Program-made: the position numbers and the translations under genes | In this document: positions 1 through 64,000 of the stretch, piece after piece | Numbering within the stretch: position 1 is the first letter of the stretch | Layout: every line of letters begins with the position of its first letter | Assembly: GCA_022794215.1 (NCBI GenBank) | Contig: JAAWEH010000021.1 | Location: 1-64,000, forward strand | Direction: 5' to 3' | Source of the DNA: Oscillospiraceae bacterium | Lineage (GTDB): Bacteria; Bacillota; Clostridia; Oscillospirales; Oscillospiraceae | DNA: 64,000 nucleotides | Notes under the pieces: generated by a model | What the model saw: only the letters and a program-made list of their open reading frames with translations | Told to the model about the DNA's origin: nothing | The model's database searches: none

Positions 1-189
1 CTGGACCTCAGCGTCCGGAGCTTCAACTGCCTGAAGCGGGCCAACATCAACACCGTGGAGGACTTGATCTCCAAGACCCAGGATGAGATGATGAAGGTTC
101 GGAACTTGGGCCGCAAGAGCCTGGAGGAAGTCATGAACAAGCTGGCTATGATGGGCCTGAGCCTTGCTGATGACGAGAACAACAACTAA
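1..189 (+). CDS. rpoA: DNA-directed RNA polymerase subunit alpha, C-terminal fragment (5' truncated by window)
   Basis: Frame 1 reads [48 protein letters not shown]..., the alpha-CTD; directly upstream of rplQ as in the standard ribosomal operon. Confidence 0.95.
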
Positions 190-214
190 CGCACGCCGAG
201 AGGAGTGAGAGAAA

Positions 215-556
215 ATGCCCGCAGTTCGTAAACTGGGAAGACCCACTGATCAGCGGATGGCCATGCTCCGCGCTATGACCACCTACCTGCTGGAGAACGG
301 CCAGATCAAGACCACCGTGACTCGCGCCAAGGAGGTTGCCCCCCTGGCGGAGAAGATGATCACCCTGGCCAAGAAGAACGACCTGGCCGCCTACCGTCAG
401 GCCCTGGCTTTCATCACCAAGGAGGATGTGGCCAAGAAGCTCTTCGACCAGATCGGCCCCAAGTACGCCACCCGTGACGGCGGCTACACCCGGGTCGTCC
501 GCATCGGCCCCCGCCGGGGCGATGCCGCTGAGATGGCCGTTATTCAGCTTGTCTAA
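215..556 (+). CDS. rplQ: 50S ribosomal protein L17
   Basis: 113 aa, [40 protein letters not shown]; follows rpoA; RBS-like gaggagtgaga upstream. Confidence 0.97.
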
Positions 557-586
557 TCGATAAACAAGCGGAAAGAACGAAATTGA

Positions 587-636
587 AAAGCCCCTATCGT
601 ATCCCCGGTGCACCAGGGATACGATAGGGGCTTTTT
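587..636 (+). terminator. Intrinsic terminator after rplQ (bidirectional, convergent)
   Basis: agcccctatcgtatccc / gggatacgataggggct stem followed by ttttt. Confidence 0.9.
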
Positions 637-664
637 CGCTTGGTACGCGGAGAAAAACGGGCCT

Positions 665-1399
665 CTACTGGCTGATGGACTTCATGAACAGATCGGTTTC
701 CGGGTCAAAGTCGATGGGGAAGGATTGCTGGCCGCTGTGGATGAGGATGCGGCAGGTGCCATCTTCCCTGCATTTTATGGGGGCAATGGCGGTAAGGAGG
801 GAATGGGTGTACGTGTTTTCATTTGCTGTTATAACAGGGGTGGTTCGATTTATGGTGGAAAAGGGCTCTGCATCGGGGTAGCTAACCTTCACATCAGGGG
901 AGTTGACCAGGATGCCGGAAAGATAAATATACCGGTCTGGGCAGTTGGGGACAGAATAGAGCCTGATGCTGTAAAAATTGCCGTCCTGGGCGGTGGCCTC
1001 CCAGGGAATGGTGAAGGATCGGAATTCTCCCAGCCGGGGGTGTTCGGCCAGATGATAACCGCCATCTGCCTTGGGCGTGATATAAAAATAATCCTCATTG
1101 TGCTGGCTGCCGTAAACCAAAGCGGAATGTTCCCCCTCCACCACAAAGCAGACTTCTCCCTTGGGATAGAGGTATTCCGCTACCGCCTCCGGAGTGGGAA
1201 AGGTATGGAGGAAATTTTCGATGGGCGGAGGAGGGAAGAAAAGCTCCAAAATCCCGCATAGAACCAGAGCAAGCACTGCCACCAGCACCTTGCCCTTTTT
1301 GCTCCTGGGACGAACCAGAAAAAGGAAGAGGCCGGCAAGACCCCAGAAAAACAGCAGCCGCAGGACGACCATCAAAAACGAAGCAATATGTAGGATCAT
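665..1399 (-). CDS. Hypothetical membrane-anchored protein
   Basis: ORF 665..1483; the likely start is the internal Met at MILHIASFLMVVLRLLFF; two hydrophobic segments then a soluble domain; no family recognised. Confidence 0.6.
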   Translation of the reverse strand: MILHIASFLMVVLRLLFFWGLAGLFLFLVRPRSKKGKVLVAVLALVLCGILELFFPPPPIENFLHTFPTPEAVAEYLYPKGEVCFVVEGEHSALVYGSQHNEDYFYITPKADGGYHLAEHPRLGEFRSFTIPWEATAQDGNFYSIRLYSVPNCPDRYIYLSGILVNSPDVKVSYPDAEPFSTINRTTPVITANENTYTHSLLTAIAPIKCREDGTCRILIHSGQQSFPIDFDPETDLFMKSISQ

Positions 1400-1671
1400 T
1401 GCCACACAAGTCGGCCTCCCCTCAAGATTTTCAGCCTTATAATAGCATGATGAGCGGGAAAGGTCAAGAAAAGATGATTCCAAATGGTATAATACTACAC
1501 AGAAATTCCTGATTGGAGTCGACTTTTGGAGAGAAACGGCTACAGCTTGAAGAAAAGAGGGAAAGAATTTCCGGAGATATTTATGCCCAGGGCTTGAAAA
1601 GAGGGGGAAAATTCAATATACTGATAATAGCGATCCCTCAAAGTCCGTAAAAAGGAAAGGAAGGATTTCCA

Positions 1672-2661
1672 GTGGCGATTTTGGTGTTGGGCGGAGCCGG
1701 CTATATTGGCTCCCATACGGTTTATGAGCTTATCGACGCGGGCCGGGACGTGGTGGTGGCGGACAATCTGATTACCGGCTTTCGGAAGGCAGTTCACCCT
1801 AAGGCCCGGTTTTATGAAGTGGATATTCGGGATAAGAAGGCCATGGACGCCCTGTTTGAAAAGGAGCACATCGAAGGGGTCATCCATTTTGCAGCCTCTT
1901 CCCAGGTGGGAGAGTCCATGGTGGATCCCCTGAAGTACTATGACAACAACCTTTGGGGTACCATCTCCTTGTTGGAGTCCATGGTAGAGCACGGGGTGGA
2001 CAAGATCGTATTCTCTTCCACCGCCGCTACCTATGGGGAGCCTGAGCGGATGCCCATTTTGGAATATGACCGCACCCAGCCTACCAACTGCTATGGCGAG
2101 ACCAAGCTGGCCATGGAAAAGATGATGAGCTGGACCAGCAGAGCTCACGGTCTGAGATATGTGGCGCTGCGGTATTTCAACGCCTGCGGCGCCCATGCCT
2201 CCGGAGAGATCGGGGAGGCCCACGACCCGGAGACCCATCTAATCCCCGTAATCCTCCAGGTGCCCAACGGTCAGCGGGAGAAGATCTCCGTATTTGGAGA
2301 GGATTATCCCACCAAGGACGGCACCTGTGTGCGGGACTATATCCATGTCACCGACCTGGCCCAGGCCCACATTCTGGCTCTGGACTACCTGATCAAGGGC
2401 GGGGAGAATAACGTATTTAATTTGGGCAACGGTGTAGGCTTTACCGTTAAGGAGGTCATTGATGTGGCCCGGAAGGTGACTGGGCACGCTATTCCTGCGG
2501 AGATCTGTCCCCGGCGGGCAGGAGATCCGGCCCAGTTGGTAGCTTCCTCTGATAAGGCCAAGACCGTTCTGGGCTGGAAGCCCCAGTTCAATGACCTGGA
2601 AACCATTGTTTCCAGCGCCTGGGCCTGGCATAAGGCCCACCCCCATGGCTTTGAAGGGTAA
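1672..2661 (+). CDS. galE: UDP-glucose 4-epimerase
   Basis: GTG start; MAILVLGGAGYIGSHTVYELIDAG Rossmann motif; YGETKLAMEK catalytic Y-x3-K; 329 aa. Confidence 0.95.
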   Translation: MAILVLGGAGYIGSHTVYELIDAGRDVVVADNLITGFRKAVHPKARFYEVDIRDKKAMDALFEKEHIEGVIHFAASSQVGESMVDPLKYYDNNLWGTISLLESMVEHGVDKIVFSSTAATYGEPERMPILEYDRTQPTNCYGETKLAMEKMMSWTSRAHGLRYVALRYFNACGAHASGEIGEAHDPETHLIPVILQVPNGQREKISVFGEDYPTKDGTCVRDYIHVTDLAQAHILALDYLIKGGENNVFNLGNGVGFTVKEVIDVARKVTGHAIPAEICPRRAGDPAQLVASSDKAKTVLGWKPQFNDLETIVSSAWAWHKAHPHGFEG

Positions 2662-2679
2662 AGGGAAATAAAAAGAAAA

Positions 2680-2717
2680 CAGGCAGCCGCAAAAACGCGG
2701 CTGCCTGCTTTTTTGTT
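2680..2717 (+). terminator. Intrinsic terminator downstream of galE (convergent)
   Basis: caggcagccgc / gcggctgcctg stem followed by T-run. Confidence 0.85.
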
Positions 2718-2718
2718 T

Positions 2719-5280
2719 TTATTTTGTAAGGGGTTTCATGAATTTTTCCAACAGCCGGGCAACTTCACGCACGTCAATGGGCTTGGCAATATGGGAGTTC
2801 ATCCCACAGTCCAAACACTTCTTCACGTCCTCGGCAAAAGCGTCGGCGGTCATGGCGATAATGGGAATATCGGCATCGGGGCGCTCCAGCTTTCGGATTG
2901 CCTGGGTAGCCTCGTAGCCGGTCATTACCGGCATTCGGATGTCCATGAGAATGGCGTCGTAATACCCCGGGGCAGAGGCCTGGAATTTGTCCAGACAGAT
3001 TTGACCGTTTTCCGCCCAATCCAGCTCCAGACCCAACTCGGAAAGCAGATCATGGGCGATTTCCCAGTTGAGCTCGTTGTCCTCTGCCAAAAGGATTTTG
3101 TGGCCGGTGAGGTCAAAGGTCGGTTGTGCGGGAGAAGATATCTTTTCTGCCTCGCCCGTATAAAGCTTAAGGGTATGATAGAGGGTGGATTTAAACAGAG
3201 GCTTGGAGATAAAGCCGCTGATGCCGGCGGCCCTGGCGTCCTCTTCGATGTCTGCCCAGTCATAGGCCGAGATGAGAAGGATGGGTACGCTGTCTCCCAA
3301 ACTTTGTCGGATACGACGCGCGGTTTCGATGCCATCAATGCCAGGCAGCTTCCAATCCAAAAGAATGATGTGGTAATCATTGCGGCTGGCGCGACGGCGA
3401 AGAACCATTTCTACGGCTTTTTCTCCGTCCAGGGTCCACTCGGCATTGATGCCAATGGATTTGAGAGAGAGCACTGCACTTTCACAAAGCTGCTGGTCAT
3501 CGTCCACCACAAGCATGTTCCAATCGGGGAGGATCATGTCCGCTTCGGGGACGTCGGCTTTTTCCAAATCCAGGGTAACCCGGAACTCACTGCCCTGGCC
3601 CAGGGCGCTCTCCACAGTGATAGAGCCGCCCATAGCGTCCACAATGTATTTGGTGATGGTCATTCCCAGACCGGTACCCTCTGTGCGGCGAACCCGGGTG
3701 CTGTCCTCACGGGTAAAGGATTCAAAGATCTTTTCCTGGAATTCAGGGGTCATACCAATGCCGTTGTCCTTTACCGACAGGTGGATACGCACATAGTCCT
3801 CTCCCCGGGGGGAAGCCTCTTCATAAAGAGCGACCTGGATCAGCCCCTCGTCAGGGGTGAATTTGATGGCATTGGAAAGAAGGTTCAAAAGTACCTGGTT
3901 GAGCCGGACACTGTCACAATATACATTCTCAGTGGAAATATCGTGGATAGAGACGCTGAAGTTCTGGTTTTTAATGCGAACCTGGGGCTGGACAATGCTG
4001 ACAATGCTTTCCATGACCTCCCGAAGGGAGATCTGATCCATGCTGAGGGTCATTTTGCCGCTTTCGATCTTAGACATATCCAGCACATCGTTGATAAGCC
4101 CCAGCAAATGTTTGGAGGACAGGGTGATCTTTTTTAGACAATTCTGAACTTGATCCTTATCGTCAATGTTGGCTGTGGCAATGGCGGTCATGCCGACGAT
4201 GGCGTTCATGGGGGTTCGGATGTCGTGAGACATGTTGGACAAAAATTCGCTTTTGGCCTGTGTAGCGGCCTCGGCATCCCGGCGGGCCTGATCCAACGCC
4301 TGAAGCTGCTGGCGGGTGAGGCGGAGGTACCGGAAGAATACGTATAGCAGAGCCAAAAGGATCAGTGCGCCGCCAACCAGCACGGTGATAAACCACTGGC
4401 GGATCAAGCCGCTGATAATAGAGTTCATAGTGCCGTAGGGCATAAAGGTGAGCAGATACCACTCAGAGTAGGCCAAGTGGGTACAGTAAAGGTGTCGCCG
4501 CTCTCCATTGAAAAAGAATTCGTTGGAGTATTCCTCGCCGTTTTCCATAGCGGTGGTAAGTTCCTGGATGTACTCGTCGGGTGTCATCCCGCTCACATTG
4601 TCATAAAGGGCCCGGGCCCGCTCAAAATAGCTGTTGCGGTATGCGTCAGCGCTGCGAATAACGAAGGAGCCATCCTTTCGGATGATGAAAGAATAGACAT
4701 GTTCGTTGTTTTCGTCCAGAGAGAGGGTCTCGCTGATATAGGAGGTGGGCAAGCCGGCCACCAAAGCGGTACTGGAATGGTTTTCTATAATGGAGTGGGA
4801 AATGGGAATCCCCAACAGGATCACTTTGTTTCCCTCCTGATCTGTGCCGATAGCCACTTTCTTTTCTCCGTTGTGCAAAGAGGTGAGGAAGGGCTCTGGA
4901 TCCGTGACCTGCAGGGGGGAACCATAGAGCATGTCAAAGGCGCCATCTGAGGAGTAAAAGGCCAAATAATCAAATTCCCTGGCCTGTGCGTTTAGAATAA
5001 GCTGCTCCTGCAAGGAAGAGTCCTCGCGGATGCGGTCAGGAACGACAGTTTTTACAAGGGCCTCCAGTTGCTCCAGGCGCAGACCAATAGTGGTTTCAAA
5101 GTGCATGGAGATCTGCTGGCTCATACTGGACATATAGAGCTCGCCGACCTGGTTAATGGTGTTGGAGCTGAGATTGCTTATGTGGATTGCCAAAAATGAG
5201 AATACGCAAACGTACAACAGTGCAATTACGACCAGACTGAGTGTCAGAAAACGGGTAGTCTTATTTTTAAAATTTTTCAT
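2719..5280 (-). CDS. Hybrid sensor histidine kinase (extracytoplasmic sensor, HisKA, HATPase, two receiver domains)
   Basis: KSEFLSNMSHDIRTPMNAIVGM H-box; GTGLGMTITKYIV G-box; REC motifs LVVDDDQ/LLDWKLPG and LLAEDNELN/LMDIRMPVM; two TM segments flanking the N-terminal sensor. Confidence 0.95.
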   Translation of the reverse strand: MKNFKNKTTRFLTLSLVVIALLYVCVFSFLAIHISNLSSNTINQVGELYMSSMSQQISMHFETTIGLRLEQLEALVKTVVPDRIREDSSLQEQLILNAQAREFDYLAFYSSDGAFDMLYGSPLQVTDPEPFLTSLHNGEKKVAIGTDQEGNKVILLGIPISHSIIENHSSTALVAGLPTSYISETLSLDENNEHVYSFIIRKDGSFVIRSADAYRNSYFERARALYDNVSGMTPDEYIQELTTAMENGEEYSNEFFFNGERRHLYCTHLAYSEWYLLTFMPYGTMNSIISGLIRQWFITVLVGGALILLALLYVFFRYLRLTRQQLQALDQARRDAEAATQAKSEFLSNMSHDIRTPMNAIVGMTAIATANIDDKDQVQNCLKKITLSSKHLLGLINDVLDMSKIESGKMTLSMDQISLREVMESIVSIVQPQVRIKNQNFSVSIHDISTENVYCDSVRLNQVLLNLLSNAIKFTPDEGLIQVALYEEASPRGEDYVRIHLSVKDNGIGMTPEFQEKIFESFTREDSTRVRRTEGTGLGMTITKYIVDAMGGSITVESALGQGSEFRVTLDLEKADVPEADMILPDWNMLVVDDDQQLCESAVLSLKSIGINAEWTLDGEKAVEMVLRRRASRNDYHIILLDWKLPGIDGIETARRIRQSLGDSVPILLISAYDWADIEEDARAAGISGFISKPLFKSTLYHTLKLYTGEAEKISSPAQPTFDLTGHKILLAEDNELNWEIAHDLLSELGLELDWAENGQICLDKFQASAPGYYDAILMDIRMPVMTGYEATQAIRKLERPDADIPIIAMTADAFAEDVKKCLDCGMNSHIAKPIDVREVARLLEKFMKPLTK

Positions 5281-5311
5281 GGATCAAAATACCTCCACCA
5301 TATTTACCCGT

Positions 5312-5674
5312 TTACACCGGAAGGGATGCTTGGTAGGCCTGGAGCGCGTTGACAGTGGCTTCATAATCTGCGGCAACCTGGTGAAAAAGGGGCTCAGCCT
5401 CAGCCGACCAGCTATCCCGCAGAGTTTCGGTAAGCCGGTTGCTGGACTCGTAAAGCCGGTCAAAGCCCAGATTGCTGCACACGCCTTTAATGGTATGGGC
5501 AGCGCGGAAGGCCGTGGGCTGATCCTGGTCGGCCATGGCGGCCTGCAGCGTGGCAAAGCTGGGGTCGTCCAAAAATTTCAGGGCAAATTTTTTGATTAGG
5601 TTTTCGCTGCGAAGACGGCCAAACACATTTTCATAATTGCCGCCTAAAGCGTCATAACAAGCCTGCAAAGTCAT
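5312..5674 (-). CDS. Histidine phosphotransfer (Hpt) domain protein
   Basis: 120 aa with AAHTIKGVCSNLGF (HxxKG) phosphotransfer motif; start overlaps the upstream RR stop by 4 bp. Confidence 0.9.
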   Translation of the reverse strand: MTLQACYDALGGNYENVFGRLRSENLIKKFALKFLDDPSFATLQAAMADQDQPTAFRAAHTIKGVCSNLGFDRLYESSNRLTETLRDSWSAEAEPLFHQVAADYEATVNALQAYQASLPV

Positions 5675-7776
5675 GTTTTATCCTCTCCTTTGTTGGGGGT
5701 GCTTCCGTCAATGGGGGAGATGGCAGAGAGTATCTCCTGCATAGAGTCATCATAAAAATGATACTGTCCCCGGCCGCCCCGTTTTACAGAATAGAGGGCC
5801 TGGTCAGCCGCACGAAACAGGGCATCGTAATTTGTGCCCACAATGTTGGTCTGCGCGACCCCCATGCTGATGGAAATGACCGAGTCTTTAAAGGAACTCT
5901 GCAGAGAATTGAAGATCCGGTGGATGATTGGTTCAAGGGAGGCTTTGTATTCCAAAAAGAGAAGGAATTCATCCCCGCCTATCCGGGCGACAATGTCACC
6001 GCTGCGGATGCTGTTTTGGAGCTGCTGGGCCGTATAGATCAACACCTGGTCGCCAAACTGGTGGCCCCGTTGATCATTGCATTGCTTGAAATGATCCAGA
6101 TCAAAGATGGCTAGGGCATAGGTGCTGTCAGGTCTCTCCTCCAAACGAGCCTTAATGCGCTCCTTGGCGGAAGCATGGTTGAGAAGTCCGGTTAGAGGAT
6201 CGCTGAAAGCCAACTGTTCCAGATCGTTGAGACGGGTTCTGGAATCGTGGATGTCAATGGCTTTGCCGATGGCGCCGGTGTACCGGGGGGGATCGTCGGG
6301 GGACCAGATGGCCCGGGAGATAATGCGATACCACCGCTGGCCCTCGGGAAGATTTAGCTTGCAGTCGTGGATGACCTCGGGCCGGCCGGGGGAGGTGCTT
6401 TGAAGCGCAGTGGAAAGGGCCCGCAGATCCTCCGAACTGATAAGGGCCAGTACGCCGGGATCCTGGTGGGGATGCTGGATAATCTCGGGAAAGCCCAGCT
6501 TGTTGGCGCCGAAGGGGGAAAGGGTAAGCGAAGAGGGAGAAAGGGTATATTCAAATTGTATCTCCTGGGTGAGAGCGGCATAGAAGTCCAGCTTCATCCG
6601 CTCGTTTTCCAGCAGCTGGAGGGTTCGCCGGGATACAGGCAGTTCTCCCTGCTGGAGCATTTCCTCGGTAATATTTTGCAGTTCCCTCTGGCTACTGGGG
6701 GCGGAAGCGCCCCGTTTCAATTCCCTGGGAAGGGTGTCGGCCAAATCGGTAAGACACCGCAGCAAAAGGGGATTAAAGGTTCCGCACTGACCGTCCAGTA
6801 TCATGCGGATGGCCTCCTCATGGGGAATGGCCCGCTTGTAGACCCGGTCGCTGGTAAGGGCGTCATAGACGTCGGCCAGGGCCACCACCTGGGCGGAGAT
6901 AGGGATCTCCTCCCCCATAAGTCCATCGGGATACCCCTGGCCGTCATAGCGTTCATGGTGCCAGCGGCAGATCTCATAGGCAACCTTCACCAGGGGCTCC
7001 CCCTGATGGATAGGTAAGTCCCGCAGCATCTGGGCGCCAATAACGGAGTGGGTTTTCATCACCTCAAACTCTTGGGAGGTGAGTTTGCCCGGCTTATTCA
7101 GTACCTCCTCGGGAATGGCAATTTTGCCAATGTCGTGGAGAGCGGAGGCGGTGGTGATGATGGCGATTTCCGAGCGGGTAAACCGATACCGGCTGGAACA
7201 CTGGGTAAGCTGCTTGAGCAGCAGCTCGGTCAGCGTATGTACATGCCGAACGTGGAGTCCGCTTTCACCGTTGCGGAACTCTACAATATGGCTGAGAATG
7301 TCGATCATAAGGGAGCTTTGCTGTTCTTTCTCGTAGATCTGCTCCGCCACAATGCCCACCAGCTTTTTCTGCTTGGCATAGAGCAGGATGGTGTTGACCA
7401 CCCGATGGTGGACGATCAGAGCGTCGAAGGGGCGGCCGATAAAGTCGGTGACGCCCAGCTCATAGGCCCGCTCCACATGGGACGTGCCGCTTTCGGAGGA
7501 GATCATAATGACGGGGACATTTTCGATCCAGTGGTTGCGGTTCATCTCGGCCAGTACGCCAAAACCGTCCATTTCGGGCATAACAATATCCAGCAGAACC
7601 AGGGCCAGTCCAGAGCCGTGGGCTTGCAGAACCTCCACAGCCTGAAGCCCATTCTCTGCCTCAATGATTTCATATTCGTCCCCCAGCATATCCGCCAGGA
7701 TAGCTCGGTTCATCTCGGAGTCATCTACGATTAGAATTTTGGACTTTCCTTCTTGTAGAACGTCTATAGTAATCAC
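5671..7776 (-). CDS. Response regulator with REC, HD-GYP and GGDEF domains
   Basis: KILIVDDSEMNRA/LLDIVMPEMDG receiver; ALHDIGK plus RYDGQGYPDGL HD-GYP; RSGDIVARIGGDEF (GGDEF with I-site RxxD). Confidence 0.95.
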   Translation of the reverse strand: MITIDVLQEGKSKILIVDDSEMNRAILADMLGDEYEIIEAENGLQAVEVLQAHGSGLALVLLDIVMPEMDGFGVLAEMNRNHWIENVPVIMISSESGTSHVERAYELGVTDFIGRPFDALIVHHRVVNTILLYAKQKKLVGIVAEQIYEKEQQSSLMIDILSHIVEFRNGESGLHVRHVHTLTELLLKQLTQCSSRYRFTRSEIAIITTASALHDIGKIAIPEEVLNKPGKLTSQEFEVMKTHSVIGAQMLRDLPIHQGEPLVKVAYEICRWHHERYDGQGYPDGLMGEEIPISAQVVALADVYDALTSDRVYKRAIPHEEAIRMILDGQCGTFNPLLLRCLTDLADTLPRELKRGASAPSSQRELQNITEEMLQQGELPVSRRTLQLLENERMKLDFYAALTQEIQFEYTLSPSSLTLSPFGANKLGFPEIIQHPHQDPGVLALISSEDLRALSTALQSTSPGRPEVIHDCKLNLPEGQRWYRIISRAIWSPDDPPRYTGAIGKAIDIHDSRTRLNDLEQLAFSDPLTGLLNHASAKERIKARLEERPDSTYALAIFDLDHFKQCNDQRGHQFGDQVLIYTAQQLQNSIRSGDIVARIGGDEFLLFLEYKASLEPIIHRIFNSLQSSFKDSVISISMGVAQTNIVGTNYDALFRAADQALYSVKRGGRGQYHFYDDSMQEILSAISPIDGSTPNKGEDKT

Positions 7777-7794
7777 ACCTTTGCACGGAATAGG

Positions 7795-9051
7795 TCAATG
7801 GCTGGGCTCCAAGGGATGAACAGAAAAATGAAGCTGGGCGGGGGAATGGGGATACTGCCGGACAAAGGATCGGGCGATCCGGCTGCAGATCATCTGGCTG
7901 TTTTCAAAGTTGGCCTGAGGCAAGAGCAGAATAAACTGGGACAGACTACACCGGGCGGCCACGTCGCCCCGGCGGAGGTTGCTGCAGATCAGCTCCTGCA
8001 AATTGCCCACCACCCGATCCAGGCTGCGTCGGGCCAGAGTTTTTCCGTTTTCGGCGGAAACGGAGATCAGTGCCAGGTGAACTGCGTCGCCGCTTCGGGT
8101 CACCAGCCGGGCCACAGAATGGTAGATGACCCTGAAAATATCGTAGTCACAGAAAAGGGCGCCCGCTTGGTTAGACTCCTCCCGGAGCTGCTCCAGGATT
8201 TCACCCGGAGCGACGGTGTGGCTGTTGACGGTGCGGACAGCTTCCCGGTAAAGGGCCCGAAGGTCGTCAGAGGGCATAATGCCAAAGTTGGAGAGAAAGA
8301 GCTGGCTCATCTCCTCATAAACGGTAACCGCCCCCTGTTGATCCTCCAAACGGATAAGGGCGGACATCAGGTTGGAGTAGAGCTCCTCCTGATAGGGCTC
8401 CAGGGCGATGGCGGTGCGGCAAAGCTGAACCACATCCTGCCAGCGCTCCCGCTGCTTCAGGAGAGGAAGAACGCCCAAAATAGTTTCTATGTACAGGTTT
8501 TGGTAGTAAGCGGCAATAGGAACCACCCAAGGTTCGGAGGACAGCTTAGAGAGGAAGGGGCCCCGGTAAAGAGGCAAAGCCTCCAGCCAGATTTCCAGCT
8601 TGGCATTGTCATCCTGGGTGGCGGCCCCGGTGTGACAGAGGTGGTCAAAGCGGTCAATGTCCAGGGTCAGCGGCACATCGGTGTTCCAGGCATAGGAACC
8701 CTCCCGGCGGAGGATCAGGCTGTGCCCTGCCGTGTCGTCCAGCTGATTCAAAAAAGTTCGCGCTCGGTGGAACATGGTCTTGAGGGCGTTGAGAGGATTG
8801 CTGCTGCCTTCCTCCTCGCCCCAAATCAGCTCTACCAACTCCTCTGAAGAGACCGAACGGTTCCGGCAGTATATCATATAAGCCAGAAGAAGCCAGACCT
8901 TTTTGGAGCGGCTGTCACTGTCGTTGACCTCAGAAGAATCGCTTCGAATTGAAAATTCACCCAGCATTTGAACCTGTAACGGAAGATTTTTCAAAACGAC
9001 TCCCCCTTCTGCGGTGTGCTTTTTGTTCGATAGGCCGATAGGCTTATACAT
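7795..9051 (-). CDS. SARP/BTAD-type transcriptional regulator (winged helix plus bacterial transcriptional activation domain)
   Basis: N-terminal LGEFSIRSDSSEV...KKVWLLLAYMIY winged-helix start and BTAD TPR-like region LPLYRGPFLSKL...EPYQEELYSNLMSALIRL. Confidence 0.8.
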   Translation of the reverse strand: MYKPIGLSNKKHTAEGGVVLKNLPLQVQMLGEFSIRSDSSEVNDSDSRSKKVWLLLAYMIYCRNRSVSSEELVELIWGEEEGSSNPLNALKTMFHRARTFLNQLDDTAGHSLILRREGSYAWNTDVPLTLDIDRFDHLCHTGAATQDDNAKLEIWLEALPLYRGPFLSKLSSEPWVVPIAAYYQNLYIETILGVLPLLKQRERWQDVVQLCRTAIALEPYQEELYSNLMSALIRLEDQQGAVTVYEEMSQLFLSNFGIMPSDDLRALYREAVRTVNSHTVAPGEILEQLREESNQAGALFCDYDIFRVIYHSVARLVTRSGDAVHLALISVSAENGKTLARRSLDRVVGNLQELICSNLRRGDVAARCSLSQFILLLPQANFENSQMICSRIARSFVRQYPHSPAQLHFSVHPLEPSH

Positions 9052-9253
9052 ATATTAAAATACCACAAATGCAAAAGATTTGCAATTCGATTTTGCAAAA
9101 CGGGTACAAAATAAGGCGAGTTACAAAAAAATGAAAAAAAGAAAAATTTTTTCAAAAAAGTACTTTTCTTTTTGGGGCAGGTGTGCTATACTGCGTATAG
9201 AAAAACATCCGTCTCACCCAGGAGATCCTGGAAAGGGAGAAAGGAGTTTAGCA

Positions 9254-10240
9254 ATGAAAGTCTGGAAAAGAGTGGCGCCCATAGTGCTGGCACTGAGCCT
9301 GCTGACAGGCTGTGCCGCAGGAGCGCAAAACCCCGGGGATGGGAATGTATATCTGGACATGGTCCAGTTAGAGGAAGTGGAAATCGAAGCGGAGGCCGTA
9401 GCCATGGCTGCTGCACCTGCCCTTCCGGATTCGATGATCCCCGTGGCCTCTGGAACGAAGGTGGTAAAGAATGCCAAGGCCACCATTGACTATTCCAACA
9501 TTGCCGACGGCTACGTGATGGTCAATTATACCGCCACCACAGATAAGCAGATCAAGGTAAAGCTGGTAAGTCCCTCCACTGCCAACGAATATTATCAATA
9601 CAACCTGACTCCGGGCCAGTGGACCACCTTCCCGCTGTCCGATGGTAACGGGGAGTATAAGGTTTCGGTCATGGAGCACACCGGGGTGGACAGGAAATAT
9701 GCGGTGGTGGCTTCGGTCACCTTTGAGGCCGCTATGGCCGATGAGTTCGCTCCCTTCCTGCGTCCCAACCAGTATGTGGACTATGCCAACGCGGTCAACA
9801 CCATTGCAAAAGCCAAGGAATTGACCGAGAATATTGCCGATCCTTTGGAGAAGGTCCAGAAGGTCTACGATTATGTGGTGGAAAACCTGACCTACGACAA
9901 GGAGCGGGCCGCCAATGTACAGTCGGGCTACCTGCCGGTGCTGGACAGTGTGCTGGCCGAGAAGAAGGGCATCTGCTTTGACTATGCAGCCCTGATGACC
10001 GGAATGCTTCGCAGCCAGGGCGTTCCCTGTAAGCTGGTAACCGGTTATGCCGGAACTGCGTTCCATGCCTGGATCAGTGTGTGGACAGAAGAGGCGGGCT
10101 GGGTGGATGGCGCCATCTATTTTGACGGAACCACCTGGCAGCGGATGGATCCCACCTTCGCCTCCTCCGGCCACAGCAGCGAGGCCATCCTGAAGTATAT
10201 CGGCGACGGCGCCAATTATACAACAAAATACCTCTATTGA
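9254..10240 (+). CDS. Transglutaminase-like lipoprotein
   Basis: Signal peptide with lipobox MKVWKRVAPIVLALSLLTGCAAG; KKGICFDYAALMTGMLRSQGVPCKLVTGYAG...HAWISVW transglutaminase core with C-H-D. Confidence 0.88.
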   Translation: MKVWKRVAPIVLALSLLTGCAAGAQNPGDGNVYLDMVQLEEVEIEAEAVAMAAAPALPDSMIPVASGTKVVKNAKATIDYSNIADGYVMVNYTATTDKQIKVKLVSPSTANEYYQYNLTPGQWTTFPLSDGNGEYKVSVMEHTGVDRKYAVVASVTFEAAMADEFAPFLRPNQYVDYANAVNTIAKAKELTENIADPLEKVQKVYDYVVENLTYDKERAANVQSGYLPVLDSVLAEKKGICFDYAALMTGMLRSQGVPCKLVTGYAGTAFHAWISVWTEEAGWVDGAIYFDGTTWQRMDPTFASSGHSSEAILKYIGDGANYTTKYLY

Positions 10241-10288
10241 TCCGTAGGGGGGCATTTTCCCCTTTACGAATGCTGGATTATGCGCTAA

Positions 10289-10325
10289 AATAGGCTTGTG
10301 GATGATTCCACAAGCCTATTTTTGT
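10289..10325 (+). terminator. Intrinsic terminator
   Basis: aataggcttgtgga / tccacaagcctatt stem followed by ttt. Confidence 0.85.
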
Positions 10326-10326
10326 T

Positions 10327-11379
10327 GTGGTGAAATATATGAAAAAAACCCTTTCCAATTTGGAGATCTCCTCCCTGTGTCTGGAGCTGTCTATGCTTCT
10401 CCACGCCGGTGTGACCGTGGGGGATGGCCTGGCGCTGCTGGCAGAGGAGAGTGAGGCAGAATACCGGGAGATGCTCTCTGCCATGGCCAGAGCGGTGGAT
10501 GACGGCGCTGCGCTGTCTGCCGCCTTGCGGAATACGGAGAGATTCCCGGTCTATGTTTGCGGTCTGGTGGAGATGAGCGAGCGGGCCGGACGAGTGGAGG
10601 AGGCCTTGGCCTCCCTGTCCCAATACTACGAAACCCGGGCCCGGTCAGACCGGCAGGTGCGCAGCGCCTTGGTTTACCCGGCGGTGATGCTGGTACTGAT
10701 GTTGGTGGTCATCGGGGTGCTGCTGGTTCAAGTGCTGCCCATCTTTGACGATGTTTATGCTTCCTTGGGCGGCCGGCTCACCGGCGTAGCAGGGGGATTG
10801 TTGCTCTTGGGGCAGTGGCTGGATAAGGCCATGCCGGTGCTGTGGGTGCTGCTGGCTGTTGTGGCTTTGTTCCTGGCGGGCTTCAGCCTGATGGAGGCCT
10901 TCCGGAACAAGGTGCTGGGTTGGTGGCGCAGCCGCCATGGGGACAAGGGGCTTTCCGGCCGGATGAATACAGCGCGGCTGGCCCAGGCTATGGCCATGGG
11001 AATGGCCAGCGGGCTTCCCATGGAGGAGTCTTTGACCCTGGCTGCCGGATTGATGGAGGATGTGCCCGCCGCCCAAAAGCGGTGCGAGGATTGTAAAAAC
11101 CGTTTGGATAAGGGAAGCGCCCTGGGCGCTGCTTTGAAGGAAAGCAATATGCTGCCGGCTGCCCAGTGCCGGCTGCTGGAGCTGGGCCAGCGCAGCGGTT
11201 CGGCTGATGTGGCCATGGGTAAGATCGCCGCCGGCTTGTCTGAGGAGTGCGAGGCCGACCTGGAGGAGATGGTGGGCCGGATCGAGCCGGGACTGGTGCT
11301 GGTCTGCTCCGTGCTGGTGGGTTTGATCCTGCTGTCGGTCATGCTGCCGCTGATGCACATCATGTCGGCCATAGGGTGA
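10327..11379 (+). CDS. Type II secretion/type IV pilus inner membrane platform protein (PilC/GspF family)
   Basis: Two GspF-like repeats (LSMLLHAGVTVGDGLALLAEE; AMAMGMASGLPMEESLTLAAGLM) and three hydrophobic segments; ATG alternative at 10339. Confidence 0.85.
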   Translation: MVKYMKKTLSNLEISSLCLELSMLLHAGVTVGDGLALLAEESEAEYREMLSAMARAVDDGAALSAALRNTERFPVYVCGLVEMSERAGRVEEALASLSQYYETRARSDRQVRSALVYPAVMLVLMLVVIGVLLVQVLPIFDDVYASLGGRLTGVAGGLLLLGQWLDKAMPVLWVLLAVVALFLAGFSLMEAFRNKVLGWWRSRHGDKGLSGRMNTARLAQAMAMGMASGLPMEESLTLAAGLMEDVPAAQKRCEDCKNRLDKGSALGAALKESNMLPAAQCRLLELGQRSGSADVAMGKIAAGLSEECEADLEEMVGRIEPGLVLVCSVLVGLILLSVMLPLMHIMSAIG

Positions 11380-11383
11380 GAGA

Positions 11384-11707
11384 ATGAAAAAACGGAAAAC
11401 ACAATGGAGCGAAGCGCTGCAAAGCCTGACCCTGCCGGCAGTGGGGGTGGCCGCGCTGCTGTTTTTTGCCACCGCTGTGGGAAATTTGAACAGCGACCGG
11501 AATACGGAGAACCGGAAGCAACTGGAGGATACCCTCCGGCGGGGCTGTGTGGCCTGCTATGCTGCCGAGGGGATCTATCCGCCGGATCTGGCCTACTTGG
11601 AGGATCACTATGGCATTCAGGTGGACGAGACCCGGTATGTGGTTCACTATGAGATCTTTGCGGACAATTTGATGCCCGATATTACGGTATTGGAAAAGAA
11701 GTCATGA
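11384..11707 (+). CDS. Small pilin-like membrane protein of the PilC/PilT locus
   Basis: Single N-terminal TM then a short soluble domain; sits in a tight gene run between pilC-like and pilT-like genes. Confidence 0.6.
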   Translation: MKKRKTQWSEALQSLTLPAVGVAALLFFATAVGNLNSDRNTENRKQLEDTLRRGCVACYAAEGIYPPDLAYLEDHYGIQVDETRYVVHYEIFADNLMPDITVLEKKS

Positions 11708-12183
11708 AGAAAACGGGATTACAACATCATATGGACACTCTGGGAGCATTGCTGCTTTTCGGGGTTTTTGCGGTGTGCGTGCTGGCGGTGTTGCTGACCG
11801 GTGCGGACGCCTATCGCGGTTTGACGCAGAGAAACCAGGAGGCAGGAAACCGGCGCTCCTGCGTGCAATATATTGCCACAAAGGTGCGCCAGTCCGACAG
11901 CCTGGGCGCTGTATCGGTGGAAAACTTTGGCGGTGTGGACGCCCTGGTACTGGGGGAAGGGGAGTACATCACCCGGATCTACTGCTATGACGGCAGTCTG
12001 ATGGAGCTGTTTGCCGATGCCGCCTTGCCCATGGAGCCGGAGGACGGGGAGAAGGTAATTGCGCTGGACTGGCTGGAGATGTCTCTGCAGGATGATTTAT
12101 TGACCATAGAGGTACTGGATATTGACGGACAGGTCAGCACCCTTCTGCTGTCCCTCCGCAGTGGAGAGGAGGCGGCGGCATGA
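11704..12183 (+). CDS. Single-TM pilin-like protein (possibly DUF4860-like)
   Basis: N-terminal TM LGALLLFGVFAVCVLAVLLTG; overlaps both neighbours by 4 bp; the DUF assignment is from memory. Confidence 0.55.
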   Translation: MKKTGLQHHMDTLGALLLFGVFAVCVLAVLLTGADAYRGLTQRNQEAGNRRSCVQYIATKVRQSDSLGAVSVENFGGVDALVLGEGEYITRIYCYDGSLMELFADAALPMEPEDGEKVIALDWLEMSLQDDLLTIEVLDIDGQVSTLLLSLRSGEEAAA

Positions 12184-12614
12184 AGAGCAAAGCGCCCCTT
12201 TCCCTGATGGAGCAGATGGTGATGATACTGGTGTTTGCACTGGCTGCGGCCCTGTGTCTTCAGGCCTTCGTTCGGGCAGACACCATGTCCCGCCGGGCCC
12301 AGGCGCGGGATCGGGCGGCAGTGGTATGCCAGTCCGCCGCGGAAGCGATTCGGCACAGTCAGGGCGATTTGGCGGCCGCGGCGGAGCTCTTGGGGGGAGA
12401 GAGCACCCAGGAGCTGCTTTGGGTCGATTACGATGAACAGTGGGCGCCCACGGAAACGGGAGAGCGTTACCGGTTGGCGGCCAGGAGAGAGGATCCTGAT
12501 GTACCCGGTTTGGGAAAAGCCGTGGTGTGGGTCACCGATGAGGGGGACATAGAGCCCGATACGCTATTTCAGATTGAGCTCGCCTGGCAGACGGAGGTGG
12601 ATGGCAATGGCTGA
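12180..12614 (+). CDS. Single-TM pseudopilin-like protein
   Basis: MKSKAPLSLMEQMVMILVFALAAALCLQAFVRAD hydrophobic N-terminus; operonic overlap. Confidence 0.55.
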   Translation: MKSKAPLSLMEQMVMILVFALAAALCLQAFVRADTMSRRAQARDRAAVVCQSAAEAIRHSQGDLAAAAELLGGESTQELLWVDYDEQWAPTETGERYRLAARREDPDVPGLGKAVVWVTDEGDIEPDTLFQIELAWQTEVDGNG

Positions 12615-13035
12615 GAAAAACAAGGGCCAGGTCGCTCCGCCCGCACTGGGCGGAGTCTCGCTGCTGACGGTATTTGCAGTGCTGTGCCTAACCGTATTTG
12701 CTCTTTTGAGCCTGACCACATCCCGGGCGGGGTACCGACTCAGTGAGGCGTCTGCCCAGGCGGTGGAGGGCTACTACGCGGCGGATTACGAAGCGCAGGT
12801 CATTCTGGCCCGGCTCCGGGCAGGAGAATGGCCCGAGGGTGTGGGATTTGTGGATGATGGGGAACAGGGCTATGTGGAATACACCTGTCCCATTTCAGAG
12901 ACTCAGGAGCTTCAGGTGAGAGTCCGCCTGGGAGACAGGGATACCGATTATGTTGTTTTGCGTTGGGCGGCGGCCCCGGTGGGCCAGTGGTCGCCCGACG
13001 AAAGCCTGGATCTTTGGGATGGCGAGCTGTTCTAA
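12601..13035 (+). CDS. Single-TM pseudopilin-like protein
   Basis: GGVSLLTVFAVLCLTVFALLSLTTSRAGYRLSEA; overlaps upstream gene. Confidence 0.55.
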   Translation: MAMAEKNKGQVAPPALGGVSLLTVFAVLCLTVFALLSLTTSRAGYRLSEASAQAVEGYYAADYEAQVILARLRAGEWPEGVGFVDDGEQGYVEYTCPISETQELQVRVRLGDRDTDYVVLRWAAAPVGQWSPDESLDLWDGELF

Positions 13036-13078
13036 AAGGTAAGCCCACAATTACTTCAGACAAGAGGAGAGAGAGAAA

Positions 13079-14137
13079 ATGGCGGAAGTGCTGGATTATT
13101 TAAAACGGGCGGTGAACGATGGAGCTTCAGATCTGTTCCTGATCGCCGGCGGCCCGGTGAGTGAAAAGCTGGATAAGCATTTGATCCCGATCAGTGAGGG
13201 CCGGGTATTTCCCAAGGAGACCTCTCTATTGCTTTCTCAGCTCTATGCCCAGGCAGGCCGCTCTATGGATGGGTTTTTGAGCCGGGGGGATGATGACTTC
13301 TCATTCTCAGTGCCCGGCCTTGCCCGTTTTCGGGTCAATGCATACCGTCAGCGCGGCTCTCTGGCGGCGGTGGTTCGGGTGGTGGCCTTTGATATTCCCA
13401 ACTACCTGGATCTGAGCATTCCGGAGAGCGTTATGGAGCTGGCCGACGTACAGCACGGCATGGTGCTGGTCACCGGTACGGCAGGCAGCGGAAAATCCAC
13501 CACCCAGGCATGTATCATTGATCGGATCAACCGCACCCGGGAGGCCCATATCATCACCCTGGAGGATCCCATCGAGTTTCTCCACCGGGATCAGATGAGC
13601 ATTGTGAGCCAGCGGGAGATCGTGACCGACACCGCCGACTATCTTTCCGCCCTTCGTTCCTGTCTGCGTCAGGCGCCCGACGTGATCCTTTTGGGAGAGA
13701 TGCGGGATCATGAAACCATCCGCACAGCCATGACCGCGGCGGAGACCGGGCATCTGCTCATTGCCACCCTGCACACCAAGGGAACGGTAAATACCATTGA
13801 CCGAATTGTAGACTCCTTCCCCAGCGGTCAGCAGGGGCAGGTGCGTACACAGCTGAGTATGGTGCTGGATACCGTGGTATCTCAGCAGCTGCTGCCTGAT
13901 ATCAACGGCGGACTGGCGCCGGCCTTCGAGGTCATGCATATGAACAGCGCCATTCGCAGCCTGATCCGGGACAGCAAGACCCACCAAATCGACTCAGCCA
14001 TTGCCGCCGGAGCCGGGGAGGGCATGATTTCCATGGATCAATCCATCCTGAACCTGTACCGGGCAGGGCGGATCACTGCCGATACCGCTATGGTCTATGC
14101 CGATAACCCGGAACAGATGAAGCGCCGCTTGGGATAA
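13079..14137 (+). CDS. PilT family retraction-type ATPase
   Basis: GTAGSGKSTT Walker A; THIITLEDPIEF-like segment; LLGEMRDHETIRTAMTAAETGHLLIATLHT Walker B/His box typical of PilT. Confidence 0.92.
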   Translation: MAEVLDYLKRAVNDGASDLFLIAGGPVSEKLDKHLIPISEGRVFPKETSLLLSQLYAQAGRSMDGFLSRGDDDFSFSVPGLARFRVNAYRQRGSLAAVVRVVAFDIPNYLDLSIPESVMELADVQHGMVLVTGTAGSGKSTTQACIIDRINRTREAHIITLEDPIEFLHRDQMSIVSQREIVTDTADYLSALRSCLRQAPDVILLGEMRDHETIRTAMTAAETGHLLIATLHTKGTVNTIDRIVDSFPSGQQGQVRTQLSMVLDTVVSQQLLPDINGGLAPAFEVMHMNSAIRSLIRDSKTHQIDSAIAAGAGEGMISMDQSILNLYRAGRITADTAMVYADNPEQMKRRLG

Positions 14138-14139
14138 AG

Positions 14140-14166
14140 AAAAGCCCTCCATTTGGAGGGCTTTTC
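14140..14166 (+). terminator. Intrinsic terminator after the pilT-like gene
   Basis: aaaagccctcc / ggagggctttt. Confidence 0.85.
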
Positions 14167-14324
14167 TTTATATATGCAAACCGAACAAAAAGCACCTCCA
14201 AATTTTGTGAAACATTTTAAAAACTCTGAAGGAAAAATGGGCAAATGTAACCGCTTTTGTAACCGGCGTATGGTATAATCAAAGCGAAAATAAAATCAAA
14301 CATACAGCAAAGGAGGGAGCATAG

Positions 14325-14741
14325 ATGCAGGAACGGCCGCGGGGCAATGAGTTTCGAACGACGGTGATTTGCATCGACTCCTATAACGATTGTGTTCCGG
14401 TAGGGCGGTTTTATAACCCGAACTATACGGAGGGTAAGGCATTTACCAGTCTGCGGCATCTTTTGGTGCAGATGGAAGATATGCTGGACTCCATGCGTTT
14501 TCCCCAGTCCTTTACAGCAGCGCGGGCGTTTGGTTCCTTTGTGGAGCCCGGGAAGGATCGCCCCAGCGGAAAAGAAAACCAGGAAGGGAAGCTGGCCACC
14601 TTTTCCGTGCGGATTCTCTTCCGGCAGAATGCCAGTTGGCAGGGCTCCGTGGCCTGGCTGGAGGGCAAGCAGGAGGAAAGCTTCCGGAGCGTGCTGGAGC
14701 TGATCCTCCTTATGGATAGTGCCCTTCAGAGCGGAAAATGA
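14325..14741 (+). CDS. Conserved-looking hypothetical protein
   Basis: 138 aa; upstream aggaggga RBS and downstream terminator; no recognised family. Confidence 0.65.
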   Translation: MQERPRGNEFRTTVICIDSYNDCVPVGRFYNPNYTEGKAFTSLRHLLVQMEDMLDSMRFPQSFTAARAFGSFVEPGKDRPSGKENQEGKLATFSVRILFRQNASWQGSVAWLEGKQEESFRSVLELILLMDSALQSGK

Positions 14742-14752
14742 TTGACGAATGG

Positions 14753-14784
14753 AAAAAGATCTGGACAAAGTCCAGATCTTTTTT
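14753..14784 (+). terminator. Intrinsic terminator
   Basis: aaaagatctggac / gtccagatctttttt. Confidence 0.85.
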
Positions 14785-14800
14785 GCTTTTCCACAAAGAA

Positions 14801-14830
14801 GGGACAGGGTATCAATACCCTGTCCCCTTT
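14801..14830. terminator. Terminator hairpin between convergent hypothetical gene and atpC
   Basis: gggacagggtatcaataccctgtccc stem, T-rich on both sides. Confidence 0.75.
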
Positions 14831-14840
14831 TTAGGTAGAA

Positions 14841-15245
14841 TCAGTTGCTTGAGGCAGTCTTAATACGCACAAGAGCACGGGAAAGCTTGGCCTTAGCCAG
14901 TTCCAGGTCAGTGGCGTTTTTAGCGGCCTTGATGCGGCGTTGGGCCTCATCCTTGGCACGGTGAGCCCGGGCCACGTCGATGCTGTCTGCCCATTCAAAG
15001 GTGGTAGCCACCAGGCGCACAACATCCTTGGTCACCGCCACCATACCTCCGGAACAGGCGGCCAAGCGGCGCTGACCATCCTCGGTAACCACCGCGGCAC
15101 GCCCTGCGGTCAGGGAGGTCACAAAGGGAATGTGGTTGGCCAGGACGCACATCTCGCCTTTCAGAGCCGGCACAATAAGCTTTTCGGCTTGACCGTCGTA
15201 GAAGCTGCCGTCAGGCGTTACGATTTGAAGATGAAAGGTCGACAT
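14841..15245 (-). CDS. atpC: ATP synthase F1 subunit epsilon
   Basis: MSTFHLQIVTPDGSFYDGQAEKLIVPALKGEMCVLANHIPFVTSL; last gene of the atp operon. Confidence 0.95.
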   Translation of the reverse strand: MSTFHLQIVTPDGSFYDGQAEKLIVPALKGEMCVLANHIPFVTSLTAGRAAVVTEDGQRRLAACSGGMVAVTKDVVRLVATTFEWADSIDVARAHRAKDEAQRRIKAAKNATDLELAKAKLSRALVRIKTASSN

Positions 15246-15290
15246 AGAGAAAATTTCCTTTCCGGCGGAAAGTCGGGGTGTTTACCCGCC

Positions 15291-16697
<1,407 letters not shown>

Positions 16698-16737
16698 TTA
16701 CATAAGAGATTTGCTGGGATGGCGCGGGGAGAAAGAC

Positions 16738-17598
16738 TTACGCTTCCGCGCCGGCCACGATCTCGGTGATTTCCTGGGTAATAGCGCCCTGCCGAGCTCG
16801 GTTGTACTTCAGAGAGAGATCATCGATCATCTCGCCGGCGTTCTTGCTGGCTGCGTCCATCGCGGTGCGACGGGCGCCCAGTTCACTGGCTAAGCTTTCA
16901 GCCACAGCGCCCCACAGAAGGCCGCCCACATACTCGGGAACAATGGCATTATAGACCTCGGCGCCGGAAGGCTCATAGAGCATAAGACTCTTTACGCCCG
17001 TGGTCTTAGCCTGTTCCTCCTCGTGGTGAATGGGCAGGATCTTCAGTACGGCGGGCTGCTGACTGAGCATGGACACAAAATTGGTATAGCCTACATAAAG
17101 CTCGTCAAAAGCCCCCGCCAAAAATTGCTCGCACAGAGTGCGGGCGACGGCGAAGCAGGTTCCCAAGGAGATGGCCTCCACCGACATATATTCGTCGGTC
17201 AAGATCTCCATATCATGGTGTACGCAGTATTCCACGGCCTTTTTGCCAATGGGCAGTACGCACAGATTTTTGTCACCCATGTGTTCCTGAACGGCCTTAA
17301 ACAGATTGGTGTTGTAGCCGCCAGCCAATCCGCGGTCGCCGGCGATCATGACGTAGCAGGATTTTTTGACTTCCCGCTGCTCAATATAGGGAGAGGTGAA
17401 GTCAACGCCGGTGTCGGCATGGGCGATGTCATACAGACCCTGATGAAGAGTGGTGAAATAAGGACGGGTAGATTCAGCCCGCTCCTTTGCACGCCTCAGC
17501 TTAGAGGAGGCCACCAACTCCATGGCCTTGGTGATCTGCCTGGTGCCTTCCACGCTTTTGATGCGCAGCTTAATATCTTTCATGGACGATGCCGCCAT
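16738..17598 (-). CDS. atpG: ATP synthase F1 subunit gamma
   Basis: KDIKLRIKSVEGTRQITKAMELVASSKLRRAK; C-terminal RQGAITQEITEIVAGAEA. Confidence 0.97.
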   Translation of the reverse strand: MAASSMKDIKLRIKSVEGTRQITKAMELVASSKLRRAKERAESTRPYFTTLHQGLYDIAHADTGVDFTSPYIEQREVKKSCYVMIAGDRGLAGGYNTNLFKAVQEHMGDKNLCVLPIGKKAVEYCVHHDMEILTDEYMSVEAISLGTCFAVARTLCEQFLAGAFDELYVGYTNFVSMLSQQPAVLKILPIHHEEEQAKTTGVKSLMLYEPSGAEVYNAIVPEYVGGLLWGAVAESLASELGARRTAMDAASKNAGEMIDDLSLKYNRARQGAITQEITEIVAGAEA

Positions 17599-17613
17599 GG
17601 TGCCGTGCCTCCT

Positions 17614-19134
17614 TTACGCGTGGGACTTCAGGAATCGATCTGTGAAATCGGTCAGGGTGCTGTTGAGGGCGGCCTTGACCTCATCCGTAAGGGACTTCTG
17701 CTCCCGCAGGGGCTTCAGAATGTCCGTCTCGTGCAGGTTGCGCAGTTCCTCATAGAGCTCGCTTTCATAGGTGCCAACCAGCTCCACGGGCACGTTAACC
17801 AGATAATCCTCGTTGACGGCGAAGAGGATGCACACCTGCAGCTCCACAGGGATGGGGGAATTCCGATCCTGCTTGAGAACCTCCACGATCCGCTCGCCCT
17901 GGGCCAGACGCTTCTTGGTGTCGGCGTCCAGGTCGGAACCGAACTGGGCGAAGGAGCGCAGCTCCTGATACTGGGAGTAGACCAGCTTCAGAGTGCCGGA
18001 CACCTTCTTCATGGCGCTGATCTGAGCGCTGCCGCCCACACGGGAGACGGAGATACCGGGGTTCACTGCCGGCATGACGCCGGAGTGGAACAGCTCGGTC
18101 TCCAGGAAGATCTGGCCGTCGGTGATGGAGATGACGTTGGTGGGGATGTAGGCCGCCACGTCACCGGCCTGGGTCTCAATGATGGGCAGGGCGGTCAAGC
18201 TGCCTCCGCCGTACTCAGGAGCCAGCCGGGCGGCCCGCTCCAGCAGACGGGAGTGCAGATAGAACACGTCGCCGGGGAAGGCCTCACGTCCGGGAGGCCG
18301 GCGGATGAGCAGAGACAAAGCACGGTAAGCCACGGCGTGCTTGCTCAGGTCATCGTAAATAAGCAAAACGTCCTTGCCCTGATCCATAAAGTATTCACCC
18401 ATGGCGCAGCCGGAGTAGGGGGCGATATACTGAACGGGGGAGAGCTCGGAAGCGGTGGCGGCCACCACGATGGTGTAATCCATGGCGCCGGCCTGGGTCA
18501 GGTTCTCCACCAGCTGAGCCACGGTGGAGCGCTTCTGGCCGATGGCCACGTAGATACAGATCACGCCCTGGCCCTTCTGGTTGATGATGGTGTCGGTGGC
18601 GATGGTGGTCTTACCGGTCTGACGGTCGCCGATGATAAGCTCACGCTGGCCACGGCCAATGGGGATCATGGAGTCGATGGCCTTGATACCGGTCTGCAGA
18701 GGCACGGAGACGCTCTTCCGCTCGATGATGCCGGGAGCGTTGCGCTCAATGGGCCGGGTCTCCTTGGTATCAATGGGGCCCTTGCCGTCAATGGGCTGGC
18801 CCAGAGCGTTGACCACGCGGCCGATCATGGCCTCGCCCACAGGGACGCTGACCACCTGACCGGTGCGCTTAACGGTGTCGCCCTCCTTGATACCTGCGTC
18901 AGAGCCAAGCAGCACGATGGCCACGTTGTCCTCTTCCAGGTTCAGGGCCATGCCGTACTCACCGTTGGGGAAGGCCACCAATTCGTTGGCCATACACTTT
19001 TCCAGGCCATAAGCCCGGACGATACCATCGCCTACCATGATGACGGTACCAGTCTCAGAGCTCTCGATCTTATTGTCGTAGTTCTTGATCTGGCTTTTGA
19101 TGATCTTGCTGATATCCTCAGGTTTTAACTGCAT
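17614..19134 (-). CDS. atpA: ATP synthase F1 subunit alpha
   Basis: Start likely [16 protein letters not shown] (ORF extends to 19161); [22 protein letters not shown]-loop. Confidence 0.97.
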
Positions 19135-19179
19135 AGTCTCACCAACTTTCCAATCGTTCAAATATGCGAGAGGAAGCCC

Positions 19180-19713
19180 TCACGCCTGGATCAGGTTGCG
19201 GCGCAGAGCCTCCAACCGTCCAGCGGTGGTGCCGTCTAACTCCAAACCATTGTAACACAGCTTGATGCCGCCCAGCACGGAGGGATCCACCGAGATCTCC
19301 AGCAAAACCGTTTTGCCGACCTTGGCAGAAAGCTTGCTCTGCAGGGCGTTCTGCTGCTCCTCGCTGAGGGGAACAGCACTGATTACAGTCACAGGAAGGA
19401 TGTTCCTGGCTTCATACAGAAGGGTCTTGAATTCCTGAAGGCAGCCGAAAACAGTGCTCAGAGAGAACCGCTCGCACAGCAGCTTCAGGAGATAGAGGAC
19501 ATAGTTGTGGACATTGCCCTGAAAGGCCTTGTCCAACAGCTCCAACCGCTCTTCCTTAGAGATAGCGGGATTTTGCACCAACGTAATATAGCCGGGGTTT
19601 TCTGCAAAGACGTCAGCGACCATAGAAAGGCCGTTAAAAACCTCGTCCTCACAGTGATCTTCCGCTGCCAGGCTATAAAGGGCAACGCCGTATTCCTTAC
19701 CTTGCGTCGTCAT
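19180..19713 (-). CDS. atpH: ATP synthase F1 subunit delta
   Basis: 177 aa between atpF and atpA; C-terminal VLGGIKLCYNGLELDGTTAGRLEALRRNL. Confidence 0.93.
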   Translation of the reverse strand: MTTQGKEYGVALYSLAAEDHCEDEVFNGLSMVADVFAENPGYITLVQNPAISKEERLELLDKAFQGNVHNYVLYLLKLLCERFSLSTVFGCLQEFKTLLYEARNILPVTVISAVPLSEEQQNALQSKLSAKVGKTVLLEISVDPSVLGGIKLCYNGLELDGTTAGRLEALRRNLIQA

Positions 19714-20216
19714 AGCGCATCACCCACGTGGTTGATGAAGTCGTCGATCAGCTCCGAGTGGGTAGAGGAATCGATCTCCTTCTTTACCACAAGGCCGGCA
19801 ATGTTCAGAGCCAGCTCGGAGATGTCGTTTTTCAGCTCTCCGGCCACTCTGCGGCGCTCGTTCGCGATCTCTTGGTCGGCCTTGGTCTTGATTGCGGCAA
19901 CCTCTGCCCGGGCAGCGTTCACCAGCTCGTCACTGCGAGCGGTGGCCCTGGCAGTAGCAGCTTTCACAATCTCAGAGGCTTCCTCACGGGCGCCGGAGAG
20001 ACGGCTCTCGCACTCCTCTTTCATCGCCAGAGCCTCCACTTCGGCCTTTTGAGCCTCGTCCAAGGACGCTTCGATCTGCTCGCCGCGCTTGTTCAGGATC
20101 TCCTGAACAGGCTTAAACAGAAACCGCTTGAAGCCTGCGGCCAAAAGCAGCACATTGCAGATCTGGAAGATGATCGTCCACGGGGCAATGGCGACAAGAT
20201 CTTGAAATTGATTCAT
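19710..20216 (-). CDS. atpF: ATP synthase F0 subunit b
   Basis: N-terminal TM plus long charged helix; position in operon. Confidence 0.94.
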   Translation of the reverse strand: MNQFQDLVAIAPWTIIFQICNVLLLAAGFKRFLFKPVQEILNKRGEQIEASLDEAQKAEVEALAMKEECESRLSGAREEASEIVKAATARATARSDELVNAARAEVAAIKTKADQEIANERRRVAGELKNDISELALNIAGLVVKKEIDSSTHSELIDDFINHVGDAL

Positions 20217-20274
20217 ACTGTCTCCTCCTTATCGGCAGGCCGGGAATAGTCCCGGCTGTCCCGTGCCCTTGATC

Positions 20275-20538
20275 TTAGAGATAGCCCATGAAGATGCCGG
20301 GAGCAGCAAAGATGAGCAGCAGAGAGATAACGAAAGCATAGATACCGGTGGTCTCGGAAAGGGCGCAGCCCAGAACCATGGTAGAGGTGATGTCGCCCTT
20401 GCACTCGGGCTGACGGGCAATGGACTCAACAGCGGCGCGGGCAATGGAAGCTTCGCCGATGGCGGGAGCAAAGGTGGAAATCATAGCGATAGCGGCGCCC
20501 AGAGCGCAGCAAGCCAGAACGATAGCTCTTTCAAACAT
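20275..20538 (-). CDS. atpE: ATP synthase F0 subunit c (predicted Na+-binding, two-carboxylate type)
   Basis: 87 aa hairpin protein; AIGEAS...ARQPECKGDITSTMVLGCALSETTGIY; carboxylates at Glu29 and Glu62. Confidence 0.96.
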   Translation of the reverse strand: MFERAIVLACCALGAAIAMISTFAPAIGEASIARAAVESIARQPECKGDITSTMVLGCALSETTGIYAFVISLLLIFAAPGIFMGYL

Positions 20539-20615
20539 AAGTAGTTCCTCCTAAAATAGATATGAATGAATGTATTTTCCTCGTCTGCCACGGCAGAACG
20601 GAGAAAGCGAGAAGA

Positions 20616-21359
20616 TCAGTTGGCAGCCTGACCGACGAACTGAACCGTTAGCATACAGAAAATGAACGCCTGCATAAAGCTGGAGAACAAATCGAAGTAT
20701 ATGCTCAGCACAGCGGGGATACCGACCTGAAGGATCGGGATCACTCCCAGAACGTCGCCCAGAACACCGGGCAGAATACCCAGCAATGCGCTGGAGGCCA
20801 CAGCCAAAGCGCCATAGACAAGGGCTGAAATGACGCTGCCGGCCATGATGTTGCCGAAATGACGGAAAGCCATGGCAACAGGGGTAAAGATCTCAGAGAC
20901 GATATTGAGCGGAGTAAACACGAAAATCGGCTCAGTAAAGCCCTTGAGATATCCACCAAATCCATTGGTTTTGATCTTGGTAAGGGTGATTACTCCAAAT
21001 ACCACCAAGGCCCAGGCCAGGGTACAGGAGAGATCACTGCTGGGGGGGTAAAGACCCACCAGACTGATCAGACTGGACACGATAGACATCGAAAACAACG
21101 CCGCCACAATGGGGGCCAGGTGGGTCAAGGCGCTTCCCACATTGCTTTCGATAAAGTTCACGGCAGTCTCCACGATGAACTCAGCGATCACCTGCCGTGT
21201 GCTCACCGCCCGAAGCTTCAGATCCCGGGTGAGAAAGATGCATACGCCCAGAATCAGGAGGGTGACCAGCAGGCCGTTAACGATGGATTCCGTAATGGGG
21301 ATGCCGCCCAATACAGGGATCGTGTAGTAGATGCGTGCGCCGGTAATATCCAAATTCAT
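20616..21359 (-). CDS. atpB: ATP synthase F0 subunit a
   Basis: Multi-TM; MAFRHFGNIMAGSVIS conserved helix. Confidence 0.95.
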   Translation of the reverse strand: MNLDITGARIYYTIPVLGGIPITESIVNGLLVTLLILGVCIFLTRDLKLRAVSTRQVIAEFIVETAVNFIESNVGSALTHLAPIVAALFSMSIVSSLISLVGLYPPSSDLSCTLAWALVVFGVITLTKIKTNGFGGYLKGFTEPIFVFTPLNIVSEIFTPVAMAFRHFGNIMAGSVISALVYGALAVASSALLGILPGVLGDVLGVIPILQVGIPAVLSIYFDLFSSFMQAFIFCMLTVQFVGQAAN

Positions 21360-21784
21360 GCCGGCTCATCGCCTCCTTCTTCATTTTTGGGGGGCTTGTA
21401 CATTCCAAGGAACTGCATAGCGATAATGGTCACCTGGGGAAAGATCAGCGGGATCACCGTTGCCGGCCAGCAGATAAAAGGCAATTTGATCGCTGCGATC
21501 ACGATCACTGCCATAGCCAGCGTCCGCAGCATGTAAGATTGCTGCATGGCAAGCTGACCCTTCGTCGGTGTGGGAGCGGCAGCCATTTTTTGGACAGCCA
21601 AACCCAGCAGGAAGAAGTTCAGCACGGCAAATCCGCCGCCCAGGAGAGTCCCCCAGAGTACGGTCAGATCCCATTTTCCAATCAAAAAGAACACCAGGTT
21701 CATAATGATGGAAAAGGTCAGCGTACCAACGCCGATGTGCATGGTTTCACGTTTTGTAGCTTTGTGCACTCTCATAGAAAACAT
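21356..21784 (-). CDS. ATP synthase subunit I-like membrane protein
   Basis: Four predicted TM segments, first gene of the atp cluster, overlaps atpB by 4 bp. Confidence 0.7.
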   Translation of the reverse strand: MFSMRVHKATKRETMHIGVGTLTFSIIMNLVFFLIGKWDLTVLWGTLLGGGFAVLNFFLLGLAVQKMAAAPTPTKGQLAMQQSYMLRTLAMAVIVIAAIKLPFICWPATVIPLIFPQVTIIAMQFLGMYKPPKNEEGGDEPA

Positions 21785-21820
21785 CCTCTTTTAAAGCCAT
21801 CAGCGTATAGCGGTACGAAT

Positions 21821-21866
21821 AAAAACGGTGCGATCCCGCATGCAAAAGCGCACGGGATCGCACCGC
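21821..21866 (-). terminator. Intrinsic terminator between decarboxylase operon and atp operon
   Basis: Minus strand CGGTGCGATCCCG...CGGGATCGCACCG followed by TTTTTATTC. Confidence 0.85.
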
Positions 21867-21909
21867 ACACAGTGGACTAAAAAAACTGTGAAGTGCTGGG
21901 GTTAAATGC

Positions 21910-23073
21910 TCAGCCGAAGAACAGCAGCAGCATACCGGCAGCCACGGCGGAGCCGATAACACCGGCTACGTTGGGGCCCATGGCGTGCATCAGCAGGAAG
22001 TTGGCAGGATTGTACTTCTGGCCTTCCTTCTGCACCACGCGGGCGGCCATGGGAACGGCAGAGACGCCGGCCGCGCCGATAAGGGGATTGATCTTGCCCT
22101 TGGTGACCGCGCACATGACCTTGCCCAGGAGCACGCCGCCGGCGGTGCCCACGGAGAAGGCGATGACACCCAGGATGATGATCTTGATGGTCTCGGCCCG
22201 CAGGAACATCTCAGCGCTGGCTTTGGCGCCAACGGTGGTGCCCAGCAGGATGGAGACGATGTACATCAGGGAGTTCTCGATGCAGTTCACCAGCAGAGGC
22301 ACCCGGCCGGACTCCTTGAGCAGGTTGCCCAGCATCAGCATGCCGATCAGAGCGGCGGCGCTGGGCAGCAGCAGAGAGACGAACAGAGTGACCACGATGG
22401 GGAAGACAATCTTCTCAGTGTGGCTGACGGAGCGCAGCTGCTCCATCTTGATGACCCGCTCCTTCTCGGTGGTCAGGGCCTTCATGATGGGGGGCTGGAT
22501 CACGGGAACCAGAGCCATGTAGCTGTAAGCGGCAATGGCGATGGCGCCCAGCAGATCGGGAGCCAGCTTGCTGGTCAGGTACAGAGCGGTGGGGCCGTCA
22601 GCGCCGCCGATGATGCCGATGGAGGCAGCCTCCGGGCCGGTGAAGCCCAGGAAGATGGCGCCGAAGAAGGTGAAGAAGATACCCAACTGAGCGGCAGCGC
22701 CCAGCAGCAGACTGCGGGGGTTGGCCAGCAGGGGACCAAAGTCGGTGCCCGCGCCGATACACAGGAAGATCAGCGGGGGATAGATGCCCAGATTGGTGCC
22801 CTGGTACAGGTAGTACAGCAGGCCGCCGTTCTCGGACTCGGTGGCATGAGCCATCAGACCGGCCAGAGGCAGGTTGACCAGCAGCATGCCGAACGCGATG
22901 GGAATGAGCAGATAGGGCTCAAAGCCCTTCTTGATCGCCAGATAGAGGAACAAGCAGGCGATACCGATCATAATGAGCTCGCCGGGGAGCCGCAGGCCGA
23001 ACAGCTCGGTGTTAAACTTGAACAGTTCGGAGAAACCTGTGCTTGCCCAGAAGCCTTGAAGGATCTCCAGCAT
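21910..23073 (-). CDS. Sodium-pumping decarboxylase beta subunit (MmdB/OadB/GcdB family)
   Basis: Multi-[23 protein letters not shown] signature of the membrane beta subunit. Confidence 0.93.
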
Positions 23074-23087
23074 ATTGCGTGACCCCC

Positions 23088-23471
23088 TTACTGGAGGGTG
23101 ACCAGCGGATCACCGGCAGCGACCTTGTCGCCCTTATTCACGGAAACGGAAGCCACAGTGCCGTCAGCGGGAGCAACGATCTCGTTCTCCATCTTCATGG
23201 CCTCGAGGACCACCAGCACATCGCCGGACTTAACAGCCTGGCCAGCGGAAACCAGCACGTCACGGACGGTGCCCTGCAGGGGGGCGGTGACAGCGCCGGC
23301 AGCGGCAGCGGCCTTGGGAGCGGCAGGAGCGGCCTTAGGAGCAGCCTTGGGGGCGGCAGGAGCGGGAGCAGCAGCGACAGGGGCGGAGGAAACTACCGCG
23401 CCGCCCAGCTCTTCAACTTCGACCTCGTGGGCCGCACCGTCGAGAACGATCCGAAACTTTTTAACGCTCAT
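23088..23471 (-). CDS. Biotin carrier subunit of decarboxylase
   Basis: [13 protein letters not shown] biotinylation motif; Ala/Pro-rich linker. Confidence 0.93.
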
Positions 23472-23499
23472 GATTCAATACCTCTCTCACTTTAATTTA

Positions 23500-23856
23500 T
23501 TAGTGTGCGGAGCTGAACCGGCTGGTCTGGCTCCAGGAACTTTCAGCCTCCGCCACCCGGCGAATGCTGCGAACGATGATGCGATCGGTGCTGGTGCCCA
23601 GATAGGCAGCCACGGCAGCGGCAACGATGACCGCGTCAGCAGTGGTGTCTTTCTTGGCAGGAGCAGCCGCAGGAGCAGCCGCGGGAGCGGCAGCAGCCTT
23701 AGGAGCGGGAGCGGCGGCGGGCTTCTCGATCTTGCGGATGATAAACGCCGTCAGGTCGACGATGTAAGAAATCACCAGCAGAACGATGAACACGGTAACG
23801 ATACTGAACAGACATACCGTGACGGCCTCGCCGATAGTAATGATGTCTCCATACAT
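23500..23856 (-). CDS. OadG/MmdD-like small membrane subunit of decarboxylase
   Basis: Single N-terminal TM followed by Ala/Pro-rich linker; operon position. Confidence 0.85.
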   Translation of the reverse strand: MYGDIITIGEAVTVCLFSIVTVFIVLLVISYIVDLTAFIIRKIEKPAAAPAPKAAAAPAAAPAAAPAKKDTTADAVIVAAAVAAYLGTSTDRIIVRSIRRVAEAESSWSQTSRFSSAH

Positions 23857-23871
23857 AGATGTTTGGCCCCC

Positions 23872-25419
23872 TTACAGAGGAATGTTGCCGTGCTTCTTGC
23901 GCGGCCGATCCTCGCGCTTGCCCTGGAGGGCCTCGAAAGCAGCGATAACGTACTTACGGGTCTCGCTGGGCAGGATGACGTCGTCCACGTAGCCGCGGCT
24001 GGCAGCCACATAGGGGTTCATCATGGTGTCGTTGTATTCGGCAATCTTCTTGGCGCGCTCGGCCTCGGGATCGGCAGCAGCCTTGATGTCCTTGGCGAAC
24101 ACGATGTTGGCAGCGCCGGCGCCGCCCATAACGGCGACCTCGGAGTCAGGCCAGGCAAAGACCATGTCGGAGCCCAGGTGCTTGGAGTTCATAGCGATGT
24201 AAGCGCCGCCGTAAGCCTTACGCAGGATGACGGTGACCTTGGGCACGGTAGCCTCGGTGTAAGCGTAGATGATCTTAGCGCCGTGACGGATGATGCCCTG
24301 ATACTCCTGCTGGGTACCGGGCATGAAGCCGGGCACGTCCTCCAGAGTCAGAACGGGGATGTTGTAGCAGTCACAGGTACGCACGAAGCGGCCCACCTTA
24401 TCGCCGGAGTGCACGTCCAGAGAGCCGGCCATAGCCTTGGGCTGGTTGGCCACGACGCCCACGCTCTTGCCGTTCAGACGAATGAAGGCGGTGATGACGT
24501 TGGGAGCGAAGAACTCCTGATACTGCATCATCTCACCGTTGTCGGCGATAGCCTCGATGACCTTCAGCATGTCGTAAGCCTTGTTGGGGTTCTCGGGAAC
24601 CAGGTCGTTCAGAGCGGGATCCTCCCGGTTGATGTCGTCGGTGCAGGCGAACACGGGGGGAGCGTCCATGTTGTTGGAGGGCAGGTAGCTCAGCAGCTGA
24701 CGGATCTGAGCAAAGCACTCCTCCTCGCTGTCGGCAGCGTAGTGAGCGCAGCCGGTGGTACCATTGTGCACCATGGCGCCGCCCAGGGACTCAGCGGTGA
24801 CTTCCTCGCCGGTGACAGCCTTGATGACGTTGGGGCCGGTGATGTACATCTGGCCGGTGCCCTTGACCATCATGATGAAGTCGGTCAGAGCGGGAGAGTA
24901 CACAGCGCCGCCGGCGCAGGGGCCCATGATGACGCTGATCTGGGGCACGACGCCGGAAGCCATGACGTTCTTGTAGAAGATCTCGCCATAGCCGGCCAGG
25001 GAGTCAACACCCTCCTGGATCCGGGCTCCGCCGGAGTCGTTGATGCCGATGACGGGAGCGCCGGCCTTCATAGCGGCCTCCTGCAGCTTGCTGATCTTCA
25101 TGCCCTGCATCTCGCCCATACTTCCGCCGACAACGGTGAAGTCCTGAGCATAGGCATAAACCAGACGGCCGTCGATGGTGCCGTAGCCGGTGGCCACGCC
25201 GTCGCCGGCCAGATCCTTGCTGCCCATACCGAAGTTGGTGCAGCGATGCTTGACGAACAGGCCAGTTTCAACGAAGCTGCCCTCATCGAACAGCATCGCC
25301 AGCCGCTCGCGAGCGGTGTGCTTGCCGCCCGCATGCTGCTTCTCGATGGCCTTGTCGCCGCCGCCCTTACGCAGCTTCGCTTTCAGGGCCAGCAGCTCTT
25401 CCTGTTTTGCAGTTGCCAA
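23872..25419 (-). CDS. mmdA: Carboxyltransferase alpha subunit of acyl-CoA decarboxylase (methylmalonyl-CoA decarboxylase-like)
   Basis: Propionyl-CoA carboxylase beta-like; GGSMGEMQGMKISKLQEAAMKAGAPVIGINDSGGARIQEG; TTG start at 25419 preceded by ggaggg. Substrate not certain. Confidence 0.87.
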   Translation of the reverse strand: MATAKQEELLALKAKLRKGGGDKAIEKQHAGGKHTARERLAMLFDEGSFVETGLFVKHRCTNFGMGSKDLAGDGVATGYGTIDGRLVYAYAQDFTVVGGSMGEMQGMKISKLQEAAMKAGAPVIGINDSGGARIQEGVDSLAGYGEIFYKNVMASGVVPQISVIMGPCAGGAVYSPALTDFIMMVKGTGQMYITGPNVIKAVTGEEVTAESLGGAMVHNGTTGCAHYAADSEEECFAQIRQLLSYLPSNNMDAPPVFACTDDINREDPALNDLVPENPNKAYDMLKVIEAIADNGEMMQYQEFFAPNVITAFIRLNGKSVGVVANQPKAMAGSLDVHSGDKVGRFVRTCDCYNIPVLTLEDVPGFMPGTQQEYQGIIRHGAKIIYAYTEATVPKVTVILRKAYGGAYIAMNSKHLGSDMVFAWPDSEVAVMGGAGAANIVFAKDIKAAADPEAERAKKIAEYNDTMMNPYVAASRGYVDDVILPSETRKYVIAAFEALQGKREDRPRKKHGNIPL

Positions 25420-25916
25420 GTGAATCCCTCCAATTTTTGATTTCTGTGGCTTGCTTGGACACTTTCCGGGAAACCCCGGAAACCTCATACGGGCCGCCGG
25501 AAATTTTATTATAATTTCCGATGGCCAGTAGATTCAAAATAAATGGGCAATCCCTTAAGATCGCCGCCGGGCCCGCCGATTACCGGCGCGCAACAACCGA
25601 CCCGTTCCTCTTTTTGGACGTTGAAACAAAACGGGTCGGATTTTGCCTAAAGTGAGGCGAGAAAAAACAAAACGTCAACAAAACCAAAGAAACCCAGGCG
25701 TCCCTTTCGAGACGCCGAGAAGTAAAATTTCCATTCTATCCACCCCAAAAAGTGAAATTTCTATTGCGACCTGCACCAATAAACCGGGGGAGATAAAAAG
25801 GATTTTTAGTTAAAACTATCATAACATTGACTTTTGATAACGTCCAATATATAATTTATTATATACGGATGCTGTTTTAGTTATGAAATTATATAAATGA
25901 CAGATGGAGGGAGAAC

Positions 25917-26816
25917 ATGGATATCCATTCACTGACTTATTTTCAAAAGGCGGCAGAGCTCCAGCACATTACCCGCGCCGCCGGGGAGCTGCATGTAGCC
26001 CAGCCCTCGCTGAGCCGAACGATCACCCGCTTGGAGGAAGAACTGGGTGTCCGGCTGTTTGACCGTTCCGGAAAAAACATTCACTTGAATGAGTATGGAA
26101 AGGTGGTGCAGCGTCATGCCGGCCAGATCCTTCGGGAAATTGAGGACATCAAGTCGGAGATCGCCGAGCTGAAGGGGGAGGAGAATCAGGTCGTCACCAT
26201 CTCCATGTACGCCTGCTCCAAGCTGCTGCCGAAGATGATCATTGCATTTAAAAAGGAGCACCCCCAGAGCCGCCTGCACATCACTCAGGACGATACCCCT
26301 TCCTTTAAACAAAAGGAAAGCGATCTGCTGATCTTTTCCTCCATGCAGCCCAGCGCCGGGGAGGGAGAGGTCACCCTCATTGAAGAGGAGATATTGCTGG
26401 CCCTGCCCAAGGACAACCCTCTTGCAAAACGGGAGAGCCTGGATCTGCAGGAGGTGGCGGGGGAGGAGTTCATTGGCCTGCGCCGGGGGAAAAGCCTGCG
26501 CAGCATTACCGACACCTATTGCCAAATGGCGGGCTTCCAGCCGGAGATCATACTGGAAAGCGACAGCCCGGAAACGGTTCGGGAGCTGATCAAGGCTGGG
26601 ATCGGTGTGGCCTTTATCCCGAGCATTGCCTGGTGTGGGATGAACCGGGATGATATTGCTCTGGTGCACATTACCTTTCCGGAGTGCAAACGGTACATTC
26701 ATCTCTCCTGGAGAAAGAATGGTTATTTGTCTCCTGCGGCGCAGGAGTTTCAGGCCTTTGTGCAGGAGTATTTCAGAAAGGTGGCGTCGGGGGAAATTGA
26801 TTTGGAGTGGCCCTGA
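25917..26816 (+). CDS. LysR family transcriptional regulator
   Basis: MDIHSLTYFQKAAELQHITRAAGELHVAQPSLSRTITRLEEELGVRLFDRSGKNI. Confidence 0.95.
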   Translation: MDIHSLTYFQKAAELQHITRAAGELHVAQPSLSRTITRLEEELGVRLFDRSGKNIHLNEYGKVVQRHAGQILREIEDIKSEIAELKGEENQVVTISMYACSKLLPKMIIAFKKEHPQSRLHITQDDTPSFKQKESDLLIFSSMQPSAGEGEVTLIEEEILLALPKDNPLAKRESLDLQEVAGEEFIGLRRGKSLRSITDTYCQMAGFQPEIILESDSPETVRELIKAGIGVAFIPSIAWCGMNRDDIALVHITFPECKRYIHLSWRKNGYLSPAAQEFQAFVQEYFRKVASGEIDLEWP

Positions 26817-26847
26817 GCCGCTGTTTGCGGAAAAGTAGATCAAGAAC

Positions 26848-26888
26848 AAAAAGCTCCCTTTGCTTTGTCGCGCAAAGGGAGCTTTTTT
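26848..26888 (+). terminator. Intrinsic terminator after lysR
   Basis: aaagctccctttg...caaagggagctttttt. Confidence 0.9.
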
Positions 26889-27107
26889 CGCCTTTTTGGA
26901 ACCAAAAAACAAAAAAGAGCGCATAAAAGAAAGCGGGTGCCTTCCTTATATATTAAGGTAAGGTAGGAGAAAATAGTCCGAAGTTCTGAAGCGCTTTTGG
27001 GGAGAGGAAAGCTGAGGAGTAATTTATAGATAATGATTGACAAAAAAGGGCGGCGTTGCTATAATAGATATTGGATAGTTTAACGTTTGACCAAGGGGGT
27101 GCAGGGG

Positions 27108-28163
27108 ATGCCGGCCACGTTGAGAGACATTGCGGACGAGGTTGGGACCTCCATCACCACGGTCTCAAAGGTGCTCAACGGGAAGGAGATCCGGGTGTCG
27201 GAGATAAAACGGCAGGAGATCCTGGATGCGGCTGAACGGCTGAAGTATTTGCCCAATATTTCGGGAGTCAATCTGCGAAAGGGCTGTACCGACCTGGTGG
27301 CGGTCATTGTGGGCGATTTGCTCTACCCCTATTACGCAAAGCTTCTCAAGGAGCTGAGCTGTCTGATCAGCGCTCGGGGGAAAAGCGTGATTGTCTGTGA
27401 CATTGATAATGATGAAGAGGCGGAGTTCAAGCACTACCAGCGGTTGAAAAGCGGGTATGTGGACGGGGCCATTATCGTGCCGCCTCCCTTTAACCGCTCG
27501 GTAAAGAACATACAGCGGTCCACAGCGATCCTAGATGGGATCGACCTGCCTGTCATAACCCTCTTCGGTGATGGAGGCGTGTTGTACCCCGACTACTCTA
27601 CCGTAGGAACCAATTCTTTGAAGTGCGGATACATGGCGACAAAGCATTTGATCGACCTGGGACACCGGAGGATCGCCTATCTGTCCGAATCCAGGGGAGA
27701 TGGCTCCATCAACCCCCGGATGGAGGGATATGCCATGGCCCTGGAAAAGGCGGGGATTCCCTACCGGCCGGAGCTGGTAGCCACAGGATATACCCGTTAT
27801 GCCGGAGGTCGGGCCGCCTATCGGGCCCTGGCAGAGCAGAAAATGACGGCGGTGGTTTGTTCCAGCGATATGCTGGCCATCGGCTTTTCCAACGAGGCGA
27901 TTGCCGCCGGCTGCCAGATCCCCGGAGACTGCTCGGTGATCGGCATGGACAACATCATGGCCACCGAATATAACGTGCCCCAGATAACCACGGTTTCTCA
28001 AAACGTAGGCGAGCTGGCTCGCCTGGCGGTGCGGGAGCTGTTCAAGGCGCTGGAAGAGCGCAGGCAGGGACGAAAGCCGGAAATCTGCCACATTCAGATT
28101 GAACCGGAACTGGTGGTGCGCAGCAGTACGGCGCCGCCGGTAGGACAGGGGGCGCGGCTGTGA
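27108..28163 (+). CDS. LacI family transcriptional regulator
   Basis: MPATLRDIADEVGTSITTVSKVLNGKEIRVSEIKRQEI; periplasmic-binding-like effector domain; start chosen at internal ATG. Confidence 0.94.
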   Translation: MPATLRDIADEVGTSITTVSKVLNGKEIRVSEIKRQEILDAAERLKYLPNISGVNLRKGCTDLVAVIVGDLLYPYYAKLLKELSCLISARGKSVIVCDIDNDEEAEFKHYQRLKSGYVDGAIIVPPPFNRSVKNIQRSTAILDGIDLPVITLFGDGGVLYPDYSTVGTNSLKCGYMATKHLIDLGHRRIAYLSESRGDGSINPRMEGYAMALEKAGIPYRPELVATGYTRYAGGRAAYRALAEQKMTAVVCSSDMLAIGFSNEAIAAGCQIPGDCSVIGMDNIMATEYNVPQITTVSQNVGELARLAVRELFKALEERRQGRKPEICHIQIEPELVVRSSTAPPVGQGARL

Positions 28164-29383
28164 AGAAAAAAGGGTATTATCCTTATCTGATCCTGATCCT
28201 CTGCTTTTTGATTCAGGGAGGGATCTTGGGGATCATCTCCAACTGCCGGGGGCTGTTTTATACCCCGGTGTGTCAAGAGCTGGGGATCGAACTGGGTGTG
28301 TTTACGGCATACGCTACCTTTTACGGCGTAGCCCTGTGCGCGGCCATCCCTCTGGCCACCAAAATGGTTCGCCGGGGGAATCTCCGAATGATCCTGACCG
28401 GTGCGGGTCTGACCATCGCGGCGATGGAATACGCCATGGCCTGGTTTACCGCTCCCTGGCAGTGGTACATAGCGGCGGCGGTTCAGGGGGCCTGCCATGC
28501 GATACTGTTCGTGCAGACCATTCCCATGCTCATCGACAACTGGTTTGCAGCCCGAAAGGGGTTTTTCCTGGGGCTGGCCTGCTCTGCGTCCGGAGTGGTG
28601 GGAGCGGTGATGAACCAGATTACCCAGCGGTATATGGCCGTCCACGGATGGCGGGATTCCTACCGGATGCTGGGACTGGCCCTGTTTCTGCTCATTGTGC
28701 CCGCCTGTGCGGCCTTTTCCGTCCGGAAGCCGGAGGATATAGGGGCAAAGCCCTATGGAGCGGACAGACCCCAGCTGGCGGCAAAAAAGACGGAGGGAAC
28801 ATTTCGGGAGTTTGCAAGTAAAAAAGAGGTTTTTGCTCTGCTGATTGGATACGCCGGGCTGATGTGCCTGACAGTGGGCTACAATCAGATTATTTTTTCT
28901 TTAGGTTTAACGTTCGACCATGCGCCGGAGCAGGCCAGCACTTTCGTCTCCCTGGCCATGATCGGCACCATCGTGTGGAAGCTGACGGTGGGATGGATGA
29001 ACGATCGGTTTGGAACGGCGTCGGCCTGTTACTTTTCCGGCGGGATCACGATGATAGGTTTGGTTTTGCTCATTATGGGTCGGGCTGCCGTACCCATGAT
29101 GGCGGGCTCCTTCCTGATGGGGATGCCCATGGCAGCTTCCATCGTGGTGATGCCCAACCTGGTGCGGGGCGTTTTTGGCAACCGGGAGTTTGAAAGGCGG
29201 TATAAGCCTCTGTCCATTGTGGCCAACCTTGCCAGCAATTTCAGCTTTACGCTGATCGGGTGGCTGGTGACCCTGGGATCCTATCAGACAGCGTTGGCGG
29301 CGGGTATTTTGGTGACGGGGGGCGCCCTGGTCTTGGTGGTGGCGGCCTTTGGAATTCGCAAAAGGAGTTTTTTGTATGAATGA
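28160..29383 (+). CDS. MFS transporter
   Basis: 12-TM-like protein, 407 aa; overlaps lacI stop by 4 bp. Confidence 0.88.
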   Translation: MKKKGYYPYLILILCFLIQGGILGIISNCRGLFYTPVCQELGIELGVFTAYATFYGVALCAAIPLATKMVRRGNLRMILTGAGLTIAAMEYAMAWFTAPWQWYIAAAVQGACHAILFVQTIPMLIDNWFAARKGFFLGLACSASGVVGAVMNQITQRYMAVHGWRDSYRMLGLALFLLIVPACAAFSVRKPEDIGAKPYGADRPQLAAKKTEGTFREFASKKEVFALLIGYAGLMCLTVGYNQIIFSLGLTFDHAPEQASTFVSLAMIGTIVWKLTVGWMNDRFGTASACYFSGGITMIGLVLLIMGRAAVPMMAGSFLMGMPMAASIVVMPNLVRGVFGNREFERRYKPLSIVANLASNFSFTLIGWLVTLGSYQTALAAGILVTGGALVLVVAAFGIRKRSFLYE

Positions 29384-29897
29384 AGTGATCAAGACCATCC
29401 TGGCCCGCCGTTCCATCCGGGGGTTTGAACCCAGAGCGGTAGAGGAGGAGATCGTGGCCCAGATCCTGGAGTGTGGCCGCTGTGCCCCCTGTGCTTGGGG
29501 AAAGCAAAGTTTTGAGTTTTTTGCGGTGACCGACCGGAAGCTGCTGGATGAGCTGGCGGCGCTGACGGCGAAATATCTGGGGGGAGAGGTTCAGGATCAC
29601 AACTTTTTCTCCGCCCCCCTGGTGATCCTCGTTGCAGATCTGCGGGAAAACTTTATGCGCCTGGCCGATGCGGGATGCGCTATGGAGAATATGTTCATCG
29701 CGGCCCAGAGTTTCGGCCTCGGCTCGGTCTGGATCAACCAGATGTCCCCCATCTGCGACAAGTTGGAAGTCATTGAAAAGCTGGAAAGCATCGGGGTGAG
29801 TAAGGATCGGATCATTACCAGTGTAGGTGCGTTTGGCTATCCGGCCCAGCCCCCCCGGGAAAAGGAACTGACTTCAAAGGTCCATTACATTACATGA
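29376..29897 (+). CDS. Nitroreductase family protein
   Basis: ILARRSIRGFEPRAVEEEIVAQILECGRCAPCAWGKQSFEF...GLGSVWINQ; overlaps MFS gene. Confidence 0.88.
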   Translation: MNEVIKTILARRSIRGFEPRAVEEEIVAQILECGRCAPCAWGKQSFEFFAVTDRKLLDELAALTAKYLGGEVQDHNFFSAPLVILVADLRENFMRLADAGCAMENMFIAAQSFGLGSVWINQMSPICDKLEVIEKLESIGVSKDRIITSVGAFGYPAQPPREKELTSKVHYIT

Positions 29898-29913
29898 GAG
29901 GGGAACGTGCATC

Positions 29914-30666
29914 ATGAGCCTGCATATCAACGCAAAGCCGGGACAGATCGCCAAAAATGTGGTGGTAGCCGGTGATCCGGGCCGGGTGGAGTACATTGCC
30001 AAAACCTACCTGAAGGATGCGGTGCTGGTCAATGACCAGCGGGGGGCGCTGTGCTACACCGGAAAATATGACGGGGAAGAGATCTCCGTCATGGCGGTGG
30101 GCATGGGGGTTCCCTCCATGCTGATCTACGCCACGGAGCTCTACCGGGACTTTGGCTGTGAGGCCATCATCCGCATTGGCACCTCCGCGGGATATCTCAG
30201 TGAGATGAAAAAGCACGACGTGGTTTTGGCCCAGGCCACCTGCCACACTTCGGCCATCAACGATGGACTTTTTAACGGAACTTTCTGTCCCATTGCGGAC
30301 TACGGTCTGCTCCGCATAGCGGATCAGGAGGCGGCGCGGCTGGGCCAGAAAGTATACATCGGCAACACCATATGCAATGACCGGATCTACCGCCTGGCGG
30401 AGTCCTACCGCTCGGGAATGTGGGCCCAGTACGGAGTGCTGTGCTCCGAGATGGAGGGCGCTGGCCTTTATACTGCGGCGGCCCAGTTCCATAAAAAGGC
30501 GCTGATGATGGTCTCCATTCTCTCCCATATCACCTGTGATGAATCGGGAAAGGAAACCATTACCCCTCTGCCTGTGGAGGAGGGGCGCTCCATAGATGAC
30601 GCCATTTGCCTGGCGCTGACCGTTGCGGCGGCCCACAGCCGGGAGGAGCGCAATGGAGCTGTTTGA
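29914..30666 (+). CDS. Purine nucleoside phosphorylase (DeoD/uridine phosphorylase family)
   Basis: KNVVVAGDPGRVEYIAKTYL; IIRIGTSAGYL; VLCSEMEGAGLYTAA. Confidence 0.92.
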   Translation: MSLHINAKPGQIAKNVVVAGDPGRVEYIAKTYLKDAVLVNDQRGALCYTGKYDGEEISVMAVGMGVPSMLIYATELYRDFGCEAIIRIGTSAGYLSEMKKHDVVLAQATCHTSAINDGLFNGTFCPIADYGLLRIADQEAARLGQKVYIGNTICNDRIYRLAESYRSGMWAQYGVLCSEMEGAGLYTAAAQFHKKALMMVSILSHITCDESGKETITPLPVEEGRSIDDAICLALTVAAAHSREERNGAV

Positions 30667-31204
30667 GGCCCTGCGGACCCGGAGCAGTGTGCGGGAATAC
30701 CGGGATGAGGCCATCCCGGAGGACAAGCTGGAGCGGCTAAAGGAGGCGGCCCTTCTTGCCCCCACCTCCCTGAACCTTCAGGAGGAGAAATTCTGCTTTA
30801 TTACCGATAAGACCGTACTGGATCAGATCGGAAAGAAAATGATCGAGGTCTCCCGGCAGCGGGAGGAATGGGATTACATAGAGCGGCTGTCCCAGAGGGA
30901 CTGGAAGGTGTTTTTCGGCGCGCCGCTGCTCATTGTGATCGGTGTAAACCCCAAGAACAATTATATCGATGTAGACGCCGGCATCGCCGCCCAGAGCATC
31001 TGTTTGGCGGCCAAGGCCCTGGGGCTGGAGTCGGTGATTATGGCGGCCCCTGACCGGGTTTTTACGGGGCCTATGGCGGAGGAATTCAACGCCCTGGTTA
31101 AACTTCCCGAAGGCTACCGCTTTGCCATTGCGGTGGCGGTGGGCTATGGCGCCCATCCTTTCCGGCCCCACGAGCTGAAGCCGGAAAACATCATCACTGT
31201 GTAG
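30653..31204 (+). CDS. Nitroreductase family protein
   Basis: MELFEALRTRSSVREYRDEAIPEDKLERLKEAALLAPTSLNLQEEKF; overlaps PNP 3' end by 14 bp. Confidence 0.88.
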   Translation: MELFEALRTRSSVREYRDEAIPEDKLERLKEAALLAPTSLNLQEEKFCFITDKTVLDQIGKKMIEVSRQREEWDYIERLSQRDWKVFFGAPLLIVIGVNPKNNYIDVDAGIAAQSICLAAKALGLESVIMAAPDRVFTGPMAEEFNALVKLPEGYRFAIAVAVGYGAHPFRPHELKPENIITV

Positions 31205-31260
31205 TGACAGGCCGCTATGCGGCTTTCACGAAATAAGTAAAATTGTAAAGGAGAAGAAAG

Positions 31261-32397
31261 ATGAAAAAGAAGAACTGGTTAGCGATCCTCTTGACCCTGA
31301 GCATGATCCTGTGTCTGGCCGCCTGCGGCGGCGGGACAACTCAGACCCCGGCGCCTTCCGCTGCCCCCGGCGTGGAGAACAGCGAGAACGTGACTACCCC
31401 TGAAAAGACCTACAACGTCGTTCTGGTGCTGGCCAATACTCTGGGCGACAAAGCCTTCTCCGACATGGTTTGGGCCGGTGTTCAGATGGCCAAGGAGCAG
31501 AACCCCCTGGTGGGCAACATCAAGGCCATCGAGCTCCAGGGCGACACCACCACTCCCGTGCCTACCATGACCGAGCTGGCCGAGTCCAAGGAGTGGGATA
31601 TCATCATCACCGGCACCTTCAGCCTGAAGGAAGCCATTATGACCGTGGCCGAGCAGTTCCCCGAGCAGAAGTTCATCATTTATGATGCCGACCTGGATTA
31701 CAGCAACGGCGCTTTTGCCAACTGCGCTTCCTTCGCGGCTCTGCAGAACGAGGGTTCCTTCCTGGGCGGCGCTCTGGCTGCCCTGATGTCCGAGACCGGC
31801 GTGATCGGCTTCGTGGGCGGCAAGGAGACCAGCTCCGTCAGCGACTTCCTGGTGGGCTACATCGAGGGCGCTGCCTATGTCAATCCTGACATCACTGTCC
31901 GCTCCTCCTTCGTCGGCAACTTTACCGATACCGCTAAGGCCAAGGAGCTGGCCCTGGCTCAGCACGCTCAGGGCGCTGACGTGATCTACGCCGTGTGTTC
32001 CGGCGCCGGCCCTGGCGTTTACGGCGCTGCTGCTGAGAACAACTTCTGGGCTTTGGGCGTGGACTCTGACCAGTCCCTCATCTTTGAGGAGACCAATCCC
32101 GCCATCGCCAATGCCGTTATGACCTCTGTGGTGAAGAACTTCGACGTGATCCTCTGCAAAGCCATCAACGACGTGATCGCCGGCGACTTTGAGTGGGGCG
32201 TCCACAACGCCATTAACCTGGCTGACGGTGGTATCGGCCTGGCTGAGAACAGCTACTATGAGGCTGCCGTGCCCGCCGATATCCGTGCTCAGATCGACGA
32301 GCTGGCCGGCAAGATCGAGAGCGGCGAGATCCAGGTCAGCACCGCCATTGGTATGGAGGCTGACGTTTACGAGGCTCTGAAGGCTTCCGTAAACTAA
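31261..32397 (+). CDS. BMP/PnrA-like lipoprotein, nucleoside ABC transporter substrate-binding protein
   Basis: Lipobox LCLAACGGG; BMP family core LVLANTLGDKAFSDMVWAGVQMAKE. Confidence 0.9.
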   Translation: MKKKNWLAILLTLSMILCLAACGGGTTQTPAPSAAPGVENSENVTTPEKTYNVVLVLANTLGDKAFSDMVWAGVQMAKEQNPLVGNIKAIELQGDTTTPVPTMTELAESKEWDIIITGTFSLKEAIMTVAEQFPEQKFIIYDADLDYSNGAFANCASFAALQNEGSFLGGALAALMSETGVIGFVGGKETSSVSDFLVGYIEGAAYVNPDITVRSSFVGNFTDTAKAKELALAQHAQGADVIYAVCSGAGPGVYGAAAENNFWALGVDSDQSLIFEETNPAIANAVMTSVVKNFDVILCKAINDVIAGDFEWGVHNAINLADGGIGLAENSYYEAAVPADIRAQIDELAGKIESGEIQVSTAIGMEADVYEALKASVN

Positions 32398-32432
32398 GAA
32401 AAACGAACAAACAGTGCGGCGAGGAGGCTGCC

Positions 32433-33995
32433 ATGGAACAGGAATATGAATACGTCCTTTCGATGCAGAACATCACAAAAATCTATAAGGACGGTTTTGT
32501 AGCCAATAAAAATATCGACTTCTCTGTTCGGAAGGGAGATATCCACGGGCTGGTGGGAGAAAACGGCGCCGGAAAGAGCACCCTGATGAAGGTGCTGTTC
32601 GGCCAGGAGCCTCCCGAGACCGGCAAGATCTTCTTTAAGGGCCAGGAGGTCAGTATCGGCAGTCCCCTTGCTGCGCTGAAATTGGGGATCGGGATGGTGC
32701 ACCAGCATTTTATGCTGGTGCCCTCCCTTACTGTGGCCGAGAACATGGTCTTCGGCATGGAGCCCACCAAGGGTGGGATCTTCAACTATAAGGAAGCGGT
32801 TCGGCTGACGGAGGAGGTGGCCCGGAAGTACGGGTTGCCCATCGACCCCAACATGAAGATCCGGGATCTGTACGTAGGCCAGAAGCAGCGGGTGGAGATT
32901 CTGAAAATGCTGCTGCGCAACGTGGAGGTGCTGATCCTGGACGAGCCCACCGCGGTGCTGACTCCCCAGGAGACCGAGGAGCTGTTTGTCCAGCTGGTGA
33001 AGCTGAAGGAGCAGGGATATACCATTATCTTTATCTCCCACAAGCTCAACGAGATCAAGCAGATCTGTGATCGGCTTACCGTGCTGCGGGACGGCTGCTC
33101 CATTCAGACGGTGGATGTGGACAGCGTTACCGAGCAGGACATCTCCCAGATGATGGTGGGGCGCAATGCGGTGAACTCCATCGTGAAAACCCCGCCCAAG
33201 CCGGGGAATGTGAAGCTGCGGGTGGAGCGGCTCAACTATTTCAACAGCTTTGGCAAGCAGGTGCTGAAGAACGTATCCTTCCGGGTGCGCAGCGGCGAGA
33301 TCCTGGGTGTTGCCGGCATCGAGGGCAACGGACAGCGGGAGATCTCCGAGATGATCTCCGGCATCGACAGCATCCAAAGCGGCGAAATCCTGGTCAACGG
33401 CGACTCGGTAAAGGGAAAGTCGGTTCGGGAGATCCGGGAGATGGGCGTGGCCCATATTTCCGAGGACCGGATGACCTACGGTGCGGCGGCGGAGGCCAGT
33501 ATTGAGCAAAATCTGATCTCCGACCGGTTCTACAAAAAAGAGTATCAGCACGGCCAGATCCTGAATAAGAAAGTGATCCAGTCCAGGGCCAAGGAGCTGA
33601 TCCAAAGCTTTACCATCAAATGCGACGGGGGAGAAGCCCCGGTCAAGACCCTTTCCGGCGGCAATATCCAGAAGGTGGTGGCCGCCCGGGAATTCTCCCA
33701 GGCTCCGCACCATGTTATGGTGGCCAATCAGCCCACCCGAGGCATCGACGTGGGCGCCAGCGAGCTGATCCGGGAGAAGCTGATCGCCCTGCGGGACGCA
33801 GGCTCGGCCGTGCTCCTTATCTCTGCGGATATGGGGGAGCTGCGGGAGGTCAGCGACAGCCTGATCGTGCTGTGCAACGGCCGGATCGTGGCCTATTTCG
33901 AGACGCTGGATCAGCTGAGCGAGAATGAGCTGGGCGAATACATGCTGGGACTGAAGGAACAGACGCCGGAAGAGATCGCGAGGTGCTGCAAATGA
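32433..33995 (+). CDS. ABC transporter ATP-binding protein (duplicated ATPase, nucleoside/sugar type)
   Basis: GLVGENGAGKSTLMKVLFGQ Walker A; second ATPase half KTLSGGNIQKVVAAREFSQ signature. Confidence 0.95.
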   Translation: MEQEYEYVLSMQNITKIYKDGFVANKNIDFSVRKGDIHGLVGENGAGKSTLMKVLFGQEPPETGKIFFKGQEVSIGSPLAALKLGIGMVHQHFMLVPSLTVAENMVFGMEPTKGGIFNYKEAVRLTEEVARKYGLPIDPNMKIRDLYVGQKQRVEILKMLLRNVEVLILDEPTAVLTPQETEELFVQLVKLKEQGYTIIFISHKLNEIKQICDRLTVLRDGCSIQTVDVDSVTEQDISQMMVGRNAVNSIVKTPPKPGNVKLRVERLNYFNSFGKQVLKNVSFRVRSGEILGVAGIEGNGQREISEMISGIDSIQSGEILVNGDSVKGKSVREIREMGVAHISEDRMTYGAAAEASIEQNLISDRFYKKEYQHGQILNKKVIQSRAKELIQSFTIKCDGGEAPVKTLSGGNIQKVVAAREFSQAPHHVMVANQPTRGIDVGASELIREKLIALRDAGSAVLLISADMGELREVSDSLIVLCNGRIVAYFETLDQLSENELGEYMLGLKEQTPEEIARCCK

Positions 33996-35071
33996 ACAAA
34001 ACAAAAAAGATCGAAGCCTTGTTCTTTGTGATCCGGGACATCTGCGCCATCGGGATCGCGCTGCTCATCTCCCTGGCGCTGATCTTCGCAGTGAGCCAGG
34101 ATGGCTGGGGGGCTTTTCGGCTCTTCATTTTGGGGCCGCTGCAGACAGTGAGCCGGATGGGATACATTGTGGAGAAGATGATCCCCCTCATGTTTACCGG
34201 CGTAGGCGTATGCCTCATGGTTCGCTGCGGTCAGATGAACATGAGCAGCGAGGGAGCCTTCTACCTGGGCGGCGTGGCCTGCGCCGCGGCTGCCATCTAC
34301 CTGCCTCTGCCCGCCGGAGTCCATCCCCTGGTTTGTATGATCTTTGCCGGTGTGGTGGGCGCTCTAGCCTGCAGTGTGACGGCGGTGCTGCATACCAAGT
34401 TCCATGCGTTGACCATCGTCACCTCTCTGATGATGAACTACATTTGTCTTTATATCGGCCAGTATTTCATCAACCATCCCATGTGGGATGTGGCGTCGGG
34501 CTATCAGGCCTCTTATAAGTATACCGAGAGCGCCTTGCTGCCCCGGCTCTTTTCCCGGACAAATATCCATGCCGGACTTTTCTTCGCCATCGCGGTGGTC
34601 ATTTTCGGCCACATCCTGCTGGAGAAGAGTACCTTTGGCTACCGGATCAAGATGGTGGGAACCAATCCCCGGTTTGCCAAGTATTCCGGCATCAATGTCA
34701 CGGCTACCATCATCATCTGCGAGCTGATCGGCGGCTTTTTGGCCGGTTTCGGCGGCGCGGTGGAGCAGCTTGGCATGTACAAGCGCTTTGAGTATTCGGG
34801 GCTTTCTGGCCACGGCTTTGACGGCGTTATGATCGCAGTCATTGCAGGCAACAACCCCAAATACATTCCCCTGGCCGCCCTGTTCCTGGCCTATGTGCGG
34901 GTAGGTGCGGAGGCCATGGCCCGGATGTCCGATGTGCCGCCGGAGCTGGTGTCCATCGTGCAGTCGGTGGTCATCATGCTGGTGGTGGCTGAGAAGTTCC
35001 TGGCAGGCTGGAAGCATCGGGTCATCGCCAAAGAGTCCATGAAGGATCTGGCGCTCACGGAGGTGAAGTAA
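33992..35071 (+). CDS. ABC transporter permease (BMP-associated)
   Basis: Multi-TM; GEGAFYLGGVACAA-like region; ATGA overlap with the ATPase gene. Confidence 0.93.
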   Translation: MNKTKKIEALFFVIRDICAIGIALLISLALIFAVSQDGWGAFRLFILGPLQTVSRMGYIVEKMIPLMFTGVGVCLMVRCGQMNMSSEGAFYLGGVACAAAAIYLPLPAGVHPLVCMIFAGVVGALACSVTAVLHTKFHALTIVTSLMMNYICLYIGQYFINHPMWDVASGYQASYKYTESALLPRLFSRTNIHAGLFFAIAVVIFGHILLEKSTFGYRIKMVGTNPRFAKYSGINVTATIIICELIGGFLAGFGGAVEQLGMYKRFEYSGLSGHGFDGVMIAVIAGNNPKYIPLAALFLAYVRVGAEAMARMSDVPPELVSIVQSVVIMLVVAEKFLAGWKHRVIAKESMKDLALTEVK

Positions 35072-35073
35072 GA

Positions 35074-36048
35074 ATGGAAAGTGTATTGGGATATATCTTC
35101 TCTGTTGAGTTTATCGTAGCCATTCTTCGGATGAGTACCCCTCTGATCCTGTGCTCCATGGGCGTGCTGCTGGTTCGGAATTCCGGTGTGGTCTGCATCG
35201 CCTTTGAATCCATGATGCTGGCCGCCGCCCTGGGCGGCGTGCTGGGCAGCGCTTACTCCCAAAACCTGGTGGTGGGCCTTTTGTGCGGCATTGCCATGAG
35301 CGTGGTGTTTGCCATGCTGTTTGGATTCTTTGTTTTGGTTTTGAAAGCCAACAATATGTTGGTGAGTCTGGCCCTCAATACGCTGGGAAGCGGCGGCACG
35401 GTATTCATTCTGTTTGCCTTCACCGGTGACCGTGGCAGCTCCACCAGCCTTCAAAGCCTGCAGTTCCCGGTAATCAACATTCCTGTTATTGAGGATATCC
35501 CCATTCTGGGAAGCATCCTGTCCGGACACAATCTGCTGACCTATGTGGCGATCCTCAGCGTTCCCGTGGTGTACATCATCCTGATGAAAACGCCCCTTGG
35601 CCTCCGGATCCGTGCGGTAGGCGAGAATGAGAACGCTGCCGAGTCCCTGGGCACCAGCGCCATGAAGACCCGGTTCATCGCCCTGTTCATTGCCGGCATC
35701 TTTGCCGGACTGGCGGGCATGTACATGTCCATGGCCTATGTGGTGGCCTTTACCCGGGATATGATCGCGGGCCGCGGCTTTATCGCCATTGCCGCCCAGA
35801 ACCTGGGTGGGTTCATGCCTGTACCCACCTTCATCTGGGCCCTGGTGTTCGGCGCCTCCAACGCCATTGCCAATGCGTTCCAGGCCATCCAGATGCCGCC
35901 GGAGTTCCTGCAGATGTTCCCCTATGTGGCCACGGTGGTGGGTCTGCTGCTGGTGGGTATGAACATCAACCACCAGGAAAAGAAAAAGACCCAGGAGATC
36001 GAGAAAAAGTCCAGACTGGCAGACGCCGCCCATGGAGGGAATGGATGA
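35074..36048 (+). CDS. ABC transporter permease (BMP-associated)
   Basis: Multi-TM; NSGVVCIAFESMMLAAALGGVLGS; TPLGLRIRAVGENENAAESLG. Confidence 0.93.
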   Translation: MESVLGYIFSVEFIVAILRMSTPLILCSMGVLLVRNSGVVCIAFESMMLAAALGGVLGSAYSQNLVVGLLCGIAMSVVFAMLFGFFVLVLKANNMLVSLALNTLGSGGTVFILFAFTGDRGSSTSLQSLQFPVINIPVIEDIPILGSILSGHNLLTYVAILSVPVVYIILMKTPLGLRIRAVGENENAAESLGTSAMKTRFIALFIAGIFAGLAGMYMSMAYVVAFTRDMIAGRGFIAIAAQNLGGFMPVPTFIWALVFGASNAIANAFQAIQMPPEFLQMFPYVATVVGLLLVGMNINHQEKKKTQEIEKKSRLADAAHGGNG

Positions 36049-36049
36049 C

Positions 36050-37054
36050 ATGACAAAACCGAAGATCATTATGGACGTGGATACCGGCACTGATGACGCC
36101 GTAGCCCTGACCCTGGCCATGCTGGGCGGGGAGGTAGACCTGCTGGGCGTCACCACGGTGAACGGAAACCTGGAGCTGAAGCTCACCACAGACAACACCC
36201 TGCGGGTGGTGGATTTCTGCGGAAAGGGGGAGGAGATCAAGGTATACAGCGGCTGCGAATATCCCCTGGTCTCCACCCTGTCTCCCACCAGCGCCCAGTC
36301 CCTTCGCCCCATCCCCAAGCGGGAAGGCGTGAAGGTGCCCTTCATCATGCACGCCGACCACCTGCCCCTGCCGGAGACTTCGCTGAAGGCCCAGGAGAAG
36401 CGGGCGGTGGTGTGGCTTATCGAGACGGTGATGGCCTCCCAGCCGGGAACCGTTACCATCGTAGCCCTGGGCCCCCTGACCAACATTGCCGCGGCAATGC
36501 GCGCCGAGCCCGCCTTCGCTTCCCGCCTGCAGGAGATCGTGCTCATGGGCGGCGGCGACCGGATCGGCAACGCCAGCGCCGCGGCGGAGTTTAACATCTG
36601 GGCGGATCCTGAGGCCGCTGAAATCGTACTCCAGAGCGGCTGCAAGATCAGCCTGATCCCCCTGGACGCTACCCACGAGGCGGAGGTCTCCGCAGCCCAG
36701 GCCGCCGAGATCGAGGCCATCGGCAGCAAGGAGGCCAAGTTTGTGGCCGAGGTGATCCGGGAGCGGATCGGGGGCTACAGCGAGCGGGATCCGGAGCTGG
36801 CCGCAAAGCAGACAGCGCCCCTCCACGACGCTCTGGCCCTGTGCTATTTCCTGCACCCCGAGTGCATCACCAAGAAGATAGAGACAGTGTGCCATGTGGA
36901 TGTTTCCGGCGGCGTGTGCTACGGAAGAACCATGGTGGATCGCCGGGCCAACCTGGTGATGGAGGAGCCCAACTGCACCTTCGCCTTGGGTGCGGATCGG
37001 GAGTGGTTTTTGGGATGGCTGATGGGAATTTTGAAGAAAGCCGCCCAAGGATAA
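36050..37054 (+). CDS. Inosine/uridine-preferring nucleoside hydrolase
   Basis: KIIMDVDTGTDDAVALTLAM (DxDxGxDDA) IUNH signature; ALGPLTNIAAAMRAEP. Confidence 0.95.
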   Translation: MTKPKIIMDVDTGTDDAVALTLAMLGGEVDLLGVTTVNGNLELKLTTDNTLRVVDFCGKGEEIKVYSGCEYPLVSTLSPTSAQSLRPIPKREGVKVPFIMHADHLPLPETSLKAQEKRAVVWLIETVMASQPGTVTIVALGPLTNIAAAMRAEPAFASRLQEIVLMGGGDRIGNASAAAEFNIWADPEAAEIVLQSGCKISLIPLDATHEAEVSAAQAAEIEAIGSKEAKFVAEVIRERIGGYSERDPELAAKQTAPLHDALALCYFLHPECITKKIETVCHVDVSGGVCYGRTMVDRRANLVMEEPNCTFALGADREWFLGWLMGILKKAAQG

Positions 37055-37061
37055 AAACGGA

Positions 37062-37096
37062 AAAAAGCCCCGGGAGCATTGCTCCCGGGGCTTTTC
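37062..37096 (+). terminator. Intrinsic terminator (convergent)
   Basis: aaaagccccgggagc att gctcccggggctttt. Confidence 0.9.
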
Positions 37097-37122
37097 TGCG
37101 TCATTTGGAGAAAATATGCCGG

Positions 37123-37722
37123 TCAAATCGTGGGCTCGATGCCTGCCTCATCGGTGTACCGCACCTCCACGGTAATATTTCCCACCCTGTCCTGGGCTTC
37201 CTGAAACATGGCGCAGATCTTGTCCACATACTCGGTAAAGCCCTCGTTGTCTCCATACGGGATCCCGGTATAGTGCCGGGGCCGCAGGATGGTGAAATCG
37301 TCGCCCTTATAGGGCAGCCCCGTCAAAATATCCCACAGCGCACTGAAATTCTCCCCATACCATTCATCCCATTCCATTGTCCGCCGCAGCTCCAGCCACA
37401 GCTCGGCCACGTACTTGCAAGGGGACAGATCCACCGTCACCTGCTCCCGGGGGAGGAGAACATAGTCAAAGTGCTCCTTTCCCAGCTCCTCCCGCAGACG
37501 GTCAAACAGGGCAAGCACCTGCTTCAGAGCCTCTCCTGCCTCTCCGTAAGGTTCGTCGGCATAGCGGATCTCCACCCGGAGATCTTCCCCACAGTTGCGG
37601 ATATAGCGCTCCAACTCCTCCAGGGAGTAGATCTTGGGTTCGATCTCAAATTCGATGGAAAGAACCCGCCAAATGCCTGCCTCGTCGTTCCATTTGCCAA
37701 ACCAAGGCTCCACCAGTCTCAT
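37123..37722 (-). CDS. Barstar-like immunity protein
   Basis: C-terminal half carries DEWYGENFSALWDILTGLPYKGDDFTILRP, matching the barstar family pattern YxxNxxALWDxLTG; overlaps the toxin stop by 4 bp. Confidence 0.8.
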   Translation of the reverse strand: MRLVEPWFGKWNDEAGIWRVLSIEFEIEPKIYSLEELERYIRNCGEDLRVEIRYADEPYGEAGEALKQVLALFDRLREELGKEHFDYVLLPREQVTVDLSPCKYVAELWLELRRTMEWDEWYGENFSALWDILTGLPYKGDDFTILRPRHYTGIPYGDNEGFTEYVDKICAMFQEAQDRVGNITVEVRYTDEAGIEPTI

Positions 37723-38351
37723 ATCTCATCCTCCGCCTTTCCGTCATAGGTTATCTCATAAAAGGTAAGATAGTGGTCATAGGTTACAAAGATCAGCCCG
37801 TCATTGGAAAACAGGATCCGGTGTGCGTTGCGCCGTCCCTCATAATAATTGATGTCTGCCTCATACCAGATCCGACCAGGCGCGGAGGGAAGGTGTCCGT
37901 CCGTGTTGTTGTAGATCCCGCCAAATATCATTTTGCCGGGAGCATATTGCCTGGGAACTTTTCCTTCATTCCATTTTAATTTTTTAATTTCCTCTTTCGA
38001 AATATAGTAATCCGGCAGTCGTCCATAATGGACGAGCCAATAGTCAGCGCCGTTTTCTCCATCTTTCGTGGCGCCGCCGGGTGTGATTGTCTCCATAGGA
38101 ATTATAACACACCGACAGTGGTTGTGCAAGGGCGGCTCCACCTCCGGCCATTCATCCATAGCGTAGACCTTTCCATGGTGTCCCCGGCATTCTTTGCACA
38201 GCTTGGGATCCAGCACGGCGCTCCAATGTTTCCAGTGAACGCTCCGGGCCGTTTCCGGGAAAAACGTATCCAAAAGACCTTTGCGCGTAGCCGCCGCCCA
38301 ATGTAAAGGATCTGCTGTTAAGACAGCTCCATATGTGTTTTTTCGGTACAT
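37719..38351 (-). CDS. Barnase-type ribonuclease toxin with N-terminal MuF/phage-head-morphogenesis-like Cys/His region
   Basis: C-terminal GRLPDYYISKEEIKKLKW...APGKMIFGGIYNNTDGHLPSAPGRIWYEADINYYEGRRNAHRILFSNDGLIFVTYDHYLTFYEI follows barnase motif by motif; N-terminal CKECRGHHGKVYAMDEWPEVEPPLHNHCRC; ORF extends to 38366, RBS favours Met at 38351. Confidence 0.85.
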   Translation of the reverse strand: MYRKNTYGAVLTADPLHWAAATRKGLLDTFFPETARSVHWKHWSAVLDPKLCKECRGHHGKVYAMDEWPEVEPPLHNHCRCVIIPMETITPGGATKDGENGADYWLVHYGRLPDYYISKEEIKKLKWNEGKVPRQYAPGKMIFGGIYNNTDGHLPSAPGRIWYEADINYYEGRRNAHRILFSNDGLIFVTYDHYLTFYEITYDGKAEDEI

Positions 38352-38433
38352 AAAGCCCTCCCGCATATATGCCTTTGCTCATATGCGTTTCAGGCGTTTC
38401 TGTTGTATGTTTGGATACATCGGGCAACAAAAA

Positions 38434-38468
38434 ACATCGGCAAATTTCTGATCGAAATTTGCCGATGT
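38434..38468 (-). terminator. Terminator-like hairpin beside the tRNA 3'-end duplicate
   Basis: acatcggcaaattt / aaatttgccgatgt, 14 bp arms. Confidence 0.7.
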
Positions 38469-38472
38469 ATGC

Positions 38473-38501
38473 TTGCGGAGGCAGGACTTGAACCTGCGAC
38501 C
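38473..38501 (-). repeat. Duplicate of the 3' end of initiator tRNA gene (att-like direct repeat)
   Basis: 29 bp ttgcggaggcaggacttgaacctgcgacc identical to 39670..39698 within tRNA-fMet. Confidence 0.85.
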
Positions 38502-38509
38502 GATCGGCT

Positions 38510-38689
38510 ATGAGCCGCAAGGTCACTCTCGTCGAGGGGAATGCCATCCTCCAAAACGCCAGCAACCGTAGCCGCATGGAGCGGAGCAACACTGACAACC
38601 TCCAGGCGCTGAAAGACGGGGTCATGGCCGAACTGACCAAGCCCCCGGAGTACAAGGAAGCTCTCTTTGGAAAGGCGGGTGGAAAATAA
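38510..38689 (+). CDS. Small hypothetical protein, 59 aa (or truncated gene tail)
   Basis: MSRKVTLVEGNAILQNASNRSRMERSNTDNLQALKDGVMAELTKPPEYKEALFGKAGGK*; begins 9 bp from the tRNA repeat; followed by a hairpin. Confidence 0.45.
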   Translation: MSRKVTLVEGNAILQNASNRSRMERSNTDNLQALKDGVMAELTKPPEYKEALFGKAGGK

Positions 38690-38690
38690 A

Positions 38691-38717
38691 AATGCCGGAG
38701 TTCACTGAACTCCGGCA
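38691..38717 (+). terminator. Hairpin terminator after small ORF
   Basis: atgccggagttc act gaactccggcat. Confidence 0.7.
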
Positions 38718-38751
38718 TAATATTTCTGAGGATAGGATTCATGTTTCGTAC

Positions 38752-39456
38752 TCAAAGAAGCTGTTGCTCTTGCAAACAGCCTTGCTCTGTTCCCTCGCTC
38801 CGCGTTTCCAGAATGAGCATCCGCCCCTCCTGCTGGCAGCGCTTCCTGATTTGACCGATATAGTGCTGCAAATCGCCTGAGGTTTCTATCAAAAGGTGAT
38901 CGTGATATTCGCCGCAGACCAAGCAGAGTTCATATGGATCTTCCTCCCGGAGCTCCGGCCTGCCAGCGGCCCATCCGCGGGGCATTTCTCGCGCTCCATG
39001 GCCGTAATATGTGGCTGTTGCAAGGCCGCCCATGGGGATCAGAGGGAGCAGCTTGGGGCCATCGAACTCAGATAGGGCAGTCAAGTCATTCTTTTCCCCA
39101 CAATATACCTGTCCGCCCTGACTTTGATACTCGGATATGTATGCTTCTTGCAGCGGGTCGACAGGTTTCCGATAAGACTTGCGGAAAAGCCCTTTCCTCT
39201 GACTGCGCCAAAATTGGCCCCCCAAAAGTTCTTCCACAACAAAGGGAAAGGAGGACAGCAATTCCGCGCCGAGGGAGCGCGCCAGATTTCCGAAAGAGGG
39301 ATCGCTATCCTCATAGTACGGCATGACGCAAAGCAGATTTTTCCCGCCGGAATACTGTCCGCCATAGTCCCGGTAGTAGTCACCAAGATAGAGTTTGACC
39401 GTATTGACAGGCTTGTCCTGACTCTTCGGCGTTCTGTCTTTATGGAAGAAAAACAT
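38752..39456 (-). CDS. Hypothetical protein inside the tRNA-flanked segment
   Basis: 234 aa, no recognised family; contains ELCLVCGEYHDHLLIE. Confidence 0.6.
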   Translation of the reverse strand: MFFFHKDRTPKSQDKPVNTVKLYLGDYYRDYGGQYSGGKNLLCVMPYYEDSDPSFGNLARSLGAELLSSFPFVVEELLGGQFWRSQRKGLFRKSYRKPVDPLQEAYISEYQSQGGQVYCGEKNDLTALSEFDGPKLLPLIPMGGLATATYYGHGAREMPRGWAAGRPELREEDPYELCLVCGEYHDHLLIETSGDLQHYIGQIRKRCQQEGRMLILETRSEGTEQGCLQEQQLL

Positions 39457-39631
39457 CTACAATCACTCCACTGCTGTAATGTCAACGACCCACCGGCCCA
39501 GCGCGCTGCCTGTCCACCTGCCGCCAATACTTGCTATGGAAGAATACGTCTTTTTTTCGATAAAGTCCCGTATGGGTCAAAAGATGGGTCAAACTTTCTG
39601 CCCCTCAAAAATCCGGGCCCAAAAGAAATAG

Positions 39632-39665
39632 AAAGTCACCGTTTCCAGAAAGAAACGGTGACTTT
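39632..39665 (-). terminator. Terminator hairpin downstream of tRNA-fMet
   Basis: aaagtcaccgtttc / gaaacggtgacttt, T-rich on minus strand. Confidence 0.75.
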
Positions 39666-39666
39666 A

Positions 39667-39742
<76 letters not shown>

Positions 39743-39858
39743 CTATATAGGGCCCTCCAAAAAGCGGAACACTTTTTGAAAAAGAAAGAAGGAACCTGTG
39801 GCTATGAAGCTTTCGGCGGCCCTTTGCCAAAAGGGAAATGAAACAGGCTTCCTATGAC

Positions 39859-39946
39859 TGGTGCCGGAGACCGGAGTCGAACCGGCACGTTCTTTTGGAA
39901 CACAGGATTTTAAGTCCCGGGCGTCTACCAATTCCGCCACTCCGGC
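39859..39946 (-). tRNA. tRNA-Leu (TAA), CCA encoded
   Basis: GCCGGAGTGGCGGAATTGGTAGACGCCCGGGACTTAAAATCC...GGTTCGACTCCGGTCTCCGGCACCA; long variable arm. Confidence 0.95.
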
Positions 39947-40141
39947 ATGGATGGCACGGGTCTTTTCAGTGCTCAATTACTATACCATAGCTTCCCCATG
40001 GTGTCAAGGGAAAATTCCAATAGAAGGTAAAATTTTCCAAATCCACATTGGAAGATAGGGAGCGGATATCTTTTCCTTTACAAGCCGGAATCCTTTGGAT
40101 ATAATAGGAACCGATAAATTTTAAGAATGTGAGTGTGGATC

Positions 40142-41263
40142 ATGCTTCAGTTTGACGAATATAAAGTGAGACTCAATAACCTTAAGCCTGCCTTGGATGA
40201 TTTATCCCAGGCCCTGGATCTGGACAATGCCAAGCGGGAGCTGGAGATGCTGGAGTCGGAAAGCGCCAGCGAGGGCTTTTGGGACGACCTGGAAAAGTCC
40301 CAGAAGGCCACGAGAAGGATGAATACCCTGCGCAGCAAGCTGGAGCACCAGGATCGCCGGGAGCGGGAGTGGGACGACCTCATGACCCTGTGCGAGATGG
40401 GCAACGAGATGGAGGACGACTCCCTTCTGCCCGAACTGGAGGAGGGCTTTGCCAAGCTGGAGGCCGAGATGGAGGAGGCCCGGCTTTCCACCCTTCTCAC
40501 CGGGGAGTACGACAGCTCCAACGTGATCCTGACCATCCACCCCGGCGCCGGCGGAACCGAGGCCCAGGACTGGGCCCAGATGCTCTACCGCATGTACACC
40601 CGCTGGACCGAGCGGAAGGGTTTTACCTATAAGATCATGGACTACCAGGAGGCGGACGAGGCGGGGATCAAGTCGGCCACCATCATGATCGAGGGGGAGA
40701 ACGCCTACGGCTACCTCCGGGGGGAGCACGGCGTCCACCGGCTGGTGCGGGTGTCCCCCTTTGACGCCAACGCCCGGCGGCAGACCTCCTTCGCCTCTGT
40801 GGAAGTGATGCCCGACCTCCCCGAGGACGCGGAGATCGAGATCAAGGACGAGGACTACGAGATGCAGGTCTACCGGGCCAGCGGCGCCGGCGGCCAGCAC
40901 ATCAACAAGACCTCCTCCGCCGTGCGGCTCATTCACAAGGCCACCGGCATCGTGGTGGCCTCCCAGGAGGAGCGCAGCCAGTTCCAGAACAAGGAGAACT
41001 GTATGCGGATGCTCCGGGCCAAGCTGTTGGAGCTCCAGATGCAGGAAAAGGCGGAGAAGATCTCCGATTTGAAGGGGGTTCAGTTGAAGATCGAGTGGGG
41101 CAGCCAGATCCGCTCCTACGTCTTTATGCCCTACCAGATGGTGAAGGATCTGCGCACCAACTTTGAGACCAGCAACATCAACAGTGTGATGGACGGAGAC
41201 CTGGATGGCTTTGTCAACGCCTATCTGAAGGCGGCGGCTACAGGAAACTGGGCCACCAAGTAA
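40142..41263 (+). CDS. prfB: Peptide chain release factor 2
   Basis: [28 protein letters not shown] motif; continuous reading frame; ORF also opens at 40133. Confidence 0.95.
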
Positions 41264-41278
41264 AACGCTTATCTTATG

Positions 41279-41306
41279 AAGGACGGGCAAATGCCCGTCC
41301 TTTTTT
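41279..41306 (+). terminator. Intrinsic terminator after prfB
   Basis: aaggacgggcaaatgcccgtcctttttt. Confidence 0.9.
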
Positions 41307-41438
41307 GATGGAATATATAGCCAAACAGAATATATTTCAACCCGGAAAGGAATTGCAAAGGGACTGTTATTTCGCTATAATTTTCTATGTAAAACCCCGC
41401 TATTTTTGTGCAAAATCAAAAAAGAAAAGGTGGTAGCA

Positions 41439-43544
41439 ATGAAAAAGAACAAACGGTTCCTGTCTCTGGCCATGGCGCTGGCTATGACGGCGTCTCTGGT
41501 AACCCCGGCCTTTGCCGCGGAAGAGAAAGACATCACAATCCTTTATACCAACGATGTTCACGCCAACTTCAGCAAGAAGATCACCTACTCCATGGTGGCC
41601 GGCTACCGGGACAGCCTGGAGAACGTACTTTTGCTGGATGCCGGCGACCACATTCAGAATACGGTCTATGGCAATATCAACACCGCCAACGTGGTCATCG
41701 ACATCATGAACGCCGCCGGGTACGATGCGGCCACCCTGGGCAATCACGACTTTGGCAACATGGCGGTGCTGGAGAATGCCGAGTTTGACTACCTGGCCTG
41801 TAACGTGTTCCGTGACGGAAAGGCCTTTGCGGATCCCTACAAGGTCTATGAGGTGGGCGGCAAGAAGGTGGCCGTCGTGGGCATCTCCACCCCGGAGACC
41901 ATTGCCAAGTCCACCCCCACCAACTTCATGGACGAAGAGGGCAACATCATCTTCACCTTCGGCGAAGGGGAGGACGGCGCCGTTCTTTACGGCCTGGTTC
42001 AGGACGCCATTGACGCTGCCGCTAAGGAAGCTGACTACGTGGTGGCCCTGGGACACCTGGGCTCGGACGAAAGCGCCGCTCCCTATTCCAGCCTGGACGT
42101 GATCAAGAACACCACCGGTCTGACCGCCTTTATCGACGGTCACTCCCACACTGAGATGGAGGGCCAGCAGGTGGCCGACAAGGAGGGCAAGACCGTGGTG
42201 CTCACCCAGACCGGCTGTAACTTTGCCACCCTGGGCCAGATGACCATCGCCGCCGACGGCACCGTCACCACCAAATTGCTGAAGAACACCGATCTGGCCG
42301 AGGTCGAGCCCAACGCCGAGACCAAGAAGGTGGAGGAGGACTTCGCCGCCGCAACCGAGGCCCTGAAGAGCGTGGTCATCGGCGCCACCGAGGTAGCCCT
42401 GCCCATCAACGACGAAAACGGCGTGCGCATGGTGCGCAAGCAGGATTCCGCCATTGCCAACTTCTGCACCGACGCTTTCTATCATATGTACGACGGCACC
42501 GAGTACACCGTAGACATCGCCATCCAGGTGGGCGGCAACATTCGGGCCACTGTGGATGCGGGCGAGATCACCTATCAGGATGTGACGACCCTCTATCCCT
42601 GGAACAACGGCGTGTGCCTGGTGCGGCTTACCGGCCAGCAGGTGCTGGACGCTCTAGAGTGGGGCGCCAAGTCCCTCAATGCCGAGGGCACCGCTGAAGA
42701 CGGCGGCTTCCTGAACGTGGCCGGCCTGAAGTATACCGTCAACGTGGCCATTCCCTCCACCGTGCAGAAGAGCGAGAACAACATCTGGACCGGCGGCCCC
42801 ACCGGTGAGTACCGGGTGGTGGATGTTCAGGTCCTGGATCGGAAGACCGGCGAGTATGTCCCCCTGGATCTGGACGCCAAGTACAACCTGGCCGGTGTGA
42901 ACTACACCCTGATGCAGATGGGCGACGGCTTCAACATGTTTGACGGCGAGTATATCCGCAACAACACCACCGTGGATTACCTGACTCTGGTTCAGTATCT
43001 GGAGACCTTCCCCGTGGACGAGGCCACCGGCCTGCACACCATCAAGGCCGGCATGGGGTATGACGACATCAACGGCCAGGGCCGTATCATCGTGATCAAC
43101 CGTCCCGCCGATCTGGATGAGAACGAGTGGTGGTACGAGACCGCGCTGAAGGTTCTGGACAACAAGCTGATGAAGGGCAACGAAAACGGCTTCGACGCCC
43201 TGGCCAACGTGACCAAGGCCACCGTGTTCCAGACCCTCTACAACATGGAGGGCAAGCCCGTTGCCGCCGAGGACGCCAAGACCATTGCCATGCCCGAGGA
43301 TGCCTGGTATGCCGACGCCATGAACTGGGCCGCCAACAATAACCTCTTCGCCGAGGAAGCCTACAACGAGGACAACGTGATTGACCGGGCCGGCATCAAG
43401 GCCATTCTGGACGCCTACTGTGCGCTGAAGGACGTCAACAGCGAAGGTCTGATGAAGGGCAACGAAAGCGGCGATCTGATGCTGGACAAGGCCCTGACCC
43501 GCGCCGAATTTGCCCAGGTTTTGGTGAACCTGACCGAGAAATAA
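41439..43544 (+). CDS. Secreted 5'-nucleotidase (UshA-like metallophosphatase plus nucleotidase C domain) with C-terminal SLH-like repeats
   Basis: Signal peptide MKKNKRFLSLAMALAMTASLVTPAFAAEE; ITILYTNDVHANF; TLGNHDFGNM; C-terminal LMKGNESGDLMLDKALTRAEFAQVLVNL. Confidence 0.92.
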   Translation: MKKNKRFLSLAMALAMTASLVTPAFAAEEKDITILYTNDVHANFSKKITYSMVAGYRDSLENVLLLDAGDHIQNTVYGNINTANVVIDIMNAAGYDAATLGNHDFGNMAVLENAEFDYLACNVFRDGKAFADPYKVYEVGGKKVAVVGISTPETIAKSTPTNFMDEEGNIIFTFGEGEDGAVLYGLVQDAIDAAAKEADYVVALGHLGSDESAAPYSSLDVIKNTTGLTAFIDGHSHTEMEGQQVADKEGKTVVLTQTGCNFATLGQMTIAADGTVTTKLLKNTDLAEVEPNAETKKVEEDFAAATEALKSVVIGATEVALPINDENGVRMVRKQDSAIANFCTDAFYHMYDGTEYTVDIAIQVGGNIRATVDAGEITYQDVTTLYPWNNGVCLVRLTGQQVLDALEWGAKSLNAEGTAEDGGFLNVAGLKYTVNVAIPSTVQKSENNIWTGGPTGEYRVVDVQVLDRKTGEYVPLDLDAKYNLAGVNYTLMQMGDGFNMFDGEYIRNNTTVDYLTLVQYLETFPVDEATGLHTIKAGMGYDDINGQGRIIVINRPADLDENEWWYETALKVLDNKLMKGNENGFDALANVTKATVFQTLYNMEGKPVAAEDAKTIAMPEDAWYADAMNWAANNNLFAEEAYNEDNVIDRAGIKAILDAYCALKDVNSEGLMKGNESGDLMLDKALTRAEFAQVLVNLTEK

Positions 43545-43576
43545 GACAAAAGCATTGCGCTGCAGTGGATAGACAT

Positions 43577-43626
43577 TTTTAAATAGAGCCCCCGGAGGCC
43601 GCGGCCTCCGGGGGCTCTATTTAAAA
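43577..43626 (+). terminator. Terminator-like 50-bp perfect palindrome
   Basis: ttttaaatagagcccccggaggccg|cggcctccgggggctctatttaaaa, 25+25 with no spacer. Confidence 0.85.
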
Positions 43627-43737
43627 GGGGAAAAATTTTAGAAAGACTATTGTTTTTTTGTCACCGTTTTGTTACAATTACAAATGCCGAAGAAAGCATT
43701 TTGTCCCAATAAAACACAAAAGGAAAGGTGAATATCT

Positions 43738-45843
43738 ATGAAGCAGAGCAAAAAGCTCCTGTCCCTGGCGCTGGCTCTCACCATGGGTCTCTCTCTGGCC
43801 ACCCCCGCTATGGCCGCCGATGAGACCAAGACCGAGACCGGCAAAATTGTCATTCTTCACACCAACGACGTCCATTGCGGCATCGACCAGGCTGTGAAGG
43901 AGAATGAGGAGACCGGCGAGAAGACGGTCACCAACATCGGCTATGCCGGCGTTGCCGCCTACAAGGCCGAGATGGAGGCCCAGTATGGCGAGGGCAACGT
44001 CACTTTGGTGGACGCCGGCGACGCCATCCAGGGCGGCCCCATCGGCACCCTGACCAAGGGCGCTGCCATCGTCGAGATCATGAACGAGGTGGGCTACGAC
44101 CTGGCCATCCCCGGCAACCATGAGTTTGACTACGGCATGGACAACTTCCTGTCCCTGGCCAAGGATACCGCCAAGTATCCCTATATCTGCGCCAACTTCA
44201 CCGACCTGAAGGGCAATGCCGTTTTTGACGCCTACAAGGTCGTGACCTACGGCGAGGTGAAGGTGGCCTATGTGGGCATCGACACCCCTGAGACCTTTGC
44301 TAAGTCTACCCCCACCTTCTTCCAGGACGGCGAGGGCAACTACATCTACGGCTTCCAGCAGGGCAACGAGGGCAAGGACCTCTACGAGTGCGTGCAGAAG
44401 GCCGTTGACGCCGCCAAGAAGGACGGCGCCGACTACGTGGTGGCCATGGGCCACCTGGGCGACAACGGCTCCACCGAGGAGTGGAAGGCCCAGAGCGTCA
44501 TCGCCAACACCACCGGCATCGACGTGTTCATCGACGGCCACTCCCACGAGGAGATCGAGAAGACCGCGGCCAACAAGGACGGCAAGGACGTGGTCTGGGC
44601 CCAGACCGGCACCAAGCTGGCCAACATCGGCAAGATCGTTATCGACACCGAGACCAAGGAGATCACCCACGAGCTGGTGTCCGGCTACGACAAGCAGGAC
44701 GAGGCCGTGGCCGCTTTCGTGAAGGAGAAGAACGACGCCTTCGAGGCTGAGCTGAAGAAGGTAGTGGCCACCTCCGAGGTGGAGCTCACCGTCAACGGCG
44801 CCGACGGCAAGCGGGCTATCCGCAACGGCGAGACCAACCTGGGCGACCTGTGCGCCGACGCTTACCTCACCATGCTGGAGGCTGACGTGGCCATCGTCAA
44901 CGGCGGCGGTATCCGCGCCAACATTGCTGCCGGTGAGGTCACCTACGAGGACATCATCAACGTCCATCCCTTCGGCAACGAGGGCTGCCTGGTGGAGACC
45001 AAGGGTCAGAACATTCTGGATGCCCTGGAGATGGCCTCCCGCCTGTATCCCGAGGAGTGCGGCGGCTTCCTGCAGGTTGCCGGCCTCACTTACACCATCA
45101 ACGCCTCCATCCCCTCCTCCGTGGTTCTCAGCGATGAGGGCGAGTTTGTGAAGGTGGACGGCGACTACCGCGTCACCGACGTGATGGTGGCCGGCGAGCC
45201 TCTGGATCTGGAGAAGACCTACACTGTGGCCTCCCACAACTATATGCTCAAGGACGGCGGCGACGGCCTGGTCATGTTCAAGACCAGCAACCTGCTGAAG
45301 GACAGCGTCATGATCGACAACGCCATCCTCATCAACTATATCGTAGAGGCCCTGGAGGGCAAGGTCACCGAGGCCCAGTACGGCGCCTCTCAGGGCCGCA
45401 TCCTTTTCGTCCCCGCCGACGTGGCCGTGGATGCCTGGTATTACAATGTGGTCAAGGAGACCCTGGCCACCGGCCTGATGCAGGGCACCGACAAGGGCTT
45501 TGAGGCTCTGACCGACGTCACCGTGGCCAGCGTGCTGCAGACCCTCTACAACGCTCAGGGCAAGCCCGACGCCACCGACGCCGAGGTGTGGTACACCGAC
45601 GCTGTGAACTGGGCCACCAAGAACGAGCTGGTGAAGGAGTTCACCGAGGACGCCGCCGCCACCCGCGGTGAGGTGAAGGACATTCTGGACGCATACTGCG
45701 CCATGCTGAACGTCACTCCCGAGTCTCCCCTGATGAAGGGCAACGAGAACGGCGACCTGATGCTGGACAAGACTCTGACCCGCTCCGAGTTTGCCCAGAT
45801 CCTGGTGAACCTGTCCCAGCTTCCCATGCCCCTGGCTGACTGA
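43738..45843 (+). CDS. Secreted 5'-nucleotidase with C-terminal SLH-like repeats (paralogue)
   Basis: Signal peptide MKQSKKLLSLALALTMGLSLATPAMAAD; IVILHTNDVHCGID; IPGNHEFDYGMD; C-terminal LMKGNENGDLMLDKTLTRSEFAQILVNL. Confidence 0.92.
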   Translation: MKQSKKLLSLALALTMGLSLATPAMAADETKTETGKIVILHTNDVHCGIDQAVKENEETGEKTVTNIGYAGVAAYKAEMEAQYGEGNVTLVDAGDAIQGGPIGTLTKGAAIVEIMNEVGYDLAIPGNHEFDYGMDNFLSLAKDTAKYPYICANFTDLKGNAVFDAYKVVTYGEVKVAYVGIDTPETFAKSTPTFFQDGEGNYIYGFQQGNEGKDLYECVQKAVDAAKKDGADYVVAMGHLGDNGSTEEWKAQSVIANTTGIDVFIDGHSHEEIEKTAANKDGKDVVWAQTGTKLANIGKIVIDTETKEITHELVSGYDKQDEAVAAFVKEKNDAFEAELKKVVATSEVELTVNGADGKRAIRNGETNLGDLCADAYLTMLEADVAIVNGGGIRANIAAGEVTYEDIINVHPFGNEGCLVETKGQNILDALEMASRLYPEECGGFLQVAGLTYTINASIPSSVVLSDEGEFVKVDGDYRVTDVMVAGEPLDLEKTYTVASHNYMLKDGGDGLVMFKTSNLLKDSVMIDNAILINYIVEALEGKVTEAQYGASQGRILFVPADVAVDAWYYNVVKETLATGLMQGTDKGFEALTDVTVASVLQTLYNAQGKPDATDAEVWYTDAVNWATKNELVKEFTEDAAATRGEVKDILDAYCAMLNVTPESPLMKGNENGDLMLDKTLTRSEFAQILVNLSQLPMPLAD

Positions 45844-45852
45844 TTCCATAGA

Positions 45853-45888
45853 AAAAAGAGGCCCGAGGATTTCCTCGGGCCTCTTTCC
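45853..45888 (+). terminator. Intrinsic terminator
   Basis: aaagaggcccgagga / tcctcgggcctcttt. Confidence 0.85.
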
Positions 45889-46002
45889 CTTTTCATCTCG
45901 GTGGAAAGGGGAGAAATGCCATTGTACTTTTATAGACTCTATGGTATGATAATACCGCACTTTTGCCCCAGGAAAAATTCACAAAAGAAAGGTGAGACAA
46001 GT

Positions 46003-48396
46003 ATGAATTGGAAAAAGCCCCTTTCCCTGGCTTTGGCTGCGGCCCTGAGCGCGTCTCTGGCCGTCCCCGCCTTTGCCGCAGAGGAGACCGCCGCCCCCTG
46101 GTACGCGGAGGCCCAGGCCTACGTCACCGAAAAAGGCATCATGACTGGCACCGAGAACGGCTTCGAGCCCGAGGCCGAGATCACCACCGCCACCGTGCTC
46201 CAGGCCCTTTATAACAAGGTGGGCAAGCCCGACGTGACCAAGTCCAACGACCCCTGGTACATCCGGGCCCTGACCTGGGCCGAGGAGGAGGGGATTTTCC
46301 AGCCTGAGGGGGAGACCCCCTTTGCCGACGGCCCCGTGAGCCGGGCTCTCACCCTGGACATCCTCACCGCTTTCTGCGCCAAGAACGGTCTGGCCTCTGA
46401 CGGCCTGATGCAGGGCAATGAGAACGGCGACATGATGGCCGATAAGGTCCTGACCCGGGCTGAGTTCGCCACCGTCCTTATGCGCCTGGATCAGCTGACC
46501 CCCTACTTTAAGGAGACCGTGGTGGCCATCGAAGCTGCCGAAGCCGACAGCATCCCCGCCCATACCATCCCCGGCACCCTCTGCGCCCCCGCTGAGGTTG
46601 AGGGCAAGAAGCTGCCTGCCGTGGTAATGCTCCACGGCACCGGCTCCAACCGGGAGGAAGCGGGCAATGGCTACCAGATGGCCGCCCCCGTCATGGCCGA
46701 CAACGGCATCGTCACCCTGCGCATCGACTTTATGGGCAGCGGCGATTCCACCGCCGACTACTCCGACTACTGCTACTCCTCCGCCAACCTGGACGCCAAG
46801 GCCGCCGCCGATTACCTGGCTACCCTGGACTACGTGGACGCCGACAAGATCGCCGTCATGGGCTGGAGCCAGGGCGGCACCAACGCCCTGCTGGCCGCGG
46901 CCGCCTATCCCGAGACCTTCCACGCCGTCATTACCTGGGCCGGGGCCCTGACTCTCAACGAGAGCACCGGCCTCTTCGGGGACAAGACCTTTGACGAGGC
47001 CAAGGCCATTGCCGACAAGGACGGCTCCTACGAGATGACCTTTGACTGGCGGGATTCTCTCCAGGTGGGCAAACGCTGGTTCAAGGAAGTGGACGAGACC
47101 GACGTGGAGGCCGAGACCGCCAAGATCAAGGCCCCCATCCTGGCCATCAACGGCCTGGCCGACACCACTGTAGACCCGGAGAACGCCCGGAAGATCGTGG
47201 CCGCCTCCAAGAACGAGGCCACCAAGCTCTACCTCATCGAGAACTGCGACCACACCTACAACGTGTTCTCCGGCGACTTTACCGCCCTCTATGAGACCGT
47301 CAACGCCGGTATCGGCTTCCTCCAGGAGAATCTGAACGGCAAGGTGGGTCCCACCTCCGCCGCTGCCATCAGCAAGTACGGCAATGTGGGTACCAGCCTG
47401 TCCATGGATATTCTGGCCGGCGCCGGCTATGAGGTGGGCGACATCCTCACCGTGGAGATCACCGGCCAGGAGCCCATCACCCTGCCCCTGGGCACCGGCT
47501 ACTCCAACGTGGATCAGGGCAGCCCCCTGGCCCTGGCCGATACCTCCAACAACACCCTGGCCCTGGCCATCAACCGGGGCGACTTCGCCACCACCTACGG
47601 CCTGGGCGCCAAGGGTGAGGACGGCGTTTACGCCATTACCGATAACGTGACCATCACCGTATCCATGGCCGAAAAGGGCGGCTACCTGGCCGAGATGGAA
47701 ATCCGGGAGCTGGATTCCAAGCGCACCAACGCCCGTGAGGACTATGCTTCCGACGATGTCTTTGCCAACTTCCGCGCCATCACCCTGGGCGACATCGCCG
47801 AGGGCAGGCTCTACCGCACCTCCAGCCCCGTGAACCCTGAGCTGGGCCGCAACGCTTATGCCGACGGCTTCCTGAAGGAGGCCGGTGTGAAGACCGTGGT
47901 GAACCTGGCCGACAGCCAGGAGGCCATGGAGGGCTACGAGGGCTATGCCGAGAGTTACTACGCCACCCTGAACGTGGTTCCCCTGAACATGGGTGTGGAC
48001 ATGTATTCTGACGACGCCAAGGCCAGCCTGAAGGCCGGCTTCCAGTTCATGATCGCCAACGAGGGCCCCTATGCCTTCCACTGCACCGAGGGCAAGGATC
48101 GTGCCGGCTACTTCGCCATGGTGCTGGAGGCCCTGATGGGCGCCGGAGTGGAGGAGATCACCGAGGACTACATGCTCTCCTTTGAGAACTACTACCACGT
48201 GGAGAAGGGCTCCGAGCAGTGGACCAAGATCGCTGAGAGCAACATTGAGAAGGATCTTCTCAAGCTCACCGGTGCTGAGGATGCCGACGCTCTGGCCAAG
48301 GCCGACCTCCAGAAGGCCGCTGAGACCTACCTCACCGAGACCATCGGCCTCACCGCTGCCGAGGTCACCGCTCTGAAGGACGCTCTGAGCAAGTAA
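46003..48396 (+). CDS. Secreted multidomain protein: SLH-like repeats, alpha/beta hydrolase, Tyr-phosphatase-like (HCx5R) domain
   Basis: Signal peptide MNWKKPLSLALAAALSASLAVPAFAAE; LMQGNENGDMMADKVLTRAEFATVLMRL; VVMLHGTGSNREE...VMGWSQGGTNALL; GRLYRTSSPVNPELGRN...HCTEGKDRAGYFAMVL. Confidence 0.9.
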   Translation: MNWKKPLSLALAAALSASLAVPAFAAEETAAPWYAEAQAYVTEKGIMTGTENGFEPEAEITTATVLQALYNKVGKPDVTKSNDPWYIRALTWAEEEGIFQPEGETPFADGPVSRALTLDILTAFCAKNGLASDGLMQGNENGDMMADKVLTRAEFATVLMRLDQLTPYFKETVVAIEAAEADSIPAHTIPGTLCAPAEVEGKKLPAVVMLHGTGSNREEAGNGYQMAAPVMADNGIVTLRIDFMGSGDSTADYSDYCYSSANLDAKAAADYLATLDYVDADKIAVMGWSQGGTNALLAAAAYPETFHAVITWAGALTLNESTGLFGDKTFDEAKAIADKDGSYEMTFDWRDSLQVGKRWFKEVDETDVEAETAKIKAPILAINGLADTTVDPENARKIVAASKNEATKLYLIENCDHTYNVFSGDFTALYETVNAGIGFLQENLNGKVGPTSAAAISKYGNVGTSLSMDILAGAGYEVGDILTVEITGQEPITLPLGTGYSNVDQGSPLALADTSNNTLALAINRGDFATTYGLGAKGEDGVYAITDNVTITVSMAEKGGYLAEMEIRELDSKRTNAREDYASDDVFANFRAITLGDIAEGRLYRTSSPVNPELGRNAYADGFLKEAGVKTVVNLADSQEAMEGYEGYAESYYATLNVVPLNMGVDMYSDDAKASLKAGFQFMIANEGPYAFHCTEGKDRAGYFAMVLEALMGAGVEEITEDYMLSFENYYHVEKGSEQWTKIAESNIEKDLLKLTGAEDADALAKADLQKAAETYLTETIGLTAAEVTALKDALSK

Positions 48397-48423
48397 GAAG
48401 AACCCCCTTTTGGGGGAAGATAG

Positions 48424-48466
48424 AAAGCGGGGTGCGCGGCAAACTGCCGCGCACCCCGCTTTTTTG
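48424..48466 (+). terminator. Intrinsic terminator
   Basis: gcggggtgcgcggca aac tgccgcgcaccccgc then tttttt. Confidence 0.9.
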
Positions 48467-48540
48467 ATCCGGCTCTTGTATCTTTCCAGAAAATCCGCTA
48501 CAATTTGGAAAGAAAACCAGCAAAAAGAGGAGGGTCAGCC

Positions 48541-49536
48541 ATGATCTGCGATGTAACCGCATTGGGGGAGCTCTTGATTGATTTTACCCAGGAGAAGGGC
48601 AAAAACGGGAACGTCCCTTCCTTTACCGCCAACCCGGGTGGAGCCCCCTGCAACGTGCTGGCAATGTTGGCCAAGCTGGGCCGCTCCACCGCTTTTGTGG
48701 GAAAGGTGGGCCAAGATACCTTTGGCCGATTTTTGAAGGCCGCCATTGAGGAAGCGGGCATCCACAGCGGCGGATTGCGGCTGGATCCAGATCCTGCCGC
48801 CCATACCACGCTGGCCTTTGTCCACAATGGCGCTGACGGAGAGCGGGAATTCAGCTTTTATCGGGATCCCGGCGCCGATGAGCTGCTGCGGGCAGAGGAA
48901 TTGCCGGGAGAACTGCTGGGGAATAGCCGTATCTTCCATTTTGGTTCTCTTTCCCTGACCCGAGAACCCGTCCGCGCAGCCACCCGGGCGGCGGTGGAGC
49001 AGGCAAAAGCAGGGGGCGCTTTGGTCAGCTTTGACCCCAACCTGCGCCCCTCCCTGTGGCGGGATATGAAGACAGCGCGGGAAGAGATGCTCTGGGGCTG
49101 CTCAGTCTGCGAGATCCTAAAGGTGGCCCGGGAGGAACTGGTCTTTCTCACCGGCTGCGAAGAGGAAGATAAGGGGACGAACTGGCTTCGGGCCCAAAAC
49201 CCGGATCTAAAGCTGCTCTTAATCACCGACGGCAGTGCGGGAAGCCGGGCGGTGTGGAACGGGCTGTCTGTGTTCTGCCCGGCCTACCGTCAGGTGAGGG
49301 CCGTCGACACTACCGGCGCGGGGGATACCTTTTGTGGCTGCTGCCTTCACGCTGTTCTGGAGTGGGGGCTGGAAGGGCTGGGGGAGAAGCGGTTGAGGGA
49401 AATGCTCTCCTTTGCCAATGCTGCGGCCGGACTGGTGACCACCCGGAAGGGGGCGCTGGGCAGCATGCCGGCCCCGGAGGAGATCCAAAGGCTGATGGCA
49501 GAAGGGCCCGCGGGTGAAAGCGGAAGCGAAGGATAA
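48541..49536 (+). CDS. PfkB family carbohydrate kinase (fructokinase-like)
   Basis: ALGELLIDFTQ...NPGGAPCNVLAMLAKLG...AVDTTGAGDTFCGCCLHAVL. Confidence 0.93.
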   Translation: MICDVTALGELLIDFTQEKGKNGNVPSFTANPGGAPCNVLAMLAKLGRSTAFVGKVGQDTFGRFLKAAIEEAGIHSGGLRLDPDPAAHTTLAFVHNGADGEREFSFYRDPGADELLRAEELPGELLGNSRIFHFGSLSLTREPVRAATRAAVEQAKAGGALVSFDPNLRPSLWRDMKTAREEMLWGCSVCEILKVAREELVFLTGCEEEDKGTNWLRAQNPDLKLLLITDGSAGSRAVWNGLSVFCPAYRQVRAVDTTGAGDTFCGCCLHAVLEWGLEGLGEKRLREMLSFANAAAGLVTTRKGALGSMPAPEEIQRLMAEGPAGESGSEG

Positions 49537-49550
49537 CCGGTATAGGGAGA

Positions 49551-49592
49551 AAAAATACCCGGCGGCAGGGCGTTCTGCCGCCGGGTATTTTA
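49551..49592 (+). terminator. Intrinsic terminator (convergent)
   Basis: aaaatacccggcggcag / ctgccgccgggtatttt. Confidence 0.9.
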
Positions 49593-49637
49593 CCCCGTTT
49601 ATAGACCCAAAAGGTGCTTTTCTGCCCCGTTTTGGCG

Positions 49638-50888
49638 TTATTCCCGGATTTGGCCGGAGCCGTACACCACATACTTGGTGGAGGTCAGATCTTCCAGCCC
49701 CATGGGGCCCCTTGCGTGGAGCTTTTGGGTGGAAATGCCAATCTCCGCCCCCAGGCCGAACTCAAAACCGTCGGTAAATCGGGTGGAGGCGTTGACATAC
49801 ACCGCCGCTGCGTCCACCGCGGCCAAAAACTGCTGGGCGGCGGTGTAGCTTTCGGTGACGATGGCCTCGGAGTGGCCGGTGCCGTGGGCGGCGATGAAGT
49901 CCACGGCCTCCTGGAGACCGGAGACCACCTTGACGGCAAGCTGGTAGTCGCCGTATTCACTGTCCCAGTCTTCCTCGGTGGCGGGGAGGGCGAAGTCCCC
50001 CAGGATCTGCCGGGCCTCCGGGTCTGCGTGGAGCGTCACATTTTTCGTTTGCAGCAGCTGCCAGGCCATGGGAAGGAAGTCCTTTGCCACCGCCCGGTCC
50101 ACCAGCAGACACTCGGCGGCGTTGCAGACCGAGGGACGGGAACACTTGGCGTTATAAAGGATGCGGGCGGCCATGTCCAGATTAGCCCCGGCGTGGACAT
50201 AGATGTGGCAGACTCCCTCTCCCGTGCGGATCACGGGCACATGGGAGTTGGCCGTCACCGAACGAATGAGTCCGGCGCCTCCCCGGGGGATGAGCACATC
50301 CAGGTATTGGGTCAGGTTCATCATCTCGTTGGCGGATTCCCGGCTGGTATCCTCCACCAGGGCCACACAGTCCCGGGGCAGGCCCGCCGATTCCAGGGCG
50401 TCCCGCAAGATGGTGATGACCGCCTTGTTGGAGCGGAAGGCCTCCTTGCCGCCCCGCAGAATACAGGCGTTTCCTGCTTTGAGGCACAGGGCGGCGGCGT
50501 CCACCGTCACATTGGGCCGGGCCTCGTAAATGATGCCGATGACTCCCAGGGGGGTACGCCGCTGTTCCAGCTTCAGACCGTTGGGCCGCAGGGTGGTTTT
50601 TACCACCTGGCCCACAGGGTCGGGGAGGGCGGCCACCTGGCGAACCCCTTCGGCAATGCCGGCAATGCGCGTTTCATCCAGGGCCAGCCGATCCAGAAGA
50701 GAGGGGCGCATCCCGCCGGCTTTGGCGGCCTCCAGGTCGGCGGCATTGGCCGCCAGCCACTCTTTCTGCCGGGAGATGAGGGCGTCGGCCATGGCGAGAA
50801 GGGCGGCGTTTTTGACTGCCTCTCCGGTAACGGCCAGCCGCCGGGCGGCGTGTTTGGCCGCCAGACCCTGGGTTTCCAAAATAGTCAT
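49638..50888 (-). CDS. proA: Glutamate-5-semialdehyde dehydrogenase (gamma-glutamyl phosphate reductase)
   Basis: RRTPLGVIGIIYEARPNVTVDAAALCLKAGNACILRGGKEA; 416 aa. Confidence 0.97.
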   Translation of the reverse strand: MTILETQGLAAKHAARRLAVTGEAVKNAALLAMADALISRQKEWLAANAADLEAAKAGGMRPSLLDRLALDETRIAGIAEGVRQVAALPDPVGQVVKTTLRPNGLKLEQRRTPLGVIGIIYEARPNVTVDAAALCLKAGNACILRGGKEAFRSNKAVITILRDALESAGLPRDCVALVEDTSRESANEMMNLTQYLDVLIPRGGAGLIRSVTANSHVPVIRTGEGVCHIYVHAGANLDMAARILYNAKCSRPSVCNAAECLLVDRAVAKDFLPMAWQLLQTKNVTLHADPEARQILGDFALPATEEDWDSEYGDYQLAVKVVSGLQEAVDFIAAHGTGHSEAIVTESYTAAQQFLAAVDAAAVYVNASTRFTDGFEFGLGAEIGISTQKLHARGPMGLEDLTSTKYVVYGSGQIRE

Positions 50889-50931
50889 CTGAAAGACTCC
50901 CTTCCAATGAAAAGTCTTCGGTACATATTTC

Positions 50932-51630
50932 CTAAATATTGCTCAGGCCTGTGCCGTCCCATATTTCAACGGCGCCGACGGCGTCTCTGAGGGGCTTTTC
51001 CGGCGGGGCTTCAGTAGCCGCGCTCCAAAGGAGCAGCCCGATGAGCAGGATAAGCGCCGCAACTGCCGGCAGAAGGAGCCACCGGGGGATGCCGGGGGTG
51101 GGCAGCTCCGGCCCGGTTCGCTCCGAGGGGGGTGTTCTTTCAAAGGCCGCCCGCCCCGGAAGGGAGCGTTTCTCCGCAGAGGGGTTCCAAAGGTCGGGGG
51201 TGGCCGTTTTGCCTCTATGGGCATACGGAGCCGGCGCCGACGGGCCGGCGGGGGGAGGGCTGCGCCATTGTCCCTGATGGATCTCATTCAAGATTTCCGT
51301 GATCCAGGGGATCAGGGAGAAGCACTCCACCATGGAGGAAAAATAGACGGCCAGGGGGACGGGCCGTCCGGTTACGATGTCCAGCAAGGCGGAGACCCCC
51401 ATGGCGAAGCCGGACATCAGAAGCTTGCGGATGCGGGGCCTGTTTCCCGTCCAATAGGGCCTGGTGACCAGGGCAAAGCCCAAAAGCCCCAGCAGATTGA
51501 ACACAAGCAGACCCCGCTCCAGGGAACGCCAAAAGACAGCCCCTGCCGCAATGCCGACTAAAGGGGAGATGATCAGGAGGATCAGCGCGATGAACATGCG
51601 CTGAAGGTTAGGCCAATCTTTTCGTTTCAT
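50932..51630 (-). CDS. Hypothetical membrane protein between proB and proA
   Basis: Several N-terminal TM segments, Pro-rich linker, C-terminal TM; ATGA overlap with proB stop. Confidence 0.75.
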   Translation of the reverse strand: MKRKDWPNLQRMFIALILLIISPLVGIAAGAVFWRSLERGLLVFNLLGLLGFALVTRPYWTGNRPRIRKLLMSGFAMGVSALLDIVTGRPVPLAVYFSSMVECFSLIPWITEILNEIHQGQWRSPPPAGPSAPAPYAHRGKTATPDLWNPSAEKRSLPGRAAFERTPPSERTGPELPTPGIPRWLLLPAVAALILLIGLLLWSAATEAPPEKPLRDAVGAVEIWDGTGLSNI

Positions 51631-52427
51631 TTCTGCTGTCCGGACAGGAACCGGGTACCCACGTCCTTCCCCTCCGTGATGTCATAAAGGGCGTCCAGGT
51701 TGTTGGAATTGGCGATGACCATGTCGATGCCGTGGGCTATGGCCCGCTTGGCGGCGGTGAGCTTGGTGGCCATGCCGCCGGTGCCCCACTGGCTGCCGCC
51801 GCCACCGCCCAGGGCCTCTATTTCCGGGGTAATGGCGTCCACCCGGTGAATGAGTCTGGCGTCGGGATGCGTTCTAGGATCGGCGTCAAAGAGTCCGTCA
51901 ATGTCGGTGAGCAGAACCAACAGGTCGGCATGGCACAGGCCGGCCACAATGGCGGACAGGGTGTCGTTGTCGCCCAGAACCTTTCTCTGACCGGTTTCGA
52001 TCTCGCTGGAGGAGACCGAGTCGTTTTCGTTCACCACCGGAATACAGCCCAGCTCCAACAGGGCCTCGAAGGTGCCGGACAGGTGCTCGGCCCGAACAGG
52101 GTGATCCACATCTTCGTCGGTAAGGAGGATCTGGGCCACCGTCTGGCCGTATTCTCCAAAAAATTTATCATAGAGATGCATCAGCTCACACTGGCCCACC
52201 GCGGCGGTGGCCTGCTTGAAGCGCAGGTCGGAGGGGCGGCTCTTCATCCCCAGCTTGCCCGAGCCCACGCCAATGGCTCCCGAGGAGACCAGGATCACCT
52301 GATGGCCCATGTTTTTCAGATCCGAGAGAACCCGGGCCAGAGCGTCCATTTCCCGCAGATTGACCCCGCCCCCCTGCCGAAGGAGGGTGGAGGTACCCAC
52401 CTTGACCACCAGCCGTTGTTTGTTCAT
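51627..52427 (-). CDS. proB: Glutamate 5-kinase (short form, no PUA domain)
   Basis: RLVVKVGTSTLLRQGGGVNLREMDALARVLSDLKNMGHQVILVSSGAIGVG; 266 aa. Confidence 0.96.
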   Translation of the reverse strand: MNKQRLVVKVGTSTLLRQGGGVNLREMDALARVLSDLKNMGHQVILVSSGAIGVGSGKLGMKSRPSDLRFKQATAAVGQCELMHLYDKFFGEYGQTVAQILLTDEDVDHPVRAEHLSGTFEALLELGCIPVVNENDSVSSSEIETGQRKVLGDNDTLSAIVAGLCHADLLVLLTDIDGLFDADPRTHPDARLIHRVDAITPEIEALGGGGGSQWGTGGMATKLTAAKRAIAHGIDMVIANSNNLDALYDITEGKDVGTRFLSGQQK

Positions 52428-52734
52428 AGGAGAAGGCCCCTTTCCAGTATCTTTCTATGGGTACACTTGTCTTTGCAGATCGAAGTTATCATACCATATT
52501 TGTGATAGGAAGCAAAGGGGAAGGAGACAAAAATGCAGGAAAGAAAATTCCTTTTGGAGAAAATGTACAATCTGCGCCCTGGAATGTGAAAGGTTTGACA
52601 AGTAAAATGAAAAACGTACGAAATTTCTTCATTCTTTCCAATTTTGGTTGAAATTCTCTCCCAAATGGGGTACAATACTTTTGCTTTTCGGATAAAGCAG
52701 GGGCGGCAGACAGCCCTGCGAAGGAGGGGGATCT

Positions 52735-53229
52735 ATGCTCAATATCGTCCTGGTGGAGCCGGAGATCCACCCCAATACCGGCAATGTGGCCCGCACCTGC
52801 GCCGCCACCGGGATCCGCCTTCACCTGGTGGAGCCTTTGGGCTTTGATATCAGTGACAAGGCCGTAAAGCGAGCGGGGCTGGACTACTGGCACCTGGTGG
52901 ATCTCCACGTCTGGCACAACCTGGCCGAGCTTTTTGAGGCGGAGAAGCCGGAGGATATCTGGCTGGCCACCTCCAAGGGGGCCAAGAGCTACGTGGATCC
53001 TACGGTTCAGTTTCGGGACGGCTGCTGGCTCTTTTTCGGGAAAGAGACCGCGGGACTCTCAGAACAGTTCCGAAAGGCCTATTCTGAGCGCTGTATTCGT
53101 ATCCCCATCCGGGCGGAGGCCCGGTGCCTCAATTTGTCAAATTCCGTGGCCATCCTTGCCTATGAAGCCCTGCGTCAAACCGGATTTTCGGGGCTGAAGG
53201 CAGCGGGAGAAATGGCCGAAGAAACCTGA
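52735..53229 (+). CDS. trmL: tRNA (cytidine(34)-2'-O)-methyltransferase (SPOUT)
   Basis: [37 protein letters not shown]...[26 protein letters not shown]. Confidence 0.95.
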
Positions 53230-53258
53230 CAGCCAATATGCAGAAGGAGGTCAAAGTT

Positions 53259-54530
53259 ATGAATTACAACAAAAAAACCGTGAAAGACGTGGACGTGAAG
53301 GGGAAAAAGGTGCTGCTGCGCTGCGACTTCAATGTGCCCCTGGCCAAGGATGGCAGCGGTGTGATTACCGACGATAAGCGGATCCGGGCGGCCCTGCCCA
53401 CCATCCAGTATCTGCTGGATCAGGGGGCGGCCGTCATTGCCTGCTCCCATATGGGCAAGCCGGTGGCCAGCTTTGACAAGTGGGTGCAGAAGCAGACCGA
53501 GAAGGGGAAGGATCCCGCTACCCTCACCGAGGAGAAGTGGAAGAAGTCTTTGGCCGACCTGTCCCTGAAGCCCGTGGCCGCCCGCCTTTCCGAGCTGCTG
53601 GGCAAGAGTGTGACCCTGGCCGCCGACGTGGTGGGCCCCGACGCCACCGCCAAGGCCGCCGCGCTGAAGGGCGGCGAGGTGCTGCTGCTGGAGAACACCC
53701 GCTTTGAGAAGGGGGAGACCAAGAACGATCCGGAGCTTGCCAAGAAGATGGCCGCCATGGCGGAAGTCTATGTGTCCGACGCCTTCGGAGCCGTCCACCG
53801 TGCCCACGCCTCCACCGCCGGCGTGGCCGCCTATCTGCCCGCCGTCAGCGGCTTCCTGATTCAGAAGGAGCTGGAGGTCATCGGCGGCGCTCTGGCCGCT
53901 CCCAAGCGTCCCCTGGTGGCCATTCTGGGCGGCAGCAAGGTTTCCTCCAAGATCGGCGTTATCAACAACCTGCTGGAGCTGGCCGACACCATTATTATCG
54001 GCGGCGGCATGGCCTACACCTTCTCTGCCGCCCAGGGCGGCAAGGTGGGCAACTCCCTGCTGGAGGAGGATTGGAAGGACTACGCCAACGAGATGGTGAA
54101 GAAGGCCCAGGCCAAGGGCGTGAAGCTGCTGCTGCCTGTGGACACCGTGGTGGCCGACGCTTTTGCCCCCGACGCCAACAGCCAGGTGGTCAAGTCCGGC
54201 GAGATCCCCGACGGCTGGGAGGGCCTGGACATCGGCCCCGAGACCGTGAAGCTCTACTGCGACGCAGTGGCCGACGCGGGCACCGTGATCTGGAACGGCC
54301 CCATGGGTGTGTTTGAGTTTGATAAGTTCGCCGTGGGCACCAAGGCGGTGGCCGAGGCGCTGAGCAAGACCAGCGCCATCACCATCATCGGCGGCGGCGA
54401 CAGCGCGGCCGCGGTGCAGCAGCTGGGCTACGCCGACAAGATGACCCACATCAGCACCGGCGGCGGCGCTTCCCTGGAGTTCATGGAGGGAAAAGAACTT
54501 CCCGGTGTGGCTTGCCTGTTGGACAAATAA
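53259..54530 (+). CDS. pgk: Phosphoglycerate kinase
   Basis: [39 protein letters not shown]. Confidence 0.97.
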
Positions 54531-54540
54531 GCACAAACAG

Positions 54541-54705
54541 GCACCGGCGGCAGTGCTCTGGAACCCCACAAAATCGAAGATTTTGTGGGGAGAGGAGGAG
54601 CAAGGGAGCGAGCGCAGTTTTCGCCAAGGGCGAAAACGGAGTAAGCGGACTTTGCTCCGACGACATGGGAGGCAAGGAGCTGCCGGGCACTGCCTGCTGG
54701 ACGCC
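54541..54705 (+). repeat. Degenerate duplicate of pgk 3' end, interrupted by a hairpin-rich insert
   Basis: 54541..54563 encodes GTGGSALE and 54663..54704 encodes MGGKELPGTACW, matching pgk [21 protein letters not shown]. Confidence 0.65.
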
Positions 54706-54754
54706 TGAGAAGGCACTTTTCGCAAATATGTCGATAGTTTAGGAGAAATCAATC

Positions 54755-55528
54755 ATGAATCGTCGTTATCGGAAAACCATCATTGCCGGCAACTGGAAGA
54801 TGAACAAGACCCTCACCGAGACCAAGGCCTTCGCTGAGGAGCTCAAGCCCCTGCTGGGCCGGCCCAAGTGGTGTGAGGTGGTGCTGTGCGTGCCTGCGGT
54901 CAACCTGCAGGCGGCCATCCGCCTGTTTAAGGACAGCCGGGTGTCCATCGGCGCGGAGAACTGTCACTTTGAGTCCTCCGGCGCCTACACCGGGGAGATC
55001 TCCGCCGAGATGCTTAAGGACATCGGCGTGAAGTACGTCATCATCGGCCACTCTGAGCGCCGGCAGTATTACAATGAGACTGACTTCACCGTCAACAAGA
55101 AGGTGAAGGCCGCGCTGGAGGCGGGCCTGCGGCCCATCGTCTGTGTGGGCGAGAGCCTGGAGCAGCGGGAGCTGGGGGTGACCATGGATCTCATCACCTA
55201 TCAGGTCAAGTGCGCTCTGGCCGGGGTGCCCGCGGAAAAGATGCGGCATGTGGTCTTTGCATACGAGCCCATCTGGGCCATTGGCACCGGCAAGACGGCC
55301 ACCTCTCAGGAGGCCCAGGAGGTCTGTGAGGGGATCCGTACCATTGTCCGCAAGCTGTACGGCGCGCGGGTGGCCCGGGCGGTCACCATCCAGTACGGCG
55401 GCTCCATGAACCCCAAGAACGCTTTTGAGCTGCTGGGTCAGCCCGATGTGGACGGCGGACTCATCGGCGGTGCGGCCCTGAAGCCGGAGCAGTTCCTGGA
55501 GATCGTCAACGCGGCCAATCAGGACTAA
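54755..55528 (+). CDS. tpiA: Triosephosphate isomerase
   Basis: [31 protein letters not shown]. Confidence 0.97.
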
Positions 55529-55638
55529 AAGAAGCGCGGGGGAACGGACGCTTTTGCGGGCAGTCCGGTTCGCAGCGTGACAATGCCGCCTGAAGGCAGC
55601 GTATATAAGGGGTCACCCTTTGAGAATAGAGGTATTTT

Positions 55639-57162
55639 ATGAGCAAAACGCCTACTACTTTGATTATTATGGACGGCTTCGGGCTCCGGGAGGAGAGCAA
55701 GGGCAACGCCATTGCCAATGCCCGAAAGCCTTTCCTGGAGAAAGTTTTCCAGGAAAGCCCCTGGTGTAAGCTGTCCGCCTCCGGATTGGATGTGGGCCTG
55801 CCCGACGGTCAGATGGGCAACTCTGAGGTGGGCCATACCAACATCGGCGCCGGCCGGGTGGTGTTTCAGGATTTGCCGAAGATCACCAAAGCCATTCAGG
55901 ACGGCACGTTCTTTGAAAACAAGGCCTATAAGGACGCCATGCTTGCCGCAAAGGAGGCGGGCAGGGCGGTTCATATCTACGGTCTGATGTCCAACGGCGG
56001 CGTCCATAGCCACACTGCCCATATCCAGGCGGCGGTGAAGATGGCCCATGATCTGGGCTGTCCCAAGATCTTCGTCCACTGCTTTATGGATGGCCGGGAC
56101 GTGCCTCCCACTTCGGGCAAGGGCTTTGTGGAGGAGATGAAAAAGACCTGCGACCAGTACGGCGCACAGATCGCCACCATCTCGGGCCGCTACTACGCCA
56201 TGGACCGGGACACCAACTGGGATCGGGTGGAGAAGTCCTACAAGGCCATGGTATACGGTGAGAGTGAGCAGCGCTTCATCGGCGATCCCGTGGGGGCCAT
56301 GCAGGCCAGCTACGACGCCGGCGTCACCGACGAGTTCGTGATCCCCGTCATCACCGCGGAAAACGCGGAGATTGGCGAGGGGGACTCCATTATTTTCATG
56401 AACTTTCGTCCCGACCGGGCCCGGGAGATCACCCGCGCCTTTGTGGATCCTGATTTCACCGGTTTTGAGCGGAAAAAGGGCTTTTTCCATGTCAACTACG
56501 TGTGCACCACATCCTATGACGCCTCCATGCCCAATGTGGAGATCGCCTTTCCCAAGGAGAGCCTGCACAATATTTTCGGTGAGTATATTTCCCGGCTGGG
56601 CCTGACCCAGCTGCGCATTGCCGAGACGGAGAAGTACGCCCACGTCACCTTTTTCTTTAATGGCGGTGTGGAGACGGTATTTCCCGGGGAGGATCGGTGC
56701 CTGATCCCCTCCCCCAAGGTGCCCACCTATGATATGAAGCCGGATATGTCTGCCCGGGAGGTGGCTGCCGAGGCGGTGAAGCGCATCGAGAGCGGGGAGT
56801 ACGACGTGATCATCCTCAACTTTGCCAACTGCGATATGGTGGGCCACACCGGGGTTTACGAGGCGGCCCGCCTGGCGGTGGAGACGGTGGATGAGTGCGT
56901 TTCCCGGGTGGTGGAGGCCACCAGCAAGATGGGGGGCGTCAGCCTCATCACCGCCGACCACGGCAACGCCGACCGGATGCTGGAGGATGACGGGGTGACC
57001 CCCTACACCGCCCATACCACCAACCTGGTGCCCTTCTGCATCGTGGGCGCAGACGTAAAGCTGCGGGACGGCAAGCTGTGCGACATTGCCCCCACCATGC
57101 TGGATCTTATGGGGCTGAATAAGCCGGGGGAGATGGACGGGGAGACCCTGATCGTCCGCTGA
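55639..57162 (+). CDS. gpmI: 2,3-bisphosphoglycerate-independent phosphoglycerate mutase
   Basis: TTLIIMDGFGLREESKGNAIANA; GQMGNSEVGHTNIGAGRVVFQD; 507 aa. Confidence 0.97.
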   Translation: MSKTPTTLIIMDGFGLREESKGNAIANARKPFLEKVFQESPWCKLSASGLDVGLPDGQMGNSEVGHTNIGAGRVVFQDLPKITKAIQDGTFFENKAYKDAMLAAKEAGRAVHIYGLMSNGGVHSHTAHIQAAVKMAHDLGCPKIFVHCFMDGRDVPPTSGKGFVEEMKKTCDQYGAQIATISGRYYAMDRDTNWDRVEKSYKAMVYGESEQRFIGDPVGAMQASYDAGVTDEFVIPVITAENAEIGEGDSIIFMNFRPDRAREITRAFVDPDFTGFERKKGFFHVNYVCTTSYDASMPNVEIAFPKESLHNIFGEYISRLGLTQLRIAETEKYAHVTFFFNGGVETVFPGEDRCLIPSPKVPTYDMKPDMSAREVAAEAVKRIESGEYDVIILNFANCDMVGHTGVYEAARLAVETVDECVSRVVEATSKMGGVSLITADHGNADRMLEDDGVTPYTAHTTNLVPFCIVGADVKLRDGKLCDIAPTMLDLMGLNKPGEMDGETLIVR

Positions 57163-57183
57163 GTCGGCGTTTGCCAACCGTGA

Positions 57184-58548
<1,365 letters not shown>

Positions 58549-58562
58549 GAGTTTGATAAAGG

Positions 58563-58603
58563 AAAGAGAGACCGGAGCTGGGAGGCTTCGGTCTCTTTTT
58601 TTG
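58563..58603 (+). terminator. Intrinsic terminator after eno
   Basis: agagaccggagc...gcttcggtctcttttttt. Confidence 0.8.
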
Positions 58604-58661
58604 TTTAGGGTGGAGGGTTGTTTTACATCCAGTTTGCTATATTGATAGGTTTGTGCAATCC

Positions 58662-58792
58662 TGGGGGGCCATTCTTTGAGCGGCAAAGAATGGCCCCCCA
58701 GACCCCCCAAGAAACCGCCAGAGGGGGATTTCGATTTCCCCCTCTGGACTCCTCCTAAACGACCAAAGGGAGGGCGTTAGCCCTCCCTTTGG
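58662..58792. repeat. Cluster of three perfect hairpins (17, 11 and 12 bp arms)
   Basis: tggggggccattctttg/caaagaatggcccccca; ccagaggggga/tccccctctgg; ccaaagggaggg/ccctccctttgg. Confidence 0.85.
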
Positions 58793-59225
58793 ATTCCCTC
58801 CCCGAACGTGGGTGGGGATACTTCAGTTTTACTCCTATTTTGCGTTTTGAAACAGCAGATTTGCCGGGTTTGTCGTGTGTACCCGTGCAAGTTATGGTGA
58901 TGTGGGTGTTGAGTTGCCGGCTTGGTGATGCTTTCGACCCCTGGTTCCTCTTGCCTGCTCGCCCGCTGGTTTTGGGAACACTGTAGTGAGTTCGTTGTTC
59001 CCACTTCCGCCTTTGCGTGTTCTATTTTAGGAGGAGGTACGCTCTGGTCTGGCGGCCCCGCCGCCAACCCAACAAGGCTGCTGTTTCCAGGCGTTTCCCG
59101 GTCAGCGGCAATTCTCTGCCTCTTTGCTGGTCGGTAGCGGCAGCGGGGCTGGAGGAGCTATCCTAACTTTACGTATAAGCCGGAAACACTATCGTCAGAA
59201 AGCTTTTCTTGGGGAGCGCGAGGGG

Positions 59226-59249
59226 CTATTCTTTTCTCGAAAAGAATAG
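59226..59249. repeat. Perfect hairpin, 10 bp arms, related to the first hairpin at 58662
   Basis: ctattctttt ctcg aaaagaatag. Confidence 0.75.
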
Positions 59250-59308
59250 TCCTTCGCATTCACGCAACGTATAGTTTTAATCGCAACCACCAAACAAACG
59301 GCAAAACC

Positions 59309-59479
59309 TCACTTCAAAGAAATCTCCCCATGCTCCCGCTCAAACGCATCCACATACGCAATAATCGACCGCCGCACCACACTACTGGCACTTCGACAAT
59401 CATACTGGGCAATATATTTCAATTTTTCCAGTAGTTCTTCTGAGATAGAAAATCCCAAATGCTTTTTTGCTTTTGCCAT
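59309..59479 (-). CDS. Small ribbon-helix-helix-like DNA-binding protein (56 aa)
   Basis: MAKAKKHLGFSISEELLEKLKYIAQYDCRSASSVVRRSIIAYVDAFEREHGEISLK; below the ORF-track length cutoff. Confidence 0.7.
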   Translation of the reverse strand: MAKAKKHLGFSISEELLEKLKYIAQYDCRSASSVVRRSIIAYVDAFEREHGEISLK

Positions 59480-59498
59480 AAGAATCACCCCTGCTCAT

Positions 59499-59524
59499 TA
59501 TAGTCATAATTATGAGTATAGTCA
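59499..59524. promoter_or_regulatory. Putative operator between divergent regulators
   Basis: 12-bp palindrome tcataattatga (59504..59515) bracketed by direct repeats tatagtca (59499..59506, 59517..59524). Confidence 0.5.
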
Positions 59525-59545
59525 AGTAAAAACCAGCCGTTTATC

Positions 59546-59776
59546 ATGAATATATGGAAAGGTTGGGTGAGTGGTGTGATTTCTTATGATCCCTTTTGGC
59601 GGACACTGAAAGAAAAAGGAATATCAACCTATACCCTGATTGATAAACACGGGATCAGCAGTGCCACGATTCAAGGTCTGCGGGAGGGCAAAGGAATCAG
59701 CACCATGAAAATAGATGACTTTTGCCGCATCCTCCACTGCCGGGTAGAGGATATCATCGAATATATAGAAGAATAA
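59546..59776 (+). CDS. Small Cro/C1-type helix-turn-helix protein
   Basis: FWRTLKEKGISTYTLIDKHGISSATIQGLREGKGISTMKIDDFCRILHCRVEDIIEY; GTG alternative start at 59576. Confidence 0.8.
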   Translation: MNIWKGWVSGVISYDPFWRTLKEKGISTYTLIDKHGISSATIQGLREGKGISTMKIDDFCRILHCRVEDIIEYIEE

Positions 59777-59816
59777 AAACGTGCTGAAAGCCTTGGCTTC
59801 CAGCACGTTTCATTTT
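59776..59816. terminator. Convergent terminator hairpin
   Basis: aaaacgtgctg...cagcacgttt. Confidence 0.75.
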
Positions 59817-59827
59817 CCGGAAAGGGA

Positions 59828-61774
59828 TCACTCCAACCCTTCCAGCTCTTCCGTCCAAAGGGACGCCGCTGCGTCGGACGGCATCCGCCAATCCCCCCGG
59901 GGGGAGAGGGTCACGCTGCCCACCTTGGGGCCGTCGGGCAGGCAGGAGCGCTTAAACTGCTGGGAGAAAAACCGGCGGTAGAAATTTTTCAGCCATTTGA
60001 GCAGGGTGGAGCGGTCATAGCTTCGGCCAAAGGCATACTCTGCCAGACGGAGGATCTTTTTGGGCGGGAAGGCCCAGCGGACGGCGTAGTATAGGAAAAA
60101 GTCGTGGAGCTCATAGGGGCCCACAATGTCCTCGGTTTTTTGAGCGATCTGACCTTCGATGGCAGGCAGCAGCTCGGGGGAGACGGGGGTGTCTAAAATA
60201 TCCTCCAGCACGTGGGACAAAGCCTCGTCCTCCCCGGCCTTGTCCCCCGCTACATAGGCCACCAGGTGGCGCACCAGGGTCTTGGGGATGGAAGCGTTGA
60301 CGGCGTACATGCTCATGTGGTCGCCGTTGTAGGTACACCACCCCAGGGCCAGTTCGCTGAGATCCCCGGTGCCGATGACCAGGCCGTTTGTCTGGTTGGC
60401 CATGTCCATCAGTACCTGGGTTCTCTCCCGGGCCTGGGCGTTTTCGTAGGTTACGTCCTGGTTCTCCATGGCCTGGCCGATGTCCTGAAAGTGGCAGGTT
60501 ACAGACCGGGTCAGATCCACTACCTTCAAGGTGGCGCCCATCCGCTCGGCCAGGATCTCGGCGTTGGAGCGGGTGCGCTGGGTGGTGCCGAAGCAGGGCA
60601 TGGTGACGGCGATGATATCGCTGGCGGGGCGCTCCAGCATCCCCATGGCAATCCCGGTAATCAGAATGGCCAGGGTGGAGTCCAGCCCCCCGGAAAGGCC
60701 GATGATGGCCGTTTTTGCGCCGGTGTGCTCCAGCCGTTTCTTCAGACCCAGGGCGGCGATCTTCAGAACTTCGTTGCACCGCTGCGCCCGGTGCTCCTGA
60801 TCCTGGGGGACGAAGGGGGTGGGGGAGATGGGCCGGGTGAGGGCGGTGGTGGTGGGCTCCAAGGGAAAGAAGGAGCGGCCGACGCCGATGGCGTGGGCCT
60901 CCTTCATGGGATCCCGTTCCGGAGGGGTGAAGGTATTCATCCGCCGGCGCTGGTAGACCAGCTTGTTTACGTCGATCTCGCTGACGGTGAGGCCGGTGGA
61001 AAACCGCCGTTGGGAAAGAAGGACTCCGTTTTCGGCAATCAGATCGTGCCCGGCAAAGACCAGGTCGGTGGTGGACTCCCCCTCCCCGGCGTCGGCATAG
61101 ACATAGCCGCAGACGCATCGGGCCGACTGCCCGGTCACCAGCTGCCGGCGGCACTCGGCTTTGCCCACCACCTCGTCGGAGGCGGACAGGTTCAGAATAA
61201 GGGTGGCCCCGGCAGCAGCCAGGGCGTTGGAGGGGGGCTCCGCCGCCCAAAGATCCTCGCAGATCTCCACGCCGATGACCAGGTTGGGCATATTTTCGCA
61301 GGCCCAGATCAGGCTGCTGGACAGGGGCACCTGCTGTCCGCACAGCTCCAGTATGGTGTCCAGATCCTTGCCGGAGGTGAACCAGCGCCCTTCATAAAAC
61401 TCCCCATAGTTGGGGATATAGGTCTTGGGGACTACACCCAAAATCTCTCCTTTTTGTATTATTGCAGCGCAATTATACAATTTGTTGTCGCCGGGATTCC
61501 GGACGGGCAGGCCCACCGCTGTGACCATATCCAAGCTCCTGGTGGCCTCCAGGATGGTGGTAAGGCCCTCCTCCGCCCCGTTCAGGAGGGTGGGCTGAAG
61601 GAACAGGTCGCCGCAGGTATAGCCGGTGAGACACAGCTCGGGCAGACACAGCACCCGTACGCCCTGGTGGGCGGCCTGGCGCATGAGGGTAAAAATCTGT
61701 TCGGCGTTATGGCGGGGATCGGCCACCTTGATCTTCGGGGTGCCGGCGGCTACTTTGATGAATCCGTCACGCAT
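59828..61774 (-). CDS. nadE: Glutamine-dependent NAD+ synthetase
   Basis: N-terminal nitrilase-type domain (LCLPELCLTGYTCGDLF) and C-terminal synthetase P-loop GLSGGLDSTLAILI; 648 aa. Confidence 0.96.
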   Translation of the reverse strand: MRDGFIKVAAGTPKIKVADPRHNAEQIFTLMRQAAHQGVRVLCLPELCLTGYTCGDLFLQPTLLNGAEEGLTTILEATRSLDMVTAVGLPVRNPGDNKLYNCAAIIQKGEILGVVPKTYIPNYGEFYEGRWFTSGKDLDTILELCGQQVPLSSSLIWACENMPNLVIGVEICEDLWAAEPPSNALAAAGATLILNLSASDEVVGKAECRRQLVTGQSARCVCGYVYADAGEGESTTDLVFAGHDLIAENGVLLSQRRFSTGLTVSEIDVNKLVYQRRRMNTFTPPERDPMKEAHAIGVGRSFFPLEPTTTALTRPISPTPFVPQDQEHRAQRCNEVLKIAALGLKKRLEHTGAKTAIIGLSGGLDSTLAILITGIAMGMLERPASDIIAVTMPCFGTTQRTRSNAEILAERMGATLKVVDLTRSVTCHFQDIGQAMENQDVTYENAQARERTQVLMDMANQTNGLVIGTGDLSELALGWCTYNGDHMSMYAVNASIPKTLVRHLVAYVAGDKAGEDEALSHVLEDILDTPVSPELLPAIEGQIAQKTEDIVGPYELHDFFLYYAVRWAFPPKKILRLAEYAFGRSYDRSTLLKWLKNFYRRFFSQQFKRSCLPDGPKVGSVTLSPRGDWRMPSDAAASLWTEELEGLE

Positions 61775-61917
61775 GGGGAGACCTCCTTGTCAGGGGCGCG
61801 GCGCGCCGCTGTTCGTTGTACCATAGCGTAGGGTTTGACTGCTTGAAGGGGAGTATAGGCTTCCCCAAACGTACGGTTCTATTGTACCCCGATTGCCGCC
61901 AAAAGGCAAGAGGGCCC

Positions 61918-61953
61918 AAAAAGCCCCCGGCATTCACCGGGGGCTTTTTGGGT
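61918..61953. terminator. Terminator hairpin
   Basis: aaaaagcccccgg cattca ccgggggcttttt. Confidence 0.8.
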
Positions 61954-62202
61954 GTGTGTTTGTCTTAAAGAGAGAGTTGGAGAGGGATTCTTGGGAGGAT
62001 GTTGTCTTGGCTTTTTCCTGTGTCCATGATTAAAATAACAGATAATTACGACAAAACTTTGACCGAAGTGTGAATAAACTGTAAATGTGCAAAGCCCTGG
62101 GGCGGCAAGGGCGCAAATATGGTTGCAGGGACGGAAATCCCTTGATTTTCCGGGAAGAGGATGGTAAGATATCCATATTACGAAAAGGGAAGGTGAACGC
62201 CT

Positions 62203-62847
62203 GTGACCAGGGAAGAGGCCTTTGAATTTTTGGACCGTACCGCCAGGGGAATTGCGGAGATGTTTGGCCCTTCCTGCGAGACTTTGGTGCAGGACATGGG
62301 GGACGCAAGCCACCCCATCCTTTCCATCTACAACGGCCAGGTATCCGGCCGGGAGGTGGGCTCCACCCAGGATATCCTGGGTTCGGACAAGGTGCTGGAC
62401 GCCGCCACCCTCTCCAACGACTTTGTGAACCTGTATGCCACCACACCCTCGGGCTCCCAGGTAAAATCCTCCACCTTTCACCTGCGGGGGGAGGGCTTCG
62501 ACCTGGCGCTGGGCATCGACTTCGATTTTACCTCCCTGGCCTACGCCAACCGAACCCTCATGGGGCTGATGAGCGCTGACGCCGATTTGCAGAGCGCCCT
62601 GTGGAGCGGCGGCGCGGGGCAGCTTTACCAGATCTTTGAGGAATGTTTGGCCGCTCTGGGCAAGCCGGCGGAAGGGCTGAGCAAGAAGGATCGGATCCGC
62701 CTGGTGGCCCTGATGGATCAGAAAAACGCCTTCTCCTTCCGGAAATCGGTGCCCTTTGTGGCGTCCCGGCTGAAGGTGTCCCGGTATACCGTTTATAAAT
62801 ATTTGGACGAGCTGGCCAAGGAAAAGGCCGCCGCGAAGAAAGAGTGA
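62203..62847 (+). CDS. YheO-like PAS/HTH transcriptional regulator
   Basis: GTG start; MFGPSCETLVQDMGDASHPILSIYNGQVSGREVGS and C-terminal HTH VPFVASRLKVSRYTVYKYLDEL. Confidence 0.8.
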   Translation: MTREEAFEFLDRTARGIAEMFGPSCETLVQDMGDASHPILSIYNGQVSGREVGSTQDILGSDKVLDAATLSNDFVNLYATTPSGSQVKSSTFHLRGEGFDLALGIDFDFTSLAYANRTLMGLMSADADLQSALWSGGAGQLYQIFEECLAALGKPAEGLSKKDRIRLVALMDQKNAFSFRKSVPFVASRLKVSRYTVYKYLDELAKEKAAAKKE

Positions 62848-64000
62848 TGGATATGTACGAAAAGGAAATCAGCGCGTATTTCGACGATCCCGCCCGCCGG
62901 GAGGAACTGGTAAAGGCCGTTTCCCGGCTGGTGGGGGTGAAGAGCGTGAAGGGGGAGGCCGCCCCCGACGCCCCCTTCGGCCCCGGCCCCCGGGCCGCTT
63001 TGGACGAGGGGCTGAAGCTGTGCGGGGAGATGGGCTTTTCCGTTCGGGACTATGACCACTATGTGGGCCTTGTGGATCTGAACGACAAGCCCACCCAGCT
63101 TCATATCCTGGGCCACCTGGATGTGGTGGGGGAGGGTACCGGCTGGGACACCGACCCCTATACCTGCGTGGAGAAGGACGGGATGCTTTACGGCCGGGGG
63201 GTCAGCGACGACAAGGGCCCTGTCTGCGCCGCGCTCTTTGCCATGAAAGCGGTTCGGGATCTGGGGCTGCCGGTGAGCAAGAACGTCCGGCTGATCCTGG
63301 GCACCGATGAGGAGTCGGGCTCGGAGGACATCGCCTATTACTATGCCAGGGAACCTTATGCGCCCCAGGCCTTTACCCCCGATGCGGACTTCCCGGTGAT
63401 CAACGTGGAAAAGGGGCATTATCACCCCGATTTTGGCGCTTGCTGGGACAAGGAGACCGCGGAGCCCAGGGTGACGGCTCTGCAGGGCGGCTTCCGCGTC
63501 AACGTGGTGCCTCCCGAGGCGGCGGCCACTGTGCTGGGGGTGAGCGCTGACCAGGCAGAGGCGCTGTGCATGGGGATGGAGAAGAGATCGGGGGCAAAAT
63601 TCACCCTGACCCAGGCGCCGGGGGGTGTGAGCATCCACTGCATGGGAAAGAACGCCCATGCCGCCAGCCCCGACGACGGCATCAACGCCATCTCCGCCCT
63701 GCTGGAGGTGCTGGCGGAGCTTCCCCTGGCCGACTGCCCCTCCACCAAGGCGATCCGGTCAATGGCGGGGCTTTTCCCCTTCGGGGATACCCGGGGCAAG
63801 GCCCTGGGCATTGCCCAGAGCGACGCCGAAAGCGGCGAACTGACTTTGAACCTGGCCCTGATGACCCTGGATGAGGCGGGCTTTACCGCCAAGTTTGATG
63901 CCCGGGTGCCCATCTGCGCCACCAAGGAAAACTGCGCCCAGGCATGTGAAAAGGCCCTGGCTGCCCAGGGCATCCAGGTGACCGGCGCCAGGGAGATGAC
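62847..64000 (+). CDS. M20 family dipeptidase (PepV/Sapep-like), 3' truncated by window end
   Basis: LHILGHLDVVGEGTGWDTDPYTCVEKDGMLYGRGVSDDKGPVCAALFAMKAV; no stop before 64000; start may be the second ATG at 62853. Confidence 0.9.
   Translation, partial: MDMYEKEISAYFDDPARREELVKAVSRLVGVKSVKGEAAPDAPFGPGPRAALDEGLKLCGEMGFSVRDYDHYVGLVDLNDKPTQLHILGHLDVVGEGTGWDTDPYTCVEKDGMLYGRGVSDDKGPVCAALFAMKAVRDLGLPVSKNVRLILGTDEESGSEDIAYYYAREPYAPQAFTPDADFPVINVEKGHYHPDFGACWDKETAEPRVTALQGGFRVNVVPPEAAATVLGVSADQAEALCMGMEKRSGAKFTLTQAPGGVSIHCMGKNAHAASPDDGINAISALLEVLAELPLADCPSTKAIRSMAGLFPFGDTRGKALGIAQSDAESGELTLNLALMTLDEAGFTAKFDARVPICATKENCAQACEKALAAQGIQVTGAREM

Follow-up and report, generated by a model that had tools for sequence, protein, structure and literature searches.

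A predicted exported esterase-phosphatase of an Oscillospiraceae bacterium carries the C-terminal half of a SAM-hydrolase-like enzyme, in a module recurrently fused to 5'-nucleotidases

The window, that is, the whole stretch of 64,000 nucleotides analysed, contains on its forward strand an open reading frame of 797 aa, running from an ATG at 46003 to a TAA stop at 48396 (Table 1). An in-frame GTG at 45901 is an alternative start; the start was placed at 46003 because AAAGGTGAG lies just 5' of this position and the signal peptide MNWKKPLSLALAAALSASLAVPAFA follows it. All the matches in a Pfam scan of the protein exceeded the curated cut-offs, and they agreed with the original prediction that a single signal-peptide protein combines an SLH-like N-terminus, a serine hydrolase and a HCx5R phosphatase. 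AlphaFold, which the prediction had proposed as a check, gave a confident model over the whole 797-aa chain (mean pLDDT 91.5, pTM 0.84). Relatives in congeneric genomes have the same layout at 57-60% identity, indicating that it is neither a product of chance nor an isolated freak. The region is described here as a gene predicted to encode an exported, wall-anchored protein in which an esterase is linked to a phosphatase of lipid/inositol type that carries half of a SAM-hydrolase (fluorinase-like) enzyme.

Table 1. Features of the 797-aa gene and its surroundings (positions in the window).
Feature	Position	Strand	Basis
UshA-type 5'-nucleotidase with SLH-like tail	41439..43544	+	Pfam 5_nucleotid_C 7.6e-32, Metallophos 8.1e-09
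UshA-type 5'-nucleotidase with SLH-like tail, directly upstream; relatives fused to 797-aa-type protein elsewhere	43738..45843	+	Pfam 5_nucleotid_C 2.8e-38, Metallophos 3.7e-12
Intrinsic terminator, 14-pair, between nucleotidase and 797-aa gene	45855..45886	+	Sequence
CDS, 797 aa: signal peptide/SLH-like repeats/alpha/beta hydrolase/SAM_HAT_C/Y_phosphatase3 (ALP)	46003..48396	+	ORF, Pfam, AlphaFold
Signal peptide MNWKKPLSLALAAALSASLAVPAFA	46003..46077	+	Judged from sequence
Three SLH-like repeats, degenerate, residues 31-165	46093..46497	+	Pfam SLH, motifs at residues 60, 112, 150
Alpha/beta hydrolase, feruloyl-esterase/lipase type, residues ~187-445	46561..47337	+	Pfam, PDB relatives, Foldseek
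GWSQGG nucleophile elbow, Ser289; triad partners Asp387, His417	46861..46878	+	Conservation in 16/16 covering rows
HAT-C region by module profile; Pfam core 47368-47610	47326..47691	+	Pfam PF20257, profile vs PDB
Y_phosphatase3/atypical lipid phosphatase-type domain, residues 598-795	47794..48387	+	Pfam, profile vs PDB
P-loop HCTEGKDRAG, fits HCXXGKDR[TA]G	48079..48108	+	Sequence, signature PMC3091653, conservation
Strong hairpin, T run at end, after 797-aa gene; probable terminator	48422..48464	+	Fold of 48415-48470, -42.5 kcal/mol

The SLH match (1.7e-10, 41.2 bits against a cut-off of 20.8) covers repeats of which only the third has a good LTRAE motif, the ITRAE-type motifs being otherwise degenerate. 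SLH anchoring needs the pyruvyl transferase CsaB, which was detected in the genome of the window (238.7 bits, cut-off 213.1) and in all the genomes tested (n = 6/6); the 797-aa protein would be anchored outside the cell. Two nucleotidase genes precede it; in the window the three genes are separate, and their products share one type of SLH-like anchor. Both nucleotidases fell below the cut-offs of the NCBIfam Nt5e, UshA and NadN models. A single operon is unlikely, given that a 14-pair terminator intervenes and that the 797-aa gene has its own terminators.

The hydrolase region matched Peptidase_S9 (2.4e-17) and Hydrolase_4 (4.6e-13) in Pfam, with 9pjb, 8b4u, 7q4h and 7z2u as PDB relatives. Its Foldseek neighbours (7z2u, 7q4j and 8b4u; target-normalised TM 0.84-0.88) group it with feruloyl esterases, TTL lipase and PET46. 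Ser289, Asp387 and His417 were invariant in the 16/16 alignment rows covering them, so the predicted serine hydrolase appears to have an intact triad, through which catalysis would proceed. The alpha/beta fold and the triad are common to feruloyl/cinnamoyl esterases and related lipases (LJ0536, Est1E, L. buchneri FAE, TTL, PET46), whereas the window hydrolase shares only ~20-25% identity with them and lies within a multi-domain wall protein. In L038 and L040 a different hydrolase type (HGHGGSKDE, GYSMGG) occupies its position, as if the esterase had been swapped. A segment of ~170 aa (DYL...WFLTGKT.YTIQGMMVSK...) between the hydrolase and the HAT-C recurs in several of these proteins (residues ~497-672 of L040, ~500-677 of L042, N-terminal in L049); it had no Pfam match in L042.

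The C-terminal region matched Y_phosphatase3 (PF13350; 3.3e-18, 67 bits against a cut-off of 22.2). With a profile of the HAT-C and phosphatase regions searched against the PDB, the phosphatase part found the C. difficile PTP 8dhi (1.4e-8) and MptpB 1ywf (1.6e-8), and Foldseek with a stand-alone copy (L047) found PtpB and the C. difficile PTP, and weakly SIW14 (a PP-IP phosphatase) and a PTP-like phytase. The HCx5R signature that had been noticed turned out to be an exact P-loop of the atypical lipid phosphatases (ALPs), HCXXGKDR[TA]G, in which Asp is catalytic and Lys binds the substrate (PMC3091653). Its Cys694 was kept in 32/32 rows and H, G, D and R each in 31/32, the single row with a degenerate P-loop being probably the truncated copy L098; Lys was replaced by Gln in 2/32 module rows. 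The phosphatase would act through a phosphocysteine at Cys694, Asp699 serving as acid/base and Lys698 making additional contacts to the phosphate. The catalytic residues behind the original prediction hold: the putative hydrolase triad and P-loop Cys are both conserved across the aligned relatives.

The P-loop and the Y_phosphatase3 fold are common to this domain and the ALPs (MptpB, Lmo1800, Pho16B; C. difficile PTP 8dhi), several of which are exported. In contrast to the ALPs as described in 2010, which consist of the phosphatase domain only (PMC3091653), the window phosphatase carries a HAT-C and shares its chain with an esterase and SLH repeats, and in relatives a nucleotidase is fused as well. 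Y_phosphatase3 scores in relatives ranged from 1e-48 to 1e-59 for free proteins of ~270 aa and from about 1e-13 to 1e-20 for HAT-C-linked phosphatases, indicating that the latter form a distinct, divergent branch. A genome of the same order (G039:C20:30867-44176) has five long Y_phosphatase3-matching ORFs or ORF parts (821-1295 aa, four distinct lengths) within ~13 kb.

The ~150-aa region between the hydrolase and the phosphatase, previously left unassigned, consists mostly of SAM_HAT_C (PF20257; residues 456-536, 3.4e-10, 40.5 bits against a cut-off of 25.5) and a conserved linker. The call was repeated in relatives, with E-values down to 9.6e-14; the HAT-C part of the profile found 7ccg (chlorinase ClA1; 1.8e-10), 2zbu (Thermotoga maritima; 3.8e-10) and PH0463 in the PDB, and Foldseek with the L047 copy gave weaker matches to fluorinase/chlorinase C-domains (rmsd 2.3-3.9 over about 102-107 columns). 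By sequence profile and fold, this is the C-terminal domain of the SAM hydroxide adenosyltransferases, fluorinase and chlorinase (DUF62), but their N-terminal catalytic domain PF01887, the part with the Asp-Arg-His triad, had no match in the Pfam scan of the 797-aa protein and was absent from the module-bearing genomes searched (n = 0/13), while it was present in 8/14 controls. SAM hydrolysis or halogenation by the HAT-C is ruled out, because the partner domain is missing from the protein and from these genomes. The fluorinase-type pocket motif IDxxFGN, with N215 (PMC4859513), has ISKYGN as its counterpart in the window. Its Asn position held N in 20, H in 8, D in 2, G in 2 and A in 1 of the 33 rows; KYG, the N-x-G motif and Pro495 were strongly conserved.

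Judged from the sequences, HAT-C and phosphatase are one conserved module of ~340 aa, which occurs alone (lipoprotein-like), duplicated or fused. In the ORF survey almost all the phosphatases of this branch have a HAT-C in front of them, the profile ends lying about 12-15 residues apart, and all the SAM_HAT_C matches in 60 relatives (n = 10/10) lay within HAT-C+phosphatase ORFs. Stand-alone copies measure 376-417 aa and have lipoprotein-like N-termini, and the one from L047 was modelled with confidence (pLDDT 92.2, pTM 0.85); tandem duplicates were found in L041, L045, L090, G916, G1014 and G1021. The distribution is patchy: counting the window's own genome each time, the module was present in 43/251 genomes of the family, 7/391 of the class and 10/399 of the phylum. 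In most lineages it comes without any hydrolase.

The recurrent partner of the module is a 5'-nucleotidase. A nucleotidase-SLH gene lies directly upstream in L032, L035, L039, L042, L049 and L100 also; in L041 a nucleotidase-like gene lies on the opposite side of the module gene, and in L099 a nucleotidase-hydrolase fusion adjoins it. All the parts, in the order nucleotidase-SLH-hydrolase-HAT-C-phosphatase, form a single protein in L033 (Pseudoflavonifractor sp. Marseille-P3106; 1355 aa), L091 (1367 aa) and L092 (1371 aa). Other arrangements were nucleotidase-SLH-HATC-phosphatase (L093, L095, L098), nucleotidase-HATC-phosphatase with an LPXTG-like end (L094), the reverse order HATC-phosphatase-SLH-nucleotidase (L096) and mega-proteins with several nucleotidase stretches (L089, 2047 aa; L090, 2590 aa); the fully read loci were chosen partly for long ORFs, and the fused share among them is not a population frequency. 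In the 2590-aa protein (L090:4458-12230) two HAT-C+phosphatase modules are combined with SLH and several stretches of nucleotidase. When the nucleotidase label was mapped on a tree of 55 modules, 11 changes were needed, and well-supported branches force at least 8 gains or losses. As there are only 1-7 5_nucleotid_C matches per genome, this linkage is not due to chance. An assembly artefact was ruled out, since the fusions recur in independent assemblies, including the single-contig G500 and G627, and in both domain orders. The module was also found without a nearby nucleotidase, in L043, L044, L046-L048, L101, L103 and L108.

The hydrolase, in turn, accompanies a 5'-nucleotidase without the module in L052 and in the second proteins of L092, L098 and L099. 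Esterase and phosphatase need not share a substrate, because either of them can accompany the nucleotidase when the other is absent (esterase, L052 and second proteins of L098 and L099; phosphatase, L093 and L095). The earlier proposal that one substrate is first deacylated and then dephosphorylated thus finds no backing, as the two modules travel independently and the recurrent partner is the 5'-nucleotidase instead.

The HAT-C would most likely help to position the substrate or to stabilise the phosphatase. It is possible, if on the unlikely side, that it serves as a structural beta-domain only, with no ligand, in an ordinary multi-domain esterase-phosphatase, which would be compatible with either of the alternative substrate readings given below. 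Consistent with this, the methionine-side Arg of fluorinases is not kept, the FGN Asn is replaced in 13/33 rows, and none of the 13 module-bearing genomes has the N-domain; however, the near-constant spacing directly before the phosphatase in nearly every copy argues against it, as does the conservation of KYG, N-x-G and Pro495, which does not separate folding from binding. That the orphan domain has retained the binding of a nucleoside or adenine-like group and directs the ALP phosphatase to nucleotide-type substrates, which would make HAT-C+phosphatase a new kind of ecto-phosphatase working in line with the 5'-nucleotidases at the cell surface of gut Bacillota, seems improbable.

As to the protein as a whole, we lean towards a modular hydrolase set, anchored at the surface of Oscillospiraceae-like gut bacteria, for the scavenging of phosphate, nucleosides and acyl groups from extracellular organic phosphates and esters. 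Its interchangeable parts would be the UshA-type 5'-nucleotidase, the alpha/beta esterase and the HAT-C+phosphatase module, with SLH repeats, an LPXTG anchor or a lipid anchor fastening them to the wall; they are encoded by separate genes in the window and fused in several orders in relatives. The domains found, their conserved catalytic residues, the recurrent fusion or adjacency and the absence of the N-domain are its basis, from which we infer the extracellular anchoring, the scavenging role and the substrates, and a shared pathway from the shared fusions; the own terminators of the window gene and the many genomes that have the module but no nearby nucleotidase speak against it. Degradation of inositol phosphates or phospholipids, by an ALP-kind phytase or phosphoinositide phosphatase with an esterase that removes acyl chains from these lipids or similar ones, is a doubtful alternative. 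The exact ALP P-loop with its extra Lys, the activity of Lmo1800 and LM1 on phosphoinositides (PMC3091653) and of the ALP Pho16B on InsP6 (PMC6409689), the weak matches to SIW14 and the PTP-like phytase, and the esterase neighbour 7q4j, a lipase solved with a monoacylglycerol intermediate, all fit it, but phosphatase and esterase each occur apart from the other, fusion is mainly to a 5'-nucleotidase, and the Lys gives way to Gln in those two rows. Very improbable is a role in host signalling, with host phosphotyrosine proteins or lipids dephosphorylated at the surface and adenosine made from ATP/AMP by the nucleotidase: the family resemblance to MptpB and a weak match of the window nucleotidases to the Nt5e_LPXTG model point that way, yet this match missed the cut-off (187.9 vs 1050 bits), the module also occurs at low frequency in other Bacillota families, and beyond export and wall anchoring no delivery signal was seen.

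All the parts are known domains; the combination HAT-C+ALP and its recurrent fusions to nucleotidase and esterase would be the new element. No published description of this layout was found in the open-licence literature searched, in line with the original statement that no described enzyme with it was known; the architecture may nevertheless be present, unremarked, in some databases. The window neighbours and fusion partners are of the UshA/YfkN surface type, for which fusions among nucleotidases are known: natural UshA-CpdB fusions join enzymes acting in series (PMC10454023), and the text found on fusions of this type makes no mention of ALP, HAT-C or esterase.

The evidence points to an undescribed modular surface system that would free organic molecules of their phosphate and acyl groups. 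Domains that are not known to be associated come together in it, the "half" SAM-hydrolase domain acquires a concrete role to test, and the repeated fusions connect a phosphatase class known mainly from pathogens (MptpB) with the scavenging of nucleotides in commensals. Confirmation would correct the automatic labels "tyrosine phosphatase" and "SAM hydroxide adenosyltransferase" for a recurrent family of surface proteins, and would add a surface hydrolase set with a bearing on the turnover of phosphate and purines in the gut.
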